DNA from: Flavobacterium johnsoniae
GTDB taxonomy: Bacteria; Bacteroidota; Bacteroidia; Flavobacteriales; Flavobacteriaceae
DNA: 64,000 nucleotides
NCBI RefSeq assembly: GCF_030388325.1
Contig: NZ_CP103794.1
Span: 372,001 to 436,000 of the forward strand
Direction: 5' to 3'
How positions within the stretch are numbered: position 1 is the first letter of the stretch; each line of letters starts with the position of its first letter. The notes under the pieces were generated by a model that was given only the letters and a program-made list of their open reading frames with translations, had not been told where the DNA came from and searched no databases. The position numbers were made by a program, and so were the translations under genes. Shown one piece after another: positions 1 through 64,000 of this stretch.

Positions 1-532
1 CAAAAGTTCCTTCTTTAAGATCATTGTTCCAAGTAATCCATTCATAAACATGACTTGAATTTGATAAAGAACGTTCGATAGCTTCTAAAGATTTAGATTT
101 TTCACGAACTGCAACTTTATCACCAGGCTTAAGGTGGTAAGAAGGAATATTAACAACCTCTCCATTTACAGTAATGTGTCTGTGAGAAACGATTTGACGC
201 GCACCTCTTCTAGATGGAGCAATTCCCATTCTAAAAACAACATTATCTAATCTTGCTTCGCATAATTGTAATAAAACTTCACCAGTAACTCCTTTAGTCG
301 CTGATGCTTTTTCGAATAAATTTCTGAATTGTTTCTCTAAAATTCCATAAGAATATTTAGCTTTTTGCTTTTCCATTAACTGAACAGCATACTCAGATTT
401 TTTTCCTCTTTTTTTAGCCATCCCGTGTTGTCCAGGTGGGTAATTTCTTTTTTCGAAAGATTTATCATCTCCGAAGATTGCCTCGCCAAATTTACGAGCG
501 ATTTTGGTTTTAGGACCAGTATATCTTGCCAT
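1..532 (-). CDS. rpsD: 30S ribosomal protein S4 (3' end outside window)
   Basis: Small-subunit protein that binds 16S rRNA early and nucleates assembly of the 5' domain. The N-terminus reads [17 protein letters not shown], followed by the NYPPGQHG motif and an S4-type RNA-binding domain ([10 protein letters not shown], then [10 protein letters not shown]). About 177 residues are visible. The family is about 200 residues in Bacteroidota, so roughly 24 C-terminal residues lie beyond the window edge. It is the last visible gene of the ribosomal cluster; rpoA and rplQ would be expected next. The 92-nt gap before it holds a 9-bp inverted repeat, listed separately. The truncation comes from the window, not from a mutation. 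Confidence 0.97.
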
Positions 533-547
533 TTTAAAAAAAATTTT

Positions 548-601
548 AAGGTAGAAATTATGAATTCAGGTCTAATCCTTCGATAATCTATGTTCTACCT
601 T
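548..601 (-). promoter_or_regulatory. inverted repeat in the rpsK-rpsD spacer, possible S4 leader structure
   Basis: AAGGTAGAA (548-556) and TTCTACCTT (593-601) are perfect 9-bp complements separated by 36 nt. They fill most of the only long spacer in the distal part of the cluster, directly before rpsD. In E. coli S4 represses its operon by binding a structured mRNA region, so an S4-responsive leader is a reasonable guess. No sequence likeness to that element is claimed. There is no U-tract, so it does not look like a terminator. Confidence 0.35.
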
Positions 602-624
602 GTTTATACTATAAAAATAAAAAA

Positions 625-1008
625 TTAAACTCTACGTCTTTTTGGAGGACGACATCCGTTGTGCGGCATTGGAGTAACGTCGATAATCTCAGTAACTTCA
701 ATTCCACCGTTATGAATAGAACGGATAGCAGACTCACGTCCGTTACCTGGTCCTTTTACATAAACTTTCACTTTTTTAAGTCCTGCCTCAAGTGCTACTT
801 TAGCGCAATCTTCTGCTGCCATTTGAGCTGCATAAGGAGTGTTCTTTTTAGAACCTCTGAAACCCATTTTACCAGCTGAAGACCAAGAGATAACTTCACC
901 TTTCTTATTAGTCAAAGAAATAATAATGTTATTAAAAGTGGCAGAAATATGAGCCTCACCCGTTGATTCAACGATAACTTTACGTTTTTTTGCAGTTGCT
1001 TTAGCCAT
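625..1008 (-). CDS. rpsK: 30S ribosomal protein S11
   Basis: Platform protein of the 30S subunit, next to the mRNA exit and the Shine-Dalgarno helix region of 16S rRNA. At 127 residues it has the usual length. It carries the family core ([27 protein letters not shown]) and the basic C-terminal tail [10 protein letters not shown]. The first 12 residues are very lysine-rich ([12 protein letters not shown]). It starts 8 nt after the rpsM stop, so it is clearly part of the same transcript. Confidence 0.98.
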
Positions 1009-1016
1009 ATTACTTA

Positions 1017-1391
1017 TTATTTAGTTGCTTTTTTCTTGTTAGCAACAGTTTTTCTTTTACCTTTTCTTGTTCTTGAGTTGTTTTTAGTTCTTTGTCCTCT
1101 TAATGGAAGACCAGATCTATGACGAATACCTCTGTAACATCCAATATCCATTAAACGTTTAATGTTTAAAGAAATTTCAGAACGTAATTCTCCTTCAATT
1201 TTGTAAAATGAAACTGCCTCACGAATTGCTCCGATCTCATCATCATTCCAATCTTGAACTTTTTTATCTTGGCTAACTTGAGCTTTTTCTAAAATCTCAA
1301 TAGCTCTACTTCTACCTAATCCGAAGATATAAGTAAGTGCGATAACACCTCTTTTGTTTTTTGGGATATCTACCCCTGCTATTCTTGCCAT
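1017..1391 (-). CDS. rpsM: 30S ribosomal protein S13
   Basis: Head protein of the 30S subunit that forms the intersubunit bridge to L5 and contacts the P-site tRNA through its basic C-terminal tail. The 124 residues show the family start [14 protein letters not shown], the helix-two-turn-helix region ([14 protein letters not shown]), the motif [17 protein letters not shown], and a lysine/arginine-rich tail. It starts 2 nt after the rpmJ stop. Confidence 0.98.
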
Positions 1392-1393
1392 AA

Positions 1394-1510
1394 TTATCCT
1401 TGTCTTTGTTTAAATCTAGGATTCTTTTTGTTTATTACGTACAGTCTCCCTTTTCTACGCACGATAATGCACTCGGCACTTCTCTTTTTTACTGATGCTC
1501 TAACTTTCAT
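1394..1510 (-). CDS. rpmJ: 50S ribosomal protein L36, zinc-free form
   Basis: Smallest large-subunit protein, 38 residues, found by reading the minus strand between rpsM and infA. It begins [14 protein letters not shown] and ends NPRFKQRQG. The usual L36 zinc ribbon needs three cysteines and a histidine. Only one cysteine (residue 14) remains here, so this is the C-minus type that cannot bind zinc. Spacing is 2 nt to rpsM and 12 nt from infA, as expected within the alpha/spc operon. The short length and conserved ends leave little doubt about identity. Confidence 0.95.
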
Positions 1511-1522
1511 ATTGAATATCCT

Positions 1523-1738
1523 TTAATATCGATAAGTAATTCTTGCTTTTGACAAATCATAAGGACTCATTTCTAGTTTCACTTTATCACCAGGTAATAA
1601 TTTGATGTAATGCATACGCATCTTTCCAGAAATATGAGCAATTACGATATGTCCATTTTCTAACTCTACACGGAACATTGCATTTGATAATGCTTCAATA
1701 ATTGATCCGTCTTGTTCTATTGCTGATTGTTTTGCCAT
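1523..1738 (-). CDS. infA: translation initiation factor IF-1
   Basis: Single OB-fold protein that occupies the ribosomal A site during initiation and assists IF-2 and IF-3. The 71 residues match the family length of about 72. They include the hallmarks [24 protein letters not shown] and the C-terminal KARITYRY. It lies 7 nt after secY. In many bacteria map (methionine aminopeptidase) sits between secY and infA, but there is no room for it here. Confidence 0.98.
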
Positions 1739-1745
1739 AAATATA

Positions 1746-3092
1746 TTAAGCTACCGCTTTTCTATTTTTACCAGTCTTCATTAAACCATCATAATGTTTG
1801 TTTAACAAGTATGAATTGATCTGTTGAATAGTATCTATTGCAACTCCAACCATAATTATTAATGAGGTACCCCCAAAAAACATCGCCCAAGATTGTTGTA
1901 CATCCATAATACTTACAACAATAGCTGGGAACACAGCAATCAAAGCAAGGAATAAAGATCCTGGGAAAGTTATTAAAGACATCACTTTATCAAGGAAATC
2001 AGAAGTTTCAGCACCAGGACGAACCCCAGGAATAAAACCACCGCTTCTCTTTAAATCATCAGCCATTTTGTTAGTAGGTACAGTGATTGCAGTATAAAAG
2101 AATGTAAATACAATAATTAAAGTTGCAAAAACAAAATTATACCAGAAACCAAACATATTACTAAATGCACCAACAATTGATTGTGATGTATCTGATTTAG
2201 ACAGCCCAGCTACAGCCGCAGGGATAAACATAATTGCCTGAGCAAAAATGATTGGCATAACTCCAGAAGCATTAAGCTTAAGAGGAATCCATTGTCTATT
2301 ACCACCTGCTAAATCTTGCTCATAATCACCAGTTGTTGTACGACGAGCGTATTGAACTGGGATTCTACGTACTGCCATTGTAAGCAATACACAAGAAATA
2401 ATTACTAATAGCCACACAATAATTTCAATAACTAATAACATTGGACCTCCATTGTTATTGGTAACACGAGTTGTAAACTCTTGGATAAAAGCTTGCGGTA
2501 AACGAGCTAAAATACCAACCATAATTAACAATGAAATACCATTTCCAATACCTTTATCTGTAATTTTCTCTCCAAGCCACATAGCAAAAATTGTACCTGT
2601 AACCAAGATTATAACAGACGAGAACAAAAATTCAGGTGAATTAAAGCCTAGCAAAAATGCATTACTAGGCAATGTTCTGTATAAATTATAGATATAAGTT
2701 GGACCTTGAACCAATGTGATAGCGATTGTCAACCAACGAGTGATTTGATTAATCTTTTTTCTACCACTTTCTCCATCATTTTGAAGTTTTTGTAAATATG
2801 GAATCGCAATTCCCATCAACTGAACAACAATAGACGCAGAAATATAAGGCATGATACCTAAGGCAAAAACTGAAGCCTTAGAGAAAGCACCCCCGGTGAA
2901 CATGTCTAGAATAGATCCTAGACCATTTTTAGTTTGTCCCGCTAAACCAGTCAATTGCGTTGCGTCAATTCCAGGAAGCGTAACGTGTGCTCCAAAACGA
3001 TATACTAAAAGTAATCCTAATGTAATTAAGATTCTATTTTTTAGTTCTTCGATTTTCCAAACATTACTTATTGATTCAATAAATTTCTTCAT
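1746..3092 (-). CDS. secY: protein translocase subunit SecY
   Basis: Membrane channel of the general secretion pathway, working with SecE/SecG and the SecA motor. At 448 residues it has family length and shows about ten hydrophobic segments. Recognisable motifs are the start region [20 protein letters not shown], the plug-helix neighbourhood ([14 protein letters not shown]), [11 protein letters not shown], the cytoplasmic loop [10 protein letters not shown], and [20 protein letters not shown] with [10 protein letters not shown]. It lies between rplO and infA inside the ribosomal operon, so translocon and ribosome synthesis are coupled. Confidence 0.98.
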
Positions 3093-3105
3093 CTTAATAG
3101 ATAAG

Positions 3106-3558
3106 TTATATAGTTACAGCTTCTCCACCAGCAGCTTCAATAGCAGCTTTTGCAGTAGCAGTAAATTTGTGGGCAGTTACTTTTAATTTTGCTTTCAATT
3201 CTCCTCTACCTAAAATCTTAACGATTTCATTTTTAGTAGCTAGACGATTTGCTACGAAATCTGTCATTGAAACAGAATCAGTAATTACACCGTTATCAAC
3301 TAATAATTGAAGAGTATCTAAATTAACACCTTCGTATTCTTTACGATTGATGTTTTTGAAACCAAACTTAGGTACACGTCTTTGAAGTGGCATTTGACCT
3401 CCTTCAAAACCAATCTTTTTAGAATAACCAGAACGAGATTTTGCTCCTTTGTGTCCACGTGCAGCAGTACCACCTTTACCAGAACCTTCTCCTCTACCTA
3501 ATCTTTTATTTTGATTGTGTGTAGACCCCTCAGCAGGTTGTAAGTTACTTAAATTCAT
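3106..3558 (-). CDS. rplO: 50S ribosomal protein L15
   Basis: Large-subunit protein that enters late in assembly and contacts several 23S rRNA domains. Its glycine- and arginine-rich N-terminal arm (NKRLGRGEGSGKGGTAARG, KSRSGY) threads through rRNA in known structures. A globular domain follows (GGQMPLQRRVPKFGF). The 150 residues are normal. It lies 11 nt after rpmD and 13 nt before secY, the standard spc operon order. Confidence 0.97.
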   Translation of the reverse strand: MNLSNLQPAEGSTHNQNKRLGRGEGSGKGGTAARGHKGAKSRSGYSKKIGFEGGQMPLQRRVPKFGFKNINRKEYEGVNLDTLQLLVDNGVITDSVSMTDFVANRLATKNEIVKILGRGELKAKLKVTAHKFTATAKAAIEAAGGEAVTI

Positions 3559-3569
3559 AACAGTATTTG

Positions 3570-3752
3570 TTATTTAGCTTCTTCAACAGAAACTAAGTGT
3601 TTAACTTTGTTTATCATCCCAAGGATAGCAGGATTTGACTCATGCTCCACAACTTGTCCAATTTTACGTAGACCTAAAGCTTCCAATCCTCTTTTTTGAG
3701 AAAGAGGGCAGTTGATTTTGCTTCTTACTTGTTTTACTAATAATTTAGCCAT
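3570..3752 (-). CDS. rpmD: 50S ribosomal protein L30
   Basis: Small 60-residue large-subunit protein with a ferredoxin-like fold. It begins [27 protein letters not shown], which fits the bacterial short form, and has the conserved GLRKIGQ motif. It sits 10 nt after rpsE and 11 nt before rplO, in conserved order. Confidence 0.97.
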
Positions 3753-3762
3753 AATTTCCTAA

Positions 3763-4284
3763 TTAACCTTTAAAAACTTTCTCTAAAGAAACACCTCTTT
3801 GTTTTGCAACTGTATGAGCGCTTCTCATTTGCAATAAAGCATCAAAAGTTGCTTTTACTACGTTATGTGGATTTGATGATCCTTGAGATTTAGACAACAC
3901 ATCGTGAATACCTACTGACTCAAGAACTGAACGAACAGCTCCACCAGCAATAACTCCAGTACCATGAGATGCTGGAATTAAGAATACACGTGCACCACCA
4001 AATTTACCTTTTTGTTCGTGAGGAACTGATTGTCCATTCAAAGGAATTCTAACTAAGTTTTTCTTAGCATCTTCTACTGCTTTCGCAATTGCTTCAGAAA
4101 CGTCTTTAGATTTTCCTAATCCATGACCAACTACTCCATTTTCATCACCTACAACTACAATAGCAGAAAAACCGAAAGCTCTACCTCCTTTTGTAACTTT
4201 AGTAACACGATTCACACTAACTAGACGATCTTTAAGTTCAAGACCACTAGGTTTTACCAATTCTACATTTTTGTATTTAGACAT
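3763..4284 (-). CDS. rpsE: 30S ribosomal protein S5
   Basis: Small-subunit protein at the mRNA entry, involved in decoding accuracy; spectinomycin resistance maps to it in other bacteria. The N-terminal double-stranded-RNA-binding-type domain ([39 protein letters not shown]) is followed by the C-terminal domain with [19 protein letters not shown]. The 173 residues are typical. The spectinomycin-loop segment TKGGRAF shows no obvious change. Confidence 0.98.
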
Positions 4285-4290
4285 AATATA

Positions 4291-4641
4291 TTAGAATTTA
4301 AGTCCAGCGGCTCTTGCGCCTTCTGCTAATGATTTAATACGACCGTGATATAAATATCCACCTCTGTCGAAAGTGATGGTATCAATCCCAGCTTTTAACG
4401 CTTTCTCTGCAACTAATTTTCCAACAGCAGCAGCGATTTCAACGTTAGTACCTTTTCCTATTTCTTTTTCTCTTGAAGATGCAGCTAATATAGTAACTCC
4501 ATTTACATCATCAATAATTTGAGCGTAAATTTCTTTATTACTTCTAAAAACAGAAAGTCTAGGTCTTGCAGCTGAACCACTAACCGATTTTCTAATTCTG
4601 AATTTAATTCTCTGTCTTCTTTCAGATTTTGTTAATGACAT
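4291..4641 (-). CDS. rplR: 50S ribosomal protein L18
   Basis: 5S rRNA-binding protein of the central protuberance, acting with L5. The 116 residues contain [21 protein letters not shown], then [14 protein letters not shown], and end with the conserved [20 protein letters not shown] region and AAGLKF. It is 11 nt after the rplF stop and 6 nt before rpsE. Confidence 0.98.
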
Positions 4642-4652
4642 AATCTTATCTT

Positions 4653-5195
4653 TTAAGCTGATTTACCTGCTTTTCTTCTTAATACTTCACCCACAAATTT
4701 AACACCTTTTCCTTTGTAAGGCTCTGGCTTACGGAAACCTCTGATTTTCGCAGCAACTTGACCTAAAAGTTGTTTATCAAATGATGTTAATTTTACGATA
4801 GGGTTCTTACCTTTTTCAGATATTGTTTCTAAAGATACTTCTGGAGCAATTTCTAAAACAATATTGTGAGAATATCCAAGAGCTAAATCTAATTTTTGAC
4901 CTTGGTTTGAAGCTCTATAACCAACTCCAACTAATTCTAGTTCTTTAGTAAAACCTTCAGATACACCAACAATCATATTATTAACTAATGATCTGTATAA
5001 TCCGTGTTTTGCTCTATGGTCTTTATGATCAGACGATCTTTCTACTAAAACTTGATCGCCTTCAACAGTTACATTTACGTCCGAAAACTCCTGAACTAGT
5101 TGACCTTTTTTTCCTTTTACTGTAATAATACCGTCTTTAACTTCAACAGTTACACCAGCAGGGATTACAATTGGGCTTTTACCTATTCTTGACAT
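4653..5195 (-). CDS. rplF: 50S ribosomal protein L6
   Basis: Large-subunit protein near the GTPase-associated centre and the sarcin-ricin loop, made of two similar beta-alpha domains. The start [15 protein letters not shown] and the C-terminal signature [21 protein letters not shown] are diagnostic. The 180 residues are the usual size. It lies 18 nt after rpsH. Confidence 0.98.
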
Positions 5196-5213
5196 CTTAT
5201 CTAGTGTTTAAAA

Positions 5214-5612
5214 TTAGTATACGTAACAAATTACTTCACCACCTACATTTAATTGCTTAGCTTGTTTTCCAGTCATCAAACCTTTTGATGTAGAAACAAT
5301 AGCAATTCCTAATCCGTTAAGGATTCTAGGTAATTTGGCAGCACCTGCGTACTTACGTAAACCAGGTTTACTAATTCTTTGGATATCTTTAATTACAGGC
5401 TCTTTAGTATCTTTATCATACTTTAAAGCAATTTTGATAGAACCTTGTACAGTATTCTGCTCAAATTTGTAACTTAAGATGTAACCTTGATCAAATAAGA
5501 TCTTAGTTATCTCTTTCTTTAGATTAGATGCTGGAATTTCAACAACTTTGTGGTTTGCAGCCACAGCGTTACGAACTCTAGTCAAATAATCTGCAATAGG
5601 ATCTGTATACAT
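5214..5612 (-). CDS. rpsH: 30S ribosomal protein S8
   Basis: Primary 16S rRNA-binding protein of the central domain and, in E. coli, the autogenous repressor of the spc operon. The protein is 132 residues from MYTDPIADYLTRVRNA, the conserved family start. An in-frame start 12 codons upstream exists, but that extension would overlap a leader hairpin and matches no S8, so the internal ATG is preferred. The C-terminus shows STSKGLMTGKQAKQ and GGEVICYVY. The 105-nt spacer before it is the longest within the S10/spc part. Confidence 0.97.
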   Translation of the reverse strand: MYTDPIADYLTRVRNAVAANHKVVEIPASNLKKEITKILFDQGYILSYKFEQNTVQGSIKIALKYDKDTKEPVIKDIQRISKPGLRKYAGAAKLPRILNGLGIAIVSTSKGLMTGKQAKQLNVGGEVICYVY

Positions 5613-5636
5613 ATGTATTTGATTGCGATTATGGTT

Positions 5637-5660
5637 TTCGGGAAACACCCGTTTCCCGAA
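5637..5660 (-). promoter_or_regulatory. perfect 10-bp hairpin in the rpsH leader
   Basis: TTCGGGAAAC (5637-5646) and GTTTCCCGAA (5651-5660) pair perfectly around a 4-nt loop, 24 nt before the rpsH start on the minus strand. No run of U follows, so it is not an intrinsic terminator. It falls in the 5' leader expected from the promoter at 5694-5725. A role in S8 feedback or mRNA stability is inference. Confidence 0.55.
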
Positions 5661-5693
5661 CCTTTAATCAATTAAAAATTATTTTTTGGTTTG

Positions 5694-5725
5694 CAAAAGT
5701 AATAACTTATTGCGAGATTACCAAG
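5694..5725 (-). promoter_or_regulatory. internal spc-operon promoter before rpsH
   Basis: On the minus strand a TACTTTTG box (5694-5701) fits the Bacteroidota -7 consensus TAnnTTTG. CTTG (5722-5725) lies 20 nt upstream as a near match to the -33 TTTG, just inside the rpsN coding end. The predicted transcript would carry a leader of about 75 nt including the hairpin at 5637-5660. Confidence 0.5.
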
Positions 5726-5987
5726 AAGCCTTTTTAACTCCTGGAATTAATCCATTATTAGCCATCTCACGGAAAGTTACACGCGAAATACCAAACTGAC
5801 GGATATAACCTCTAGGTCTACCTGTTAATTTACAACGATTATGTAAACGAACTGGTGAAGCATTTTTAGGTAATCTTTGTAAGCCTTCATAATCTCCAGC
5901 TTCTAACAAAGCTTTTCTTTTTTCAGCATACTTAGCTACCGTTTTCTCTCTTTTCACCTCACGGGCTTTCATTGATTCTTTAGCCAT
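5718..5987 (-). CDS. rpsN: 30S ribosomal protein S14
   Basis: Head protein of the 30S subunit, late in assembly. The 89 residues show the C-terminal signature [19 protein letters not shown] and end [10 protein letters not shown]. Only one cysteine is present, so this is the zinc-independent form, in contrast to the short four-cysteine form of many Gram-positives. It starts 3 nt after rplE and is followed by an unusually long spacer before rpsH. Confidence 0.98.
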
Positions 5988-5990
5988 GTC

Positions 5991-6542
5991 TTAATTCTTT
6001 TTAAAAGGTAATCCTAATTCAGCCAATAATGACTTTGCTTCCTTGTCTGTTTTTGCAGTAGTAACAAAAGTAATATCCATTCCTGAAATTTTATTTACTT
6101 TATCAATATCAATTTCTGGGAAAATGATTTGCTCTAAAACTCCAAGATTGTAGTTACCTCTTCCGTCGAAACCAGTAGCTTTAATACCACCAAAATCTCT
6201 AACACGTGGTAAAGCAGAAGTAATAAGTCTATCTAAAAACTCATACATTCTTTCTCCACGTAAAGTAACTTTTGCTCCAATAGGCATTCCTTTTCTCAAT
6301 TTGAAAGACGCAACGTCTTTCTTAGAGATTGTAGAAACTGCTTTTTGTCCAGTGATCTTTGTTAACTCATCAACTGCATAGTCAATAAGTTTTTTATCAG
6401 ATACAGCTGCACCAACTCCACGGCTCAAAACGATTTTTTCAAGTTTAGGAACTTGCATTACGTTTGTATATCCGAACTCTTCTTTAAGAGCAGAGATTAC
6501 TCTACTCTTATACTCTTCTTTTAGTCTAGGTGTATATGCCAT
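5991..6542 (-). CDS. rplE: 50S ribosomal protein L5
   Basis: 5S rRNA-binding protein of the central protuberance that forms a bridge to S13 in the small subunit. The 183 residues include [13 protein letters not shown], the segment [22 protein letters not shown] with a five-residue shift near its end, the motif LPRVRDFGG and [16 protein letters not shown]. It is 2 nt from rplX and 3 nt from rpsN. Confidence 0.98.
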
Positions 6543-6544
6543 TA

Positions 6545-6859
6545 CTATAGTACTTGATTAGATTTTTTTGAAAATCTTACTTTCTTATCTCCTTCTACTC
6601 TAATACCTACTCTAGTTGTTTCCTTAGTTTTAGGATCAATTAGAGAAATGTTAGAAATTTGAATAGAAGCCTCTTTCTTAACGATACCACCTTGAGGGTT
6701 TTTAGCACTTGGTTTTGTATGTTTTGAAACCATGTTTACACCTTCAACTATCGCTTTATTTTTCTCACGGTAAACACGTAAAACTTTACCTTCAGCACCT
6801 TTATGGTCTCCAGCAATAACTCTTACGATATCTCCTGATTTTATTTTTAGCTTTATCAT
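6545..6859 (-). CDS. rplX: 50S ribosomal protein L24
   Basis: One of the assembly-initiator proteins of the 50S subunit, placed near the exit tunnel. The KOW motif is clear at the N-terminus ([22 protein letters not shown]), followed by [19 protein letters not shown]. At 104 residues the length is usual. It lies 12 nt after rplN and 2 nt before rplE. Confidence 0.98.
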
Positions 6860-6871
6860 CTTAAAAACGAA

Positions 6872-7240
6872 TTAAAGCACTTCTGGTGCTAATGATACAA
6901 TTTTCATGAATTGTTTTTCACGAAGTTCTCTTGCTACCGGACCAAAAACACGAGTTCCTCTCATTTCCCCTGCAGCGTTCAAAAGAACACATGCATTATC
7001 ATCGAAACGGATATAAGAACCATCAGCTCTTCTCACTTCTTTTTTAGTACGCACAACAACTGCAGTTGAAACAGCTCCTTTTTTTACGTTTCCGTTTGGA
7101 GTTGCATCTTTGATAGAAACTACAATTTTGTCACCAACAGAGGCATATCTTCTTTTAGTACCTCCTAAAACACGAATAGTTAAAACTTCTTTAGCTCCCG
7201 TGTTATCTGCTACTTTTAGTCTTGATTCTTGTTGTACCAT
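6872..7240 (-). CDS. rplN: 50S ribosomal protein L14
   Basis: Interface protein of the large subunit that contacts 16S rRNA helix 14. The 122 residues begin [19 protein letters not shown], the family start. They contain [22 protein letters not shown] and end with [23 protein letters not shown]; only short segments are quoted. Start and stop lie 2 nt and 12 nt from the neighbouring genes. Confidence 0.98.
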
Positions 7241-7242
7241 AA

Positions 7243-7503
7243 TTATTTAGCTCTTTCTAAGATTTCAACTAATCTCCAACATTTTGTTTTACTTAAAGGA
7301 CGCGTTTCGCTAATTCTTACAGTATCTCCAATGTTACAGTCGTTTGTTTCGTCGTGTGCAACATATTTCTTAGTTTTCAACACGAACTTACCGTATAATG
7401 GGTGTTTTACTTTTCTTACTTCTGAAATCACGATAGATTTATCCATCTTGTTTGAAGTAACAACACCTATTCTTTCTTTTCTTAAATTTCTTTTTTCTTC
7501 CAT
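7243..7503 (-). CDS. rpsQ: 30S ribosomal protein S17
   Basis: Primary 16S rRNA-binding protein with an OB fold. The 86 residues show [15 protein letters not shown], then [20 protein letters not shown], and [21 protein letters not shown], which together are diagnostic. It lies 17 nt after rpmC and 2 nt before rplN. Confidence 0.98.
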
Positions 7504-7520
7504 CTTTCAGCAGAATACAA

Positions 7521-7712
7521 TTATTGTAACTCTCTTTTAGTTAACTCTGTAGCCAATCTTGCAACTGTTCTTCTAACGCTTCTAATTTGAAGTGGGTTAG
7601 CAATTGGAGAGATAGCGTGAGCCATTTTTAGGTCAGCATATACTTTCTTAGTTTGACTAAGTTTTTCTTGCAACTCCGCTGCAGAAAGATCTTTTATTTC
7701 TGATTGTTTCAT
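7521..7712 (-). CDS. rpmC: 50S ribosomal protein L29
   Basis: Small two-helix protein at the polypeptide exit, part of the docking platform with L23 for trigger factor and the signal recognition particle. The 63 residues begin MKQSEIKDLSAAELQEKL and carry the family helix NPLQIRSVRRTVARL. It follows rplP by 12 nt. Confidence 0.97.
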   Translation of the reverse strand: MKQSEIKDLSAAELQEKLSQTKKVYADLKMAHAISPIANPLQIRSVRRTVARLATELTKRELQ

Positions 7713-7724
7713 AATAAATATAAA

Positions 7725-8150
7725 TTATGCTTCGAAATCTCTAGCAACGACGAACTTAGTTTTTACTGGAAGTTTTTGAGCTGCAAGACGTAAAGCCTCT
7801 TTTGCAACTGACAATGGAACTCCTCCAACTTCAAACATAATTCTTCCTGGTTTAACAACAGCAGCCCAATACTCAACTGCTCCTTTACCTTTACCCATAC
7901 GTACTTCAAGAGGCTTCTTAGTGATAGGTTTGTCTGGGAAAATTTTAATCCATAATTGTCCCTCTCTCTTCATATAACGAGTTGCAGCGATACGTGCAGC
8001 TTCGATTTGACGAGAAGTCAAGAACATTCCATCTTCATGTACAGATTTAATTCCAAACATTCCATTTGAAAGTTCATGCCCTCTTTGAGAGTTACCTTTC
8101 ATTTTACCTTTTTGTACCTTACGGTATTTTGTTCTTTTAGGCTGTAACAT
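7725..8150 (-). CDS. rplP: 50S ribosomal protein L16
   Basis: Large-subunit protein near the A site and the peptidyl transferase centre, needed for tRNA accommodation. The 141 residues begin [15 protein letters not shown] and contain [18 protein letters not shown], the conserved loop, and PVKTKFV near the end. It is 19 nt after rpsC. Confidence 0.98.
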
Positions 8151-8169
8151 TTTTCTTTAGTTTAAAAAT

Positions 8170-8928
8170 TTACTTTCTTTTACGAGCATCTGGTTTACCG
8201 CCTTTGTTAAAGTTTGATTTGCCTCTAGGAGCATCTCCACCTTTACCACCACCTGTACCAGATTGTTTTTTGTCCATTCCAGCAAGTGGAGAAAGCTCTC
8301 TCTTACCGTAAACTTCACCTTTCATGATCCATACTTTGATACCCATTCTACCATAAGTAGTGTGAGCTTCAGCCAAAGCATAATCAATATCAGCTCTGAA
8401 AGTTGATAGAGGAATTCTACCTTCTTTGAAACCTTCCGAACGCGCCATCTCAGCACCATTCAAACGACCAGAAATCAAAACTTTGATACCTTCAGCGTTC
8501 ATACGCATAGAAGCAGCAATAGCCATTTTGATTGCACGTCTATAAGAAATACGGCTTTCGATTTGACGAGCGATGCTTGTCGCCACAAGATAAGCATCTA
8601 ACTCAGGTCTTTTAATTTCAAAGATGTTGATTTGAACCTCCTTGTCAGTAACTTTCTTAAGTTCTTCTTTTAACTTGTCTACCTCTTGCCCACCTTTTCC
8701 GATAATGATACCAGGTCTAGCAGTAGTGATAGTAACGGTTACAAGTTTCAAAGTTCTCTCGATGATTACTTTTGATACACTAGCTTTTGATAAACGAGCG
8801 TGGATATACTTTCTGATTTTGTGATCTTCGGCTAATTTATCACCGTAATCATTTCCACCATACCAGTTTGAGTCCCATCCTCTGATGATACCAAGTCTAT
8901 TTCCAATTGGATTTGTCTTTTGTCCCAT
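8170..8928 (-). CDS. rpsC: 30S ribosomal protein S3
   Basis: Protein of the mRNA entry channel with helicase-like activity together with S4 and S5. It starts [14 protein letters not shown]. The KH domain carries [14 protein letters not shown], and the C-terminal domain [12 protein letters not shown]. The family is 210-240 residues. This one is 252, with a glycine-, lysine- and arginine-rich tail (about residues 215-252, including [15 protein letters not shown]). Such basic tails occur in Bacteroidota S3. Confidence 0.98.
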
Positions 8929-8933
8929 GCTGC

Positions 8934-9347
8934 TTAAGAATTGCTTTGTGTGTTATTGATAGCTCCAAGCACGATTGTAACGTGATTAGAACGTTTTCTT
9001 ATTCTGTGTGCACGACCTTGTGGAGCTGGGCGAAGTCTTTTTAACATCATTCCACCATCTACTCTGATCTCTTTAACAAATAATCCAGCTTCTTCTAAAT
9101 TACCTTCACTATTTTTTTGCTCCCAGTTATTGATTGCAGATAATAATAGTTTTTCTAATTTTCTTGAAGCTTCTTTAGAACTGAATCTTAAAATGTTAAG
9201 TGCTCTTTCTACCTTCTGACCTCTTACCAAGTCCGCTACTAAGCGCATTTTTCTAGGTGAAGTAGGGCAGTTATTCAATTTTGCGAAAGCGATAGACTTA
9301 TTAGCCTCTTTTCTCGCATCTGCTGTTTCTCTTTTACGAACTCCCAT
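8934..9347 (-). CDS. rplV: 50S ribosomal protein L22
   Basis: Large-subunit protein whose long hairpin lines the exit tunnel. Motifs are [18 protein letters not shown], the helix [18 protein letters not shown], and the hairpin region [21 protein letters not shown]. The first about 20 residues ([19 protein letters not shown]) form a charged extension beyond the E. coli protein. It starts 8 nt after rpsS. Confidence 0.97.
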
Positions 9348-9355
9348 TGCTTCTT

Positions 9356-9634
9356 TTATTTTTTACCTTTATTTTTTGCTCCAGCATGACCTCTAAAAGA
9401 TCTAGTTGGCGAAAATTCTCCTAATTTGTGACCTACCATGTTTTCTGTTACGTAAACTGGTACAAATTGACGTCCGTTATGAACTGCGATAGTTTGTCCA
9501 ACGAAATCTGGAGTAATCATTGAAGCTCTAGACCAAGTCTTTACAACTGCATTTTTACCACTTTCTACGTTTTCTTGAACTTTCTTGTCTAATTTATAAT
9601 GAACGAAAGGTCCTTTTTTTAATGAACGTGCCAT
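9356..9634 (-). CDS. rpsS: 30S ribosomal protein S19
   Basis: Head protein that pairs with S13 near the A and P sites. The 92 residues include [16 protein letters not shown], then [17 protein letters not shown], and the strongly conserved [18 protein letters not shown]. Spacing is 6 nt to rplB and 8 nt to rplV, as usual in the S10 operon. Confidence 0.98.
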
Positions 9635-9640
9635 ATCTTA

Positions 9641-10465
9641 TTATTTCTTTCTACGTTCTACGATATACTTGTTACTCGGGTTTTTCTTAGAACGAGTTCT
9701 GTAACCTTTAGCTGGCAATCCGTTTCTTGAACGTGGGTGCCCTCCAGAAGAACGTCCTTCACCACCTCCCATAGGGTGATCAACTGGGTTCATCGCTACT
9801 GGTCTAGTTCTAGGTCTTCTTCCTAACCATCTTGTTCTACCTGCTTTTCCAGACACAACTAATTGGTGGTCAGAGTTTGAAACAGCTCCAATTGTAGCCG
9901 AACAAGTTAACAAGATTAATCTTGTTTCTCCAGATGGCATTTTAATTGTAGCGTATTTCCCGTCTCTTGCCATTAACTGAGCAAAAGTTCCAGCTGAACG
10001 AGCAATAACTGCTCCTTGTCCTGGACGTAACTCAATACAAGATATAACAGTTCCAAGAGGAATTCTGCTTAAAGGTAAAGTATTACCGATTTCTGGTTGA
10101 GATTCTGGACCAGAAACTAATTTCTGACCAACTTTCAATCCGTTTTGTGCGATAATATAAGTTTTCTCTCCATCAGCATAAGCTAATAAAGCGATAAACG
10201 CAGTACGATTTGGATCGTATTCGATTGATTTCACTGTAGCTGGAATTCCATCTTTAGTTCTTTTGAAATCAATAATACGATATCTCTGCTTGTGACCACC
10301 ACCCGTATAACGCATGGTCATCTTTCCTTGACTATTTCTACCTCCAGAGTTTTTTATCGGCGCTATCAAAGAGCGTTCCGGCTTATCAGTTGTAATAGCG
10401 TCATAACCATTCACAACTCTAAATCGCTGACCCGGGGTAATAGGTTTTAATTTTCTTACTGACAT
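9641..10465 (-). CDS. rplB: 50S ribosomal protein L2
   Basis: Core 23S rRNA-binding protein next to the peptidyl transferase centre. The 274 residues hold the OB-like and SH3-like domains and the C-terminal loop [21 protein letters not shown], whose histidine matches the conserved residue tied to activity in E. coli L2. The basic C-terminus ends KYIVERRKK. Confidence 0.98.
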
Positions 10466-10474
10466 TTTTCTATC

Positions 10475-10765
10475 TTAGATATTGTTGTAAAAATCAATTG
10501 TTTCTCCTTCTTGTACTTGTACAATTGCTTTTTTATAAGCATTTGTCTTTCCACTGATTAAACCACTTTTAGTGTATTTAGTAGATCTATCTGGTCTCAC
10601 ATTCATTGTGTTAACAGAAACGATAGTTACTCCATAAGCAGCTTCAACAGCTTTCTTAATTTCAACTTTGTTTGCTTTTCTGTCTACAACGAATCCGAAG
10701 CGGTTTAGAACTTCACTTTCTTTGGTTACTTTTTCCGTTACTATAGGTCTGATAATGATGCTCAT
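10475..10765 (-). CDS. rplW: 50S ribosomal protein L23
   Basis: Exit-site protein that serves as the docking point for trigger factor and SRP. The 96 residues begin MSIIIRPIVTEKVTKESE. They contain the hallmark IVTEK and NKVEIKKAVEAAYGV, with the C-terminal strand AIVQVQEGETIDFY. It lies 7 nt after rplD. Confidence 0.97.
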   Translation of the reverse strand: MSIIIRPIVTEKVTKESEVLNRFGFVVDRKANKVEIKKAVEAAYGVTIVSVNTMNVRPDRSTKYTKSGLISGKTNAYKKAIVQVQEGETIDFYNNI

Positions 10766-10772
10766 ATTCCTA

Positions 10773-11402
10773 TTATTTACTTAAATTTTCTTCAATTAAC
10801 TCTAAAGAACCTTCCAAAAGCACTAAATTATTAGCGTTTAATATTGCGTAAGTGCTTAATTCTGAGCTAGTTACGACGTTAGAAGCCTTTAAATTGCGTG
10901 ACGACAAATATACATTTTTATTTGACTCACCCAACACGAATAGAGATTTTTTATTTTCTAACCCTAAAGCTTTCAAAACGTTAATGAAATTTTTAGTGTT
11001 TGGCACTTCAAAATTAAAGTCTTCAAGAACTACAATGTTTGACTCTTTTGCTTTAATTGAGAAAGCTGATTTTCTAGCCAATCTTTTCAAGTTTTTATTC
11101 AATTTAAATGAATAACTTCTTGGTCTTGGTCCGAAAACTGTTCCTCCACCTTTAAACAAAGGATTCTTAACACTTCCTGCACGAGCAGTACCAGTTCCTT
11201 TTTGTTTTTTAATCTTACGCGTACTTCCAGTTACTTCAGCTCTTTCTTTAGCTTTATGAGTACCTTGTCTTTGATTAGCAAGATATTGCTTAACATCAAG
11301 ATATACAGCGTGATTGTTTGGCTCAATTGCGAATACTGAATCAGAAAGTTGAACTTTTCTACCAGTATCTTTTCCGTTGAAATCTAATACTTTTACTTCC
11401 AT
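10773..11402 (-). CDS. rplD: 50S ribosomal protein L4
   Basis: Large-subunit protein with an extended loop in the exit tunnel; in E. coli it represses its own operon. The 209 residues start [20 protein letters not shown]. An in-frame upstream start would run 15 codons into rplC and matches no L4, so this ATG is preferred. The tunnel loop region is recognisable ([22 protein letters not shown], with PLF as an unusual detail). Start and rplC stop overlap as TAATG, suggesting coupled translation. Confidence 0.97.
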
Positions 11403-12019
11403 TACTTCTGAATGATTACGTAAGAGTTTTTGTGACCAGGAACACATCCTTTAACAACAAGTAGATTCTTTTCAGCAACTACTTTTAAAACTCTAAGGTT
11501 TTGAACTTTTACATTTTCTCCTCCCATTCTTCCAGCCATACGCATTCCTTTGAATACTCTAGACGGATAAGAAGAAGCTCCTACAGAACCTGGCGCTCTT
11601 AAACGGTTGTGCTGACCATGAGTAGCTTGTCCAACACCACCAAAACCGTGACGTTTAACAACACCTTGGAAACCTTTACCTTTAGATACACCTTGTACAT
11701 CCACAAATTCTCCTTCTTCAAAAATAGAAACATCAATAAGATCTCCTAATTTTTGTTCAGTTGCAAAATCTTGAAATTCAACGACTTTTTTCTTAGCAAC
11801 AGTTCCAGCTTTTTTAAAGTGACCTAAAGCCGCTTTAGTAGAATGTTTCTCGTTTTTGTCATCGAAACCAAGTTGCAACGCTTCATACCCGTCAACCTCG
11901 TTGGTTCTGACTTGGGTAACAACACACGGCCCAGCTTCGATTACTGTACAAGGAATATTTTTCCCGTTTTCGTCGAAAATGCTAGTCATGCCGATTTTTT
12001 TACCAATTAACCCAGACAT
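11402..12019 (-). CDS. rplC: 50S ribosomal protein L3
   Basis: One of the first proteins to bind 23S rRNA; its long loop reaches the peptidyl transferase centre. The 205 residues begin [20 protein letters not shown]. The loop [19 protein letters not shown] holds the glutamine that is methylated in E. coli. It is the first gene of the S10 block here, because rpsJ lies upstream of a terminator and promoter. Confidence 0.98.
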
Positions 12020-12088
12020 AAATATTAATTATTAATTACTAAAATTCCCTTCAATTTGAAAATAACAGAAATTTCCAAACAGGGAGTG

Positions 12089-12120
12089 CAAAAGTAGATA
12101 TTAAAATTGAATAAACCAAA
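12089..12120 (-). promoter_or_regulatory. promoter of the rplC-led S10/spc operon
   Basis: Minus-strand TACTTTTG (12089-12096) matches the Bacteroidota -7 box TAnnTTTG, with TTTG (12117-12120) 20 nt upstream as the -33 box. Both boxes are perfect. It lies about 70 nt before rplC, downstream of the rpsJ terminator, so it should restart transcription of the ribosomal cluster. The start site should be near 12084. Confidence 0.85.
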
Positions 12121-12370
12121 CAGTTATAAAAATTAAATCGCTCATTATCAAAATCCAAGCTCCAAACAACTATTAAAAACAAATTAATTCGCCTTAATTT
12201 TTAAAACATTTTTTAAAAGTTTCAAACTATTCGAGCTTAACATTTAATTAATAAAACCACAACAAAAAACATCGTCACCGCCTTAAAACAAAGGAATTTA
12301 CACAAATCCGCAGCTAACTTAAGCTCTAAAAATCTCAATATTATCACCACCAAAACAACCTTTTTTAAAA
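12121..12370. other. AT-rich spacer with no gene seen
   Basis: Part of the 405-nt gap between rplC and rpsJ. Apart from the promoter on its rplC side and the terminator on its rpsJ side, it shows only AT-rich sequence with A-runs and no convincing open reading frame. A binding site or upstream element for the strong ribosomal promoter is possible but nothing specific is seen. Confidence 0.6.
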
Positions 12371-12412
12371 CAAAAAAAAGCGAGACATTTCTGACTCGCT
12401 TTTTATATAAAA
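12370..12412 (-). terminator. intrinsic terminator after rpsJ
   Basis: The plus strand reads AAAAAGCGAG, a short loop, then CTCGCTTTTT: a 10-bp stem. On the minus strand it begins about 14 nt after the rpsJ stop and is followed by a run of U. It ends the rpsL-rpsG-fusA-rpsJ transcript, at least in part. Confidence 0.85.
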
Positions 12413-12424
12413 AATATAATAAAA

Positions 12425-12730
12425 TTATACTTTAATCTCAACTTCAACTCCACTTGGCAATTCAAGTTTCATTAAAGCGTCAATAGTTTTAGATGAAGAT
12501 GAATAAATATCAATCAATCTCTTGTATGACATTACTTCAAATTGCTCTCTCGCTTTTTTGTTAACGTGCGGAGAACGCAATACAGTGAAAAGTTTTTTGT
12601 GAGTTGGCAACGGAATTGGACCTGTCACAACTGCTCCAGTAGTTTTTACTGTTTTTACGATCTTTTCAGCAGATTTATCTACCAACATGTGATCGTAAGA
12701 TTTTAGTTTTATTCTGATTTTTTGACTCAT
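12425..12730 (-). CDS. rpsJ: 30S ribosomal protein S10
   Basis: Head protein of the 30S subunit that also joins NusB in antitermination complexes. The 101 residues start [20 protein letters not shown] and contain [29 protein letters not shown] in two recognisable halves. It sits 10 nt after fusA, so here it belongs to the str transcript. Although rplC is the next gene, a terminator and promoter lie between them. Confidence 0.98.
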
Positions 12731-12740
12731 TTTCTTAAAA

Positions 12741-14897
12741 TTAAGCGTTACCTTTTGCTTTTTTGATTACCTCTTCTGAAATATTAGAAGGTGTTTCTGC
12801 ATAGTGAGAAAACTCCATTGTTGAAGTTGCTCTACCAGAAGACAATGTTCTTAATGTAGTAACATAACCAAACATTTCTGATAAAGGCACGTCAGCTTTA
12901 ATAGTTTTAGCACCATTTCTGTCACCCATATCATTAACCTGACCTCTACGACGGTTCAAGTCACCTACGATATCACCCATGTTTTCTTCAGGAGTAATAA
13001 CTTCGATTTTCATGATAGGCTCAAGAATAACAGCTCCAGCAGCACGTCCTGACTCTTTATAACCCATTCTAGCAGCTAATTCAAAAGAAAGAGCATCAGA
13101 ATCCACAGGGTGGAAAGATCCGTCTAATAAAGTCACTTTTAAACTATCAACAGCATATCCAGCTAATGGACCTGTTTTCATAGCTTCACGGAAACCTTTT
13201 TCAACAGCAGGGATATATTCCTTAGGAACGTTACCACCTTTTACCTCATTCACAAACTGTAATCCTACAGGAACTTTACCATCAACTTCATCAGCAGGCT
13301 CGATTCTAAATACGATATCACCGAATTTACCACGACCTCCAGATTGTTTTTTGTAAGTTTCTCTATGTTGAGCAGATCTTGTAAACGCTTCTTTATATTC
13401 TACTTGAGGCTCACCTTGATTAACCTCTACTTTAAACTCACGTTTCATACGATCAACTAAGATATCTAAGTGAAGCTCACCCATACCAGAAATAATAGTT
13501 TGACCAGAAGCCTCATCAGTTCTAACAGTAAATGTCGGATCTTCCTCAGCTAATTTAGCTAAAGCCATACCCATTTTATCAACGTCAGCTTTAGTTTTAG
13601 GCTCAATAGCAATACCAATTACCGGCTCTGGGAATTTCATAGATTCCAAAATAATTGGATTCTTTTCATCACACAAAGTATCTCCAGTTTTAATATCTTT
13701 AAATCCTACAGCAGCTCCAATATCTCCAGCCTCAATAAATTCGATTGGATTTTGTTTGTTAGCGTGCATTTGGTAGATACGAGAAATTCTCTCTTTGTTA
13801 CCAGAACGAGTATTTAAAACATAAGAACCAGCATCTAAACGTCCAGAGTAAGCACGGAAGAAAGCCAAACGACCTACGAATGGGTCAGTAGCAATTTTAA
13901 ACGCTAAAGCAGCAAACGGCTCTTTTACATCTGGGCGACGTAAGATTTTAGTTTGATCTTCTTCTAATAATTCAGCATCATCAGGGTGAATTCCTTCAAT
14001 ACCTTCTTTATCCAATGGAGATGGTAAATACTTACAAACAGCATCTAACATAAATTGAACTCCTTTGTTTTTAAAAGAAGAACCAGCAAGCATAGGAATG
14101 ATTGCCATATCGATAGTAGCTGCTCTTAATGCATTGTTGATTTCGTCCTCTGTAATAGAGTTTTCATCTTCCATGTATTTATCTAAAAGATTCTCATCAT
14201 AAGTTGCAATCTCTTCGATAAGGATAGAACGGTAGTGTTTTACATCATCAACCATATCAGCAGGGATATCAACGATATCAAAAGTAGCTCCTTGAGTTTC
14301 ATCATGCCATACAATAGCTTGATTTTTCACCAAGTCAACAATACCTTTAAAATCTGCTTCATCACCAATAGGCAAAGTAATTGCAACCGCATTCGATTTC
14401 AACATATCTTTAACCTGTCCGCATACAGCTAAAAAGTTAGCACCTTGACGGTCCATTTTGTTTACGAATCCCATACGAGGAACTCTATATTGATCAGCAA
14501 GTCTCCAGTTAGTTTCTGATTGAGGCTCAACACCATCAACAGCACTAAACAAGAAAACCAAACCATCAAGTACACGCAGAGAACGGTTTACCTCTACAGT
14601 AAAGTCAACGTGTCCAGGAGTATCAATAATATTAAAGTGGTAAGGCAATGATTCTGGAAGAACTTTACCTTGCTCTGTTGGAAAATTCCAAGTACAAGTT
14701 GTAGCAGCAGAAGTAATTGTAATACCTCTTTCTTGCTCTTGTGCCATCCAGTCCATTGTTGCAGCACCATCGTGTACCTCACCAATTTTGTGTGATTTTC
14801 CAGTGTAAAAAAGAATACGCTCAGTTGTTGTTGTTTTACCAGCATCAATGTGAGCAGCGATCCCGATATTTCTTGTATATTTTAAATCTCTAGCCAT
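12741..14897 (-). CDS. fusA: elongation factor G
   Basis: GTPase that drives ribosomal translocation and, with RRF, recycling. The 718 residues show the P-loop [14 protein letters not shown] (residues 15-28), the switch region [19 protein letters not shown], and NKMD near residue 146. The later EF-G domains follow, ending in [13 protein letters not shown]. It lies between rpsG and rpsJ as in other str operons. The length and the [14 protein letters not shown] region fit the ordinary translocating EF-G. Confidence 0.98.
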
Positions 14898-14908
14898 TTC
14901 TTTACGAA

Positions 14909-15385
14909 TTAAAATCTAAAGTGAGAGAATGCTTTATTAGCTTCTGCCATTTTGTGAGTATCCATTCTTTTCTTAACCGCAGCACCTTCTTCTTTAGCCG
15001 CAGCTAAACACTCAGAAGCTAAACGTTGTGCCATAGATTTCTCATTTCTTCTTCTTGAATAAAGTATCAACCACTTCATTGCCATAGAAATTTTTCTGTC
15101 TGGACGAATTTGCATTGGAATTTGGAATGTTGCTCCACCAACTCTACGGCTACGTACTTCTACGTGAGGCATAACGTTTGTTAAAGCATCTTTCCAGATC
15201 TCTAATGAAGTTTTCTCATCATTTTGCTTTTTAGTTTCGATGATATCAATAGCATCATAAAATACTTTAAAAGCTGTAGATTTCTTACCATCCCACATTA
15301 AGTTGTTCACAAAACGTGTTACTAATTGGTCATTAAACCTTGGATCCGGTAAAAGTGGTCTTTTCTTTGCCGCTCTTTTTCTCAT
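14909..15385 (-). CDS. rpsG: 30S ribosomal protein S7
   Basis: Primary binder of the 16S 3' domain that organises the head and sits by the E site. The 158 residues contain [20 protein letters not shown], the conserved [17 protein letters not shown] loop, and a C-terminal tail ending KAFSHFRF. It follows rpsL by 24 nt. Confidence 0.98.
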
Positions 15386-15409
15386 GTCTTTTTCTTAAAA
15401 GTTTTTAAA

Positions 15410-15793
15410 TTACTTTTTTGCTTCTTTTGGGCGTTTAGCACCGTACTTAGATCTTCTTTGCGTTCTTCCTGCAACACCTGACGTATCAAGCGCTCCACGA
15501 ACGATGTGATATCTAACACCTGGTAAATCTTTTACCCTTCCACCTCTAACTAATACTATCGAGTGCTCTTGTAAATTGTGTCCTTCTCCAGGGATGTAAG
15601 CATTCACCTCATTACCATTTGTCAAACGCACACGCGCAACTTTACGCATTGCAGAGTTTGGTTTTTTTGGTGTAGTAGTGTAAACACGCGTACAAACCCC
15701 TCTTCTTTGAGGACAAGAATCTAAAGCAACCGATTTACTCTTCTTAGTTATCTGAGTTCTTCCTGTTCTTACTAATTGTTGAATTGTTGGCAT
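15410..15793 (-). CDS. rpsL: 30S ribosomal protein S12
   Basis: Decoding-centre protein that controls accuracy. The 127 residues have [30 protein letters not shown] and [15 protein letters not shown]. The lysines in TPKKPNS (43 and 44) and in RVKDLPG, where streptomycin-resistance changes usually fall, are the ordinary residues. It is the first gene of the str transcript, about 53 nt after a textbook promoter. Confidence 0.98.
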
Positions 15794-15846
15794 AATTAAT
15801 ACTAAAAATTATTATGTTTATTAAATTCCCGCTTTTTACGGGGTTG

Positions 15847-15877
15847 CAAATGTATAAAATATTTTTCACTATACAAA
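15847..15877 (-). promoter_or_regulatory. promoter of the rpsL-rpsG-fusA-rpsJ operon
   Basis: Minus-strand TACATTTG (15847-15854) and TTTG (15874-15877) with 19 nt between them match the Bacteroidota -7 and -33 boxes perfectly. The next gene in that direction is rpsL. The divergent BamA-like gene starts 93 nt away on the other side. Confidence 0.88.
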
Positions 15878-15969
15878 CGTTAAATCATTAATTTTCAATA
15901 ACATTATTTATATGTATGATTTAACAAAGAAACATATGATATTTGCTTAACATTTAATAAACAAATCAA

Positions 15970-17670
15970 TTGCAACCGAAACAATTACTATATATACTGT
16001 TTTTTCTCCTAGGCTCAAAATGTTTTGGACAATCTTTCTATTTAAACATCAAAGGAACAAATGAAAAACAAAACCAAACCATAGATTCTGTAAATTACAA
16101 TAAAGCCCATACGAACTTAAAATCGCTTACCAACGAAATTGCCTCAGTCGCCGAAAAGCTCACAAAACAAGGCTACCTCGACATTATTACAATAGAGAAT
16201 CGCAAAATTAACGACAGTTCTTTTACCGCTATTTTTGACCTAAAAACGAGAATAAAAACTATACATATATATATAGGTACAAATAACATATTTTTTGATA
16301 CCAAAAAAACACCAAAAGACAGCTTAATTATTCCTTATTCTGATTTAGAAAATTTATTAAATCGAGAAATTGAAAATAAAGAAAAAGAAGGTTTTGCTTT
16401 TTCAAAAATAAAACTAGCAAACATCAAAAGAAAAAACTCAACAATTTATGCTGATTTAATTTTAGATTCTGAAAAAAAAAGAATCCTGAATTCAATTATT
16501 CTAAATCATACAGATTCGAAAGATTTTTTTCCAAAAGGTGCATTAAAACAATTAAATAAAAAATACACAAACAAAACATTCAACCAAGAAGCCATTAAAA
16601 ATTTACATAGCGACATAAATAGCTTCGATTTTATTTCACAGACAAAATATCCAGAAATATTATTCACAACAGACTCGACCAAAGTATACACTTACATAGA
16701 AAAAAGAAAGGCAAACACTTTTGATGGTTATATAGGATTTTCGAATGATGAAAATAAAAAACTTAATCTAAATGGCTATGTCGACATTTCGCTTGTAAAC
16801 ACATTACGTGCTGGTGAAAAATTTTCTCTTTATTGGAAAAGTGACGGCAATCAGCAAAAGACTTTCAACACTAAAATTGAAATTCCGTATTTATTTCAAT
16901 CTCCAATCGGAATAAAGGCACAATTAAACATCTTTAAACAAGACAGCACTTTTCAAAACACAAAAACAGATATTAATTTAGGCTATTATTTAAATTACAA
17001 TTCCAAACTTTATCTTGGATACCAATCGACAGAATCAAGCGACATTCAAAACACAAACAATTCGACATTAAGCGACTTCAATAATTCGTACATTACTACC
17101 TCGTATGATTTTCAGAAAAGCGATTTTGAAAATACAATATTCTTCAACAAAGCATTTATCGCCGCTTCTTTTGGTTTTGGAAATCGAACTACAAACAATT
17201 CAATTGAAACAGCCGGCAAAAGCAACCAGTTTTTTACAAATCTAAATTTGAAGTATAATTTCGAATTAAATTCTAAGAATTTCATTAACATAAATTCACA
17301 GAATATTTTCTTAAAAAGCAAAAACTATATTTCAAATGAATTATTTCGTTTTGGAGGAATGAATTCTATTAGAGGATTTTTGGAAAACAGCCTCCAAGCG
17401 AACTTCGCAACAATGATTTTAACAGAATATCGTTACCTGATATCCCAAACTTTCTACATCAACTCTATTTTAGATTATTCACTTTACCAAGATCAAACCA
17501 GCATTTCAAATAAGAACAACATTAAAAAATTATTAGGAATAGGCATTGGCGCAACAATTCAGACAACGAGCGGAATTTTGCGCATAAACCTCAGTAACGG
17601 CGGAGAAAACACCACAAATTTACAATTTTATAACACTATCGTAAACATAAGCTATAATGTGAAGTTTTAG
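15970..17670 (+). CDS. BamA/TamA-family (Omp85) outer membrane protein, TTG start
   Basis: Predicted outer-membrane beta-barrel of the Omp85 group, which inserts or exports proteins. A signal peptide covers about residues 1-21 (LLYILFFLLGSKCFGQ). The next about 200 residues look like POTRA-type periplasmic domains, and the barrel follows, with an FRFGGMNSIRGF-type motif near residue 455-470 and a terminal phenylalanine as barrels usually have. In-frame TAA lies 9 nt before the TTG and no methionine occurs early in the protein, so TTG is the only start that keeps the signal peptide. At 566 residues it is shorter than BamA. Its exact partner and cargo are unknown. Confidence 0.75.
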   Translation: MQPKQLLYILFFLLGSKCFGQSFYLNIKGTNEKQNQTIDSVNYNKAHTNLKSLTNEIASVAEKLTKQGYLDIITIENRKINDSSFTAIFDLKTRIKTIHIYIGTNNIFFDTKKTPKDSLIIPYSDLENLLNREIENKEKEGFAFSKIKLANIKRKNSTIYADLILDSEKKRILNSIILNHTDSKDFFPKGALKQLNKKYTNKTFNQEAIKNLHSDINSFDFISQTKYPEILFTTDSTKVYTYIEKRKANTFDGYIGFSNDENKKLNLNGYVDISLVNTLRAGEKFSLYWKSDGNQQKTFNTKIEIPYLFQSPIGIKAQLNIFKQDSTFQNTKTDINLGYYLNYNSKLYLGYQSTESSDIQNTNNSTLSDFNNSYITTSYDFQKSDFENTIFFNKAFIAASFGFGNRTTNNSIETAGKSNQFFTNLNLKYNFELNSKNFININSQNIFLKSKNYISNELFRFGGMNSIRGFLENSLQANFATMILTEYRYLISQTFYINSILDYSLYQDQTSISNKNNIKKLLGIGIGATIQTTSGILRINLSNGGENTTNLQFYNTIVNISYNVKF

Positions 17671-17961
17671 CAAAAATCAAAAAAGACACCTCCAATATCT
17701 AAGCATTTAGCAAGCAATAACAGTTTTAACACTCACATTCAACAACTGCTTTATCAATAGTTAGAAGTTTTCTCATTTTTTTAACATTGATTTGTATTAC
17801 CAACAAAATAAACAGTATTGCAATGAAAAATTATGACTTATATAGCAAAATACGCAACAAAAGTTAAATTAACATAATTAGAAGGTAAAAAAAACGACAA
17901 TAAGCTAGGATACTTAACAAAAAATTAAGATTTTTGCCACACTAATTCAAAATATTTAAAA

Positions 17962-20900
17962 ATGAAACTAAAGTTCAATGGATTCTTAGCACTCCTTTTA
18001 GTGCTATTTGCGCAAATTTCGTTCGCGCAAGAAAGAGCGGTTTCTGGAACAGTTTCTGACAATGCGGGAATGCCTTTACCAGGCGTGAGCGTATTAGTAA
18101 AAGGAACTAAAACAGGAACTCAAACAGACTTTGATGGTAAATACACTATTAAAGCATCTCCAAACCAAGTGTTGGTATTCACCTATATTGGAATGAAGAG
18201 CCAAGAGAAAGCCGCTAGTTCTACTTCGGTAAATGTTCAATTAAAAGATGACTCAGTTGAACTTGAAGGTGTAGTCGTGACAGCTTTAGGTATCAAAAGA
18301 TCTGAAAAATCACTTGGTTACGCAGTATCAAAAGTAAGTTCAGAAGAAATTGGAAGATCTGGAGAACAAAACGTTGTACAGGCATTAGCAGGAAAAGCAG
18401 CCGGTGTTCAAGTAATTGGATCTGGAGGTACACCTGGAGCATCTAGTAAAATCATTATTAGAGGTGTTAACACAATTACAGGTACATCTGACCCACTTAT
18501 CGTTGTTGACGGTGTGCCAATTGATAACAGCACTACTCAAACAACTGCAGGTGACAACCCATTTAATGCAAACTTATCTGGTATCAATAACTCAAACAGA
18601 GCTTTAGATATCAATCCAGATGATATCGAAAGCGTATCGGTTCTTAAAGGACCTGCAGCAGCTGCATTATACGGTGAAAGAGCTGGTAACGGTGTAATTT
18701 TGTATACTACTAAAAAAGGTAAAGCTGGAAGAGGTCTAGGAATAGATTTCTCAACTTCAATGGCGATTGATAAAGTAAGCCAATTGCCTGCAAGACAAAA
18801 CAAATATGTTCAAGGAACAAGCGCAACTGCAACTGCAATTAATCCTAATACACCTCAAAGCTGGGGACCTGCTGCATCTACTCTTGGAGCACCAATGTAT
18901 GACAACGTAGGAAACTTTTTCCAAGAAGGTTTAACATATACCAACAATATCTCATTTCATGGAGGTGATGACAGAGCTACTTATAGAGCTTCCTATGGTA
19001 ATGTAACACAGACAGGTATGATTCCTGAAACAGGTCTTAAAAGAAACACTTTAAGAGTTGTTGGAGATTTAAAACTAAATGACCAATGGAAAACTGGTGG
19101 TAGCTTACAATACACACATACTACTAACACATTGGCTCAGAACGGAAGTAACGTTTCTGGTGTAATGTTAAGTTTATTGCGTTCAGTAGGAAGTTACGAC
19201 TTAAGAAACTACAAAGATGCTGAAGGAAACAATAAAAACTACTTTGCTTCTTATGACAACCCTTATTTTACAGTAAATGAAAACCCGGCTACAAGTGACG
19301 TAAACCGTGTTTTTGGAAATATGTTCTTAACTTACTCACCTGCTGAATGGTTATCTTTAACAGCAAAAGGAGGAATTGATGCATACTCAGATTATCGTAA
19401 ACAAATATTTGCTATTTCATCAAACGGAGACAATCTAGCAGGTATCGGAGAAGTTGCTTTTAATAACATCAATAGTAAAGAATTCTATGGAGATTTTATC
19501 GCAACAGGTTTACTTCCATTAAAAACTGATTGGTTAAAAATTAACTATACTGCTGGTCTTAACTTACGTTCTTCTCAAAGTACAGACGTATTTTCAAGAG
19601 GAAAAGAGCTTGCAGTAAGAGGTGTTTACAACTTATCAAATGCAACACAATTATATACTTCTAACGCTGAACAGAATATAATGTCAAGAGCATTATTTGG
19701 ACAGTTAGAATTTGACATTAAAGATCAGCTTTTCGTAACTGGTTCTGTTAGAAAAGAATGGTCTTCAACTTATGGTACAAATGCAAATAGCGCAATATTC
19801 CCTGCTGCTTCTGCTTCATGGGTGCTATCAAATAGTTTTACACTTCCAGAAGCTGTTAGTTTTGCAAAATTAACTTATGCTTATGGTGAAGTGGGTATTG
19901 CTCCTAGACCTTACCAAACAATTAGTACTTTCACACAGCCATTCATGACCGACGGTTTTACTGATGGTCTTAGTTTCCCTTATAACGGAGTTAACGGTAT
20001 GGCGCCATCTGGAGGATTAGGAAACCAGGATTTAAAACCTGAAAGAGTAGTTGGACACGAAGTAGGTTTAAGCACTAAGTTCTTAGACAGCCGTTTATCA
20101 TTAGATGTGAATGCATATTATAAAACATCTAAAGACCTTTTAATCACTCTACCATTACCACAATCAAGTGGATTTGCTTCTGTTTATCAAAATGCTGCAG
20201 AGTTAGTGAATAAAGGTGTAGAGGTAGAATTAGCATATGACATTTTTGCAAAAAGCAGTCCATTTCAGTGGAATGTAAACCTAAACTGGTCTAAAAACGA
20301 AAATGAAGTAACTGATATCTCTGGTAACTTAACTGAAATATCAATTGAATCTGCTTTTGGATCAATTGGATACTATGCTGTTAAAGGACAACCATTAGGA
20401 AGTTTCTACGGAAGAAAATGGGCTCGTGATGAAAATGGTAACAAAATCATCGGTAGTGATGGTTTAGCTGTTATTGCTGACGAGATTGGAAACTTAGGTA
20501 ATTCAGCTCCAAAATGGACAGGAGGTATTAGAAATACTTTCTCTTACAAAAGAGTAACTTTATCAGGATTACTAGACTTCAGACATGGTGGTGCTGTATA
20601 TAATGGAACTTTAGCAAGATTGCACAACTTTGGTGTGTCTGCAGAATCTGGGGACAGAGAGCGTACATACGTTATAGACGGTGTATTAGCTAATGGTACT
20701 CCAAACAATATTCCTATTAGTGCAAAAGATTACTACCAAAAATTCCTTGGAGATGGTGGTGGAGCTGAAGAGCAAGCTGTAACAGATGTAAACTGGATAA
20801 GACTTCGTGATGTAACTTTGAGTTACGATTTCAACGTAAAAAGATTCACAGCTATTAGTAACGCTCAAGTTTCGTTCACAGGAAGAAATTTATGGTTGAA

Positions 20901-21027
20901 CACAAATTACAAAGGTGTTGATCCTGAAACTAGTTTAACAGGTGCTGGTTCAAGAATCAATGGATTAGACTACTTTAACAATCCAGGGAGTAAATCATTT
21001 ATCATGACTCTAAAAGTAGGCTTTTAA
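17962..21027 (+). CDS. SusC/RagA-family TonB-linked outer membrane protein
   Basis: TonB-dependent channel of a SusCD nutrient importer. It has a signal peptide (residues 1-22, ending QISFAQ), a carboxypeptidase-regulatory-like domain (about 25-105, GTVSDNAGMPLPGVSVLVKG), the linker GVVVTALGIKRSEKSLGYAV, a plug with DPLIVVDGVPIDNS, then a 22-strand-type barrel ending in phenylalanine. There is no N-terminal STN domain, so signalling to an anti-sigma factor is unlikely. The SusD partner starts 14 nt downstream. No glycoside hydrolase, sulfatase or peptidase is adjacent, so the substrate cannot be named. Confidence 0.93.
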   Translation: MKLKFNGFLALLLVLFAQISFAQERAVSGTVSDNAGMPLPGVSVLVKGTKTGTQTDFDGKYTIKASPNQVLVFTYIGMKSQEKAASSTSVNVQLKDDSVELEGVVVTALGIKRSEKSLGYAVSKVSSEEIGRSGEQNVVQALAGKAAGVQVIGSGGTPGASSKIIIRGVNTITGTSDPLIVVDGVPIDNSTTQTTAGDNPFNANLSGINNSNRALDINPDDIESVSVLKGPAAAALYGERAGNGVILYTTKKGKAGRGLGIDFSTSMAIDKVSQLPARQNKYVQGTSATATAINPNTPQSWGPAASTLGAPMYDNVGNFFQEGLTYTNNISFHGGDDRATYRASYGNVTQTGMIPETGLKRNTLRVVGDLKLNDQWKTGGSLQYTHTTNTLAQNGSNVSGVMLSLLRSVGSYDLRNYKDAEGNNKNYFASYDNPYFTVNENPATSDVNRVFGNMFLTYSPAEWLSLTAKGGIDAYSDYRKQIFAISSNGDNLAGIGEVAFNNINSKEFYGDFIATGLLPLKTDWLKINYTAGLNLRSSQSTDVFSRGKELAVRGVYNLSNATQLYTSNAEQNIMSRALFGQLEFDIKDQLFVTGSVRKEWSSTYGTNANSAIFPAASASWVLSNSFTLPEAVSFAKLTYAYGEVGIAPRPYQTISTFTQPFMTDGFTDGLSFPYNGVNGMAPSGGLGNQDLKPERVVGHEVGLSTKFLDSRLSLDVNAYYKTSKDLLITLPLPQSSGFASVYQNAAELVNKGVEVELAYDIFAKSSPFQWNVNLNWSKNENEVTDISGNLTEISIESAFGSIGYYAVKGQPLGSFYGRKWARDENGNKIIGSDGLAVIADEIGNLGNSAPKWTGGIRNTFSYKRVTLSGLLDFRHGGAVYNGTLARLHNFGVSAESGDRERTYVIDGVLANGTPNNIPISAKDYYQKFLGDGGGAEEQAVTDVNWIRLRDVTLSYDFNVKRFTAISNAQVSFTGRNLWLNTNYKGVDPETSLTGAGSRINGLDYFNNPGSKSFIMTLKVGF

Positions 21028-21041
21028 ATTTAAAACTATTA

Positions 21042-22421
21042 ATGATGAAAAAATATATAAAAAGTATAATTCTTACAGGGCTTAGTATAGGTTTACTAGC
21101 TAGCTGTCAGTCAGAATTAGACAACTTTAATGAAAATCCGAACTCTCCAATAACAACGACTCCAAGTTTATTGCTGTCTGCTATGGAAGTTTCAACTTTT
21201 TCTACACACACAAGTGGTCTAATCAGAACTTCAAATATTTTTGACCAACATCTTGCTGGTACAAGTGTTGGACAATTAGGAGAACTTCAACGTTATATTC
21301 TTACAGAACAAGATGTAAATAACGAGTGGAATACCGTTTATGGAACTACTTTAATGAGTGGACATATCCTAAACCGTGATTTTGCAACAAACTATCCATA
21401 TTACAATGGTATCGGTCAGATTTTAACTGCATTGAATTTAGGATATGCTACAGATCTTTGGGGAGATGTACCTTATGATGAAGCTTTTAGAGCTGAAGAA
21501 GGAAACAAAGCTCCAAAATACAACACTCAGGAAGAAATCTATGTGAGATTACAAACAATTCTTGATGAGGCAATTGTAAACTTAAAAAAGCCAGCTGCTA
21601 GTAATGTTTCTGTTCCATCAAACGATGATTTTATTTTCGGTGGAAATACTGCAAAATGGATTAAAATCGCTTATGTTTTAAAAGCAAGATATGCTTTAAG
21701 ACTAACTGAAGTTGACACTAATGCTGCTCAAAAAGCTTTAGATTATGTTACAGCTTCAGGAATTACAGCAAACACGGATGATGCAAATACATTTTTCCCT
21801 GGAACTGCAAATGGACAAAATCAATGGTATGCATTTGATAACAGCCGTGCTAACTACCTAAAAACAGGTGCTTTCTTTGTTAACACTCTTAAAAACACTG
21901 CAGACCCTAGACTTACATTTTCTATTGCTGAAGATGCAAATGGAGGATATACAGGAAATGCTGCTGATGATTTAGATACTACAACATCTTCTTATATTGG
22001 ATCTGCTTATGCTAGCATTGATTCTCCAATTGGAATGGTGACGTATGCTGAAGCTAAATTCATCGAAGCTGAAGCAAGATTCAGATTAGGTCAAAATGCA
22101 AAAACTGCTTTTGAAGCTGCAGTTACAGCTTCAGTTACTAAAGTTACAAAAGCACCTGCTGATCCTGTTTTCATAACAGCTGCAACAGCAACAGTTTCTT
22201 TAGCAAACATTATTCAGCAAAAGTATCTTGCACTTTTCCTGACTATGGAGCCTTACAACGATTACAGAAGAACAGGATTCCCTGCATTGGTTCCAAATCA
22301 ATCATCTAACACTAAAACAATCCCTGTTAGATTCCCTACTCCTTCTGATGAGAGAAACTACAATCCAAATGCTACAGTAGTTAGTAATGTAACTACAAAA
22401 GTTTGGTGGGACAAAAACTAA
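21042..22421 (+). CDS. SusD/RagB-family nutrient-binding lipoprotein
   Basis: Surface lipoprotein that caps the SusC channel and delivers ligand to it. The lipobox LLASC places the lipidated cysteine at residue 22, followed by QSELDNF, an acidic stretch that fits flavobacterial surface export. The body is tetratricopeptide-rich SusD-like, with NLGYATDLWGDVPYDEAF, the segment GGNTAKWIKIAYVLKARYALRL (given in part), and the end PTPSDERNYNPNA and WWDKN, close to the SusD-like_2 subgroup. The two adjacent ATGs make the start uncertain by one codon. A strong terminator closes the pair. Confidence 0.93.
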   Translation: MMKKYIKSIILTGLSIGLLASCQSELDNFNENPNSPITTTPSLLLSAMEVSTFSTHTSGLIRTSNIFDQHLAGTSVGQLGELQRYILTEQDVNNEWNTVYGTTLMSGHILNRDFATNYPYYNGIGQILTALNLGYATDLWGDVPYDEAFRAEEGNKAPKYNTQEEIYVRLQTILDEAIVNLKKPAASNVSVPSNDDFIFGGNTAKWIKIAYVLKARYALRLTEVDTNAAQKALDYVTASGITANTDDANTFFPGTANGQNQWYAFDNSRANYLKTGAFFVNTLKNTADPRLTFSIAEDANGGYTGNAADDLDTTTSSYIGSAYASIDSPIGMVTYAEAKFIEAEARFRLGQNAKTAFEAAVTASVTKVTKAPADPVFITAATATVSLANIIQQKYLALFLTMEPYNDYRRTGFPALVPNQSSNTKTIPVRFPTPSDERNYNPNATVVSNVTTKVWWDKN

Positions 22422-22446
22422 TATTATAGTTTCAATAAATAAATTT

Positions 22447-22479
22447 AAACCGCTCTGTTCATTCAGAGCGGTTTTTTTA
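22447..22479 (+). terminator. intrinsic terminator after the SusC/SusD pair
   Basis: AAACCGCTCTG (22447-22457) pairs with CAGAGCGGTTT (22464-22474) around a 6-nt loop, and the T-run continues after it. It is 25 nt past the SusD stop. Confidence 0.92.
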
Positions 22480-22494
22480 TAGAAACATATTAAC

Positions 22495-22502
22495 TATATT
22501 TG
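22495..22502 (+). promoter_or_regulatory. -7 promoter box of rlmB, 4 nt before the ATG
   Basis: TATATTTG matches TAnnTTTG and ends 4 nt before the rlmB ATG. No good -33 TTTG is seen because the preceding terminator T-run occupies that place. The geometry predicts a leaderless or nearly leaderless mRNA. Confidence 0.6.
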
Positions 22503-22506
22503 TTGC

Positions 22507-23241
22507 ATGGAAAAAGAACATCAAATATTTGGCATTAGAGCCATTATAGAAGCAATTCAGGCGGGAAAAGAAGTCGATAAAGTCTTCATACAAAAAGAAA
22601 TTTCTAGTGAATTAATGAAAGACCTAATGAAGGTCATGAAACGTGCTAACATTAATTTCTCTTATGTTCCTGTAGAAAAATTAAACCGTCTTACTCCAAA
22701 TAATCACCAAGGTGCAGTAGCAACTATCTCCCCTATCGGATTTATTGATTTAGAACATTTAGTAGAATCAACAATTGAATCAGGAAAAAAACCTTTGTTT
22801 TTAATCCTAGACCAAATTTCCGATGCAAGAAATTTTGGTGCCATTATTAGAACTGCAGAATGTACTGGTGTAAATGGAATCATTGTTCAAAAAGCTGGTT
22901 CGGCACCTGTAAATGGTGATACTGTTAAAACTTCGGCCGGAGCAGTATTTAATGTTCCAATCTGTAAAGTAGAACACATTAAAGATGCAATTTTCTATTT
23001 GCAAGGTTCTGGAATTAAAACCGTAGCTGCGACTGAAAAAACAGACCAAAATATTTATGAGGTTTCATTAGTTGATCCTGTTGCAATAATTATGGGATCA
23101 GAAGATCGAGGAATTAACCCTTCTGTCTTGAAAATAGTAGATGAAAAAGCAAAATTGCCAATGTTTGGCTCAATAGGATCTCTAAATGTTTCCGTTGCCT
23201 GCGGAGCATTTCTATACGAAACTGTTCGTCAAAGAAGTTAA
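22507..23241 (+). CDS. rlmB: 23S rRNA (guanosine-2'-O-)-methyltransferase RlmB, SPOUT family
   Basis: TrmH-type SPOUT enzyme that transfers a methyl group from S-adenosylmethionine to the ribose of G2251 (E. coli numbering) in the P loop of 23S rRNA. The N-terminal substrate-binding domain (EKEHQIFGIRAIIEA) resembles an L30e fold. The catalytic SPOUT domain shows motif 1 SDARNFGAIIRTAE, motif 2 IIMGSEDRGI and motif 3 SIGSLNVSVACGAFLYE. The 244 residues are the normal size. Other TrmH paralogues exist, so the exact nucleotide is inferred from family likeness. Confidence 0.9.
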   Translation: MEKEHQIFGIRAIIEAIQAGKEVDKVFIQKEISSELMKDLMKVMKRANINFSYVPVEKLNRLTPNNHQGAVATISPIGFIDLEHLVESTIESGKKPLFLILDQISDARNFGAIIRTAECTGVNGIIVQKAGSAPVNGDTVKTSAGAVFNVPICKVEHIKDAIFYLQGSGIKTVAATEKTDQNIYEVSLVDPVAIIMGSEDRGINPSVLKIVDEKAKLPMFGSIGSLNVSVACGAFLYETVRQRS

Positions 23242-23289
23242 GATATATTGAGAATTAAGATTAGAATGAATAATTAAAACCCTTAATTA

Positions 23290-24096
23290 ATGCTTTCAAA
23301 ATCTAATCCGAAACAAATAATTATCATAGTCCAATGTCTGTTTGTAATTTTATTAGTTACAAACAGCTACGGACAAAATACCACTTACAGTCAATTTTGG
23401 AATGAAATTCAATTTAATCAGACTATAAGCGAAAAATGGTCAACCGAAATAGACGTTGCTACATCTTACAGCAGTACAGAATCTTCTTCTAATCTATTCG
23501 ACAATACAATCCAAAGATCTCTACGAGGCTGGGCGCATTACTACTACTCTCCTAGATGGAAATTTTCTACTTTCGTAGCTTATCTTAACAATAAAGATGT
23601 TCCCGAAATAGGACAATTTGAATCTCCCGAATGGCGTTTTGCTCTTCAAGGAATTTACTACTTTCATAAAACAGGTTACACTTTAAGCACAAGAATGCGT
23701 ACTGAATTTCGTCATATGAGAAATCAAGATGATGAATATGAAAATGTATTTCGATATCGGCAGCAAGTAAAATACATACAGCCAATCAATAGCAAAATCT
23801 TGCGAAGTGGTGTAATATATGCAATCGCTTCAGATGAAATATACCTGAAATCTGGAGCGAAAGTTACTGGAGAAAATTTCTTCGACAGAAATAGGTTTAA
23901 TATAGGTGCTGGGTATTTGTTTTCAGATGATATTCAGATAGAACTCACTTATTGCAATGAATATTTACCAAGAAACAATGGAAATCAAACAACAAATGCA
24001 GCTTCTTTAACTCTTAGCTTCAACAATCTCTTAAGAAATATACAGAAGAAAATTGCCAATAAACACAATCATGAAATAAAAGACGAGGAAGAATAA
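23290..24096 (+). CDS. DUF2490 family outer membrane protein
   Basis: Predicted secreted, probably outer-membrane beta-barrel protein of unknown function. The signal peptide covers about residues 1-29 (QCLFVILLVTNSYGQ). The rest alternates strands with aromatic ends, as in TYSQFWNEIQFNQTISEKW, typical of DUF2490 proteins common in Bacteroidota. The acidic/basic tail HNHEIKDEEE is an extension after the last strand. Its stop and the stop of the convergent next gene are 1 nt apart and sit in the loop of a hairpin. Confidence 0.75.
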   Translation: MLSKSNPKQIIIIVQCLFVILLVTNSYGQNTTYSQFWNEIQFNQTISEKWSTEIDVATSYSSTESSSNLFDNTIQRSLRGWAHYYYSPRWKFSTFVAYLNNKDVPEIGQFESPEWRFALQGIYYFHKTGYTLSTRMRTEFRHMRNQDDEYENVFRYRQQVKYIQPINSKILRSGVIYAIASDEIYLKSGAKVTGENFFDRNRFNIGAGYLFSDDIQIELTYCNEYLPRNNGNQTTNAASLTLSFNNLLRNIQKKIANKHNHEIKDEEE

Positions 24097-24111
24097 TTTA
24101 CTTCTCGTCTT
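24080..24111. terminator. bidirectional hairpin spanning two convergent stop codons
   Basis: AAGACGAG (24080-24087) pairs with CTCGTCTT (24104-24111), extended inward by AAG/CTT after a one-base bulge. Both stop codons (plus TAA at 24094, minus TAA at 24098-24100) are in the 9-nt loop. T-rich sequence follows on the plus side and is weaker on the minus side. Confidence 0.5.
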
Positions 24112-24604
24112 CTTTCAAAAAGCATTGCAGCTGCTCTTTAATTGCATTTTTATGAAGTTTAAAATTATAACTTCGAACAAACTCCGTTCCTTGCATATTA
24201 ATCTCAGCAGTTACAGCTCCGAAGTTTGAAAAAGCATTAAGATCTTTATCATCAATTAAATAAAGGACCTGCATAATAGAATCATTTCTTCTATATTGCG
24301 TATCATAATGTGCCAGCTTGTACGTATTATTATCTGCAAGATGAATAATTAAATCATCTTTTATCTTTTTTCCCGTTTTCTTATCAGGAAATGGCGTTGG
24401 CTGCAAGGCAACAAAATAATGTTCTTTATCTGTAACAATATTAATTTTTAATGATTTTGATTTAGTCGTATAAAATACAGCCGGCTCAAAATAATACAAC
24501 ATACTTCCGTCTGCTTGCACCCTATTTTTAATTTCACATTGAGCATTCACTATATTGTTAAAAACAAAATACAAGAACAAAACCAATATCTTTATTCTAT
24601 TCAT
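24098..24604 (-). CDS. secreted protein of unknown function
   Basis: I do not recognise this 168-residue protein. It has a clear signal peptide (residues 1-21, ILVLFLYFVFNNIVNAQ) and a mature part that is mainly beta-strand-like with alternating charged residues. A cysteine occurs right after the cleavage site and another near the end. There are no metal or catalytic motifs. A TAAATTTG promoter-like box lies 28 nt upstream. It is convergent with the DUF2490 gene. A periplasmic or cell-surface location is inferred from the signal only. Confidence 0.7.
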   Translation of the reverse strand: MNRIKILVLFLYFVFNNIVNAQCEIKNRVQADGSMLYYFEPAVFYTTKSKSLKINIVTDKEHYFVALQPTPFPDKKTGKKIKDDLIIHLADNNTYKLAHYDTQYRRNDSIMQVLYLIDDKDLNAFSNFGAVTAEINMQGTEFVRSYNFKLHKNAIKEQLQCFLKEDEK

Positions 24605-24632
24605 AACTCTAGAAATTAAATTGTTACATTAA

Positions 24633-24640
24633 CAAATTTA
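24633..24640 (-). promoter_or_regulatory. -7 promoter box before the secreted protein gene
   Basis: Minus-strand TAAATTTG fits TAnnTTTG. No TTTG is found at the proper -33 distance, so the call is weaker than for the ribosomal promoters. Confidence 0.4.
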
Positions 24641-24668
24641 CTGATTTAATCTCAAAAAAAACATTAAA

Positions 24669-25433
24669 CTAAATTTCGTCATCAGTTTCTGTTTTCTTTT
24701 TAAAAATATAATTGACCAGATGACTAGAAGAAAAATAATCCTCTAGATTTTCTTCATCTTCTTCTTCAGAAATATTTATAAAATTTCCGTTTTCATCAAA
24801 ATGCTTCATAAAGGGATCTGTAGTTGGATCAAAATCTGGACGCTGCCAATCATAGACAATTGGCTTTACATATTCTGGCGCTTTATAAAATAACGTCAAC
24901 GCAAAACCTGTTAAAAGTCCAGCCAAATGTCCTTCCCAAGAAATCGACTGATCTACATCTGGAAAAACATACCAAATCATTCCGCCATAAAGCAAAATTA
25001 CTGTAAGTGACAAAGCCACTAATCTGTAATATCGAGTTTGAATTCCTTTAAAAAAAATAAAACTTACCAAAACATATATTAACCCGCTGGCACCAATATG
25101 AAAATTCTCTCTTCCAACAATCCAAGTAATTAATCCTGAAAAGAATATTCCAAAACCAATAACTCCAAAAGTTTGTTTTGGGTAAAAAAATTGCATCGCT
25201 GCTAATAATATTAAAAGCGGAATGCTATTATTGTATAAATGATCTAAATTTTCATGTATAAACGGACTAAATAAAATGCCACGCAATCCCAGAAAATCTC
25301 TTGGATAAATTCCATATCGGTAAAAATCAAAATCAAATCGAATCTGAAGCCAATAAATTACCCACAAAAAAAGCACAAAAAACAAAGGCAATCCAATAAC
25401 GGCATTTGAGAATTTAAAATTATTATCGTTCAT
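24669..25433 (-). CDS. rhomboid-family intramembrane serine protease
   Basis: Membrane protease that cuts substrates within or near the bilayer. Six or more hydrophobic segments are visible. The catalytic serine is S116 in HIGASGLIY (GxSG), and the partner histidine is H169 in WEGHLAGLLTG. The HENLDHLYNN region (residues 60-69) corresponds to the conserved H-x-x-x-N element. A cytosolic tail of about 65 residues, rich in Asp and Glu (SEEEDEENLEDYF), follows the last membrane helix. Substrates are unknown. Confidence 0.9.
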   Translation of the reverse strand: MNDNNFKFSNAVIGLPLFFVLFLWVIYWLQIRFDFDFYRYGIYPRDFLGLRGILFSPFIHENLDHLYNNSIPLLILLAAMQFFYPKQTFGVIGFGIFFSGLITWIVGRENFHIGASGLIYVLVSFIFFKGIQTRYYRLVALSLTVILLYGGMIWYVFPDVDQSISWEGHLAGLLTGFALTLFYKAPEYVKPIVYDWQRPDFDPTTDPFMKHFDENGNFINISEEEDEENLEDYFSSSHLVNYIFKKKTETDDEI

Positions 25434-25589
25434 ACTTTTATAAATATATTAGAAAGAACTCAAAAAACTATCCAAAAACATTTTACTGATAATTTGTCAG
25501 AGAAAAGAAAATTGTCTCAGATAATAACAATCGTTCTTGATATCAATCGTTTTAACTTTTTAGTGAATGAAATTTACATCTTAAAACTG

Positions 25590-25597
25590 TAATTTTG
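25590..25597 (+). promoter_or_regulatory. -7 promoter box of rarA, 4 nt before the ATG
   Basis: TAATTTTG fits TAnnTTTG and ends 4 nt before the rarA ATG, the same distance as for rlmB and the GbsR-type regulator. No clear -33 TTTG was found. Confidence 0.5.
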
Positions 25598-25601
25598 TAG
25601 A

Positions 25602-26879
25602 ATGGAAGCACCTTTAGCAGAGCGTATTCGTCCGCAAAAATTAGAAGATTATATAAGCCAGTTACATTTGGTTGGGCCAACTGGTTCTTTAACACAACAA
25701 ATTTCGAAAGGAATAATTCCGTCTCTAATCTTTTGGGGACCGCCTGGAACTGGAAAAACGACACTTGCCCAAATTATTGCACAAGAATCTAAAAGACCTT
25801 TTTATATTTTAAGTGCGATTAATTCTGGAGTAAAAGATATTCGCGATGTTATTGAAAAAGCAAAGCAAAGCGGAGGTTTATTTACCGCCAAAAACCCAAT
25901 TCTTTTTATTGATGAGATTCATAGATTTAGCAAATCTCAACAAGATTCATTGTTAGCTGCTGTTGAAAAAGGATGGATCACATTAGTTGGAGCTACGACA
26001 GAAAATCCGAGTTTTGAGGTAATTCCTGCATTATTGTCACGTTGTCAAGTTTATATATTAAATGCATTTACTAAAGCCGATTTAGAAGCTCTTCTAGAAC
26101 GCGCCATGAGAACCGATGCTTATTTATTGACAAAAAAGATAAATCTAAAAGAAACAGAAGCTTTATTGCGTATTTCTGGAGGCGATGGACGAAAACTTCT
26201 AAATGTATTTGAGCTTGTCGTTAATGCTTCTCCAGGCGACGAAATTACTATCACAAATGATCGCGTTTTAGAATTAGTACAGCAAAATACTGTTTTGTAT
26301 GACAAAACAGGAGAACAACACTATGATATTGTTTCTGCCTTTATAAAATCGATTCGAGGAAGCGATCCAAACGGAGCGATCTATTGGCTCGCTAGAATGA
26401 TTGAAGGTGGTGAAGATGTGAAATTTATTGCCCGAAGAATGCTGATTCTTTCTAGCGAAGATATTGGAAATGCAAATCCTACGGCTTTTATTATGGCAAA
26501 TAACACCTTTCAGGCTGTAACTACAATTGGCTATCCTGAAAGCCGCATTATTTTAAGCCAATGTGCTATTTATTTGGCTACTTCTCCGAAAAGCAATGCT
26601 TCTTATATGGCTATTGGAAATGCACAGCAATTGGTTAAACAAACTGGAGATTTACCAGTTCCAATTCATTTAAGAAATGCGCCAACAAAATTGATGAAAG
26701 AATTAGGTTATGGAGACGATTATAAATATTCTCACGATTATGCCAATAATTTTGCGGAACAGGAATTCTTGCCAGACGCCATAAAAGAAACGGTTCTTTA
26801 TAATCCTGGAAGCAATTCTAGAGAGAATAGCAACCGCGAATTTTTAAAGAACCGTTGGAAAGATAAATACGGTTATTAA
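25602..26879 (+). CDS. rarA: replication-associated recombination protein A (RarA/MgsA)
   Basis: AAA+ ATPase related to clamp loaders that acts at stalled replication forks, often with SSB. Visible are the start PLAERIRPQKLEDYISQ, the Walker A FWGPPGTGKTTLA (about residues 44-56), the Walker B ILFIDEIHRF, the sensor GATTENPSFEV, the arginine-finger region LLSRCQVY, and the C-terminal MgsA domain with YWLARMIEGGED and DIGNANP. The 425 residues are normal. It is monocistronic between divergent or convergent neighbours. Confidence 0.96.
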   Translation: MEAPLAERIRPQKLEDYISQLHLVGPTGSLTQQISKGIIPSLIFWGPPGTGKTTLAQIIAQESKRPFYILSAINSGVKDIRDVIEKAKQSGGLFTAKNPILFIDEIHRFSKSQQDSLLAAVEKGWITLVGATTENPSFEVIPALLSRCQVYILNAFTKADLEALLERAMRTDAYLLTKKINLKETEALLRISGGDGRKLLNVFELVVNASPGDEITITNDRVLELVQQNTVLYDKTGEQHYDIVSAFIKSIRGSDPNGAIYWLARMIEGGEDVKFIARRMLILSSEDIGNANPTAFIMANNTFQAVTTIGYPESRIILSQCAIYLATSPKSNASYMAIGNAQQLVKQTGDLPVPIHLRNAPTKLMKELGYGDDYKYSHDYANNFAEQEFLPDAIKETVLYNPGSNSRENSNREFLKNRWKDKYGY

Positions 26880-26893
26880 ACCATATTGTATAT

Positions 26894-27685
26894 TTAGAAT
26901 TTAACTACAATCTTCTCTGAAACTAATTTGTCATTCTGATAAGATTCAAAATACCATTGCCCGTCTTCTTTTAAGATTAACGAACCTTGAACATTGTCTT
27001 TTATTGCAATATAAACATTTGATTGAGAAGTTTTTAGAAGCTTCATAACCACTTTTGGAGTTTTATCAATTAATTGATATCCTGATTCAGTTGGCTGTGC
27101 ATACAATAAATTTGGATCTTTTAAATCTGGCGATGGAGCAGCAGCTGCAACAACTTGTGCTGTTACTGCAGGCTTAGTAACTGCAGCTGTAGTAACTGCG
27201 GCAGCGGCAGGAGAAACTTTTGCAGTAACTGGAACATTAGAAGTTATAACAGGTGCATTACCGCTGTATTTGTAATTCAAAGCATAAACAGATTTAAAAG
27301 CATTCTCAAGTGATTCTTTATAAGCTACTTCATAATCCTTTTCCTTGCTTTTTCCTACTTCAGAAGTAAAAACTACCTGACCAAAACAATCTTTAAATTG
27401 AATAAAAAGTTTAGTTACTAAAAAAGCGTTGTCCTTTACAACATCAATATATAAAACCTGACAACGATCTGTATAACCTTCTGGAAGCTGTTGATTAGTA
27501 TAAAATGCTTCAAAACCAGCTTTGTTCAAATTTTGTTTACTTAAAGTAGCCAAACGATATTGATTATCTGTTTTCATAAAATCATATTTCACAGGTACAA
27601 TTACAGCTTTGTAATCATTAACAGACTGCGCGAATCCAACAACTGAACATAAAATTGCAGTAAGTAAAAATTTAATTTTCATCAT
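26894..27685 (-). CDS. secreted protein of unknown function with Ala/Val/Thr-rich linker
   Basis: Not recognised. The 263 residues have a signal peptide (residues 1-20, ending VVGFAQ), an N-terminal domain of about 125 residues, a low-complexity linker rich in Ala, Val, Thr and Pro (about 145-190), and a small C-terminal domain that reads like three or four strands. The start overlaps the yjjG stop by 1 nt, so it is the last gene of a radC-yjjG operon. The linker suggests two periplasmic or surface domains joined flexibly. Confidence 0.7.
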   Translation of the reverse strand: MMKIKFLLTAILCSVVGFAQSVNDYKAVIVPVKYDFMKTDNQYRLATLSKQNLNKAGFEAFYTNQQLPEGYTDRCQVLYIDVVKDNAFLVTKLFIQFKDCFGQVVFTSEVGKSKEKDYEVAYKESLENAFKSVYALNYKYSGNAPVITSNVPVTAKVSPAAAAVTTAAVTKPAVTAQVVAAAAPSPDLKDPNLLYAQPTESGYQLIDKTPKVVMKLLKTSQSNVYIAIKDNVQGSLILKEDGQWYFESYQNDKLVSEKIVVKF

Positions 27686-28371
27686 TATAAATATTTTTTT
27701 AGTTCTAATAAATGGTTAATTTGTTTATAATCTCCGGAAACATCCAATTTTTTCTCATTAAAGAAAATCGCATCCAAACCAGCATTTAAAGCTCCGGTTA
27801 CATCGGCTTCAAAATCATCGCCAATCATAATACTGTTTTCTTTAGAAGTTTTTGCTAAATTGATTGCATAATCAAATATAATACTATTTGGCTTTTTAAC
27901 ACCTGCCAATTCAGAATTTGTAATGGTGCTGAAATAACTTCCTAACGCAGCATTATTGATTTTCTTATCTTGTACGTTTGCAAATCCGTTTGTAATGATA
28001 TGAAGTTTATATTTTGGTTTCAAATATTCTAAAACTTCAATAGCACCGTCAAAAAGATAATTGTTGTCGGTAAGAAATTCGATATAATCATTGGCAATCT
28101 CAAAAATACTTTCTTCAGAAATAACATACTTTAAAGCATCAAAAGAAAGTTTTAAACGATTATAGCGTAATTCCTGATGTGTGATTTGATCGTTTTGGTA
28201 TAATCGCCAGCATTCCTGATTTATTGGAATATAAGCCCTGATAAAATCCTGAGTAACTATTTCTTGGTATTTTTCTTTAAAAATACGATCAAAAGCCATT
28301 TCTGAGTTTTTATCAAAATCCCAAAGCGTGTGATCTAAATCAAAAAAAATGTCTGTAATATTGGTATTCAT
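27685..28371 (-). CDS. YjjG-type noncanonical pyrimidine nucleotidase (HAD superfamily)
   Basis: HAD phosphatase. Relatives dephosphorylate nucleoside monophosphates, including modified pyrimidines, in the cytosol. Motif I is FFDLDHTLWDFD (nucleophile D11, general acid D13). The C-terminal motif IV is MIGDDFEADVTGA. The central ITNGFANVQDKKI holds motif II and a conserved lysine. The 228 residues match the YjjG/YfnB group. It starts 3 nt after the radC stop. Substrate is inferred from the subgroup. Confidence 0.85.
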   Translation of the reverse strand: MNTNITDIFFDLDHTLWDFDKNSEMAFDRIFKEKYQEIVTQDFIRAYIPINQECWRLYQNDQITHQELRYNRLKLSFDALKYVISEESIFEIANDYIEFLTDNNYLFDGAIEVLEYLKPKYKLHIITNGFANVQDKKINNAALGSYFSTITNSELAGVKKPNSIIFDYAINLAKTSKENSIMIGDDFEADVTGALNAGLDAIFFNEKKLDVSGDYKQINHLLELKKYL

Positions 28372-28374
28372 GTG

Positions 28375-29070
28375 CTAAAAAATTCCTTCATCTACAAAAC
28401 TATAATATTTTGATTCAGTAATAATCAAATGATCTAAAACTTTAACATCTAAGATTTCTCCAGCGGTTTTCATCTTCTTTGTAATTTGTTTGTCTGCATC
28501 ACTTGGAATCAAACTTCCTGACGGATGATTATGACACAAAATCAGTGCAGTAGCTCCATTTTCTAATGCTAATTTAAAAACCAATCTTGGATCTACAACC
28601 GTTCCAGCAATTCCACCCTTGCTTAATTGTGACTTTGAAATTACTTTATTCGCATTATTAAGAAAAAGCACCCAAAATTCTTCGTGAGAGAGTTCTCCAA
28701 TAATTGGCTGCATAATCTCAAAAACAGCTTTACTCGAAGTTATTTTTTTTAATTTTAATGTTTCTTCTGTTCGCTGTCTTCTTCCTAGTTCTAATGCCGC
28801 AACAATTGAAATAGCTTTTGCTTCTCCAATTCCTTTAAATTTCATTAATTGAGAAAGAGACATTTTTCCTAACGCATTTAGATTATTAGCTGTAGCTAAA
28901 ATTCGTTGACTTAAAGCAACAGCAGATTCATTTCGGCTTCCAGAACCAATTAAAATAGCCAATAATTCAGCATCACTTAAAGAATCTTTTCCTTTAAGCA
29001 TTAATTTTTCACGAGGCTTATCATCTTCTGACCAATCTTTTATAGCAAAATGACTTACTTCCATAATCAT
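28375..29070 (-). CDS. radC: RadC-family JAB-domain protein
   Basis: Protein with a helix-hairpin-helix region ([20 protein letters not shown], about residues 77-97) and a C-terminal JAB metalloprotease-like domain with the zinc motif CHNHPSGSLIPSDAD (H-x-H, S-x-x-D). Named for an early link to DNA repair that later work did not confirm, so its function is open. The start could be the third codon (MEVSHFAIKDW) as well as the first. It heads an operon with yjjG and a secreted protein. Confidence 0.92.
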   Translation of the reverse strand: MIMEVSHFAIKDWSEDDKPREKLMLKGKDSLSDAELLAILIGSGSRNESAVALSQRILATANNLNALGKMSLSQLMKFKGIGEAKAISIVAALELGRRQRTEETLKLKKITSSKAVFEIMQPIIGELSHEEFWVLFLNNANKVISKSQLSKGGIAGTVVDPRLVFKLALENGATALILCHNHPSGSLIPSDADKQITKKMKTAGEILDVKVLDHLIITESKYYSFVDEGIF

Positions 29071-29084
29071 AAAAATTTAGGAAG

Positions 29085-29119
29085 CGAATATAAATTAAAT
29101 ACAAGAAAAATCTTTCAAA
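29085..29119 (-). promoter_or_regulatory. possible promoter of the radC operon (TTCG variant)
   Basis: Minus-strand TATATTCG (29085-29092) is one base off TAnnTTTG, with TTTG (29116-29119) 23 nt upstream. The start site would be near 29080, about 10 nt before the ATG. Confidence 0.4.
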
Positions 29120-29170
29120 TATTATTCTCGTTTTTAAAAAATTATTATCTTTAAAACAAAACTTCAGAAA

Positions 29171-29800
29171 ATGAAAACATTACCAATTATTCTTCTACTT
29201 TTTGTTTTCATTTCATGTGAGAAAAAAGAATCAAAAGCTTTAGCTATTATAAATGATGCTGAAGCTAAAACTTTTTTGGAAAAATTATCTCAAGCCGCAA
29301 TCTCAATAATTGATCCGTCGATTGATTATGATCCAGCATATTTTAAAATTGATTACCCGAATGGAGATGTACCAAAAGGAAAAGGCGTTTGTACAGATGT
29401 CATAATTCGCTCGTATCGCATTTTAAATATCGATTTGCAAAAGGAAGTTCATGAAGATATGATCGAGAATTTTTCACTTTACCCCAAACTCAAAAAATGG
29501 GGAATGACAAAAACAGACACTAATATTGATCATAGAAGAGTTCCGAATCTTGAAGTATTTTTTGAAAGAAAAGGAACTAAATTACCTGTAACTCAAAATG
29601 CAAATGATTATAAAACTGGAGAATTAGTCACTTGGATGATTAATGATAAATTGCCACATATCGGTATTGTAACCAACAAAAAATCTTCTGACGGAAAACG
29701 AAATCTTATCGTTCATAATGTCGGCGGCGGCCAAGTTTTAGAAGATTGTTTATTTGAATATAAAATCATTGGTCATTTTAAATATGAGAAAGAGAATTAG
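29171..29800 (+). CDS. DUF1287 lipoprotein
   Basis: Secreted lipoprotein (lipobox FVFISC, cysteine 16) with a DUF1287 domain. The conserved segments are GKGVCTDVIIRSYR, HEDMIENFSLYPK and PHIGIVTNK with HNVGGGQVLED. The pattern of Cys (CTDV), His (PHIG) and a later His fits an NlpC/P60-like cysteine hydrolase fold, but this activity is inference. The 209 residues are normal. It diverges from radC. Confidence 0.8.
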   Translation: MKTLPIILLLFVFISCEKKESKALAIINDAEAKTFLEKLSQAAISIIDPSIDYDPAYFKIDYPNGDVPKGKGVCTDVIIRSYRILNIDLQKEVHEDMIENFSLYPKLKKWGMTKTDTNIDHRRVPNLEVFFERKGTKLPVTQNANDYKTGELVTWMINDKLPHIGIVTNKKSSDGKRNLIVHNVGGGQVLEDCLFEYKIIGHFKYEKEN

Positions 29801-29828
29801 ATAATGTGTCAATTTGATAATTTGATCT

Positions 29829-29863
29829 CAAAAAAAAAGTGCCAACGGTATAACAATTGGCAC
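29829..29863 (-). terminator. intrinsic terminator of the Mur ligase gene
   Basis: On the minus strand GTGCCAA pairs with TTGGCAC around a 11-nt loop, then a run of nine U follows (A-run 29830-29838 on the plus strand). It sits just past the mpl stop. The flanking words repeat CTAATT and AATTTGAT at about 8-nt intervals. Confidence 0.85.
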
Positions 29864-29892
29864 ATTATCTAATTGACTAATTATCAAATTCT

Positions 29893-31248
29893 CTAATTAA
29901 TCAAACCTTTTACTTCGTCAAAATTTAAACCTCCATAATTTCCTGAACTCATTAATAAAAGAGCAGAATTTTCTAAATTTAAGTTGAATAAATACTCTTT
30001 AAATTCAGCTGGATTAGTGTAAATAATCAAATCTTTTCTGTTGAATGAAGTTGCGATTTGCTCGTAAGTTACTTCTTCCAATTGCTTAATTTTAACTGCA
30101 TCTGGAGAATAAAAAACAACTGCAACATCTGCATATTCTAAAGCGCCTTCGTATTCTTTCAAAAATTCAGCATTTAAACTGCTGTAAGTATGCAATTCTA
30201 AACAAGCCACCAAAGTTCTGTTCGGATATTGTTCTTTTACCGCTTTTGTAGTTGCAGCTACTTTACTTGGCGAATGTGCAAAATCTTTGTACGCCACTTT
30301 TCCTTTTCCTTCCGCAATTTTTTCTAAACGTTTAGAAGCGCCTTTAAAACTTGCAATTGCTTCGTAAAAATCGGCTTCATCAACGCCCATATTTTGGCAG
30401 ATCCATTTTGCTCCAGCAAGATTATTTAAATTGTGTGCTCCAAAAACTTCAATTGGCATATCGCCTTCTGGAGTTTTTAAAAGTGTTACACCGTCACTCA
30501 CAGAATATTCTGGAGTTGAATAAGCAATTTTTCTAATCGGATTTGTAGCCGCTTCAGAAACGCGTTTTACTTCTGGATCATTTTCGTTATAAACTAAAAT
30601 TCCGCCGTTAGTAATTTTTTGGATGAAAATCTCAAACTGCTCCACATAGTTTTCATACGTTGGAAAAACATTAATATGATCCCAAGCAATTCCCGAAATC
30701 AAAGCAATATTGGGTTGGTATAAATGAAATTTCGGACGTCTGTCAATTGGAGAAGATAAATATTCATCGCCTTCTAAAACCATAAAATCGTTTTCTTCAG
30801 TCAAGTGCACCATTGTATCAAAACCTTCCAACTGTGCTCCTACCATATAATCAACTGCAATATTATGGTAATGCATTACATGCAAAATCATCGAAGTGAT
30901 GGTTGTTTTTCCGTGCGAACCACCAATTACAACGCGGGTTTTATTTTTAGATTGTTCGTATAAAAATTCAGGATACGAATAGATTTTCAATCCCAATTCT
31001 TGCGCTTTTAATAATTCAGGATTATCTGCTTTTGCATGCATTCCTAAAATAATAGCGTCAATATCCGAAGTGATTTTTTCTGGAAACCAACCCATTTCTG
31101 CCGGAAGAATTCCCTTTTTCTCCAATCTCGATTTTGAAGGTTCAAAAATCGCATCGTCACTTCCTGTAACTTGATATCCTTTATTATGCAATGCTAATGC
31201 CAGATTGTGCATTGCGCTTCCGCCAATGGCGATGAAATGTGTCTTCAT
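29893..31248 (-). CDS. mpl: Mpl-type Mur ligase (UDP-MurNAc:tripeptide ligase)
   Basis: ATP-dependent cytosolic ligase that recycles peptidoglycan by joining UDP-MurNAc to the tripeptide L-Ala-D-Glu-mDap. The Rossmann start is HFIAIGGSAMHNLALAL, the ATP loop GGSHGKTTITSMI (about residues 108-120), the central domain has LEGDEYLSSPIDRRPKFHLY, and the C-terminal domain FAHSPSKVAATTKA. The EGDEY...DRRPKF block and the 451 residues fit Mpl better than MurC, with which it is often confused. It is not in a dcw cluster, which also speaks against MurC. Confidence 0.8.
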   Translation of the reverse strand: MKTHFIAIGGSAMHNLALALHNKGYQVTGSDDAIFEPSKSRLEKKGILPAEMGWFPEKITSDIDAIILGMHAKADNPELLKAQELGLKIYSYPEFLYEQSKNKTRVVIGGSHGKTTITSMILHVMHYHNIAVDYMVGAQLEGFDTMVHLTEENDFMVLEGDEYLSSPIDRRPKFHLYQPNIALISGIAWDHINVFPTYENYVEQFEIFIQKITNGGILVYNENDPEVKRVSEAATNPIRKIAYSTPEYSVSDGVTLLKTPEGDMPIEVFGAHNLNNLAGAKWICQNMGVDEADFYEAIASFKGASKRLEKIAEGKGKVAYKDFAHSPSKVAATTKAVKEQYPNRTLVACLELHTYSSLNAEFLKEYEGALEYADVAVVFYSPDAVKIKQLEEVTYEQIATSFNRKDLIIYTNPAEFKEYLFNLNLENSALLLMSSGNYGGLNFDEVKGLIN

Positions 31249-31382
31249 TTAAAATGTTTAATCGTTAAACTGTTTCATCGGTTAATCGAAATAGCAAATA
31301 ACTAATAAAACGCTGTAATTATTTTTCAAAAATAAGGAAATATAAAATGCTCTATTTGGTTTTCGGGATAAATTAATTACAA

Positions 31383-31423
31383 GAAAATAAAAAACCCGAC
31401 AAGTTATAAAAACCTGTCGGGTT
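31383..31423 (-). terminator. intrinsic terminator after the S46 peptidase
   Basis: AACCCGACA (31393-31401) and TGTCGGGTT (31415-31423) form a 9-bp stem. On the minus strand a T-rich run follows. The stem sequence is shared with the terminator after gcvP at 58938-58977. Confidence 0.85.
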
Positions 31424-31447
31424 AGATATTTAAATTAGAACTAAAGA

Positions 31448-33592
31448 TTACTTAGCAATCGTCAATTCGTCGATTATATTTTTCGCTCCAGCGTATTTGT
31501 CGATAATCCAAAGTACGTAACGAATATCAACATTGATTGTTCTTTGTAATTTAGAGTCAAAAATAACGTCTCCAGCCATAGCTTCGATATTTCCATCAAA
31601 AGCAATTCCGATTAATTCTCCTTTTCCGTTAATAACTGGAGAACCAGAATTTCCTCCTGTGATGTCATTATCAGTTAAAAAGTTTACTGGCATATATCCC
31701 GCTTTATCAGCATATTGTCCGAAATCTTTTTTCTTGTTCAATTCTAACAAACGAGCTGGCAAGTCAAATTCTTGATCTCCTGCTTTGTATTTTTTAACCA
31801 TACTTTCCATTGTAGTATAGTTATTGATTTTAGCGTCATTACGAGGATCTGCAGGTAAAGCACGAACTTTTCCGTAAGTCAATCTCAAAGTAGAGTTTGC
31901 ATCTGGATACTGAATTGCATTCAACTTTGACTCTCTTAAACCTTCAACCAATTTGCGGTAAGCTGTTGCAAAACCGTCATCAGCTTTTGCTTGATCTTCA
32001 GTTTTAGAACGGTATTTTGTCATCAAATCATTAGAAATAATATATAATGGATCGTGTGTAATTGCTACAGGTTTTGGATCTGCTAAAAATGCTACTATTT
32101 TTTCTTTAGATGTAAAGTAACTTTGTTCAGTTGCTTTTGCTATATCAGCCGTAAAGTCACCATTATTAGCTGTTTTCATTTTTGCAATTTCTGGAGCAAG
32201 TCCATATTCAGCAGCTTTTGAAGCGTATAAATTCAATTGAGCCGTTAAAACATCTTTTTCTAATGGAGCGTAAAATTCACCATAGATTGCCTCAACCATT
32301 GCATTGATTTTAGGAAGCATTTCTGCTTTCTTTGCATCATTTTCTTTGTAGTATGCAATTAAAGCATTTCCTAAACTAGCAGGTCCGCTTGCATAACTAG
32401 AAGTACGCAAAAGTTGTGTCAAATAATTATCGTGACGCGCTTTTAAGTTTGTTTCTCTGTAATAATCGTTGATAGTCGGAATTACATTCTCGTATTTTTC
32501 TTTATTTGCAGGTTTGCTTGCCCACTCATAAAATTTATCTTCTTGCGCTGCTTTAGTATCAACCGTTCCTGCTTTTGTTAAAGCATCAATCATACCTTGA
32601 CGGTTTTTCCAGTAATTTGCAGTCGAAGCATATTTAGAAGCGTACTGTAAACGAACAGTTGCATCTTTATCCATATACTTTTTCATAACGTCCATTCCGG
32701 TTTTTGCACCTTCAACCCACGCAGGATAAGCATATTTAATATTTTGCTCGATTCCACCAGCTGGCATCCAACGGTTTGTTCTTCCTGGATATCCTAAAAT
32801 CATTGCAAAATCATTTTCTTTTACACCTTTTAAACTAACTGGTAAATGATGTTTTGGTTTTAAAGGCACATTTTCTTTAGAATATGCAGCGGGATTTCCA
32901 TCTTTATCAGCATAAACTCTAAACATAGAGAAATCTCCAGTTTGACGAGGCCATTCCCAGTTGTCAGTATCTCCACCAAATTTACCAACGCTTTCAGGAG
33001 GAGTTCCAACTAAACGAACGTCTGTGTAATCTTGGTAAACAAAATAGTAATATTCATTTCCTTGAAAGAAAGGGCGAACAGAAACTGTATACTTTCCGTT
33101 TTCGCTATTTTCTTTTTCGATCAAAGCAATTTCTTGCTGAATGATTTTATTTCTTTCAGTTTCTGTCATTGTATCATTTACTTTAGACAAAATTCTTTTA
33201 GAAACGTCATCCATACGTACGAAGAAACGAACAAATAAAGATTTAGGTTTCAGTTCTTCTGAACGGTTTTTTGCCCAAAAACCATTTTTTAAATGATTTT
33301 GTTCTGCAGTTGAAAGTTCTGCAATCGCACTGTATCCGCAGTGATGATTAGTCAATACCAATCCGCTGTTTGAAACGATTTCTGCTGTACATCCACCATT
33401 GAATTGTACAATCGCATCTTTTAAACTATGATTATTGATACTGTAAATTTCTTCGGCTGTCAATTGCAAGCCCATTTTTTCCATATCTCTATGGTTCAAT
33501 CTTTCGATAAACATCAAAAACCACATTCCTTCATCGGCTCTCATTGGGAAAGCCATAAGGCACATGGTCAAGAATAAAATTACTTTTTTCAT
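31448..33592 (-). CDS. S46-family dipeptidyl-peptidase, DPP7-like
   Basis: Periplasmic exopeptidase that removes dipeptides from peptide N-termini in asaccharolytic and proteolytic Bacteroidota. It has a signal peptide (1-19), the catalytic histidine in LTNHHCG (83-84), the GGDTDNWEWPR segment with the triad Asp, and the nucleophile S649 in GNSGSP. In P. gingivalis DPP11 the residue 18 after the serine is Arg and selects Asp/Glu. In DPP7 it is Gly. Here it is Gly (667), which points to hydrophobic P1 specificity. The 714 residues are normal. Confidence 0.92.
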   Translation of the reverse strand: MKKVILFLTMCLMAFPMRADEGMWFLMFIERLNHRDMEKMGLQLTAEEIYSINNHSLKDAIVQFNGGCTAEIVSNSGLVLTNHHCGYSAIAELSTAEQNHLKNGFWAKNRSEELKPKSLFVRFFVRMDDVSKRILSKVNDTMTETERNKIIQQEIALIEKENSENGKYTVSVRPFFQGNEYYYFVYQDYTDVRLVGTPPESVGKFGGDTDNWEWPRQTGDFSMFRVYADKDGNPAAYSKENVPLKPKHHLPVSLKGVKENDFAMILGYPGRTNRWMPAGGIEQNIKYAYPAWVEGAKTGMDVMKKYMDKDATVRLQYASKYASTANYWKNRQGMIDALTKAGTVDTKAAQEDKFYEWASKPANKEKYENVIPTINDYYRETNLKARHDNYLTQLLRTSSYASGPASLGNALIAYYKENDAKKAEMLPKINAMVEAIYGEFYAPLEKDVLTAQLNLYASKAAEYGLAPEIAKMKTANNGDFTADIAKATEQSYFTSKEKIVAFLADPKPVAITHDPLYIISNDLMTKYRSKTEDQAKADDGFATAYRKLVEGLRESKLNAIQYPDANSTLRLTYGKVRALPADPRNDAKINNYTTMESMVKKYKAGDQEFDLPARLLELNKKKDFGQYADKAGYMPVNFLTDNDITGGNSGSPVINGKGELIGIAFDGNIEAMAGDVIFDSKLQRTINVDIRYVLWIIDKYAGAKNIIDELTIAK

Positions 33593-33713
33593 GTTATTTT
33601 GTTTAAGTGATGCGAATATAGCTCATATTTATAATTATTCCGCTCAAAACAAATTCAAAATTGCACATGTTTTTGCTTTTTTAGCCTTTTATTAAGAATT
33701 TAACATTGTTTTT

Positions 33714-33756
33714 AAAAAAGAAAGGCGTTCTAAAAAGAGAACACCTTTCTTTTTTA
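33714..33756. terminator. bidirectional terminator between obgE and the S46 gene
   Basis: AAAAGAAAGGcGTTCT pairs with AGAGAACaCCTTTCTTTT, with A- and T-runs on both sides. It serves obgE on the minus strand. The S46 gene also lies on the minus strand downstream. Confidence 0.8.
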
Positions 33757-33759
33757 AAA

Positions 33760-33822
33760 GTTACTAAGTTTCTAAGAGTCTAAGTTTTTTTCTTTGAACT
33801 TAGTAGCTTAGAAACTTAGAAC
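33760..33822. repeat. 8-bp-period inverted repeat CTAAGTTT after obgE
   Basis: The left arm (33760-33786) repeats CTAAG-type octamers three times, and the right arm (33797-33822) is its near-perfect complement around a 10-nt loop. It lies directly before the obgE stop codon side. It belongs to the short-word repeat class described in the findings. Confidence 0.7.
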
Positions 33823-33823
33823 T

Positions 33824-34825
33824 TTATTCGTTAAGCATTTTCCAAAGTCTATCTTTCAAGTCAGTCAAGCCTTGTTGCGCAACTGACGAAATAAACATAT
33901 ATGGAACATCTTTGAAAGAAACATCTAGCTCTGCTTTCAATTCTGCTTTTAGTTCATCGTCAAGCATATCGCATTTTGAAATAACAACAAGACGTTCTTT
34001 GTCTAACATTTCTGGATTGTATTTCGTTAACTCATTAACTAAAATATCATATTCTCCTTTAATGTCTGGCGTATCAACAGGAACTAAAAATAATAATGTA
34101 GAATTACGCTCAATATGACGCAAGAAATAATGCCCTAAACCTTTTCCTTCTGCAGCACCTTCTATAATTCCAGGAATATCGGCAATTACAAAAGATTGAA
34201 AATCTCTATAAGCAACAATTCCTAAATTTGGTTTTAATGTTGTAAACGGATAATCTGCAATTTTTGGTTTCGCAGAGGTTAAAACAGACAATAAAGTAGA
34301 TTTTCCAGCATTTGGGAAACCAACTAAACCAACATCTGCCAGAACTTTAAGTTCTAGAATAACATCCATTTCTATTCCAAGCAAACCTGGCTGTGCATAA
34401 CGAGGCGTTTGATTTGTTGAACTTCTAAAATGCCAGTTCCCTAAACCTCCTTTTCCTCCTCTTGCCAGAATTTGTTTTTCTCCGTGTTCTGTAATCTCAA
34501 AAAGTGTTTCACCCGTTTCTTTGTCTTTTACAACAGTTCCTAGCGGCACTTCAATGATTTTATCTTCTCCGTCTGCACCTGTACTACGATCTCCACCACC
34601 GTCTCCACCGTGTCCAGCTTTAATGTGACGCGCAAACTTTAAGTGAAATAATGTCCAAAGCCCTTTATTCCCAACTAAATATACATGTCCTCCACGACCT
34701 CCGTCTCCTCCGTCTGGACCACCTTTTTCAATAAATTTCTCTCTATGTAAATGCGTAGATCCTTTTCCTCCTTTTCCGGAAGAAACATATATCTTAACGT
34801 AATCTACAAAATTCCCTTCTGTCAT
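33824..34825 (-). CDS. obgE: GTPase ObgE/CgtA
   Basis: Essential ribosome-associated GTPase in late 50S assembly and stress control. The glycine-rich Obg fold fills residues 1-160 ([26 protein letters not shown]). The G domain follows with G1 [13 protein letters not shown]3 DIPGI and G4 SKCDM. The 333 residues fit the form without the variable C-terminal OCT domain. Confidence 0.97.
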
Positions 34826-34843
34826 TTTCTTTGTTTATGTAAA

Positions 34844-34918
34844 GTTTCAGGTTTCAGGTTTCAAGTTTCAGGTTATTGCGCTACGCAAACCTGAAACCTG
34901 AAACTTTAAACTTGAAAC
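34844..34918. repeat. 7-bp-period hairpin GTTTCAG upstream of obgE
   Basis: Four consecutive heptamers GTTTCAG/GTTTCAA/GTTTCAG run over 34844-34871. Their imperfect complement lies at 34888-34918, giving 31-nt arms around a loop of about 13 nt. It sits between obgE and the upstream CBS-domain gene. Confidence 0.8.
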
Positions 34919-34927
34919 AAATTCTCT

Positions 34928-36202
34928 TTACTCTTTAAGCGCTTTTACAAGTACTTTATCAATTTTTACGCCGTCCATATCGACAACTTCTAGTGTAAAT
35001 TTCTGCCAGATTAATTTTTCACCCTCTTTTGGTATACGTGAAAGTTCCGTCATAATCATTCCACTTACGGTGTTTACTTCGTAATCGTTTGTCAATTCGT
35101 CTAACTCAAAATAAGTTAAGAAATCGTGTAACGAATAATGTCCATCAACCAGCCATGAACCGTCTTCTCTTTCGATAAGCTGAAATTCATCTTTATAGAA
35201 TTCAGCAGCATCTCCAACTAAAGCTTCTAAAATATCATTCAAAGTAATCAAACCTTGAAAAACTCCATATTCATCTGAAACTAAAGCGTAGTGAACACCT
35301 GTTTTCTTGAAATTCTCTAAAGCTTTGTAAGCCGTAGTTTGTTCCATTAAATAAGGTGCGTCAGACATAATTGCTGATAAGTCGAAATTATCTTTTTCGA
35401 TATTTGCGAAGATATTTTTAAGTGTTACTACTCCAACAATATCATCGTAATTATCATTGTAAACCGGATAAACTGCATGCAAATCTTGAACGACTAATTC
35501 TTTGATTTTTTCTTTATTTTCTTTTAATGGCAACATGTCAACAGACTTGCGGTGTGTCATTAAAGAATTTACTTTTCTATCTCCAATATGAAAAACACGC
35601 TCCACAATATCTTGTTCAATTTCTTGAACTTCTCCAACTTCTGTACCTTCTTTAATAATGGCTTTAATTTCTTCTTCAGTAACTTTTCCGTCGGCAGTTG
35701 GTTTTATCTGAAAAACATTCAGTAAAAAATCTGTCGATGAAGTTAATAACCAAATAAATGGCGCCGTAATAATTGAAATTACTTTCATTGGCATTGCAAC
35801 CATTTTTGCAATTGCTTCTGGATAATTTAATCCGATTCGTTTTGGAAGTAATTCTCCCAAAACCAATGAGAAAAAAGTTAAAACTACAACCACAATTCCA
35901 ACAGCAATTGAATGTGCGTAAGGTTTAAGAACTTCAAAACCTGCTACAAAAAGTTCAACATCTGCCGTGATTTTGTCACCAGAATAAATACCTGTTAAAA
36001 TTCCGATTAAGGTAATTCCGATTTGTACTGTCGATAGAAATTTGTTTGGCGAATTGGCTAAATCGAGTGCTGTTTTTGCACTTTTATTTCCTTTTTTCGC
36101 AGCAGTTTCTAACCTGTTTTTACGGGCAGAAATCAATGCGATTTCAGACATGGAGAAAACTCCGTTTAAGAGAATTAGAAAAAATATAATTAGTATTTCC
36201 AA
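34928..36202 (-). CDS. CNNM/CorC-type membrane protein with CBS pair, TTG start
   Basis: Integral membrane protein often annotated as hemolysin-like; relatives act in Mg2+ or Co2+ homeostasis. Order: DUF21 membrane domain (about 1-185, with SMSEIALISARKNRLE), a CBS pair (about 205-335), and a C-terminal CorC_HlyC domain (about 345-424). The reading frame opens with TTG (LEILIIFFLI...), 18 nt after an in-frame stop. The next Met is residue 18, inside the first helix, so TTG is the likely start. Transport activity is inference. Confidence 0.85.
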   Translation of the reverse strand: MEILIIFFLILLNGVFSMSEIALISARKNRLETAAKKGNKSAKTALDLANSPNKFLSTVQIGITLIGILTGIYSGDKITADVELFVAGFEVLKPYAHSIAVGIVVVVLTFFSLVLGELLPKRIGLNYPEAIAKMVAMPMKVISIITAPFIWLLTSSTDFLLNVFQIKPTADGKVTEEEIKAIIKEGTEVGEVQEIEQDIVERVFHIGDRKVNSLMTHRKSVDMLPLKENKEKIKELVVQDLHAVYPVYNDNYDDIVGVVTLKNIFANIEKDNFDLSAIMSDAPYLMEQTTAYKALENFKKTGVHYALVSDEYGVFQGLITLNDILEALVGDAAEFYKDEFQLIEREDGSWLVDGHYSLHDFLTYFELDELTNDYEVNTVSGMIMTELSRIPKEGEKLIWQKFTLEVVDMDGVKIDKVLVKALKE

Positions 36203-36371
36203 TTGATAGGGGATTCGTTATAAAATAGTCTTGTTAAATGCAATTTGTACTCGTAATTTAATAATGGCTGTTAATTAAAAAAACTAATTTTTCTAACCCG
36301 AAAACATTCATTCTCAAAAAGCATCTGAAAAAGCTCGTTTTAAAGTTAGAAAAATAGTTTTTTTTAGCGAG

Positions 36372-36387
36372 TCCCGACGCTTCGGGA
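36372..36387. repeat. TCCCGAcGCTTCGGGA palindrome
   Basis: Small hairpin between the CBS-domain gene and adk. Near-identical palindromes occur at 39169-39184 and 61205-61220. Confidence 0.6.
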
Positions 36388-36411
36388 GTAACGTACAGCT
36401 GGAAAAAGCTT

Positions 36412-36984
36412 CTACAAATTATCTATAACTGACGTTAAGCGCTCTGTAATTTCTTCAATTGTTCCGATACCGTCTACGGCGTGAAACTTGTTTTGTTCTT
36501 TATAATATCCAATAAGAGGAGCTGTTTTCTCATTGTATTCTTGATATCTTACACGAATTTTTTCTTCGTCTTGATCGTCAGCTCTTCCGCTTGTTTTTCC
36601 TCTTTCTAATAAACGCGCTACCAAAATCTCATCGTCTGCTTCTAAAGCGATTGTAGCAGTTACGCTAGATCCGATTGTTGGCAAAAATTTATCTAAAGCC
36701 TCAGCTTGGTTGATTGTTCTTGGGTAACCGTCGAATAAAAATCCTGCTGTGTTTGGGTGTTTTTTTACCTCATCAATTAACATTGCAGTTGTTACTTCGC
36801 ATGGAACTAATTCTCCATTGTCCATAAAAACTCTTGCTTTTTTTCCTAGTTCAGTATCATTTTTTAAATTAAAACGAAAAATATCTCCAGTTGAAAGGTG
36901 TGTTAAATTGTATTTTTCTTTTAAAAATTCTGCCTGAGTTCCTTTTCCTGCACCAGGCTTTCCAAATAAAACGATGTTAATCAT
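36412..36984 (-). CDS. adk: adenylate kinase
   Basis: Cytosolic kinase that interconverts ATP + AMP and 2 ADP. The P-loop is GKPGAGKGTQAEF (about residues 8-20), with THLSTGDIFR for AMP binding, DGYPRTINQAE, and a short LID (LLERGKTSGRADDQDEE) without zinc cysteines. The 190 residues are the short-LID form. It follows hpt by 66 nt and probably shares its transcript, giving a purine salvage and energy pair. Confidence 0.96.
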   Translation of the reverse strand: MINIVLFGKPGAGKGTQAEFLKEKYNLTHLSTGDIFRFNLKNDTELGKKARVFMDNGELVPCEVTTAMLIDEVKKHPNTAGFLFDGYPRTINQAEALDKFLPTIGSSVTATIALEADDEILVARLLERGKTSGRADDQDEEKIRVRYQEYNEKTAPLIGYYKEQNKFHAVDGIGTIEEITERLTSVIDNL

Positions 36985-37050
36985 AATTGAAATGAGTGTT
37001 GTTACTTCTGTCTTTCAGAAGTTTTAAAATGAATATTTAGTTGTGTTTTG

Positions 37051-37581
37051 TTATTCTGCTAATTTGTAAATCTCGGTTAAGTTTCTTCCTAATCCATCAT
37101 AGTCTAAACCGTAACCTACAATAAATTTGTTCGGAATTCTAACTCCGATATAATCTATTTTTATGTCTTTTTTATATGCTTCTGGTTTAAAGAACAATGT
37201 TGCAATTTTAAAATGCTTTACATTTTGTGCTTTAAACAAATGCTTTAATTCTTCTATTGTATTCCCAGTATCGATAATATCTTCAATAATTATAACTGTT
37301 CTTCCAGTCAAATCCTGATTGATTCCTATTAATTCTTTAACGGTATTTGTCGTTTCAGTTCCTTCATACGATGCCATTTTTATAAATGAAACTTCGCATG
37401 GTTTTTTATATTTTTTTAGAAAATCTGACACGACCATAAAAGCGCCATTCAAAACTCCAATAAAAATGGGTGTATCATCTCCAAAATCATCCTCTACCTG
37501 AGCCACCATTTTAGTTAAAGCAAAATCAATTTCTTTAGCCGAAATAAACGGAACAAATTGTTTATCGTGAAGTTGTATCAT
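37051..37581 (-). CDS. hpt: hypoxanthine phosphoribosyltransferase
   Basis: Purine-salvage enzyme that joins hypoxanthine (and often guanine) to PRPP. The PRPP loop VIIIEDIIDTGNT is plain, and KFIVGYGLDYDGLGRNL binds the base. The start is set at MIQLHDKQFVPFIS, giving 176 residues. The longer frame would begin with TTG inside the promoter box at 37606-37613 and is rejected. adk follows on the same strand. Confidence 0.95.
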   Translation of the reverse strand: MIQLHDKQFVPFISAKEIDFALTKMVAQVEDDFGDDTPIFIGVLNGAFMVVSDFLKKYKKPCEVSFIKMASYEGTETTNTVKELIGINQDLTGRTVIIIEDIIDTGNTIEELKHLFKAQNVKHFKIATLFFKPEAYKKDIKIDYIGVRIPNKFIVGYGLDYDGLGRNLTEIYKLAE

Positions 37582-37605
37582 TATTTTTAAATTTAAAATA
37601 ATGGA

Positions 37606-37613
37606 CAAAGATA
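37606..37613 (-). promoter_or_regulatory. -7 promoter box of hpt
   Basis: Minus-strand TATCTTTG fits TAnnTTTG 24 nt before the hpt ATG. A TTTG exists 26 nt further upstream, somewhat too far. Its position rules out the TTG start at 37608. Confidence 0.55.
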
Positions 37614-37767
37614 CAGAATTACAACTTAACTGCTTCTATCAAAATGGACTGTATCGCGATATTTTTTAAGAATGTTAAATATCAGTTAATAATTACAAAT
37701 TACTTTTTGATGCTGTTTTTAATTTCAGTAAATTGTTGTTAAATAATTATTTAACTCCAAAAAACCA

Positions 37768-39048
37768 ATGAAAAAATCCTTACCGCTATTTTCAGTAGCA
37801 TTATTAGCATTAATGACTTCCTGTAATGGACAAGTAAAAAAAGAAGAAAAAGAAGCGCTGGCTAAACAACCTAGTAACGTTGTAAAAACAGCAATTGGAA
37901 AGATTACGCTTCCTCCGCCCTACGCAACCGAATCAAAAACAAAGAACAGCAAGGTTATAGGCTGGCCAGAAGGCAAAACACCAACAGCGCCAGAAGGTTT
38001 TACGGTTACAAAATTTGCAGACGGATTTGAGAATCCGCGTTGGAGTTATATAGGTCCAAACAATGATATTTTTGTTGTTGAAAGCGGAACTAGAACAAGC
38101 AAAAACCAAATTATAGTTTTGCGCGACAATGATAAAGACGGAAAATATGAAACTCGAGAAGTTTTTATTTCTGGTTTAAACAGACCTTTAGGAATGTTAA
38201 TTCTAAAAGACTTTTTTTATATTGCCAATACTGACGGACTTTACCGTTATCCTTATAAAAACGCACCATTAAAATTAGAAACTAAAGGAACTAAAATTGT
38301 TGAACTTCCTGCTGGCGGATACAACAATCACTGGACAAGAAGTTTGCTCGCTAATCCTGACGGAACAAAAATTTATATTGGTGTTGGTTCAGGAAGTAAT
38401 GTTGGAGAAAACGGAATGGATAAAGAAATTCGCCGTGCCGCAATCTTAGAAATTAATCCTGATGGAACCGGCGAAAAAATCTATGCCGAAGGTCTTAGAA
38501 ATCCAATGGGAATGGATTGGAATCCTGCTAACAAAAAAGAACTTTGGACTGCGGTAAATGAAAGAGATGAACTTGGTGACGACTTAGTTCCAGATTATAT
38601 TACAAGTGTAAAAAGAGGCGGTTTTTATGGATGGCCTTATTCGTATTTCGGAAGTATTCCTGATCCAAGATGGAAAGGGAAAGGAGAACAAAAAGATTTA
38701 GTAGAAAAAGCAATTGTTCCTGATGTTCCAGTTGGTGCTCACACTGCTTCTTTGGGATTAGCTTTTTATACAAAAGATGCTTTTCCGGCAAAATACAAAA
38801 ACGGCGCTTTTGTAGGCCAGCATGGTTCTTGGAATCGTTCTAAAATTTCGGGTTATAAAGTGTTGTTCGTTCCTTTTAAAGATGGAAAACCTTCAGGAAA
38901 ACCAGAAGATTTTTTAACTGGTTTTATTTCCGACAATGATAAAGCTGAAGTTTACGGACGTCCAGTTGCGGTTACTGTTATGAATGATGGATCGCTTTTG
39001 GTAAATGATGATAGCGGAAATACGATTTGGAAAGTGACTGCAAAATAA
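37768..39048 (+). CDS. sorbosone/glucose dehydrogenase-like lipoprotein
   Basis: Secreted lipoprotein (lipobox LMTSC, cysteine 19) with a six-bladed propeller of the PQQ-dependent sugar dehydrogenase type. It carries APEGFTVTKFADGFENPRW, the blade motifs DIFVVESG and GLNRPLGM, the Arg-Asn element EGLRNPMGMDWNP, GWPYSYFG and GQHGSWNRS. The family oxidises aldoses or sorbosone with PQQ, but many members have unknown substrates and PQQ synthesis genes are not nearby. The 426 residues fit the family. Confidence 0.83.
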   Translation: MKKSLPLFSVALLALMTSCNGQVKKEEKEALAKQPSNVVKTAIGKITLPPPYATESKTKNSKVIGWPEGKTPTAPEGFTVTKFADGFENPRWSYIGPNNDIFVVESGTRTSKNQIIVLRDNDKDGKYETREVFISGLNRPLGMLILKDFFYIANTDGLYRYPYKNAPLKLETKGTKIVELPAGGYNNHWTRSLLANPDGTKIYIGVGSGSNVGENGMDKEIRRAAILEINPDGTGEKIYAEGLRNPMGMDWNPANKKELWTAVNERDELGDDLVPDYITSVKRGGFYGWPYSYFGSIPDPRWKGKGEQKDLVEKAIVPDVPVGAHTASLGLAFYTKDAFPAKYKNGAFVGQHGSWNRSKISGYKVLFVPFKDGKPSGKPEDFLTGFISDNDKAEVYGRPVAVTVMNDGSLLVNDDSGNTIWKVTAK

Positions 39049-39151
39049 ATCGTTAAGATTAAGTTTTTTCCAACCACAAATTTTCGCAAATTAATTTGTG
39101 TGAATTTGCGCAATTTGCGGTTTAAAAAATATTTTCAAAATAAATATTTTA

Positions 39152-39257
39152 AACACATAGAGACATAGTCCCGAAGTTTCGGGATTGTTTAAAAAGAAGT
39201 TATTAGAGAATTCGAAACGCCTTTTTTGCCTCAATCAATGCTATGTTTCTATGTGTT
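39152..39257. repeat. distant inverted repeat AACACATAG...ACATAG
   Basis: A 17-nt arm at 39152-39168 has its complement at 39241-39257 with one mismatch. The palindrome TCCCGAAGTTTCGGGA (39169-39184) adjoins the left arm. The spacer lies between the sorbosone-type gene and a TonB receptor. The upstream 39080-39125 also repeats the words TTTGCG and AATTTG. Confidence 0.6.
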
Positions 39258-39289
39258 AAAATAAAACCGCATTTTAATCAGCTCATTTT

Positions 39290-41380
39290 ATGATTTTAAA
39301 AAAATGTTTTCTTCTTCTTTTAATTCTTTTTGTTTCTCAAAACATTTCAGCACAAGAAAATATTGATACTACAAAAACTCAAAAACTAAATGAAGTTTTA
39401 ATTAGTCCGCTTCACATAAATCGTGATTTGCAAAACAGTCCCGCTTCGATTGGCATTTTATCCGAAAAAGAATTGCTTCGAAATAATACTACAGATATTA
39501 ACAATGTCATTAATGCGATTCCGGGTGTTTTTATGCAATCTTCAAATATCACAACAACTCGAATTTCAATTCGCGGAATTGGCGCGAGAACTCCATACGG
39601 AACCAATAAAATTAGAGCTTTTTACGGAAGCATTCCGTTGACTTCTGGAAACAGCGAAACTGTTATTGACGATATTGATCTTCAAAACATCAATCAAATT
39701 GAAATTATAAAAGGACCGCTTTCGAGTGTTTACGGCGCAGGTTTGGGCGGCGCAATTTTGATTTCTCCTCAAACTTTAAAAAAAGGAAATTATAAAGCCG
39801 AAGTAAGTTCTGTTTTTGGTTCTTACGGATTATTGAAAAATAGAATTTCTTTTGATTTGAATGAAAAAGAATCTTCTTTAAGTCTGAGTTATCATAATTT
39901 AAAAACCGATGGTTGGCGCCAAAACAGCGCTTATAATCGGGAAGGAATTACGCTTGGCGGAGAATTATTTAGAAATAGAAATAGCAAACTGACGTATTTT
40001 TCGAATTATACTTATCTGAAAGCTTATATTCCGAGTTCGATTAATAAAACAACTTTCGAAAATAATCCGAAGGCGGGCGCACCGACTTGGGTTGCCGCAA
40101 AAGGTTTTAAAGAATACAAATCGACTTTGGGCGGATTGGCTTATGATTTTTCAATTAATGAAAATTTAAAAAATTCAACTTCTGTTTTCATCAATTATAA
40201 AGACAGCAACGAACCGCGTCCGTTTGATATTTTGCGTCAATATACTTTTGCTTCGGGCGTACGAACTCAGTTTTCGGGAGATTTTAATATCGGAAAAATC
40301 AAAAATCAATTTATTGCTGGATTGGAATATTTCAGAGATAATTACAGCGGAAATACTTTTCAAAATCTCTATCAGCAAAATAATGAAAACGGAAGTCTGC
40401 AAGGCGATCAACTTTCGGCAACCGATCAAAAAAGAGATTTTTACAATATTTTTTCTCAAATCAGAACTTTGCTTTCTGAACATTTTGAGATTCAGGCGGG
40501 TTTAAATTACAACAAAACCAAATTTGAATTGCAGAATGATTTTCCCGCTTCCGCGAATAATCAAAAGGAAAAATATAGTTATGACGGGATTTTTTCACCT
40601 CAACTTTCATTCTTATTCAAACCAAATGAAGTGCAAACTTTTTACTTTTCTGCCAGCCGAGGATTTTCTCTTCCCGCAACCGAAGAAACTTTAACTTCAA
40701 CAGGAAATATTAATCAGAACATTAAACCAGAAACAGGTTATAATTTTGAATTGGGTGGAAAATTGCATTTTTTCAATAAAAAACTTTACACTCAAATTGC
40801 CATTTATAGAATGGAAATAAAAGATTTATTAGTTGCCAAAAGAATCGGCGACGATCAATACGAAGGTGTAAATGCTGGAAAAACTTTTCATGAAGGAATC
40901 GAAATTTCCTTAAATCATAATTGGCCAATAAATAAGATTTTCAATTTAAACTCCTATATCGGAGCTTCAATCGGAAACTATGAATTTAAAGAATTTGTAG
41001 ACAACGGAAATGATTTTTCTGGAAACAAATTAACGGGAGTTCCTGCCAATACTGCAAGCGCAGGTTTTACTTTAAATACAACTTCTGGATTTTATTTTAG
41101 TGCCGATTTTCAGTTTACAGATAAAATTCCGATGAACGATTCTAATGCAAATTTTTCCGATTCTTATTCTTTATTAAATTTAAAAACGGGTTATCAATTT
41201 GAAATTTTTTCAGGTTTAACAACACATTTAGATGCGGGAATTAATAATGTTATGAACGAAAAATACGCTTCGATGATTTTAACTAATGCAACTGGCGTAG
41301 GAAATGCACAACCAAGATTTTATTATCCAGGATTACCTATAAACTTTTACGGAATTATCTCATTAAATTACGTATTTTAG
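39290..41380 (+). CDS. TonB-dependent outer membrane receptor (FecA/FepA-like)
   Basis: Single TonB-dependent receptor, 696 residues. It has a signal peptide (1-21, VSQNISAQ), a TonB-box region near KLNEVLISP, a plug domain (NSPASIGILSEKEL to IEIIKGPLSSVYGAG, GGAILI), and a barrel ending with YGIISLNYVF. It lacks the SusC-type N-terminal domain and a SusD partner, so an iron chelate, cobalamin-like or metal substrate is more likely than glycan. Nothing nearby fixes the ligand. The next gene starts 26 nt downstream. Confidence 0.9.
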   Translation: MILKKCFLLLLILFVSQNISAQENIDTTKTQKLNEVLISPLHINRDLQNSPASIGILSEKELLRNNTTDINNVINAIPGVFMQSSNITTTRISIRGIGARTPYGTNKIRAFYGSIPLTSGNSETVIDDIDLQNINQIEIIKGPLSSVYGAGLGGAILISPQTLKKGNYKAEVSSVFGSYGLLKNRISFDLNEKESSLSLSYHNLKTDGWRQNSAYNREGITLGGELFRNRNSKLTYFSNYTYLKAYIPSSINKTTFENNPKAGAPTWVAAKGFKEYKSTLGGLAYDFSINENLKNSTSVFINYKDSNEPRPFDILRQYTFASGVRTQFSGDFNIGKIKNQFIAGLEYFRDNYSGNTFQNLYQQNNENGSLQGDQLSATDQKRDFYNIFSQIRTLLSEHFEIQAGLNYNKTKFELQNDFPASANNQKEKYSYDGIFSPQLSFLFKPNEVQTFYFSASRGFSLPATEETLTSTGNINQNIKPETGYNFELGGKLHFFNKKLYTQIAIYRMEIKDLLVAKRIGDDQYEGVNAGKTFHEGIEISLNHNWPINKIFNLNSYIGASIGNYEFKEFVDNGNDFSGNKLTGVPANTASAGFTLNTTSGFYFSADFQFTDKIPMNDSNANFSDSYSLLNLKTGYQFEIFSGLTTHLDAGINNVMNEKYASMILTNATGVGNAQPRFYYPGLPINFYGIISLNYVF

Positions 41381-41406
41381 CTAAGTATTTAAATACTTGG
41401 AAGAAG

Positions 41407-41958
41407 ATGCTGTCTGAATTACAAAAAAAACTGGATTATGTAAATGCTTATAGAGAAAATCGTCTCAAAGCTGCGCAGGATGTTTTAGAAAATCCTTCAC
41501 TTTTTAGCGAATTGGTTTCAATTTGTTTTTCGCCCGAAGATAAAAATAATCATAAAGCTTGCTGGATTTTAGAATTTGTTTCTTACGAAGAATTACATTG
41601 GCTTCAACCTCATCTTGATTTTTTCTGTTCGAATTTGAAAATATTAAAAGATGAAAGTTCGCTTCGGCCAATTGCAAAAGTTACTCAGCTTTTGGTAAAA
41701 TCACATTATAAGAAAAACGAAAACGGAATTCAACTTTCGGAAGAAAATCTTCAAGATTGCATCGAAGCTTCTTTTGATTGGCTAATTAATGACACCAAAG
41801 TTGCCACAAAAGCGTATTCTATAAGAACTTTATATATTCTAGGAAATTATTACGACTGGATTCATCCCGAACTCAAAATCATAATCGATAAAGATTTCGC
41901 AGATCATTCTGCTGCCTATAAAGCCGTTGCCAAAGAAGTTTTGAAGAAAATAAAATAG
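41407..41958 (+). CDS. helical-repeat protein of unknown function
   Basis: A 183-residue soluble protein without signal peptide, predicted almost wholly helical, with paired helices that resemble HEAT/ARM repeats (NPSLFSELVSICFS, IAKVTQLLVKSHY, VATKAYSIRTLYILGNY). It lacks every catalytic signature of adenylosuccinate lyase, a label such proteins sometimes carry in flavobacterial annotations. It may be co-transcribed with the TonB receptor. A scaffold or regulatory role is a guess. Confidence 0.7.
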   Translation: MLSELQKKLDYVNAYRENRLKAAQDVLENPSLFSELVSICFSPEDKNNHKACWILEFVSYEELHWLQPHLDFFCSNLKILKDESSLRPIAKVTQLLVKSHYKKNENGIQLSEENLQDCIEASFDWLINDTKVATKAYSIRTLYILGNYYDWIHPELKIIIDKDFADHSAAYKAVAKEVLKKIK

Positions 41959-41964
41959 TTTAAG

Positions 41965-42077
41965 TTGCCACGACCCGAGCGATAGCGAACAGGCGAAGCA
42001 ATTACACTAATTTGCACGAATTTTTCTTTAACTCGATTTTTAAATTAATTAGTGAAAATTGTTGTAATTCGTGGCAA
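41965..42077. repeat. diverged long inverted repeat before purK
   Basis: TTGCCACG...AATTACaCTAATT...ACGAATT on the left is echoed by AATTAGTG...TTGTAATTcGTGGCAA on the right. The arms are imperfect. It separates the helical-repeat gene from the purK promoter. Confidence 0.5.
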
Positions 42078-42127
42078 ACAAAAAAAATCCTTTTTAATCC
42101 TTTTAATCTGTGGCAGAAAAACTAAAT

Positions 42128-42159
42128 TTTGGCTAAAAAAAGATTAAAAAGTATCTTTG
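42128..42159 (+). promoter_or_regulatory. purK promoter
   Basis: TTTG (42128-42131), 20 nt, TATCTTTG (42152-42159): both boxes match the Bacteroidota consensus fully. The ATG is 17 nt after the -7 box. The frame could be extended to a TTG at 42129, but that lies in the -33 box. Confidence 0.88.
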
Positions 42160-42176
42160 CAAAAACACAACACAAA

Positions 42177-43334
42177 ATGAATTATTTTTCTTCTGATTTT
42201 AAATTAGGAATATTAGGCGGCGGGCAGTTAGGTAAAATGCTTTTGTTCGACACCAGAAAATTTGACATACAAACTTACGTTCTAGATCCAAGCGACGAAG
42301 CGCCGAGTAAAATTGCCTGCAATAAATTCTTCCAAGGTGATTTAATGGATTATGAAACCGTTTATAACTTTGGAAAACAAGTCGATGTTCTAACTTTTGA
42401 AATCGAATTGGTAAATCTTGAAGCTTTAACACAATTAGAAAACGAAGGTGTAAAAGTTTATCCGTCTCCAAAAACCTTAAAAGGAATTCAGAATAAAGGA
42501 ACTCAAAAAGATTTTTATACCGAAAGCAATATCCCAACGGCATCATATTTACGATTTGAAAGTCCGGCGCATTTGCAGAAATCAGTTGGAAATAACGAAA
42601 TCACAATTCCATTTGTTTGGAAATGCACCGAGTTTGGTTACGACGGAAATGGCGTAAAAGTTATTCGTCAGATTTCTGATATGGACGATTTGCCAAATGT
42701 AGAATGTATTGCAGAAACGATGGTTCCGTTCAAAAATGAATTGGCGGTAATTGTAGTAAGAAATCCATCGGGAGAAATTAAAACATATCCGGTTGTAGAA
42801 ATGGAATTTCATCCAGAAGCAAACCAAGTTGAATACGTAATCTGCCCGGCAAGAATCGACGAAAAAGTAGCCGAAAAAGCCAGAGCAATTGCTTTGAACG
42901 TTTCTGAAAAATTCAATCACGTTGGACTTTTGGCTGTTGAAATGTTCCAAACCAATGAAGATGAAATTTTGGTAAACGAAGTTGCTCCTCGCCCACACAA
43001 TTCAGGCCATTATTCTATTGAAGCAAGTTATACTTCACAATTCGAAAATCATTTACGTGCAATTTTAGATCTTCCTTTAGGAAACACAGACAGTAAAGTT
43101 GCCGGAATTATGGTAAATTTAGTTGGCGCTGAAGGTCATTCTGGAAATGTTGTTTATGAAAACATCGAAACCATTTTAGGCTGGGACGGCGTTACTCCCC
43201 ATATTTACGGCAAAAAACAAACGCGTCCATTCAGAAAAATGGGTCACGTAACAATCGTAAATGAAAATATGCAAGAAGCGAGACGAATTGCTGAGGAAGT
43301 TAAGAATACTATTAAAGTGATTAGTGGTCAGTAA
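42177..43334 (+). CDS. purK: N5-carboxyaminoimidazole ribonucleotide synthase
   Basis: ATP-grasp enzyme that carboxylates AIR to N5-CAIR in purine synthesis. The protein starts MNYFSSDFKLGILGGGQLGKML, the usual PurK N-terminus, and has 385 residues. ATP-grasp elements are FVWKCTEFGYDGNGVKV, and EILVNEVAPRPHNSGHYS with ENHLRAILDLPLG after it. The next enzyme, PurE, is encoded 2 kb downstream, beyond an inserted ATPase/HNH pair, although the two are commonly adjacent. Confidence 0.96.
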   Translation: MNYFSSDFKLGILGGGQLGKMLLFDTRKFDIQTYVLDPSDEAPSKIACNKFFQGDLMDYETVYNFGKQVDVLTFEIELVNLEALTQLENEGVKVYPSPKTLKGIQNKGTQKDFYTESNIPTASYLRFESPAHLQKSVGNNEITIPFVWKCTEFGYDGNGVKVIRQISDMDDLPNVECIAETMVPFKNELAVIVVRNPSGEIKTYPVVEMEFHPEANQVEYVICPARIDEKVAEKARAIALNVSEKFNHVGLLAVEMFQTNEDEILVNEVAPRPHNSGHYSIEASYTSQFENHLRAILDLPLGNTDSKVAGIMVNLVGAEGHSGNVVYENIETILGWDGVTPHIYGKKQTRPFRKMGHVTIVNENMQEARRIAEEVKNTIKVISGQ

Positions 43335-43386
43335 TTTTTAGTGGTCAGTCGCAATTCACAGTATAAAATCACAATCGTTTTTTAAT

Positions 43387-43394
43387 TAGCTTTG
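43387..43394 (+). promoter_or_regulatory. -7 promoter box of the ATPase/HNH pair
   Basis: TAGCTTTG fits TAnnTTTG and ends 14 nt before the ATPase ATG. No TTTG is present at the -33 place. It suggests that the inserted pair is expressed apart from purK. Confidence 0.5.
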
Positions 43395-43408
43395 TAAAAA
43401 TTCAATAA

Positions 43409-44713
43409 ATGAAAATTTCAAAATTACATATCGATCAGTTTAGACATTTAGAAAATCTAGAATTTGATTTTACTTATCAAAGTGGTGAACGAAAAGGTGA
43501 ATCTTTGGATAAAATATGTTTTATTGGACAAAGTGCTACTGGGAAGACTGGTTTATTACAACTGATTTATGATCATTCTATTAATCTTTTAAATTTAGAA
43601 CTCATAAACGGTCAAATTTTCAGATTAAAAGATAATCTAAATAAAAGCGAAGTTACATTCTTACTGGGAAATGAGGTTTTTCATTTAAAAAACAATGAAG
43701 TTACTTTCAGAAACCAGAACTATCGACATGATTTCAATAGCGGCGGACTAGTAACCACTTTAATTCCAGAACAATACAGAAAAGATATTTTTTACTTTAA
43801 AGCGAATTTAGTGTCTGATCAAAACATAAATTTTCTTTCAACTAATCCAATCGAATTAATAGAAAAACATAGTAAAGAACTTCAAAATATTAAGCAAGAA
43901 TTTCATAACAAAGATGACAATTTTTTAATGAACGAAAATTATGGTCTTTTATTTAATGGTGATGTTGATACTAAAATCTGGCTTAATTTATTAGTAGATT
44001 ATCTTAATTATCGAAAAAACTTTACTCAAAAAATGTCTGAATTAATCCACCAAGGTTTTATTAAAGACATAAATAAATTAAGCTCTGAATTTAACAAATG
44101 GCAAAAACATAATCCAAATAGACTAGAATCATTTGCAAAAGAATTCAATTATATTTTAGAACGTTTAAATTTAGAGGTTGATCTGGTAAATACAGAATAT
44201 TCAGTACCAATAAAAAAGAAGGGAAGAGAAGAAATCATTCCGTTTCAAGATACAAGTACTGGAACAAAACAACTTTTACTGACATCTTTACCATTATATT
44301 CACTAGATACTAAAGATTCAATAATTTTAATCGATGAACCTGAACGTTCATTATATCCAAACATTCAGATGGAAGTAATGGATTATTATAAAAAACTTGC
44401 TCCCGAAGCACAATTTATTGTCGCAACCCACTCTCCATTTGTTGCCGCCTCATTTGAACCTGACGAACGATTTATTTTATATTTTGATAACGAAGGAAAA
44501 GTTGCTGTTCGAAGAGGAAGTTCGCCAATTGGAGACGATCCAAATGATATGCTTTACAATGATTTTGGCATTAATTACATAAACAAATACGGTCAAGAAA
44601 AATATCAAGAATATTTAGATTTAAAACAAAAAATTTACTTCGAAAAAGATCCAAAAAAGAAAGAAGAAATTTCAGAACAGTTAGAAAAATTAGGTGATGA
44701 ATACAATTTCTAA
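43409..44713 (+). CDS. AAA/ABC-type ATPase, PtuA-like (Septu-like defence)
   Basis: RecF/OLD-like ATPase of 434 residues. The N-terminus is ISKLHIDQFRHLENLEFDF, a typical start for this class. Walker A is GQSATGKT (40-47), an ABC-signature-like STGTKQLLL (283-291) follows, Walker B is SIILIDEPERS (residues 304-314, D309, E310), and the switch histidine is H341 in VATHSPF. The insert between about 60 and 280 is helical. It is followed after 2 nt by an HNH nuclease gene, the PtuA-PtuB order. Lengths agree with PtuA. The family of such ATPases is broad, so assignment rests on motif order plus partner. Confidence 0.72.
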   Translation: MKISKLHIDQFRHLENLEFDFTYQSGERKGESLDKICFIGQSATGKTGLLQLIYDHSINLLNLELINGQIFRLKDNLNKSEVTFLLGNEVFHLKNNEVTFRNQNYRHDFNSGGLVTTLIPEQYRKDIFYFKANLVSDQNINFLSTNPIELIEKHSKELQNIKQEFHNKDDNFLMNENYGLLFNGDVDTKIWLNLLVDYLNYRKNFTQKMSELIHQGFIKDINKLSSEFNKWQKHNPNRLESFAKEFNYILERLNLEVDLVNTEYSVPIKKKGREEIIPFQDTSTGTKQLLLTSLPLYSLDTKDSIILIDEPERSLYPNIQMEVMDYYKKLAPEAQFIVATHSPFVAASFEPDERFILYFDNEGKVAVRRGSSPIGDDPNDMLYNDFGINYINKYGQEKYQEYLDLKQKIYFEKDPKKKEEISEQLEKLGDEYNF

Positions 44714-44715
44714 AC

Positions 44716-45291
44716 ATGAGAAGAGTTTTTAAAAATCCAAATTCAGAGATTGTCGTTCAAAAAATAGTTTATAAAAAAGGTAGCAATAAAAAATTATCGT
44801 CAATTCTTCTAAAAGAACAAAAAAGCTTTTGTGCCTATACAGAAGAATATATTGGATTTAACGATGCTGTCGATATAGAACATTTTAATCCAAATTTAAA
44901 ATATCTAGAAACGGATTCCTATGAAAACTGGTTTATGGTAAAACATAAACCTAACAATCTTAAAACTACCAATTGGATCGAACCAATTCTTTATCCGATT
45001 GATGAAAATTTTGAAAACAGATTAATATATAATAATGGTTATTTTCTTCATAACCCCGAAGATATTGAAGCTAAAAACTTAATAGATCTTTTGAATTTGA
45101 ATGATGAAATTTTTGTAAAAAACAGAAAAAGATTCATTCAAAGAAGAAAAGAAAGAATCGCTGAAAAAGGAATTACTCCTTTTGATTATTTTACTGAGAA
45201 AATAGAAAACGAAATAGATTCCTTAAAATATCTAAGAGCAATTCAAGAAGAATTCAAAATTGATATTTGGAATATGATTCCAGAAATGTAA
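44716..45291 (+). CDS. HNH endonuclease, PtuB-like (Septu-like defence)
   Basis: A 191-residue protein with an HNH core: FCAYTEE (39-44), VDIEHFNPN (52-60, catalytic H56) and the central Asn in YENWFMVKH (N71), then N80/N81. In relatives the first loop is CxxC and binds zinc. Here the second cysteine is Thr, so the zinc site is probably lost. The C-terminal half is helical and charged. It is nearly coupled to the ATPase (2 nt gap). PtuB and the retron-associated HNH effector group share this layout; no reverse transcriptase is present. Confidence 0.72.
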   Translation: MRRVFKNPNSEIVVQKIVYKKGSNKKLSSILLKEQKSFCAYTEEYIGFNDAVDIEHFNPNLKYLETDSYENWFMVKHKPNNLKTTNWIEPILYPIDENFENRLIYNNGYFLHNPEDIEAKNLIDLLNLNDEIFVKNRKRFIQRRKERIAEKGITPFDYFTEKIENEIDSLKYLRAIQEEFKIDIWNMIPEM

Positions 45292-45301
45292 TAATTATAA
45301 A

Positions 45302-45365
45302 AAATGGTTTCAAATACAAGTTTACAGTTTCCAACAACTTGAAACTTTAAACCTGAAACAAAACA
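45302..45365. repeat. short-word repeat spacer before purE
   Basis: GTTTCAA, AAGTTTAC and AGTTTCC words on the left face ACTTGAAACTTT and AACCTGAAAC on the right. The stem is weaker than at 34844-34918, but the words are the same GTTTCAG/CTGAAAC family. It lies between the HNH gene and purE. Confidence 0.55.
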
Positions 45366-45378
45366 AAAAAAAAAACTC

Positions 45379-45861
45379 ATGAGCAAAGTAGCTATTATAA
45401 TGGGAAGCATCTCAGACATGCCAGTTATGCAGGATGCAATCGACATATTAAAACAATTTAATGTAGAAGTTGAAGTAGATATTGTTTCGGCACACAGAAC
45501 ACCGGAAAAATTATTCGATTTCAGTAAAAATGCACACAATCGCGGGATTTCGGTAATTATTGCCGGTGCGGGCGGTGCGGCACATTTACCTGGAATGGTG
45601 GCTTCAATGTCTCCGCTTCCTGTAATTGGAGTTCCTGTAAAATCAAGCAATTCTATTGATGGATGGGATTCTGTTTTATCGATTCTGCAAATGCCAGGCG
45701 GAGTTCCTGTTGCAACTGTAGCTTTAAACGGAGCAAAAAATGCCGGAATTCTAGCAGCACAAATCATCGGAAGCCATGATAAAAAAGTTTTAGATACTAT
45801 TATTTCTTATAAAGAAGAATTGAAAGCTGCGGTTAATAAAGCGGCTGAAAGCCTTAAATAG
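45379..45861 (+). CDS. purE: N5-CAIR mutase
   Basis: Converts N5-CAIR to CAIR, the step after PurK. The 160 residues include IIMGSISDMPVMQDA, DIVSAHRTPEKLF with the catalytic histidine, GAGGAAHLPGMVAS and GVPVATVALNGAKNAG, all class I PurE. It has the usual length of about 160-165. It is cut off from purK by the ATPase/HNH insertion, and repeat-filled spacers flank it on both sides. Confidence 0.97.
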   Translation: MSKVAIIMGSISDMPVMQDAIDILKQFNVEVEVDIVSAHRTPEKLFDFSKNAHNRGISVIIAGAGGAAHLPGMVASMSPLPVIGVPVKSSNSIDGWDSVLSILQMPGGVPVATVALNGAKNAGILAAQIIGSHDKKVLDTIISYKEELKAAVNKAAESLK

Positions 45862-45872
45862 TTTTCAAGTCA

Positions 45873-45916
45873 CAGTCACAGTTTTCAGTCGCATTATAGA
45901 CTGAAAACTGTGACTG
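45873..45916. repeat. 18-bp perfect hairpin of CAGTCA/TTTTCAGTC words
   Basis: CAGTCACAGTTTTCAGTC (45873-45890) pairs perfectly with 45899-45916 around an 8-nt loop. The words go on to 45980 (ACTGAAAAC, GAGACTGAAAAC). It lies between purE and the M3 peptidase gene. Confidence 0.8.
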
Positions 45917-45989
45917 AAAACTGAAAACAAAAAAAACAACTCTTAAGTCTCGGTTGACACTGAAAAACTGAGACTGAAAACTAAAAAAC

Positions 45990-48017
45990 ATGAGCGTATT
46001 AACCCAATATTTCAACACCAAACATAACACAGCGCCTTTTTCGCAAATTAAAATCGAAGATTATGTTCCTGCTTTCAACGAAGGAATTGCTTTGGCTAAA
46101 GCTGAAATTGATGCAATCGTAAATAATCCCGATGCGCCGACTTTTGAAAATACCATTGTTGCAATGGATTTTTCAGGCGATATTTTAGATCGTCTTTCGA
46201 GTATTTTCTTCAATTTGAATTCGGCCGAAACAAATGACGAAATGCAGAAAATTGCGCAGGAAGTTTCTCCTTTGCTTTCAGAATTTGGAAACGATATTCG
46301 TTTAAATGCTGATTTATTTGCAAAAGTAAAAGCCGTTTACGATCAAAAAGAAAGTTTAAATCTGAATCCCGAACAAACGACTTTATTAGATAAAAAATAC
46401 AAAAGCTTTTCCAGAAACGGAGCCAATCTTCCAGAAGAGAAGAAAAACCAATTAAGAGAAATCGACAAAGAATTATCGAAATTGAGTTTACAGTTTGGCG
46501 AAAATGTTTTGGCAGAAACGAATAATTTTGAATTGCATTTAACTGATCAAAAGGATTTATCAGGTTTACCAGAAGGCACAATCGAAGCGGCAAGATTATT
46601 AGCTAAAAACCAGGAAAAAGAAGGATGGATTTTTACTTTAGATCATCCAAGTTATGTTCCGTTTTTAACTTATGCTGACAATCGTGAACTGCGTAAAAAA
46701 ATGGCAATTACATTTGGTGCAAAAGCATTTCAGAATAACGAATTCGACAATCAGGAGAATGTTTTAAAAATTGCTAAACTTCGTTTTGAAAGAGCTAATT
46801 TATTAGGATATAAAACGCACGCACATTTTGTTTTGGAAGAAAGAATGGCTGAAAGTCCAGAGAAAGTTTTTTCATTCTTGAATGATTTATTAGCTAAAGC
46901 AAAACCAGCTGCTCAAAAAGAATTTGCTGAATTAACTGCTTTCGCAAAAGAATTAGACGGAATCGAACAACTTGAAAAATGGGACGGCGCTTATTATTCT
47001 GAAAAATTGAAACAACAGCTTTTTAATTTAGACGATGAAAAACTGAAACCTTATTTTCAATTAGAAAAAGTTTTAGACGGTGCATTTACAGTTGCCAAAA
47101 AATTATACGGTTTAACTTTTACGGAAGTTTTTGATATCGATAAATATCACGAAGAAGTTACAACTTATGAAGTAAAAGACGCTGAAAACAATTTGGTTTC
47201 TATTTTCTACGCTGATTTCTTCCCAAGAAAAGGAAAAAGAAACGGCGCGTGGATGACTTCATTTAAATCACAATATGTAAAAGATGGCGTAAACGAAAGA
47301 CCACATATTTCTAACGTTTGTAATTTTACAAAACCAACAGAAACAAAACCATCTTTATTGACGTTTAATGAAGTAACGACTTTATTCCACGAATTCGGAC
47401 ACGGTTTACACGGAATGCTTGCCAATACAGTTTACCCAAGTTTATCTGGAACGTCTGTTTATTGGGATTTTGTAGAATTACCGAGTCAGATTATGGAAAA
47501 TTGGTGTTACGAGCCAGAAGCTTTGGCTTTGTTTGCAAATCATTACGAAACGGGAGAAATCATTCCGATTGAATATGTGCAGAAAATTAAAGAAAGTGCA
47601 AGTTTCCAGGAAGGTTTGGCAACATTGCGCCAGTTAAGTTTCGGATTATTAGATATGGCTTGGCACGGACAAGATCCAACTTCTATTACAGACTTAAAAG
47701 CTTTTGAAACGGAACAATTTGCCAACACACAATTGTATCCAGATGTAAAAGAAAATGCAATGAGTACTGCTTTTTCTCATATTTTTCAAGGTGGATATTC
47801 TTCTGGATATTACAGCTACAAATGGGCAGAAGTTCTAGATGCTGATGCTTTTGAATATTTTCAGGAAAATGGAATTTTCAATGAAGAAATAGCGAAGAAA
47901 TTCAAAGACAATGTTCTTTCAAAAGGAGGAACAGAACATCCAATGACTTTGTACAAACGTTTTAGAGGTCAAGAACCAAAACCTGAAGCTTTGTTGAAAA
48001 GAGCAGGACTTCTATAA
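45990..48017 (+). CDS. M3-family metallopeptidase (oligopeptidase A / Dcp-like)
   Basis: Zinc peptidase that degrades small peptides in the cytosol; no signal peptide is seen. The zinc motif is HEFGHGLHG (H467, E468, H471), with the third ligand in the VELPSQIMENW helix (about residue 495) and the substrate-binding GYSSGYYSYKWAEVLDADAF near the C-terminus. The 675 residues match the M3A subfamily. PrlC and Dcp are hard to tell apart from motifs alone. Confidence 0.93.
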   Translation: MSVLTQYFNTKHNTAPFSQIKIEDYVPAFNEGIALAKAEIDAIVNNPDAPTFENTIVAMDFSGDILDRLSSIFFNLNSAETNDEMQKIAQEVSPLLSEFGNDIRLNADLFAKVKAVYDQKESLNLNPEQTTLLDKKYKSFSRNGANLPEEKKNQLREIDKELSKLSLQFGENVLAETNNFELHLTDQKDLSGLPEGTIEAARLLAKNQEKEGWIFTLDHPSYVPFLTYADNRELRKKMAITFGAKAFQNNEFDNQENVLKIAKLRFERANLLGYKTHAHFVLEERMAESPEKVFSFLNDLLAKAKPAAQKEFAELTAFAKELDGIEQLEKWDGAYYSEKLKQQLFNLDDEKLKPYFQLEKVLDGAFTVAKKLYGLTFTEVFDIDKYHEEVTTYEVKDAENNLVSIFYADFFPRKGKRNGAWMTSFKSQYVKDGVNERPHISNVCNFTKPTETKPSLLTFNEVTTLFHEFGHGLHGMLANTVYPSLSGTSVYWDFVELPSQIMENWCYEPEALALFANHYETGEIIPIEYVQKIKESASFQEGLATLRQLSFGLLDMAWHGQDPTSITDLKAFETEQFANTQLYPDVKENAMSTAFSHIFQGGYSSGYYSYKWAEVLDADAFEYFQENGIFNEEIAKKFKDNVLSKGGTEHPMTLYKRFRGQEPKPEALLKRAGLL

Positions 48018-48060
48018 TTGCAGATTTCTGATTTTAGATTGTAGATTTTTGATCTCAATC
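48018..48060. repeat. AGATTT/GATTTT short-word repeat
   Basis: The spacer after the M3 gene repeats AGATTT, TGATTT, AGATTG, AGATTT and TGATCT at 7-8-nt steps, without a matching right arm. The same words fill 61141-61204. Confidence 0.5.
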
Positions 48061-48078
48061 ATTAATAAATTTTAGATT

Positions 48079-48110
48079 AAACCGAAGCCGAAACGCTTCG
48101 GTTTTTTATT
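48079..48110 (+). terminator. intrinsic terminator after the M3 peptidase
   Basis: AAACCGAAGC (48079-48088) pairs with GCTTCGGTTT (48095-48104) around a 6-nt loop, with a T-rich run after. Confidence 0.9.
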
Positions 48111-48166
48111 TGATTTTACTTTAGTTATCTTCGTATTTTTAAATCATAATCTTACAAATACAAGCC

Positions 48167-48826
48167 GTGAAAAAATATTTTAAAATAGCCCTTTATCTTG
48201 CAATTATTGGATTAATTGCTGTCGTTTCAGTAAATTACTATGTAAAATCTTCTACTAAGAAATACATTCATTATTCAATTAAAAAATTCCCTAAAAATGA
48301 TGTCGGAATTATTTTTGGAGCTGGAATTAACGGAGATCAGCCAAGTAAATATTTGAAAGATCGTCTGGATGCGGGAATTATGCTTTGGAAGGCAAAACGA
48401 ATCAATAAAATTTTACTTTCTGGAGATAACGGCCGCGAAGAATATGATGAATTAACTGTTATGAAAAACTATTGTTTTAATCATGGAGTTGACACTACCA
48501 AAATTTTTATTGACTATGCAGGTTTCGATACGTATTCAACAATGTATCGTGCGAAGCATATTTTTAAGATTAAAAAAGCAACATTAATTTCTCAGGAATA
48601 TCATTTAAACCGCGCGATTTACATCGGACAAAAACTCGGAATTAAATCAGCTGGATATTCTGCAAACAAGGGAGAATATCTAGGTTATAAATATGTAACG
48701 TTTAGAGAATATGGTTCTGTTTTTAAATCCTTTTTTGATGTTTTGAGAAATCGTGAACCTCATTTTTTAGGCGAAGAAATTAATATTAACGGAGAATCTA
48801 ATTATTCTAAAGAAGATAAACGATAA
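48167..48826 (+). CDS. SanA/YdcF-like DUF218 protein, GTG start
   Basis: One N-terminal membrane helix (about residues 7-26) followed by a DUF218 domain outside the cytosol. Conserved parts are IFGAGINGDQPSKYLKDRLDAG, LLSGDNGREEYDE, DYAGFDTYSTMYRA and the STLISQEYHLNRA-type block. E. coli SanA affects envelope barrier function at high temperature. The first codon is GTG, directly before KKYFKIALYLAII, with no ATG in a better place. A TATCTTCG promoter-like box lies 33 nt upstream. Confidence 0.8.
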   Translation: MKKYFKIALYLAIIGLIAVVSVNYYVKSSTKKYIHYSIKKFPKNDVGIIFGAGINGDQPSKYLKDRLDAGIMLWKAKRINKILLSGDNGREEYDELTVMKNYCFNHGVDTTKIFIDYAGFDTYSTMYRAKHIFKIKKATLISQEYHLNRAIYIGQKLGIKSAGYSANKGEYLGYKYVTFREYGSVFKSFFDVLRNREPHFLGEEININGESNYSKEDKR

Positions 48827-48847
48827 AAAATATCAAATAGATATATC

Positions 48848-48910
48848 GCTCCGCTGGAGCTTTTTTATATTGAAAACCATGTTTCCTATAAATATTTTGC
48901 TCCGCGGAGC
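48848..48910. repeat. paired GCTCC-GC-GGAGC palindromes, first one a terminator
   Basis: GCTCCGCTGGAGC (48848-48860) with a T6 run can terminate the SanA-like gene. A second palindrome GCTCCGCGGAGC lies at 48899-48910, 38 nt later. The pair plus the spacer looks like a mobile or dispersed intergenic unit. Confidence 0.6.
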
Positions 48911-48913
48911 ATT

Positions 48914-48956
48914 AAAAAAATGGACTGCTTCAAAATTGAGTCAGTCCATTTTTAAG
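48914..48956. terminator. bidirectional terminator between SanA-like gene and antiporter
   Basis: AAAAATGGACTG (48916-48927) pairs with CAGTCCATTTTT (48942-48953), with A- and T-runs at the ends that serve both strands. Confidence 0.8.
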
Positions 48957-49020
48957 TTTTAAAATAAATTCTTTATTCTAGCATCTATTTTCTTTTCTCT
49001 TGATTCTTGATTCTATTTCT

Positions 49021-50283
49021 CTACTCTTTCTCCAAAACCCTTTTCGCCAATTTCCCCACAGTAAGTCCTTGCACAACAATTGAAAACAACACCACTATAT
49101 AAGTTACTTCAAGCAAAAGGTTTTTGTATTCTCCTTCTGGCATAGAAAGTACCAAAGCAATAGAAACTCCACCGCGAATTCCTCCCCAAACCAAAACCAT
49201 CAAAGAGCCTTTATTGTAAGCAGATCTTATTCCGAAGAACTTAAAAATGTCGAAGAATTTCCAAGGTAAAACGATCGAAGTGAGTCTTGAAAAAAGGACG
49301 ATAAAAATAGCAACAAAACCTGTTAGTAGTTGTTTGTTCAAATCTGGAAGCAACAATAATTCGAAACCAATAAAAAGGAATAAAACTGCATTTAGGATTT
49401 CGTCTATAAGTTCCCAAAACTTACCTAGATAATCTTTTGTTACTTCGCTCATAGCAACTTTTTTACCATAATTTCCAATAATTAATCCAGCAACAACCAT
49501 TGCCAGCGGACTAGAAACGTGCAGACTTTGAGCAATCAAAAATCCTCCCGTTACGATAGAAAGTGTTATTAAAACCGAAACCTTATAATCGTCAATTTTC
49601 TTCATTACATTCGATGCTGTAAATCCGAAAACAGCTCCTAATAAAAGTCCGCCAATTCCTTCTTTAGCAAAAAGCCAAGCGATAGAACCAAAACTCATAT
49701 CAAATGTTGGATCGGTTGCCAATTTTAAAACAACAGCAAACATTACTACCGCTACTCCATCATTAAATAAAGATTCTCCAACAATTTTGGTTTCGATTCT
49801 TTTAGGAACTTTAGCTTCTTTTAGAACTCCTAAAACCACAATTGGATCAGTTGGTGAAATTAAGGTTCCAAATACCAAACAAAATACATAAGGGATTTTT
49901 ATTCCTAAAAATGGTGCGATATAATAAAGTAACATCGAAATGATTAAAGCCGATAACACAACACTTACCGTCGAATAAATCATTATAGGAACTTTTTGTT
50001 CTTTAAGATCCGAAATGTTTACGTGTAATGCTCCTGCGAATAAAAGGAAATTCAACATTGCTCCCATTAGGATTTCGTTGAAGTCAAATTGCTTTATTAA
50101 ATCAAAAAAATGTTTGGTGGTTGCAGGGAAATAAGAATCTCCTAAAAGGCGAATTCCGACAGAAACTAACATCGCAATAATCATAATTCCGATTGTTCCG
50201 GGAAGTTTTAAAAATCTTAAATTTAAATAGGCGAAGAAAGAAGCCAATACGATAAGTATTGAAAAGGTGTAGTATAATTCCAT
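49021..50283 (-). CDS. CPA1-family cation:proton antiporter
   Basis: Membrane antiporter of the Na+/H+ exchanger type, 420 residues, about 12 hydrophobic segments. The ion-site signature SPTDPIVVLGVL is followed by ESLFNDGVAVVMF, the Asp-containing NhaP motif, and RGGVSIALVLSMP near the end. There is no cytosolic regulatory tail. Na+, K+ or Li+ specificity cannot be told from the sequence. Confidence 0.92.
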   Translation of the reverse strand: MELYYTFSILIVLASFFAYLNLRFLKLPGTIGIMIIAMLVSVGIRLLGDSYFPATTKHFFDLIKQFDFNEILMGAMLNFLLFAGALHVNISDLKEQKVPIMIYSTVSVVLSALIISMLLYYIAPFLGIKIPYVFCLVFGTLISPTDPIVVLGVLKEAKVPKRIETKIVGESLFNDGVAVVMFAVVLKLATDPTFDMSFGSIAWLFAKEGIGGLLLGAVFGFTASNVMKKIDDYKVSVLITLSIVTGGFLIAQSLHVSSPLAMVVAGLIIGNYGKKVAMSEVTKDYLGKFWELIDEILNAVLFLFIGFELLLLPDLNKQLLTGFVAIFIVLFSRLTSIVLPWKFFDIFKFFGIRSAYNKGSLMVLVWGGIRGGVSIALVLSMPEGEYKNLLLEVTYIVVLFSIVVQGLTVGKLAKRVLEKE

Positions 50284-50297
50284 AAATGTGATTTTTA

Positions 50298-50327
50298 CAA
50301 AAATAGCTGTATCATCAGTTAATCAAA
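50298..50327 (-). promoter_or_regulatory. antiporter promoter
   Basis: Minus-strand TATTTTTG (50298-50305) and TTTG (50324-50327), 18 nt apart, fit the Bacteroidota consensus. The ATG is 14 nt downstream. Confidence 0.7.
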
Positions 50328-50370
50328 AATTTCAAGGTTTGAATTAACATAACTTTATAATTCGTTAAAT

Positions 50371-50394
50371 AACTTTCAATTATTTTTGAAAGTT
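50371..50394. promoter_or_regulatory. operator palindrome upstream of the GbsR-type regulator
   Basis: AACTTTCA-N8-TGAAAGTT, symmetrical 8-bp half-sites. The -33 TTTG of the regulator promoter (50385-50388) lies inside the right edge of the spacer and half-site, so binding should block RNA polymerase. The same site recurs at 50951-50976. Confidence 0.72.
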
Positions 50395-50416
50395 TAAAAA
50401 CTTTTGTTTACATTTG
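50385..50416 (+). promoter_or_regulatory. promoter of the GbsR-type regulator, 4 nt before the ATG
   Basis: TTTG (50385-50388), 20 nt, TACATTTG (50409-50416). Both boxes are perfect. Only 4 nt separate the box from the ATG, so the message should begin at or within a few bases of the start codon. Confidence 0.8.
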
Positions 50417-50420
50417 AACT

Positions 50421-50924
50421 ATGGAATTCAAAGAAGCAAAAAATAAGTTCGTGCAAACTTGGGGAGCATTAGGTTCTCAATGGGGAATTAATAAAACGAT
50501 GGCGCAGATCCACGCTTTATTAATGGTTTCGAACGAACCTGTTTCTATGGAAGATATTATGGAAGAATTGCAAATTTCGAGAGGAAATGCAAGTATGAAT
50601 CTTAGAGGTTTGATGGATTGGGGAATTGTCTATAAAGAATATAAAGCGGGAGAAAGAAAAGAATTTTTCACGGCAGAAAAAGATTTAGACGAATTAGCAG
50701 TTAAAATTTCGAGAGAAAGAAGTAAAAGAGAAATTAAACCAACGCTAAAAATCTTAAAAGAAGTTTCGACTATTGAAGCAAAAGATTCAGCAGAAGAAAA
50801 ACACTTTGTTGATCAAACTACTAAATTGTATGATTTCGTTTTAAAAGCTGATAATATGTTAGACAAAATAACAGAGTTTAATGATAACTGGCTTGGAAAA
50901 TTGTTCATAAAAATGATGAAGTAA
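50421..50924 (+). CDS. GbsR/MarR-type transcriptional regulator
   Basis: Dimeric winged-helix repressor-type protein of 167 residues. The N-terminal helix KFVQTWGALGSQWGINKTMAQIHALL is typical of GbsR-like regulators, followed by the HTH segment MEDIMEELQISRGNASMNLRGL. The C-terminal helices (about 105-167) should form the dimer interface. The ATG is followed directly by the family start EFKEAKNKF, so no other start is likely. The palindrome over its own promoter suggests negative autoregulation. The ligand is unknown. Confidence 0.88.
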   Translation: MEFKEAKNKFVQTWGALGSQWGINKTMAQIHALLMVSNEPVSMEDIMEELQISRGNASMNLRGLMDWGIVYKEYKAGERKEFFTAEKDLDELAVKISRERSKREIKPTLKILKEVSTIEAKDSAEEKHFVDQTTKLYDFVLKADNMLDKITEFNDNWLGKLFIKMMK

Positions 50925-50950
50925 ATCTTCAAACTAAAAAAATTTAATTC

Positions 50951-50976
50951 AAACTTTCAATTATTTCTGAAAGTTT
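50951..50976. promoter_or_regulatory. second copy of the GbsR-type operator
   Basis: AAACTTTCA-N8-TGAAAGTTT, identical to the first site in arms and spacer length, and almost identical in the spacer (ATTATTTC against ATTATTTT). It lies 17 nt before the small membrane protein gene, so the genes downstream are probably controlled from here as well. Confidence 0.72.
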
Positions 50977-50992
50977 AAAATAATCAATAACT

Positions 50993-51328
50993 ATGAAAAA
51001 CATTAATTACTTCAATTATTTTTTTGTTGGATTCCCATTATTCTTTTGTTTGCTCGCAACATTTAACATTGGCTTTATATCAATTGCAATGCTTGCACTA
51101 ATACCTACTGGAATATTTCAAGTAATTATTGGAATAAAAATGTTAGTTGATGAACCTCAAGATAAAAATCTTAAAATATATGTAGTGAGTGTTTTTCTTT
51201 TCTTCATTTCCCTTGTAGTGATTTCTAAATTGGAGTTATATAATTTTTTAAACTATATACTATTCGGAGTACCTCCAATACTAGCCTTTTATCTATCAAT
51301 ACTAATCTATAAAAAAGCACACAAATGA
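50993..51328 (+). CDS. small membrane protein of unknown function
   Basis: A 111-residue protein made of about four membrane helices with a short basic C-terminus (IYKKAHK). I recognise no domain. The first stretch MKNINYFNYFFVGFPLFFCLL enters the first helix directly. Its stop overlaps the next start by 4 nt (ATGA), so it is translationally coupled to the DUF2071 gene. It is the first gene after the second operator. Confidence 0.7.
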   Translation: MKNINYFNYFFVGFPLFFCLLATFNIGFISIAMLALIPTGIFQVIIGIKMLVDEPQDKNLKIYVVSVFLFFISLVVISKLELYNFLNYILFGVPPILAFYLSILIYKKAHK

Positions 51329-52065
51329 ACTTCTTAAAAGCAGAATGGAAAAATTTAGCACTTTTCAATTATGAAGTTGATGCTAAAATTTTAGAAAAAT
51401 ATCTTCCCGTAGGAACTGAGATTGATATCTGGAACAACAAATGTTATGTCAGCGTTGTTGGATTTATGTTTAAAAATACCAAAGTTTTAGGATTGAAAGT
51501 TCCGTTTCATGTCAATTTTGAAGAAGTGAATTTGAGATTTTATGTCAAACGTTTTGAAAACGGCGAATGGAAACGTGGCGTAGTTTTTATCAAAGAAATT
51601 GTTCCAAAAAAAGCAATCACTTTTATTGCCAATACTTTATATCAGGAACATTATGAAACTCAGAAAATGAGACATGAAATTCATGAACATGAAAACACTA
51701 ATACTTTCATTTATCAATGGAAAAATTATAAAGAATGGAATACAATTGAAATTGAAACCAAAAAAGATTTAAGCAAAATCGAAATTGATTCTGAAGCTGA
51801 ATTTATCACAGAACATTATTTCGGATATACTAAAATTAACGAAGAAACGACTTTTGAATATGAAGTAACGCATCCGAGATGGGAACAATTTGAAGTTTTA
51901 AATCATCGAATTGATATTGATTTCGAAAAAACTTACGGAAGTGATTTTGGATTTCTTCAAACTCAAAAACCGACTTCAGTTTTCTTGGCAGAAGGATCAA
52001 AAATTACGGTCAAAAACAAAAGAAAAATTGCGTTGATTCCTGTCGAAGAAAAATTATACGCATAA
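51325..52065 (+). CDS. DUF2071 (YqjF-like) protein
   Basis: Soluble protein of 246 residues. It has the DUF2071 hallmarks AEWKNLALFNYEVDAKILEKYLP near the start, VGFMFKNTKVLGLKVPFHVNFEEVNLRFYV (given only in part in family terms), and the late FLAEGSKITVKNKRKI. The fold is related to acetoacetate decarboxylase-like barrels, but no function is known. The 4-nt overlap with the preceding gene and the 27-nt gap to the next place it in one transcript. Confidence 0.82.
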   Translation: MNFLKAEWKNLALFNYEVDAKILEKYLPVGTEIDIWNNKCYVSVVGFMFKNTKVLGLKVPFHVNFEEVNLRFYVKRFENGEWKRGVVFIKEIVPKKAITFIANTLYQEHYETQKMRHEIHEHENTNTFIYQWKNYKEWNTIEIETKKDLSKIEIDSEAEFITEHYFGYTKINEETTFEYEVTHPRWEQFEVLNHRIDIDFEKTYGSDFGFLQTQKPTSVFLAEGSKITVKNKRKIALIPVEEKLYA

Positions 52066-52092
52066 AACTATTCATCTTTAAAACCAAAAATC

Positions 52093-52911
52093 ATGAAAAC
52101 GTTAGAAAACCAAACCTTACTTTATGATGAAGATTGTCCGCTTTGCAGTTTGTACACAACTGGATTTGTAAAAAGCGGAATGCTTGATGAAAACGGTAGA
52201 AAATCTTATTGCCAATTATCTGCCGAAGAACAAAATTTTGTGGACTTGAAACGCGCGCCAAACGAAATTGCCTTGGTTGACAATAAAACGCAAACCGTCA
52301 TTTATGGAATTGATAGTTTGATAAAAGTCGTTGGATTTTCTTTCCCTTTAATTGAAAAAATTGCAACGTTAAAACCAATTCATTTCATTCTAAAAAAAAT
52401 GTATTCTTTTGTTTCTTACAACCGAAAAGTAATTATTCCAGGAAATGTAAAAGAAGAAAATAAACTGCAATGCACACCCGATTTCAATTATAAATATCGT
52501 TTTCTTTTTATTGGTTTTGCTTTAACATTGACAAGTTTTATTTTATTTGGATATTCTAATTTGATTCTGAATCTTCCAAAATCTAATATTACAAGAGAAA
52601 TTATTTTGGCTTTTGGTCAGATTGTTTTTCAAAGTTTATTCCTTTTGAAATTCGACAAACAAACAATCCTAAATTACGCAGGAAATTTAATGACCGTTTC
52701 TTTATTTGCAAGTTTGATTTTAACGCCAATTTTAATTTTGAGTCAGTTTTTCCAGCTTCCGCAAGCAATTATTTTGGGTTGGTTTGGAGTTACGATTTTA
52801 ATCATGTTTTTGGAACATTTTAGAAGAGTAAAAGTTCTAAAACTTCCTTTTTATTTATCTTTCACTTGGATTCTTTATCGAATTCTTGCTTTAGTTTTTA
52901 TTCTTAATTAA
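52093..52911 (+). CDS. DCC-family thiol oxidoreductase-like protein with membrane tail
   Basis: The N-terminal 110 residues resemble the DCC (DUF393) thioredoxin-like family. The motif is YDEDCPLC (residues 11-18, Cys15 and Cys18). The C-terminal half has four or more membrane helices (about 137-272). The combination suggests a membrane-anchored redox protein. A DxC-type CxxC pair is present, but activity is not shown. It belongs to the GbsR-type gene train. Confidence 0.8.
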   Translation: MKTLENQTLLYDEDCPLCSLYTTGFVKSGMLDENGRKSYCQLSAEEQNFVDLKRAPNEIALVDNKTQTVIYGIDSLIKVVGFSFPLIEKIATLKPIHFILKKMYSFVSYNRKVIIPGNVKEENKLQCTPDFNYKYRFLFIGFALTLTSFILFGYSNLILNLPKSNITREIILAFGQIVFQSLFLLKFDKQTILNYAGNLMTVSLFASLILTPILILSQFFQLPQAIILGWFGVTILIMFLEHFRRVKVLKLPFYLSFTWILYRILALVFILN

Positions 52912-52950
52912 TTTCTCGTAAACCTAACAGGTTTAATAGGCAACAACAAA

Positions 52951-53859
52951 ATGAAAAAACTCATAATCGCAGCTGGAACAGGTTTTCTTGGACAAGGTTT
53001 AGTCAATCATTTCAAAAATAAATTTGACGAAATTGTAATTCTAACAAGAGAAAAATCTCAGATAATTGAAGGAATTAAATATGTAAACTGGAACGCCAAA
53101 ACTTTTTCTGGTTGGGAAAAAGAATTGGAAAACGCAACAGTTTTAATTAATCTCGCAGGAAAATCTGTTGATTGTCGCTATACGAAAAAGAACAAAAAAG
53201 AAATTCTTTGGTCTCGAATTGACAGCACAAAAATCCTGAACAAAGCAGTTTTGAATTGCAAAAATCCGCCAAAACATTGGCTGAATTCTTCAACGGCAAC
53301 TATATATAGATTTTCTCTTGCCAAACAAATGGATGAAATTGATGGCGAAATTGGAAATGACTTTTCAATAAATGTGGCGCTTTCTTGGGAAAAAGCATTC
53401 TTTAAAACTGAAACTCCTAAAACTTTAAAAACAGCTTTGCGAACTTCTATAGTTTTAGGAAAAAATGGCGGTGCTTTTATTCCGTTAAAAACTTTGGCAA
53501 AAATAGGTTTTGGAGGAAAACAAGGAAATGGAAATCAGTTTGTGAGTTGGATTCATGAGGAAGATTTTGCAAATGCAATTGATTTTATAATTGAAAAAGA
53601 AATTACTGGTGTTATAAATGTTGTTTCTCCAGAACCAATTCGAAATACTGATTTTATGCAAAAACTACGAAAAGCCGTTGGTTTTCCTTTTGGAATTCCG
53701 ATGAATAAATTCTTTCTTGAAATTGGTTCTTTCTTTATTCGCACAGAAACTGAATTGGTATTGAAAAGCAGAAATGTAATTCCGAAAAGACTTTTAGAAA
53801 AAGGATTTCGGTTTAAGTTTGGAGATCTTGAAAAAACTTTTAAAGATTTACTTCACTAG
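52951..53859 (+). CDS. TIGR01777-type SDR epimerase-like protein
   Basis: Extended short-chain dehydrogenase/reductase of 302 residues. The dinucleotide loop is AAGTGFLGQGL (residues 7-17, with Gly9, Gly11, Gly14), followed by VNWNAKTFSGWEKELENATVLINLAGKSVDCRY (only the hallmark LAGKSV is used here), NSSTATIY, and FVSWIHEEDFANAI. The C-terminal DUF1731 part is also present. Substrates of the group are not established. The 39-nt gap before it carries part of an AACCTAACAGGTTT hairpin. Confidence 0.85.
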   Translation: MKKLIIAAGTGFLGQGLVNHFKNKFDEIVILTREKSQIIEGIKYVNWNAKTFSGWEKELENATVLINLAGKSVDCRYTKKNKKEILWSRIDSTKILNKAVLNCKNPPKHWLNSSTATIYRFSLAKQMDEIDGEIGNDFSINVALSWEKAFFKTETPKTLKTALRTSIVLGKNGGAFIPLKTLAKIGFGGKQGNGNQFVSWIHEEDFANAIDFIIEKEITGVINVVSPEPIRNTDFMQKLRKAVGFPFGIPMNKFFLEIGSFFIRTETELVLKSRNVIPKRLLEKGFRFKFGDLEKTFKDLLH

Positions 53860-53860
53860 C

Positions 53861-53893
53861 AACTTTGTCAAAGTTTAAAACTTTGACAAAGTT
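53861..53893. repeat. nested palindrome AACTTTGTCAAAGTTT
   Basis: AACTTTGTCAAAGTTT (53861-53876) and its exact complement (53878-53893) meet at one base. Each half is itself a palindrome around T. It sits 2 nt after the TIGR01777 gene and may serve as an attenuating hairpin or a dispersed element. Confidence 0.75.
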
Positions 53894-53907
53894 AAACCCA
53901 TCGTAAA

Positions 53908-54363
53908 ATGACAACAATAAACCTCACGACCAAAATAAATGCATCAAAAAAAATTATTTTCGACGCTTCAAGAAATATCGACATTCACCAGCAATCTGCA
54001 AGTCCAACAAAAGAAAAAGCGATTGCTGGCGTAACTTCTGGTTTAATAAATTTGAATGAAACCGTAACTTGGCGCGGCAAACATTTCGGATTTTATCTCA
54101 CACACAAAAGCCGAATTACGGCGATGAATTTGTATGATTATTTTGTAGATGAAATGGAAAAAGGCAAATTCAAATCGTTCAGACATGAACATTTTTTTGA
54201 AGAAAAAAATGATTTTACAATTATGAAAGATAAATTACTATATGAAACTCCTTTTGGGGTTTTTGGAAAATTATTTGATGTTTTGTTTTTGAAAAAGCAT
54301 TTGACAAATTTTCTTTTGGAAAGAAATAAGGTTTTGAAAGAAGTCTCGGAAAAATTCGTTTAA
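53908..54363 (+). CDS. SRPBCC-family protein
   Basis: A 151-residue START/Bet v1-like protein with a hydrophobic ligand cavity. Recognisable are INLTTKINASKKIIFDASRNIDIHQQS, TWRGKHFGFYLTHKSRIT and MKDKLLYETPFGVFGKLFDVLFLK, each used as a short match to the family that ends cell-fate-like YuaA/CalC members. The ligand is unknown. It is the last gene of the GbsR-type train, 49 nt after the epimerase-like gene. Confidence 0.8.
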   Translation: MTTINLTTKINASKKIIFDASRNIDIHQQSASPTKEKAIAGVTSGLINLNETVTWRGKHFGFYLTHKSRITAMNLYDYFVDEMEKGKFKSFRHEHFFEEKNDFTIMKDKLLYETPFGVFGKLFDVLFLKKHLTNFLLERNKVLKEVSEKFV

Positions 54364-54431
54364 GATAAATTGCTTAATTTTATAAGTATTACTCTTAAAA
54401 CGAATGTATTACAAATCAAAAAAATACACCT

Positions 54432-54827
54432 ATGAAATTAAAAACAATATTAACTCTAGTTGTCTTTTCCCTTTCTTTTATTGGTTTTTCTCAAAGCAAT
54501 TGTGCAACTTTAAAAGGTTGCGAAAGAAAATTATGTGAATTGAACACAAAATTAGTTGCAGCAAAAAAAGCTGGAAATCAAAGTCAAATAAAAGGCGTTG
54601 AAGATGCAATTGCTCAGACTAAGAAAAATTGTACTACAAAAACCGTTAATAAAGATCTTGACAAAAAAGTAAAAGAAAAACAACAAAAAGTAAAAGAAAG
54701 AACTGCCGATTTAAACGAAGCTCTTAAAGACAAGGAAAGCAAAGAGAAAATCGATAAAAAAAGGAAAAAATTAAATGAAGCAAAAGCTGATTTGAATAAA
54801 GCGCTTGCAGAACAAAAGACGAAATAG
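54432..54827 (+). CDS. DUF1090 secreted protein
   Basis: Small periplasmic protein (131 residues) with a signal peptide (1-20, VFSLSFIGFSQ). It has the DUF1090 cysteine pattern CATLKGCERKLCE... with a fourth cysteine in KNC, and a C-terminal half that is almost only K, E, D, A and L and should form a coiled coil. The E. coli relative YqjC is of unknown function. There is no promoter of the standard form within 60 nt. Confidence 0.8.
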   Translation: MKLKTILTLVVFSLSFIGFSQSNCATLKGCERKLCELNTKLVAAKKAGNQSQIKGVEDAIAQTKKNCTTKTVNKDLDKKVKEKQQKVKERTADLNEALKDKESKEKIDKKRKKLNEAKADLNKALAEQKTK

Positions 54828-54904
54828 ATTATTATTTTTTGCTCTCGCAGACTTTAACAAATTAATTTGGCAAAGCCCAATATTTAAACGCAATCTTGTC
54901 ATTT

Positions 54905-55005
54905 TATAGTTCGCGTGAGGGATTGAGGCGGTATCCTTTTATGAAGCGGAGCGGAATAAAAGATATAGCCGAAAGCCCGATTCGCCGCGGCGAACACGCC
55001 CAAAT
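54905..55005 (+). ncRNA. candidate structured RNA, flavobacterial intergenic element
   Basis: A GC-richer island in an otherwise AT-rich spacer. GTTCGC (54909-54914) pairs with GCGAAC (54990-54995). GGAT (54920-54923) pairs with ATCC (54933-54936). CTTTTAT (54936-54942) pairs with ATAAAAG (54956-54962). A local palindrome TTCGCCGCGGCGAA lies at 54981-54994. The words AAAAGATATAGC and GAAAGCCCG resemble an element I have met repeatedly in flavobacterial intergenic regions, but I cannot confirm a named family. The strand is uncertain; it could also be the 3' UTR of the membrane protein on the minus strand. Confidence 0.5.
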
Positions 55006-55027
55006 TATTTAGAAACTTTTACGTTTT

Positions 55028-55840
55028 TTATAAAAACACAATCATCAGCCACCAAAAAATCGGAACGCTTTCTACCCAAAAAGAAGTGTAGTATTTGGAA
55101 CGATTTGTATTGGCAAACAGAATAAATAAGGTTAACATAATAACCATAACCAAATTAATTATGGCATCATGATAATTAAATGTTGATACAAAAATTTCCA
55201 GAAACCAAAACGGAACTAAAAGTGAAAGCCCTAAAATTTTGGTTCGTTTTACACCAATTGTCTGTGGAACGGTTTGCAAATGCGGATCATCGTTGGCTAA
55301 ATCGATGATTTCGAAAACCAAAATCAGAACAAAAACCAGCACAAAACGCTGAATGCATTTGATAAAAAAATCTGTTGTAAACGGAATTTCGGCATTTATT
55401 AACGGCAAAACCAAAGTTGCACCAACCCAACAAAGTGCTACTATATAAATTTTTACGCCTGCCCAGTTGCGGGCATTTCTTCTATTTGGGAAAAATGGTA
55501 ATGTATAAAGTGCCGTTATCAGAAAAATAACAACGGAGACGATTTGGGTAATTCTTTTTAAATGGAAAAAATAATATCCGACCAAAAGAAGCGAAATAAA
55601 ACTCAAAACGGCGATAATTTTTAATTGAATTCCGATTGGATTTTTCTTCACTCGAACAAGTGCGTCATATTTTACGAAATTATATCCTACAATTGTTCCG
55701 AAAAAAACAAATAGCGCCATTGGTTCATCATATTGAATATGAAATACATGAAATGTAATTCGAACCAAAGCGTAACACGATAAAGCCACGTGAATGCTGC
55801 TGTTTAAATAAAAATTCAATATTTGTTTTAGAAGTTTCAT
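55028..55840 (-). CDS. UbiA-like membrane protein
   Basis: Eight or so membrane helices in 270 residues. The start is set at MKLLKQILNFYLNSSIH; the longer in-frame start adds 11 residues and matches family members less well. The loop YNFVKYDALVR (after helix 2) and the later LANDDPHLQTVPQTIG echo the Asp-rich prenyl-diphosphate motifs of UbiA enzymes, but neither is a complete NDxxD. It could be a divergent UbiA-like protein without known substrate. It faces away from gcvP. Confidence 0.65.
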   Translation of the reverse strand: MKLLKQILNFYLNSSIHVALSCYALVRITFHVFHIQYDEPMALFVFFGTIVGYNFVKYDALVRVKKNPIGIQLKIIAVLSFISLLLVGYYFFHLKRITQIVSVVIFLITALYTLPFFPNRRNARNWAGVKIYIVALCWVGATLVLPLINAEIPFTTDFFIKCIQRFVLVFVLILVFEIIDLANDDPHLQTVPQTIGVKRTKILGLSLLVPFWFLEIFVSTFNYHDAIINLVMVIMLTLFILFANTNRSKYYTSFWVESVPIFWWLMIVFL

Positions 55841-55937
55841 ATTCCGAAATCTAATCAATTGGTAACAAATCAACTCTTTAGTTAGAAAATTGACAAAAAT
55901 TGAAGTTAAAAATACCCATTAAATTATTAATAATACT

Positions 55938-55945
55938 TAATTTTG
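55938..55945 (+). promoter_or_regulatory. -7 promoter box of gcvP
   Basis: TAATTTTG fits TAnnTTTG. It would give a leader of about 110 nt before the gcvP ATG. The -33 TTTG is missing. No glycine riboswitch was recognised in the leader. Confidence 0.45.
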
Positions 55946-56063
55946 CGCCACAAAAAAACAACACATTTACTTTAAAATGTAATAAACCTTGTGTTACATG
56001 AGATTAGCTCAAATAAAATGCTCGGCAAATTACTTTTGATCTTTAAAAAATAGACTGCTACAA

Positions 56064-58913
56064 ATGAAAACAGATGCTTTTGCTTTAAGACACATTGGTC
56101 CAAGAGAAACTGATCTTCAACACATGTTACAAACAATTGGTGTTGATTCAATCGAACAACTTGTTTATGAAACCCTTCCGGACGATATTCGTTTAAAAGC
56201 GCCTTTGAATTTGGATCCTGCAATGACAGAATTCGAATTTGCAAATCATATTCGCGACTTAGGAAAGAAAAACAGAACATTTAAATCATACATTGGCTTG
56301 GGTTATCACCCAACTATCATTCCGGCTCCAATTCAAAGAAATATCTTCGAAAATCCTGGATGGTATACTGCTTACACGCCTTACCAAGCAGAAATTGCGC
56401 AAGGTCGTTTGGAAGCAATTTTAAATTTCCAAACTACTGTTATCGAATTAACAGGAATGGAAATTGCAAACGCTTCTCTACTTGACGAGGGAACTGCTGC
56501 TGCAGAAGCTATGGCTTTATTATTTGATGTTCGTACAAGAGATCAAAAGAAAAACAATACACATAAATTCTTCGTTTCTGAAGAAATTTTACCTCAAACT
56601 TTATCAGTTTTACAAACACGTTCAACTCCAATTGGAATTGAATTAGTTGTTGGAAATCACGAAACATTTGATTTTTCAAATGAATTCTTTGGAGCAATTT
56701 TACAATACCCAGGAAAATACGGTCAAGTAAATGATTACAGCGCTTTTGTTGCTAAAGCAAAAGAAAACGAAATTAAAGTTGCCTTTGCTGCTGATATTTT
56801 ATCATTAGCGACTTTAACTTCTCCAGGAGAAATGGGAGCTGCTGTTGTAGTTGGAACAACTCAACGTTTTGGAGTTCCAATGGGTTACGGTGGTCCTCAC
56901 GCTGCTTATTTTGCAACTAAAGATGAGTACAAACGTTCAATGCCAGGTCGTATCATTGGAGTTTCTGTTGATGTAAACGGAAACCGTGCTTTACGTATGG
57001 CTTTAGGAACTCGTGAACAGCACATTAAACGTGAAAAAGCGACTTCAAATATTTGTACTGCTCAGGTTTTATTGGCAGTTATGGCTGGAATGTACGCGGT
57101 TTACCACGGACCAGAAGGTTTAAAATACATTGCAAACAAAGTTCACGCCTCTGCAGTTACTACTGCCGAAGCTTTAAATAAATTGGGAGTTTTCCAAACC
57201 AACACGGCTTACTTTGACACGATTTTAGTAAAAGCTGATGCTCAAAAAGTGAAAGCAGTTGCTGAGAAAAACAAAGTAAACTTCTTCTACCCTGATGCTG
57301 ATTCAGTTTCAATTTCATTAAACGAAACAACTTCAGTTTCAGACATCAACCAAATCGTTGCGATTTTTGCTGAAGCGTTAGGAAAAGAAACTGTTATAGT
57401 TTCTGAATTAAGTGAAGCTACTCAATTACCAGCTTCATTAGAAAGAACTTCTTCTTTCTTGACGCATGATGTTTTCAACAATCATCATTCAGAAAGTCAA
57501 TTGATGCGTTACATCAAAAAATTAGAGCGTAAAGATTTATCATTGAATCACTCGATGATTTCATTAGGTTCTTGTACAATGAAATTAAACGCAGCTTCTG
57601 AAATGTTGCCTCTTTCAATGCCAAACTGGAACAGCATTCACCCGTTTGCACCAGTTGACCAAGTAGAAGGTTACCTTACAATGCTTAAAAAATTAGAGCA
57701 ACAATTAAATGTAATTACTGGTTTTGCTGGAACAACATTACAGCCAAACTCAGGAGCTCAAGGAGAATATGCTGGTTTAATGGCAATTCGTGCTTACCAC
57801 ATGTCAAGAAACGAAGGTCACCGTAATGTTTGTTTAATTCCTTCATCTGCTCACGGAACAAATCCTGCTTCTGCAGCGATGGCTGGAATGAAAATCATCG
57901 TTACTAAAACAACTCCAGAAGGAAATATTGACGTAGAAGATTTAAGAGAAAAAGCGATTGAGCACAAAGATGATTTGTCTTGTTTAATGGTAACGTACCC
58001 TTCTACTCACGGAGTTTTCGAATCTTCAATTATCGAAATCACAAAATTAATCCACGAAAACGGCGGGTTAGTATATATGGATGGTGCAAACATGAACGCG
58101 CAAGTTGGATTAACAAATCCTGCTACAATTGGCGCTGACGTTTGTCACTTAAACTTACACAAAACATTCGCTATTCCTCACGGTGGTGGTGGACCTGGAG
58201 TTGGACCAATTTGTGTGAACGAGAAATTAGTTCCGTTCTTGCCAACAAACCCAATCTTAAAAGTAGGTGGTGAACAAGCGATTACAGCTATTTCATCAGC
58301 ACCTTACGGATCTGCTTTAGTTTGTTTAATCTCTTACGGCTACATCACAATGATGGGGGCTGAAGGATTAAAAAGTGCTACAGAACACGCGATCTTGAAT
58401 GCAAACTACATGAAATCTCGTTTCGAAGGTCACTACCCAATTCTTTATACAGGAGAATGCGGAAGAGCGGCACACGAAATGATCTTAGATTGTCGTTCAT
58501 TTAAAGAAAATGGAATTGAAGTTGGGGATATCGCAAAACGTTTAATGGATTACGGTTTCCACGCTCCAACGGTTTCTTTCCCAGTAGCTGGAACTTTAAT
58601 GATCGAACCAACTGAATCTGAAGATTTAGCAGAATTAGACCGTTTCTGTGATGCGCTTATTTCAATTAGAAAAGAAATCGAATCGGCTACTGCTGATGAT
58701 AAAAACAATGTATTGAAAAATGCACCTCATACATTAGCAATGTTAACTTCTGATTCTTGGGATTTCCCTTATTCTAGAGAAACAGCGGCTTATCCATTAG
58801 ATTACATTGCTGACAATAAATTCTGGCCATCTGTTCGTCGTGTAGACGATGCTTATGGTGACAGAAATTTAGTTTGCAGCTGTGCTCCAATCGAAGCTTA
58901 CATGGAAAGCTAA
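56064..58913 (+). CDS. gcvP: glycine dehydrogenase (aminomethyl-transferring), P-protein
   Basis: PLP enzyme of the glycine cleavage system: decarboxylates glycine and passes the aminomethyl group to the H-protein. At 949 residues it is the fused one-chain form. It begins DAFALRHIGPRETDLQHML. The PLP lysine lies in HLNLHKTFAIPHGGGGPG (about residue 700), with DGANMNAQVG before it. The GcvT and GcvH genes are not in the window, so the system is split here. The terminator at 58938 ends the message. Confidence 0.97.
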   Translation: MKTDAFALRHIGPRETDLQHMLQTIGVDSIEQLVYETLPDDIRLKAPLNLDPAMTEFEFANHIRDLGKKNRTFKSYIGLGYHPTIIPAPIQRNIFENPGWYTAYTPYQAEIAQGRLEAILNFQTTVIELTGMEIANASLLDEGTAAAEAMALLFDVRTRDQKKNNTHKFFVSEEILPQTLSVLQTRSTPIGIELVVGNHETFDFSNEFFGAILQYPGKYGQVNDYSAFVAKAKENEIKVAFAADILSLATLTSPGEMGAAVVVGTTQRFGVPMGYGGPHAAYFATKDEYKRSMPGRIIGVSVDVNGNRALRMALGTREQHIKREKATSNICTAQVLLAVMAGMYAVYHGPEGLKYIANKVHASAVTTAEALNKLGVFQTNTAYFDTILVKADAQKVKAVAEKNKVNFFYPDADSVSISLNETTSVSDINQIVAIFAEALGKETVIVSELSEATQLPASLERTSSFLTHDVFNNHHSESQLMRYIKKLERKDLSLNHSMISLGSCTMKLNAASEMLPLSMPNWNSIHPFAPVDQVEGYLTMLKKLEQQLNVITGFAGTTLQPNSGAQGEYAGLMAIRAYHMSRNEGHRNVCLIPSSAHGTNPASAAMAGMKIIVTKTTPEGNIDVEDLREKAIEHKDDLSCLMVTYPSTHGVFESSIIEITKLIHENGGLVYMDGANMNAQVGLTNPATIGADVCHLNLHKTFAIPHGGGGPGVGPICVNEKLVPFLPTNPILKVGGEQAITAISSAPYGSALVCLISYGYITMMGAEGLKSATEHAILNANYMKSRFEGHYPILYTGECGRAAHEMILDCRSFKENGIEVGDIAKRLMDYGFHAPTVSFPVAGTLMIEPTESEDLAELDRFCDALISIRKEIESATADDKNNVLKNAPHTLAMLTSDSWDFPYSRETAAYPLDYIADNKFWPSVRRVDDAYGDRNLVCSCAPIEAYMES

Positions 58914-58937
58914 AAATTAGCCTCCTAATAAATATCC

Positions 58938-58977
58938 AAACCCGACAGGTTTTAGAAACCTGTCGGGTTTATTTTTT
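58938..58977 (+). terminator. intrinsic terminator after gcvP
   Basis: AAACCCGACAGGTTT (58938-58952) and AAACCTGTCGGGTTT (58956-58970) make a 15-bp perfect stem with a 3-nt loop, then T-rich sequence. The core CCCGACAGG is shared with the terminator at 31383-31423. Confidence 0.93.
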
Positions 58978-59025
58978 GTTTCAAGTTTCAAGTTCTAGCA
59001 TAACTTGAAACCTGAAATCTGAAAC
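58978..59025. repeat. 7-bp-period hairpin GTTTCAA after gcvP
   Basis: GTTTCAAGTTTCAAGTT (58978-58994) faces AACTTGAAACCTGAAATCTGAAAC (59002-59025). It uses the same word family as 34844-34918 and directly follows the gcvP terminator. Confidence 0.7.
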
Positions 59026-59253
59026 TTTTTTAAACCAAACAACAAAGAAGAAATCTTATTTAAAGAAACATAACTTTCCGCTAATCTTTTGTGAAATTAT
59101 CATCCTAAAATTAAAATGAAAGCAAAAAAATTTCATTCTCGAAATTGCCTTCAATCGTTTGAAATCTAGGAAATATTAAAAAATCATTAGAAGAAATACA
59201 ATATATCTTCCAAAAAATTGTTATTTCATAATTATATGCGTGCATACTATTTT
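59026..59253. other. AT-rich spacer with no gene seen
   Basis: Second part of the 404-nt gap between gcvP and the KAS III-like gene. It is AT-rich, without a convincing open reading frame or promoter box of the standard form. The only structure found is the palindrome at 59254-59271. Confidence 0.6.
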
Positions 59254-59271
59254 TTATGATAGTTATCATAA
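59254..59271. promoter_or_regulatory. TTATGATA-gt-TATCATAA palindrome, possible operator
   Basis: 8-bp arms around GT, 46 nt before the KAS III-like gene. The size and place suggest a regulator binding site. No regulator gene lies next to it. Confidence 0.45.
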
Positions 59272-59317
59272 TATTATTTATACATTAGCACTAAATTTAT
59301 CGGATAATTAAAAGGAA

Positions 59318-60376
59318 ATGAAAATAAAGATTATTGGTATTGGGAGTTATATTCCTAATTTAGAAGTAAAAAACACAGATTTTGATAAGCATGTTTTTTT
59401 AAATGAGGATGGAACTCCTTTTGGTTATCCGAACGAAGTCGTTATAAAAAAATTTAAAGGTATTACTGGAATCGAAAATCGTCGTTATGCTGAACCTCAA
59501 TATACAGCATCTGATTTAGCATTTTTTGCGGCCGAAAAAGCAATCGCAAATGCAGGAATTGACGCCGAAACTTTAGATTATATTATTTTTGCACACAACT
59601 TTGGTGATGTAAAAACAGGAACACATCAAACCGATATTCTTCCAAGTTTAGCTACTCGTGTTAAAAATAAATTAGGCATCAAAAATCCGAAATGTGTGGC
59701 TTACGATATTCTTTTTGGATGCCCGGGTTGGATTGAAGGCGTTTTACAAGCAAATGCTTTCATTAAATCTGGAATGGCAAAAAGAGTGATGGTTATTGGA
59801 GCAGAAACGCTTTCTAGAGTTGTTGACGATCACGATCGTGATTCGATGATTTATTCTGACGGAGCCGGAGTTTCTATTTTAGAAGCATCTACTGACGAAG
59901 CAGGATTATTGGCTTACGAAAGCGCAACTTACGCTAACGACGAAGCGAATTATCTTTTCTTTGGAAAATCTTATAATCCAGATTTAGATCCAGATATTAA
60001 ATACATTAAAATGTACGGACGTAAGATTTACGAATTTGCTCTTAGCAATGTTCCGTGCGCTATGAAAAGCTGTTTAGATAAAAGTGGTATTTCAATTGAT
60101 GAAGTGAAAAAAATCCTTATTCATCAAGCAAATGAAAAAATGGATGAAGCGATTATTGAACGTTTCTACAAATTATACGACAAAACTGCGCCTAAAGACA
60201 TTATGCCAATGAGTATTCACGACTTAGGGAATAGTAGTGTAGCAACAGTTCCAACCTTGTACGATTTGATTCTTCAAGGAAAAATAGAAAACCACGAAAT
60301 TAACAAAGGCGATGTTGTAATTTTTGCTTCAGTTGGAGCAGGAATGAATATTAATGCTTTTGTTTATCGATATTAA
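59318..60376 (+). CDS. 3-oxoacyl-ACP synthase III-family protein
   Basis: Thiolase-fold condensing enzyme of 352 residues, KAS III type. The triad is complete: C135 in FGCPGW, H269 in LIHQANEKM and N305 in DLGNSSVATVP. The FGCPGWIEG block and the presence of an AYGR-free C-terminus place it in the broad KAS III/FabH-like group that includes enzymes of special lipid or polyene pathways. It is apart from the other fatty-acid genes, so it is not clearly the housekeeping FabH. Substrate is unknown. Confidence 0.85.
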   Translation: MKIKIIGIGSYIPNLEVKNTDFDKHVFLNEDGTPFGYPNEVVIKKFKGITGIENRRYAEPQYTASDLAFFAAEKAIANAGIDAETLDYIIFAHNFGDVKTGTHQTDILPSLATRVKNKLGIKNPKCVAYDILFGCPGWIEGVLQANAFIKSGMAKRVMVIGAETLSRVVDDHDRDSMIYSDGAGVSILEASTDEAGLLAYESATYANDEANYLFFGKSYNPDLDPDIKYIKMYGRKIYEFALSNVPCAMKSCLDKSGISIDEVKKILIHQANEKMDEAIIERFYKLYDKTAPKDIMPMSIHDLGNSSVATVPTLYDLILQGKIENHEINKGDVVIFASVGAGMNINAFVYRY

Positions 60377-60418
60377 GTAGTACTAAAATAAATTAAGCTT
60401 TTTTAAAGCCGAGTTTAA

Positions 60419-60484
60419 TCTCGCAAAGACGCGAAGTCGCAAAGTTTTAAAATAATTACTTTGCGACTTCGCGTCTTTGCGAGA
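60419..60484. repeat. 27-bp perfect inverted repeat TCTCGCAAAGACGCGAAG...
   Basis: The left arm (60419-60445) and right arm (60458-60484) are exact complements of 27 nt with a 12-nt AT loop. Each arm also repeats the word GCAAAG and the inverted CGCGAAG/CTTCGCG. There is no T-run on the plus side beyond the arm, so plain termination is not obvious. GC is higher than in the flanks. Confidence 0.9.
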
Positions 60485-60556
60485 GATTGATTTCAAACTT
60501 CCATTAAAACACATCTATTTTCATTTCAATTAAAAACAAGAAAGAAGATAACTTTG

Positions 60557-60564
60557 TATATTTG
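60557..60564 (+). promoter_or_regulatory. -7 promoter box of the methyltransferase-like gene
   Basis: TATATTTG fits TAnnTTTG, 48 nt before the ATG. A -33 TTTG is not seen. Confidence 0.5.
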
Positions 60565-60612
60565 CGACCTAATTAAAATCAAGAACGAAAGATTGATTCG
60601 TTCGCAGCGACT

Positions 60613-61140
60613 ATGTACGAAAAAACGTTTCCGAATAAAAGATTCAAACTTACTTTAGAGTTTTTACAAAAGCACGTTAGCACCTCTGAAACCATTTTTG
60701 ATTTTGGTGTACCAAATCCGTTTTCTAAAATAATGGAAGAAAATGGCTATACCGTAAAAAACACAAAAGGAGAAGATTTAGATAACGATCAAACAGCCTT
60801 ACAAACAGAAGATTACACTGTTTTTACAGCATTTGAAATTTTCGAACATTTACTAAATCCGTACACTATTTTACAAAATGTAAAATGTGATAAATTGTTA
60901 ATCTCAATTCCGTTACGTTTATGGTTTTCGCCAGCATATCGTTCTAAAACAGATATGTGGGACCGACATTACCACGAATTTGAAGACTGGCAACTAGACT
61001 GGCTTTTAGAAAAAACAGGCTGGAAAATCACAGATCGTCTTCAATTTACACATCCAGTAAAAAAACTTGGACTTAGACCATTATTAAGATATTTCACTCC
61101 AAGATATTATCTTGTAGTAGCAGAGAAAGTTAAAAATTAA
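60613..61140 (+). CDS. class I SAM methyltransferase-like protein
   Basis: A 175-residue soluble protein. IFDFGVPNPFSKIMEENGY (about residues 33-51) corresponds to the nucleotide-binding strand-loop-helix, and the TAFEIFEHLLNPYTIL block resembles the post-II motif of Methyltransf_11/23 members. Motif I is degenerate (DFGVPNP instead of the usual GxGxG), so it may bind SAM poorly or not at all. The gene precedes a glycosyltransferase, which hints at cell-surface polymer work, but the 94-nt spacer makes co-transcription uncertain. Confidence 0.72.
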   Translation: MYEKTFPNKRFKLTLEFLQKHVSTSETIFDFGVPNPFSKIMEENGYTVKNTKGEDLDNDQTALQTEDYTVFTAFEIFEHLLNPYTILQNVKCDKLLISIPLRLWFSPAYRSKTDMWDRHYHEFEDWQLDWLLEKTGWKITDRLQFTHPVKKLGLRPLLRYFTPRYYLVVAEKVKN

Positions 61141-61220
61141 GATTGCTGATTAACGATTTTTGATTTATAGATGAATTTCACACAATCTAAAATCTAAAAT
61201 CTAATCCCGAGGCTTCGGGA
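61141..61220. repeat. heptamer repeat AATCTAA plus TCCCGA palindrome
   Basis: Three exact heptamers AATCTAA stand at 61184-61204. The left part (61141-61172) repeats GATT words that pair loosely with them. TCCCGAGGCTTCGGGA follows at 61205-61220, 15 nt before the glycosyltransferase gene. Confidence 0.7.
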
Positions 61221-61234
61221 CTAAAATTTTTTAC

Positions 61235-62083
61235 ATGAAATATTACATCGTCATTCCCGCGCATAATGAACAAGATTTAATCGGCTTGACTTTACAATCT
61301 CTGGTTACGCAAACTGTTTTGCCTTCTAAAATTGTAGTTGTCAATGATAATTCTACAGATAAAACCGAAGAAGTTGTATTGAGTTTTGCAAAAGAAAATC
61401 AATATATTTCAGTTGTAAACAAAACTTCAGATGCGATTCATTTACCTGGGAGCAAAGTGATTCAGGCTTTTCAGAAAGGTTTTGAAACTCTGGATTCAGA
61501 TTACGATATTATTGTAAAGATTGACGGTGATTTAATTTTTCCTCCAAATTATTTTGAAACCATAATCAAACATTTTGAATCTGATCCAAAAATTGGAATG
61601 GTTGGCGGATTCTGTTATATTGATAAAAATGGTGAATGGGTTTTAGAAAATCTAACCGACAAAGACCATATTCGCGGTGCTTTGAAAGCCTATAGAAAAG
61701 AAACTTTTCAGCAAATTGGAGGCTTAAAACCTGCAATGGGTTGGGATACAGTTGACGAATTACTTTGCAAATATTACGATTGGAAAATTGTTACCGACGA
61801 ATCTTTACATGTAAAACATCTAAAACCGACTGGAGCAAATTACAACAAAACAGCTCGTTATAAACAAGGCGAAGCTTTCTATACTTTAGGTTATGGTTTT
61901 TGGATTACTTCTATCGCTTCTGCAAAATTGGCAATGATGAAGAAAAAACCATTTCTATTTTTAGATTATATCAAAGGATTTTTGAAAGCAAAAAAGGCTA
62001 AAACTCCCTTACTGGTTAATCCCGAACAAGCTAAATTTATTAGAAATTATCGTTTACAGAAAATGAAACAAAAGCTTTTTTAA
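61235..62083 (+). CDS. family 2 glycosyltransferase
   Basis: GT-A enzyme that adds a sugar from a nucleotide donor to a cell-surface acceptor. The start YYIVIPAHNEQDLIGLTLQSL is typical. NDNSTDKT and the DxD-like IDGDLIFPP (about residue 97) bind nucleotide and metal. The 282 residues have no membrane segment except a hydrophobic patch near 225-235. Acceptor and sugar cannot be told. Confidence 0.9.
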   Translation: MKYYIVIPAHNEQDLIGLTLQSLVTQTVLPSKIVVVNDNSTDKTEEVVLSFAKENQYISVVNKTSDAIHLPGSKVIQAFQKGFETLDSDYDIIVKIDGDLIFPPNYFETIIKHFESDPKIGMVGGFCYIDKNGEWVLENLTDKDHIRGALKAYRKETFQQIGGLKPAMGWDTVDELLCKYYDWKIVTDESLHVKHLKPTGANYNKTARYKQGEAFYTLGYGFWITSIASAKLAMMKKKPFLFLDYIKGFLKAKKAKTPLLVNPEQAKFIRNYRLQKMKQKLF

Positions 62084-62162
62084 TCTTAAAAAAAATTAAA
62101 AAACTGCAAACCGAAACGGTAAACTGTAAACTAATCCTTAATTTAGCCAATATTTAAAAATT

Positions 62163-62909
62163 ATGATGCTAATTCGTTATTTATCCCAAATTGGGAGATA
62201 TTTTTTAATGCTGAAAGAAATTTTCAATAAACAGACTAAATGGTCTGTTATGAAAAGTCTAATTCTTAAAGAAATCGATGATCTTATTATTGACTCTCTT
62301 GGAATTGTTTGCTTTATCTCTTTCTTTATCGGAGGAGTTGTTGCCATACAGACAGCACTTAACTTAACTAATCCATTAATTCCAAAATATTTAATTGGTT
62401 TTGCTACACGCCAATCTGTAATTCTAGAGTTTGCTCCTACTTTTATTTCGGTAATTATGGCAGGAAAAATGGGATCTTACATCACATCAAGTATCGGAAC
62501 AATGCGCGTTACAGAACAGATTGATGCTTTAGAAGTTATGGGAGTTAATTCTTTAAACTATCTTGTTTTTCCAAAAATTATAGCCTTACTAATGTATCCT
62601 TTTGTAATCTGCATTAGTATGTTTTTGGGAATTTTTGGAGGCTGGTTGGCTTCTGCTTATGGCGGATTTTCAACTAGTCAGGATTTTATTGCTGGAGCTC
62701 AAATGGAATTTATTCCTTTTCATATCACATACGCATTTATCAAAACTTTGATTTTTGCTATGTTATTAGCGACAATTCCGTCTTTTCATGGTTATTATAT
62801 GAAAGGTGGAGCGCTCGAAGTTGGTAAAGCAAGTACCGTTTCGTTTGTATGGACATCAGTTTGTATCATTCTTTTTAATTATATATTAACTCAATTATTA
62901 TTAGGATAA
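62163..62909 (+). CDS. MlaE-like ABC transporter permease
   Basis: Inner-membrane permease of the MlaE type, moving phospholipids or other lipids between membranes. The 248 residues hold five or so membrane segments, with FIGGVVAIQTALNL, the conserved ILEFAPTFISVIMAGKMGSYI, and RVTEQIDALEVMGVNSLNYLVFPKI as the family signature. Two adjacent ATGs make the start uncertain by one codon. The stop overlaps the ATPase start as TAATG. The MCE protein (MlaD), usually nearby, is not within the window. Confidence 0.92.
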   Translation: MMLIRYLSQIGRYFLMLKEIFNKQTKWSVMKSLILKEIDDLIIDSLGIVCFISFFIGGVVAIQTALNLTNPLIPKYLIGFATRQSVILEFAPTFISVIMAGKMGSYITSSIGTMRVTEQIDALEVMGVNSLNYLVFPKIIALLMYPFVICISMFLGIFGGWLASAYGGFSTSQDFIAGAQMEFIPFHITYAFIKTLIFAMLLATIPSFHGYYMKGGALEVGKASTVSFVWTSVCIILFNYILTQLLLG

Positions 62910-63676
62910 TGATAGAAGTAAAAAATATAGAAAAATCATTTGGTGATAGTAAAGTTTTAAAAGGCGTTTCGACGGTTTTTGAAACTGGAAAAACCAATTT
63001 AATTATCGGACAAAGTGGATCTGGAAAAACAGTTTTATTAAAAACGCTTTTAGGAATTCACACGCCAGATTCTGGAACAATCGAATTTGACGGAAGAGTT
63101 TATTCTGATTTGGACAAAGATGAAAAACGTGAATTGAGAACTGAAATTGGAATGGTATTTCAAGGTTCTGCATTATTTGATTCGATGACAGTTGCAGAAA
63201 ATGTAGCTTTCCCGTTGAGAATGTTCACCAATAATACTAAAGCACAAATTAAAGAACGTGTTGATTTTGTTTTAGAAAGAGTAAATCTTGTTGAAGCACA
63301 TAAAAAATTACCTTCTGAGATTTCTGGAGGTATGCAAAAACGTGTGGCAATTGCACGTGCGATTGTAAATAATCCAAAGTATTTATTTTGTGATGAACCA
63401 AACTCTGGTCTTGACCCAAATACTTCAACTTTGATTGATAATTTGATTCAGGAAATTACAAAAGAATACAATATTACAACGGTAATTAACACACACGATA
63501 TGAACTCTGTGATGGAAATTGGTGAAAATATTGTTTTTCTAAAGAAAGGAATAAAAGCTTGGCAGGGAACGAAAGAAGAAATTTTTGTTACCGATAATAA
63601 AGATATCGTCAAATTCGTTTACTCATCTAATCTATTTAAGAAAGTTAGAGAAGCTTATTTGAAAGACATAAAATAA
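62909..63676 (+). CDS. MlaF-like ABC transporter ATPase
   Basis: ATP-binding subunit for the preceding permease. Walker A is IIGQSGSGKTVLLK (residues 33-46), the signature ISGGMQKRVAIARA, Walker B YLFCDEPNSGLDP and the switch histidine in VINTHDMNSVME. The 255 residues are normal. It is translationally coupled to the permease and ends before a bidirectional terminator shared with the convergent SprT-like gene. Confidence 0.94.
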   Translation: MIEVKNIEKSFGDSKVLKGVSTVFETGKTNLIIGQSGSGKTVLLKTLLGIHTPDSGTIEFDGRVYSDLDKDEKRELRTEIGMVFQGSALFDSMTVAENVAFPLRMFTNNTKAQIKERVDFVLERVNLVEAHKKLPSEISGGMQKRVAIARAIVNNPKYLFCDEPNSGLDPNTSTLIDNLIQEITKEYNITTVINTHDMNSVMEIGENIVFLKKGIKAWQGTKEEIFVTDNKDIVKFVYSSNLFKKVREAYLKDIK

Positions 63677-63709
63677 TTAAGAAATTCCAATTCTTCGGAA
63701 ATCTCAAAT

Positions 63710-63757
63710 AAAAAATCCCAAATTCCAACATCATCAAATTGGAATTTGGGATTTTTT
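63710..63757. terminator. bidirectional terminator with 19-bp perfect stem
   Basis: AAAAAATCCCAAATTCCAA (63710-63728) and its exact complement (63739-63757) flank a 10-nt loop. A- and T-runs belong to the stem ends on both sides. The right arm ends on the first base of the SprT-like stop codon, so two convergent genes share it. Confidence 0.9.
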
Positions 63758-64000
63758 TATTGAACATTTATCAATTCAACTTCCGCATTGGGATTGAAAA
63801 GATAAGTCTTTCCTGAACTGATTTCTAAACACTCAAAACGTTTTGTTCTAACGGCTATCTTTTTAAAAATTTTACCATTTTTGATTCTAAAAACACTTCC
63901 ATACGGAATTTCGAAAACGTAATTTTTATCATTATCCTTATCATATTGTTTTAATGCCAAAGACAAAGTTGTATCTGTATCACTGCTTGCAGACGGATTT
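63757..64000 (-). CDS. SprT-like metallopeptidase-family protein, C-terminal part (gene continues past the window)
   Basis: Only about 80 C-terminal residues are inside the window. The frame stays open to the edge, so any start seen here is not real. The text NPSASSDTDTTLSLALKQYD and NYVFEIPYGSVFRI, ending KTYLFNPNAEVELINVQ, agrees with the tail of flavobacterial SprT-like proteins as I remember them. The HExxH zinc motif lies in the missing part, so this cannot be checked here. Confidence 0.6.
   Translation of the reverse strand, partial: NPSASSDTDTTLSLALKQYDKDNDKNYVFEIPYGSVFRIKNGKIFKKIAVRTKRFECLEISSGKTYLFNPNAEVELINVQ

Follow-up and report, generated by a model that had tools for sequence, protein, structure and literature searches.

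A Septu gene pair between purK and purE of Flavobacterium johnsoniae: a shared chromosomal address with apparently exchangeable cassettes

The window, a stretch of 64,000 nucleotides of the Flavobacterium johnsoniae contig NZ_CP103794.1 (positions 372,001 to 436,000), contains two genes, ptuA and ptuB, between purK and purE, and all four genes lie on the forward strand in the order purK, ptuA, ptuB, purE. Both flanking genes exceed the curated NCBIfam cut-offs: purK (42177..43334) reaches 386.5 bits with PRK06019.1-5 (cut-off 326) and purE (45379..45861) 203.7 bits with TIGR01162 (cut-off 149.6). The open reading frame listed for purK begins with a TTG at 42129, and the family match starts at its residue 24; the ATG at 42177 fits the start of the family. 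ptuA (43409..44713) encodes an ABC/RecF-type ATPase of 434 amino acids and is followed after 2 nt by ptuB (44716..45291), which encodes an HNH nuclease of 191 amino acids; the pair is separated from purK by 74 nt and from purE by 87 nt. These coordinates bear out the position, lengths and coupling described in an earlier sequence-only reading of this DNA, and every ATPase and HNH motif named there was found in PtuA or PtuB. Four segments can be distinguished in ptuA: the constant segment K1 (43409..43543, forward strand; residues 1-45, up to Walker A), the putative exchangeable cassette 1 (43544..44308; residues 46-300), whose hypervariable core spans roughly residues 55-185, the constant segment K2 (44324..44548; residues 306-380, from Walker B to the H-loop region) and cassette 2a (44564..44710), the C-terminal tail of residues 386-434 with two predicted helices (393-411 and 415-432). 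ptuB is referred to as cassette 2b. Downstream, the length of the gap between purE and dcp (45862-45989 in the window) differs among relatives, lying between about 0.07 and 1.1 kb.

Judged by sequence, the pair belongs to Septu, an anti-phage system that is already known, and, taken alone, it is an ordinary member. Both PADLOC models are matched over their full length, PtuA residues 1-434 aligning with positions 1-438 of 438 of PDLC00274 (E 1.1e-159) and PtuB residues 1-190 with positions 1-194 of 195 of PDLC00347 (E 2.3e-80), and PtuA has the fold of Septu type I. The ATPase motif residues G40, G45, K46, T47, D309, E310 and H341 of PtuA are present in 58/58 sequences, as are C39, H56, N71 and N80 of PtuB. 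The second zinc cysteine, which had been noticed to be absent from the HNH domain in the window, is replaced by Thr or Ser at PtuB residue 42 in all 58 sequences, so that its absence is a trait of the whole subfamily. PtuB of the window consequently differs from the Cys-x2-Cys form of the solved retron PtuB (GFCAYCE), a form that we do not treat as defining for Septu, and it stays below the curated cut-off of the HNH model TIGR02646 (26.1 vs 52.15 bits), a model against which the earlier reading had proposed to check it. That reading had likened the pair both to Septu and to the effectors of some retrons. The likeness to Septu holds; that to retrons was rejected, because the NCBIfam equivalogs for the retron I-A effector PtuAB are missed by far (52.8 vs 500 and 35.8 vs 150 bits) and the spacing to purK and purE leaves no room for a reverse transcriptase. 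PARIS was rejected as well: the PADLOC model of AriA matches PtuA far more weakly (E 1.3e-22) than the PtuA model does, and the partner gene matches PtuB instead of the TOPRIM protein AriB.

The octamer TAGCTTTG (43387..43394, forward strand) lies 22 nt ahead of the ATG of ptuA and fits TAnnTTTG, which we take to be the Bacteroidetes promoter element. Of 41 occupied loci, 34 have this motif in the 75 nt ahead of ptuA, compared with 2 among 39 different empty gaps between purK and purE; the latter are a non-random set (40 fetched, one of them twice), which combines all 19 long gaps with 20 shorter ones from hosts close to that of the window. As far as sequence can tell, the pair thus brings its own promoter-like box, as had been proposed. 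The repeat-rich edges of the pair, which had been read as signs of an insertion, do exist; however, many of the relatives' empty gaps contain comparable runs, cagtcgcag and cttgaaac..cctgaaac among them, which therefore do not mark one.

A match to PtuB was found in 33 of the 398 Flavobacterium genomes searched. purE lies directly downstream of ptuB in 28 of these, and purK was also seen upstream in 27 of the 28, the exception being G415, in which purK falls outside the stretch examined. In G042, which is among the 28, ptuB contains an internal stop. ptuB is in two pieces in L115 (5305-5851) and L089 (F. covae and G042), which suggests decay in place. Two further positive genomes, G184 and G324, lack an intact pair and carry short ptuB remnants beside purE (L162:1641-1751 and L163:1325-1508). 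The remaining three are G155, in which the pair lies between ribBA and pepT, as read from the identical locus L110 (L110:4001-5904) of F. aurantiibacter, G385, a distant relative with neither purK nor purE within the 6 kb fetched, and G172, where the contig ends. Among 91 genomes with both genes in the 150 matches listed per gene, mostly hosts close to that of the window, purK and purE are 55-414 bp apart in 75 genomes without the pair and 1967-2195 bp apart in 16 genomes with it.

The address extends beyond the genus. Two exact peptides of this subfamily led to 71 loci among 84,980 species genomes, a set that is therefore biased towards the subfamily; 35 of the loci have both flanks, another 2 break off behind purK, and the other 34 are situated elsewhere. 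The flanked loci are mostly from Flavobacterium, with three from Tenacibaculum, one from Paenimyroides, two from uncultured Flavobacteriaceae and one from a metagenome-assembled genome labelled Limnohabitans. The contig of the latter (L123) carries Flavobacterium-like purK, ptuAB, purE and dcp, which suggests misbinning. Two loci with wide purK-ptuA gaps were inspected for extra open reading frames, which are 285 amino acids long in L120 (3046-3903) and 115 and 78 amino acids long in L112 (3247-3900). The idea that the purK-purE gap holds nothing but the pair proved wrong, as 18 of the 19 longest pair-free gaps (226-414 bp; L169-L187 except L170) contain a small open reading frame. Two unnamed kinds can be told apart, one of about 70 amino acids in 15 of these gaps and one of about 90 amino acids in 3. 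Remnants of ptuAB were absent from the 39 distinct empty gaps at E 0.01 or better, so that these sites are no proof of former presence. Members of the same subfamily share another address in the seven Chitinophaga-type loci (L121, L122, L127, L132, L136, L137 and L150): hflX- and PMT_2-like genes lie upstream in 7/7, as judged by mutual similarity with names taken from L121 (and for PMT_2 also from L150), with a Rieske-like open reading frame between them in 5/7. L136 and L137 hold broken copies of the pair.

Sporadic presence, a shared purK-purE address and remnants of loss are thus evident in these genomes. The proposal of a recent insertion is not supported, because the address is widely shared by relatives while its contents are young, and the earlier interpretation is thus supported in part. 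Carriage by phages or plasmids was rejected on record scans: 25 pattern matches in IMG/VR included no relative, phage records held none, and plasmid records gave just 8 partial matches with 29-43% identity and a coverage of at most 36%.

For the analysis of the block structure, 41 loci with purE in the same locus were chosen from 58 distinct pairs, and purK, purE and dcp served as host yardstick for the 31 of them with long purK and dcp matches. Averaged over pairs of loci in steps of 10 residues, the identity of PtuA is 0.8-0.9 near the N-terminus and 0.6 at residues 21-30, falls to 0.07-0.56 at residues 51-190, reaches 0.35-0.71 at 191-280 and 0.67-0.93 at 281-390, and is 0.45-0.5 in the tail to residue 430. 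Linkage also shifts along the pair. The windows of residues 1-30 and 21-50 track the host (r 0.47 and 0.21), those from 41-70 through 281-310 belong to a single block (r 0.63-0.88 for the core and -0.15 to 0.10 for the host), those from 301-330 to 361-390 track the host again (r 0.22-0.45), and residues 381-430 form another block together with the whole of PtuB (r 0.69-0.86). Mantel tests against the host in the 31 loci gave r 0.44 (p 0.001) for PtuA residues 1-45 and r 0.39 (p 0.005) for residues 306-380 vs r -0.07 for residues 46-300, -0.07 for the tail and -0.01 for PtuB. Between blocks (41 loci), tail and PtuB are correlated with r 0.77; the values for cassette 1 are r 0.12 with the tail (p 0.10), r 0.16 with PtuB (p 0.047) and r 0.10 with residues 306-380 (p 0.2). 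Residues 1-45 have weak links to all blocks (r 0.18-0.33, for the cassettes 0.18-0.23; p 0.001-0.009). Clustering of the 41 loci resulted in 27 core types at 50% identity and in 6 tail and 5 PtuB classes at 60%, with an adjusted Rand index of 0.48 for tail and PtuB, 0.0006 for core and tail and 0.03 for core and PtuB. The locus seems to be built as constant segment, cassette 1, constant segment and cassette 2, with PtuA residues 1-45 and 306-380 following host relatedness; residues 46-300 on the one hand and the tail with PtuB on the other are inherited largely independently and appear to be exchanged separately between strains.

The trees of PtuA residues 41-375 and of the tail with PtuB are mutually incompatible, at a cost of 3250 and 3650 log-likelihood units. 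Controls taken within a block are rejected too: imposing the tree of residues 46-170 or that of 171-300 on the other part, or on both parts combined, costs 94-247 log units, and imposing the PtuB tree on the tail costs 47. The AU tests (10000 replicates) are not taken at face value, since they also reject trees within one block and the p-values alone prove little; a check on the re-fitting of branch lengths agreed. Because within-block trees are rejected as well, exchange probably also cuts inside blocks, and the block edges are not absolute. The distinction of two units is drawn from the size of the misfit, about 50-250 log units within vs 850-3700 between blocks, from the linkage profile and from pairwise breakpoints. 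The latter were read from nucleotide identity in 60-nt windows. L123 and L114 are 95-100% identical over ptuA residues 41-300, 43-75% over the tail and most of ptuB and 63-86% over purE, and L133 and L135 are 91-98% identical over residues 21-320, 36-73% over the tail and most of ptuB and mostly 86-95% over purE. The window and L094 are the mirror case, with 88-96% in purK, 90-95% in the tail and mostly 73-98% in ptuB vs 36-66% at residues 61-220. In L108 and L109, from Tenacibaculum finnmarkense and its genomovar ulcerans, the DNA for PtuA residues 50-186 is 66% identical and the rest of the 6 kb 96%. Furthermore, two PtuA proteins named F. plurextorum by their sources, among 120 of 1038 proteins listed, have identical tails and cores of 43% identity.

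It seems reasonably probable that the pair of the window is a Septu allele at a shared chromosomal address, in which a PtuA oligomer senses infection via cassette 1 and frees PtuB docked on the tail, and whose cassettes are swapped by recombination. The oligomer would detect infection through the core at residues 55-185, PtuB would dock on the PtuA tail, as read from their co-inheritance alone, and triggered PtuA would unleash the nuclease and thereby halt growth of the infected cell. This could be abortive infection through cleavage of tRNA or DNA, as is reported for other PtuAB systems. New sensors and effectors may move between strains by homologous recombination, for which the conserved parts of the ATPase and the flanking purK and purE would serve as anchors and which would require no integrase. 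We infer these roles of cassette 1, tail and ATPase segments or flanks from published work on PtuAB and on AriA. Septu EcB88 is reported to need the Walker residues of PtuA and H75 and N91 of PtuB and to cut tRNA-Tyr; PtuAB of retron-Eco7 is reported to lead to degradation of tRNA-Tyr. In a table of a 2025 review, sensing by PtuAB is given as unclear, and AriA, the related sensor ATPase of PARIS, recognises phage proteins according to a commentary. A wider reading, in which Flavobacteriaceae maintain a combinatorial immune locus, appears to us evenly balanced: one main address would hold a big pool of cassette 1 alleles and a smaller pool of tails and PtuB, recombined for the most part independently of each other across species and genera via the ATPase segments, cassette 1 would be the missing Septu sensor, and a similar arrangement would exist in Chitinophaga.

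The main rival to the sensor reading, to which we assign a small but real likelihood, is that the variable part of PtuA is the target of phage-encoded Septu inhibitors, its diversity reflecting escape, and that the trigger is general, for example a nucleotide or DNA damage signal. Both causes predict hypervariability that tracks neither host nor effector class, and the sequence data fit both alike; the entry in the review table also agrees with inhibitor escape, whereas recognition of phage proteins by AriA favours by analogy recognition as the role of such ATPases. An ancient vertical resident that is frequently lost and whose cassettes differ by fast mutation in place would account for the host signal in PtuA residues 1-45 and 306-380 and for the remnants of ptuB next to purE in the genomes G184 and G324. 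However, cassette 1, tail and PtuB carry no host signal (r -0.07, -0.07 and -0.01), the trees are strongly incongruent, and loci with a near-identical cassette 1 can be only about half identical in tail and ptuB, which makes this explanation very unlikely.

The address itself could be explained in other ways. A purine-linked role, in which a pair within the purK-purE operon couples immunity or another function to the supply of purine or ATP, would be in line with the retention of the address over several genera and with PtuA being an ATPase. Such a role is highly improbable in view of the promoter-like box of the pair (34/41 occupied vs 2/39 empty sites), the 365 of 398 genomes without a PtuB match, and the other addresses downstream of hflX and the PMT_2 protein in Chitinophaga and between ribBA and pepT in F. 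aurantiibacter. Homing, by which the nuclease PtuB would cut empty purK-purE sites into which the pair is then copied, is the least credible of these explanations. It would draw on the HNH domain of PtuB and on an address common within one family, but a conserved target sequence was not apparent by eye across the 39 empty gaps, Chitinophaga has another shared address, two small ORF families also use the purK-purE gap, and the pair is rare (a PtuB match in 33/398 genomes).

While the Septu family is already known, the shared address and the mosaic appear to be new within the literature searched. Searches on Septu, PtuA or PtuB, on Septu and Flavobacterium, and on hypervariability or recombination, with preprints and subscription papers outside their scope, returned no report of a purK-purE address or of cassettes. 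The titles and abstract beginnings on Septu and Flavobacterium, PMC10013915 among them, gave no hint of the address, and the matches listed for purK, purE and defense system were unrelated. Block exchange points to PtuA residues 55-185 or so as the stretch likeliest to decide how Septu notices infection, and L108 and L109 are a natural pair that differs almost solely in residues 50-186. Furthermore, a defence system without visible mobility genes seems to spread and diversify at one address in the core genome, and the exchange rate, the allele pool and the link to phages can be measured at the purK-purE locus.

Compared with PtuAB of E. coli, a Septu type I system (structures 8ee4, 8eea, 8sux), PtuA of the window is 16-17% identical in the aligned part, and its subfamily differs in lacking the second HNH cysteine and in having apparently exchangeable cassettes at one shared chromosomal address. 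PtuAB of the retrons Ec78/Eco7 and Ec83 goes with a reverse transcriptase, for which there is no room between purK and purE in the window, and the pair found there fails the retron equivalog cut-offs by far; the second cysteine is present in the retron PtuB chain 9l7p_H and absent from PtuB of the window. The effector of the PARIS ATPase AriA is AriB, a TOPRIM nuclease, whereas that of the window is the HNH protein PtuB. In HsdS of type I restriction systems, constant segments flank variable parts that recombine. The pair of the window may be regarded as analogous, since it also seems to have recombining variable parts between constant segments; however, its variable parts would be a sensor and a unit holding the effector, and we know of no sequence relation between HsdS and PtuA or PtuB. 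In the core defence hotspots of Pseudomonas aeruginosa, defence genes lie between fixed core genes, and transfer by homologous recombination in the flanks has been suggested (PMC10250203). Those hotspots hold many different systems, whereas the purK-purE gaps examined held either the ptuA-ptuB pair or small open reading frames only.
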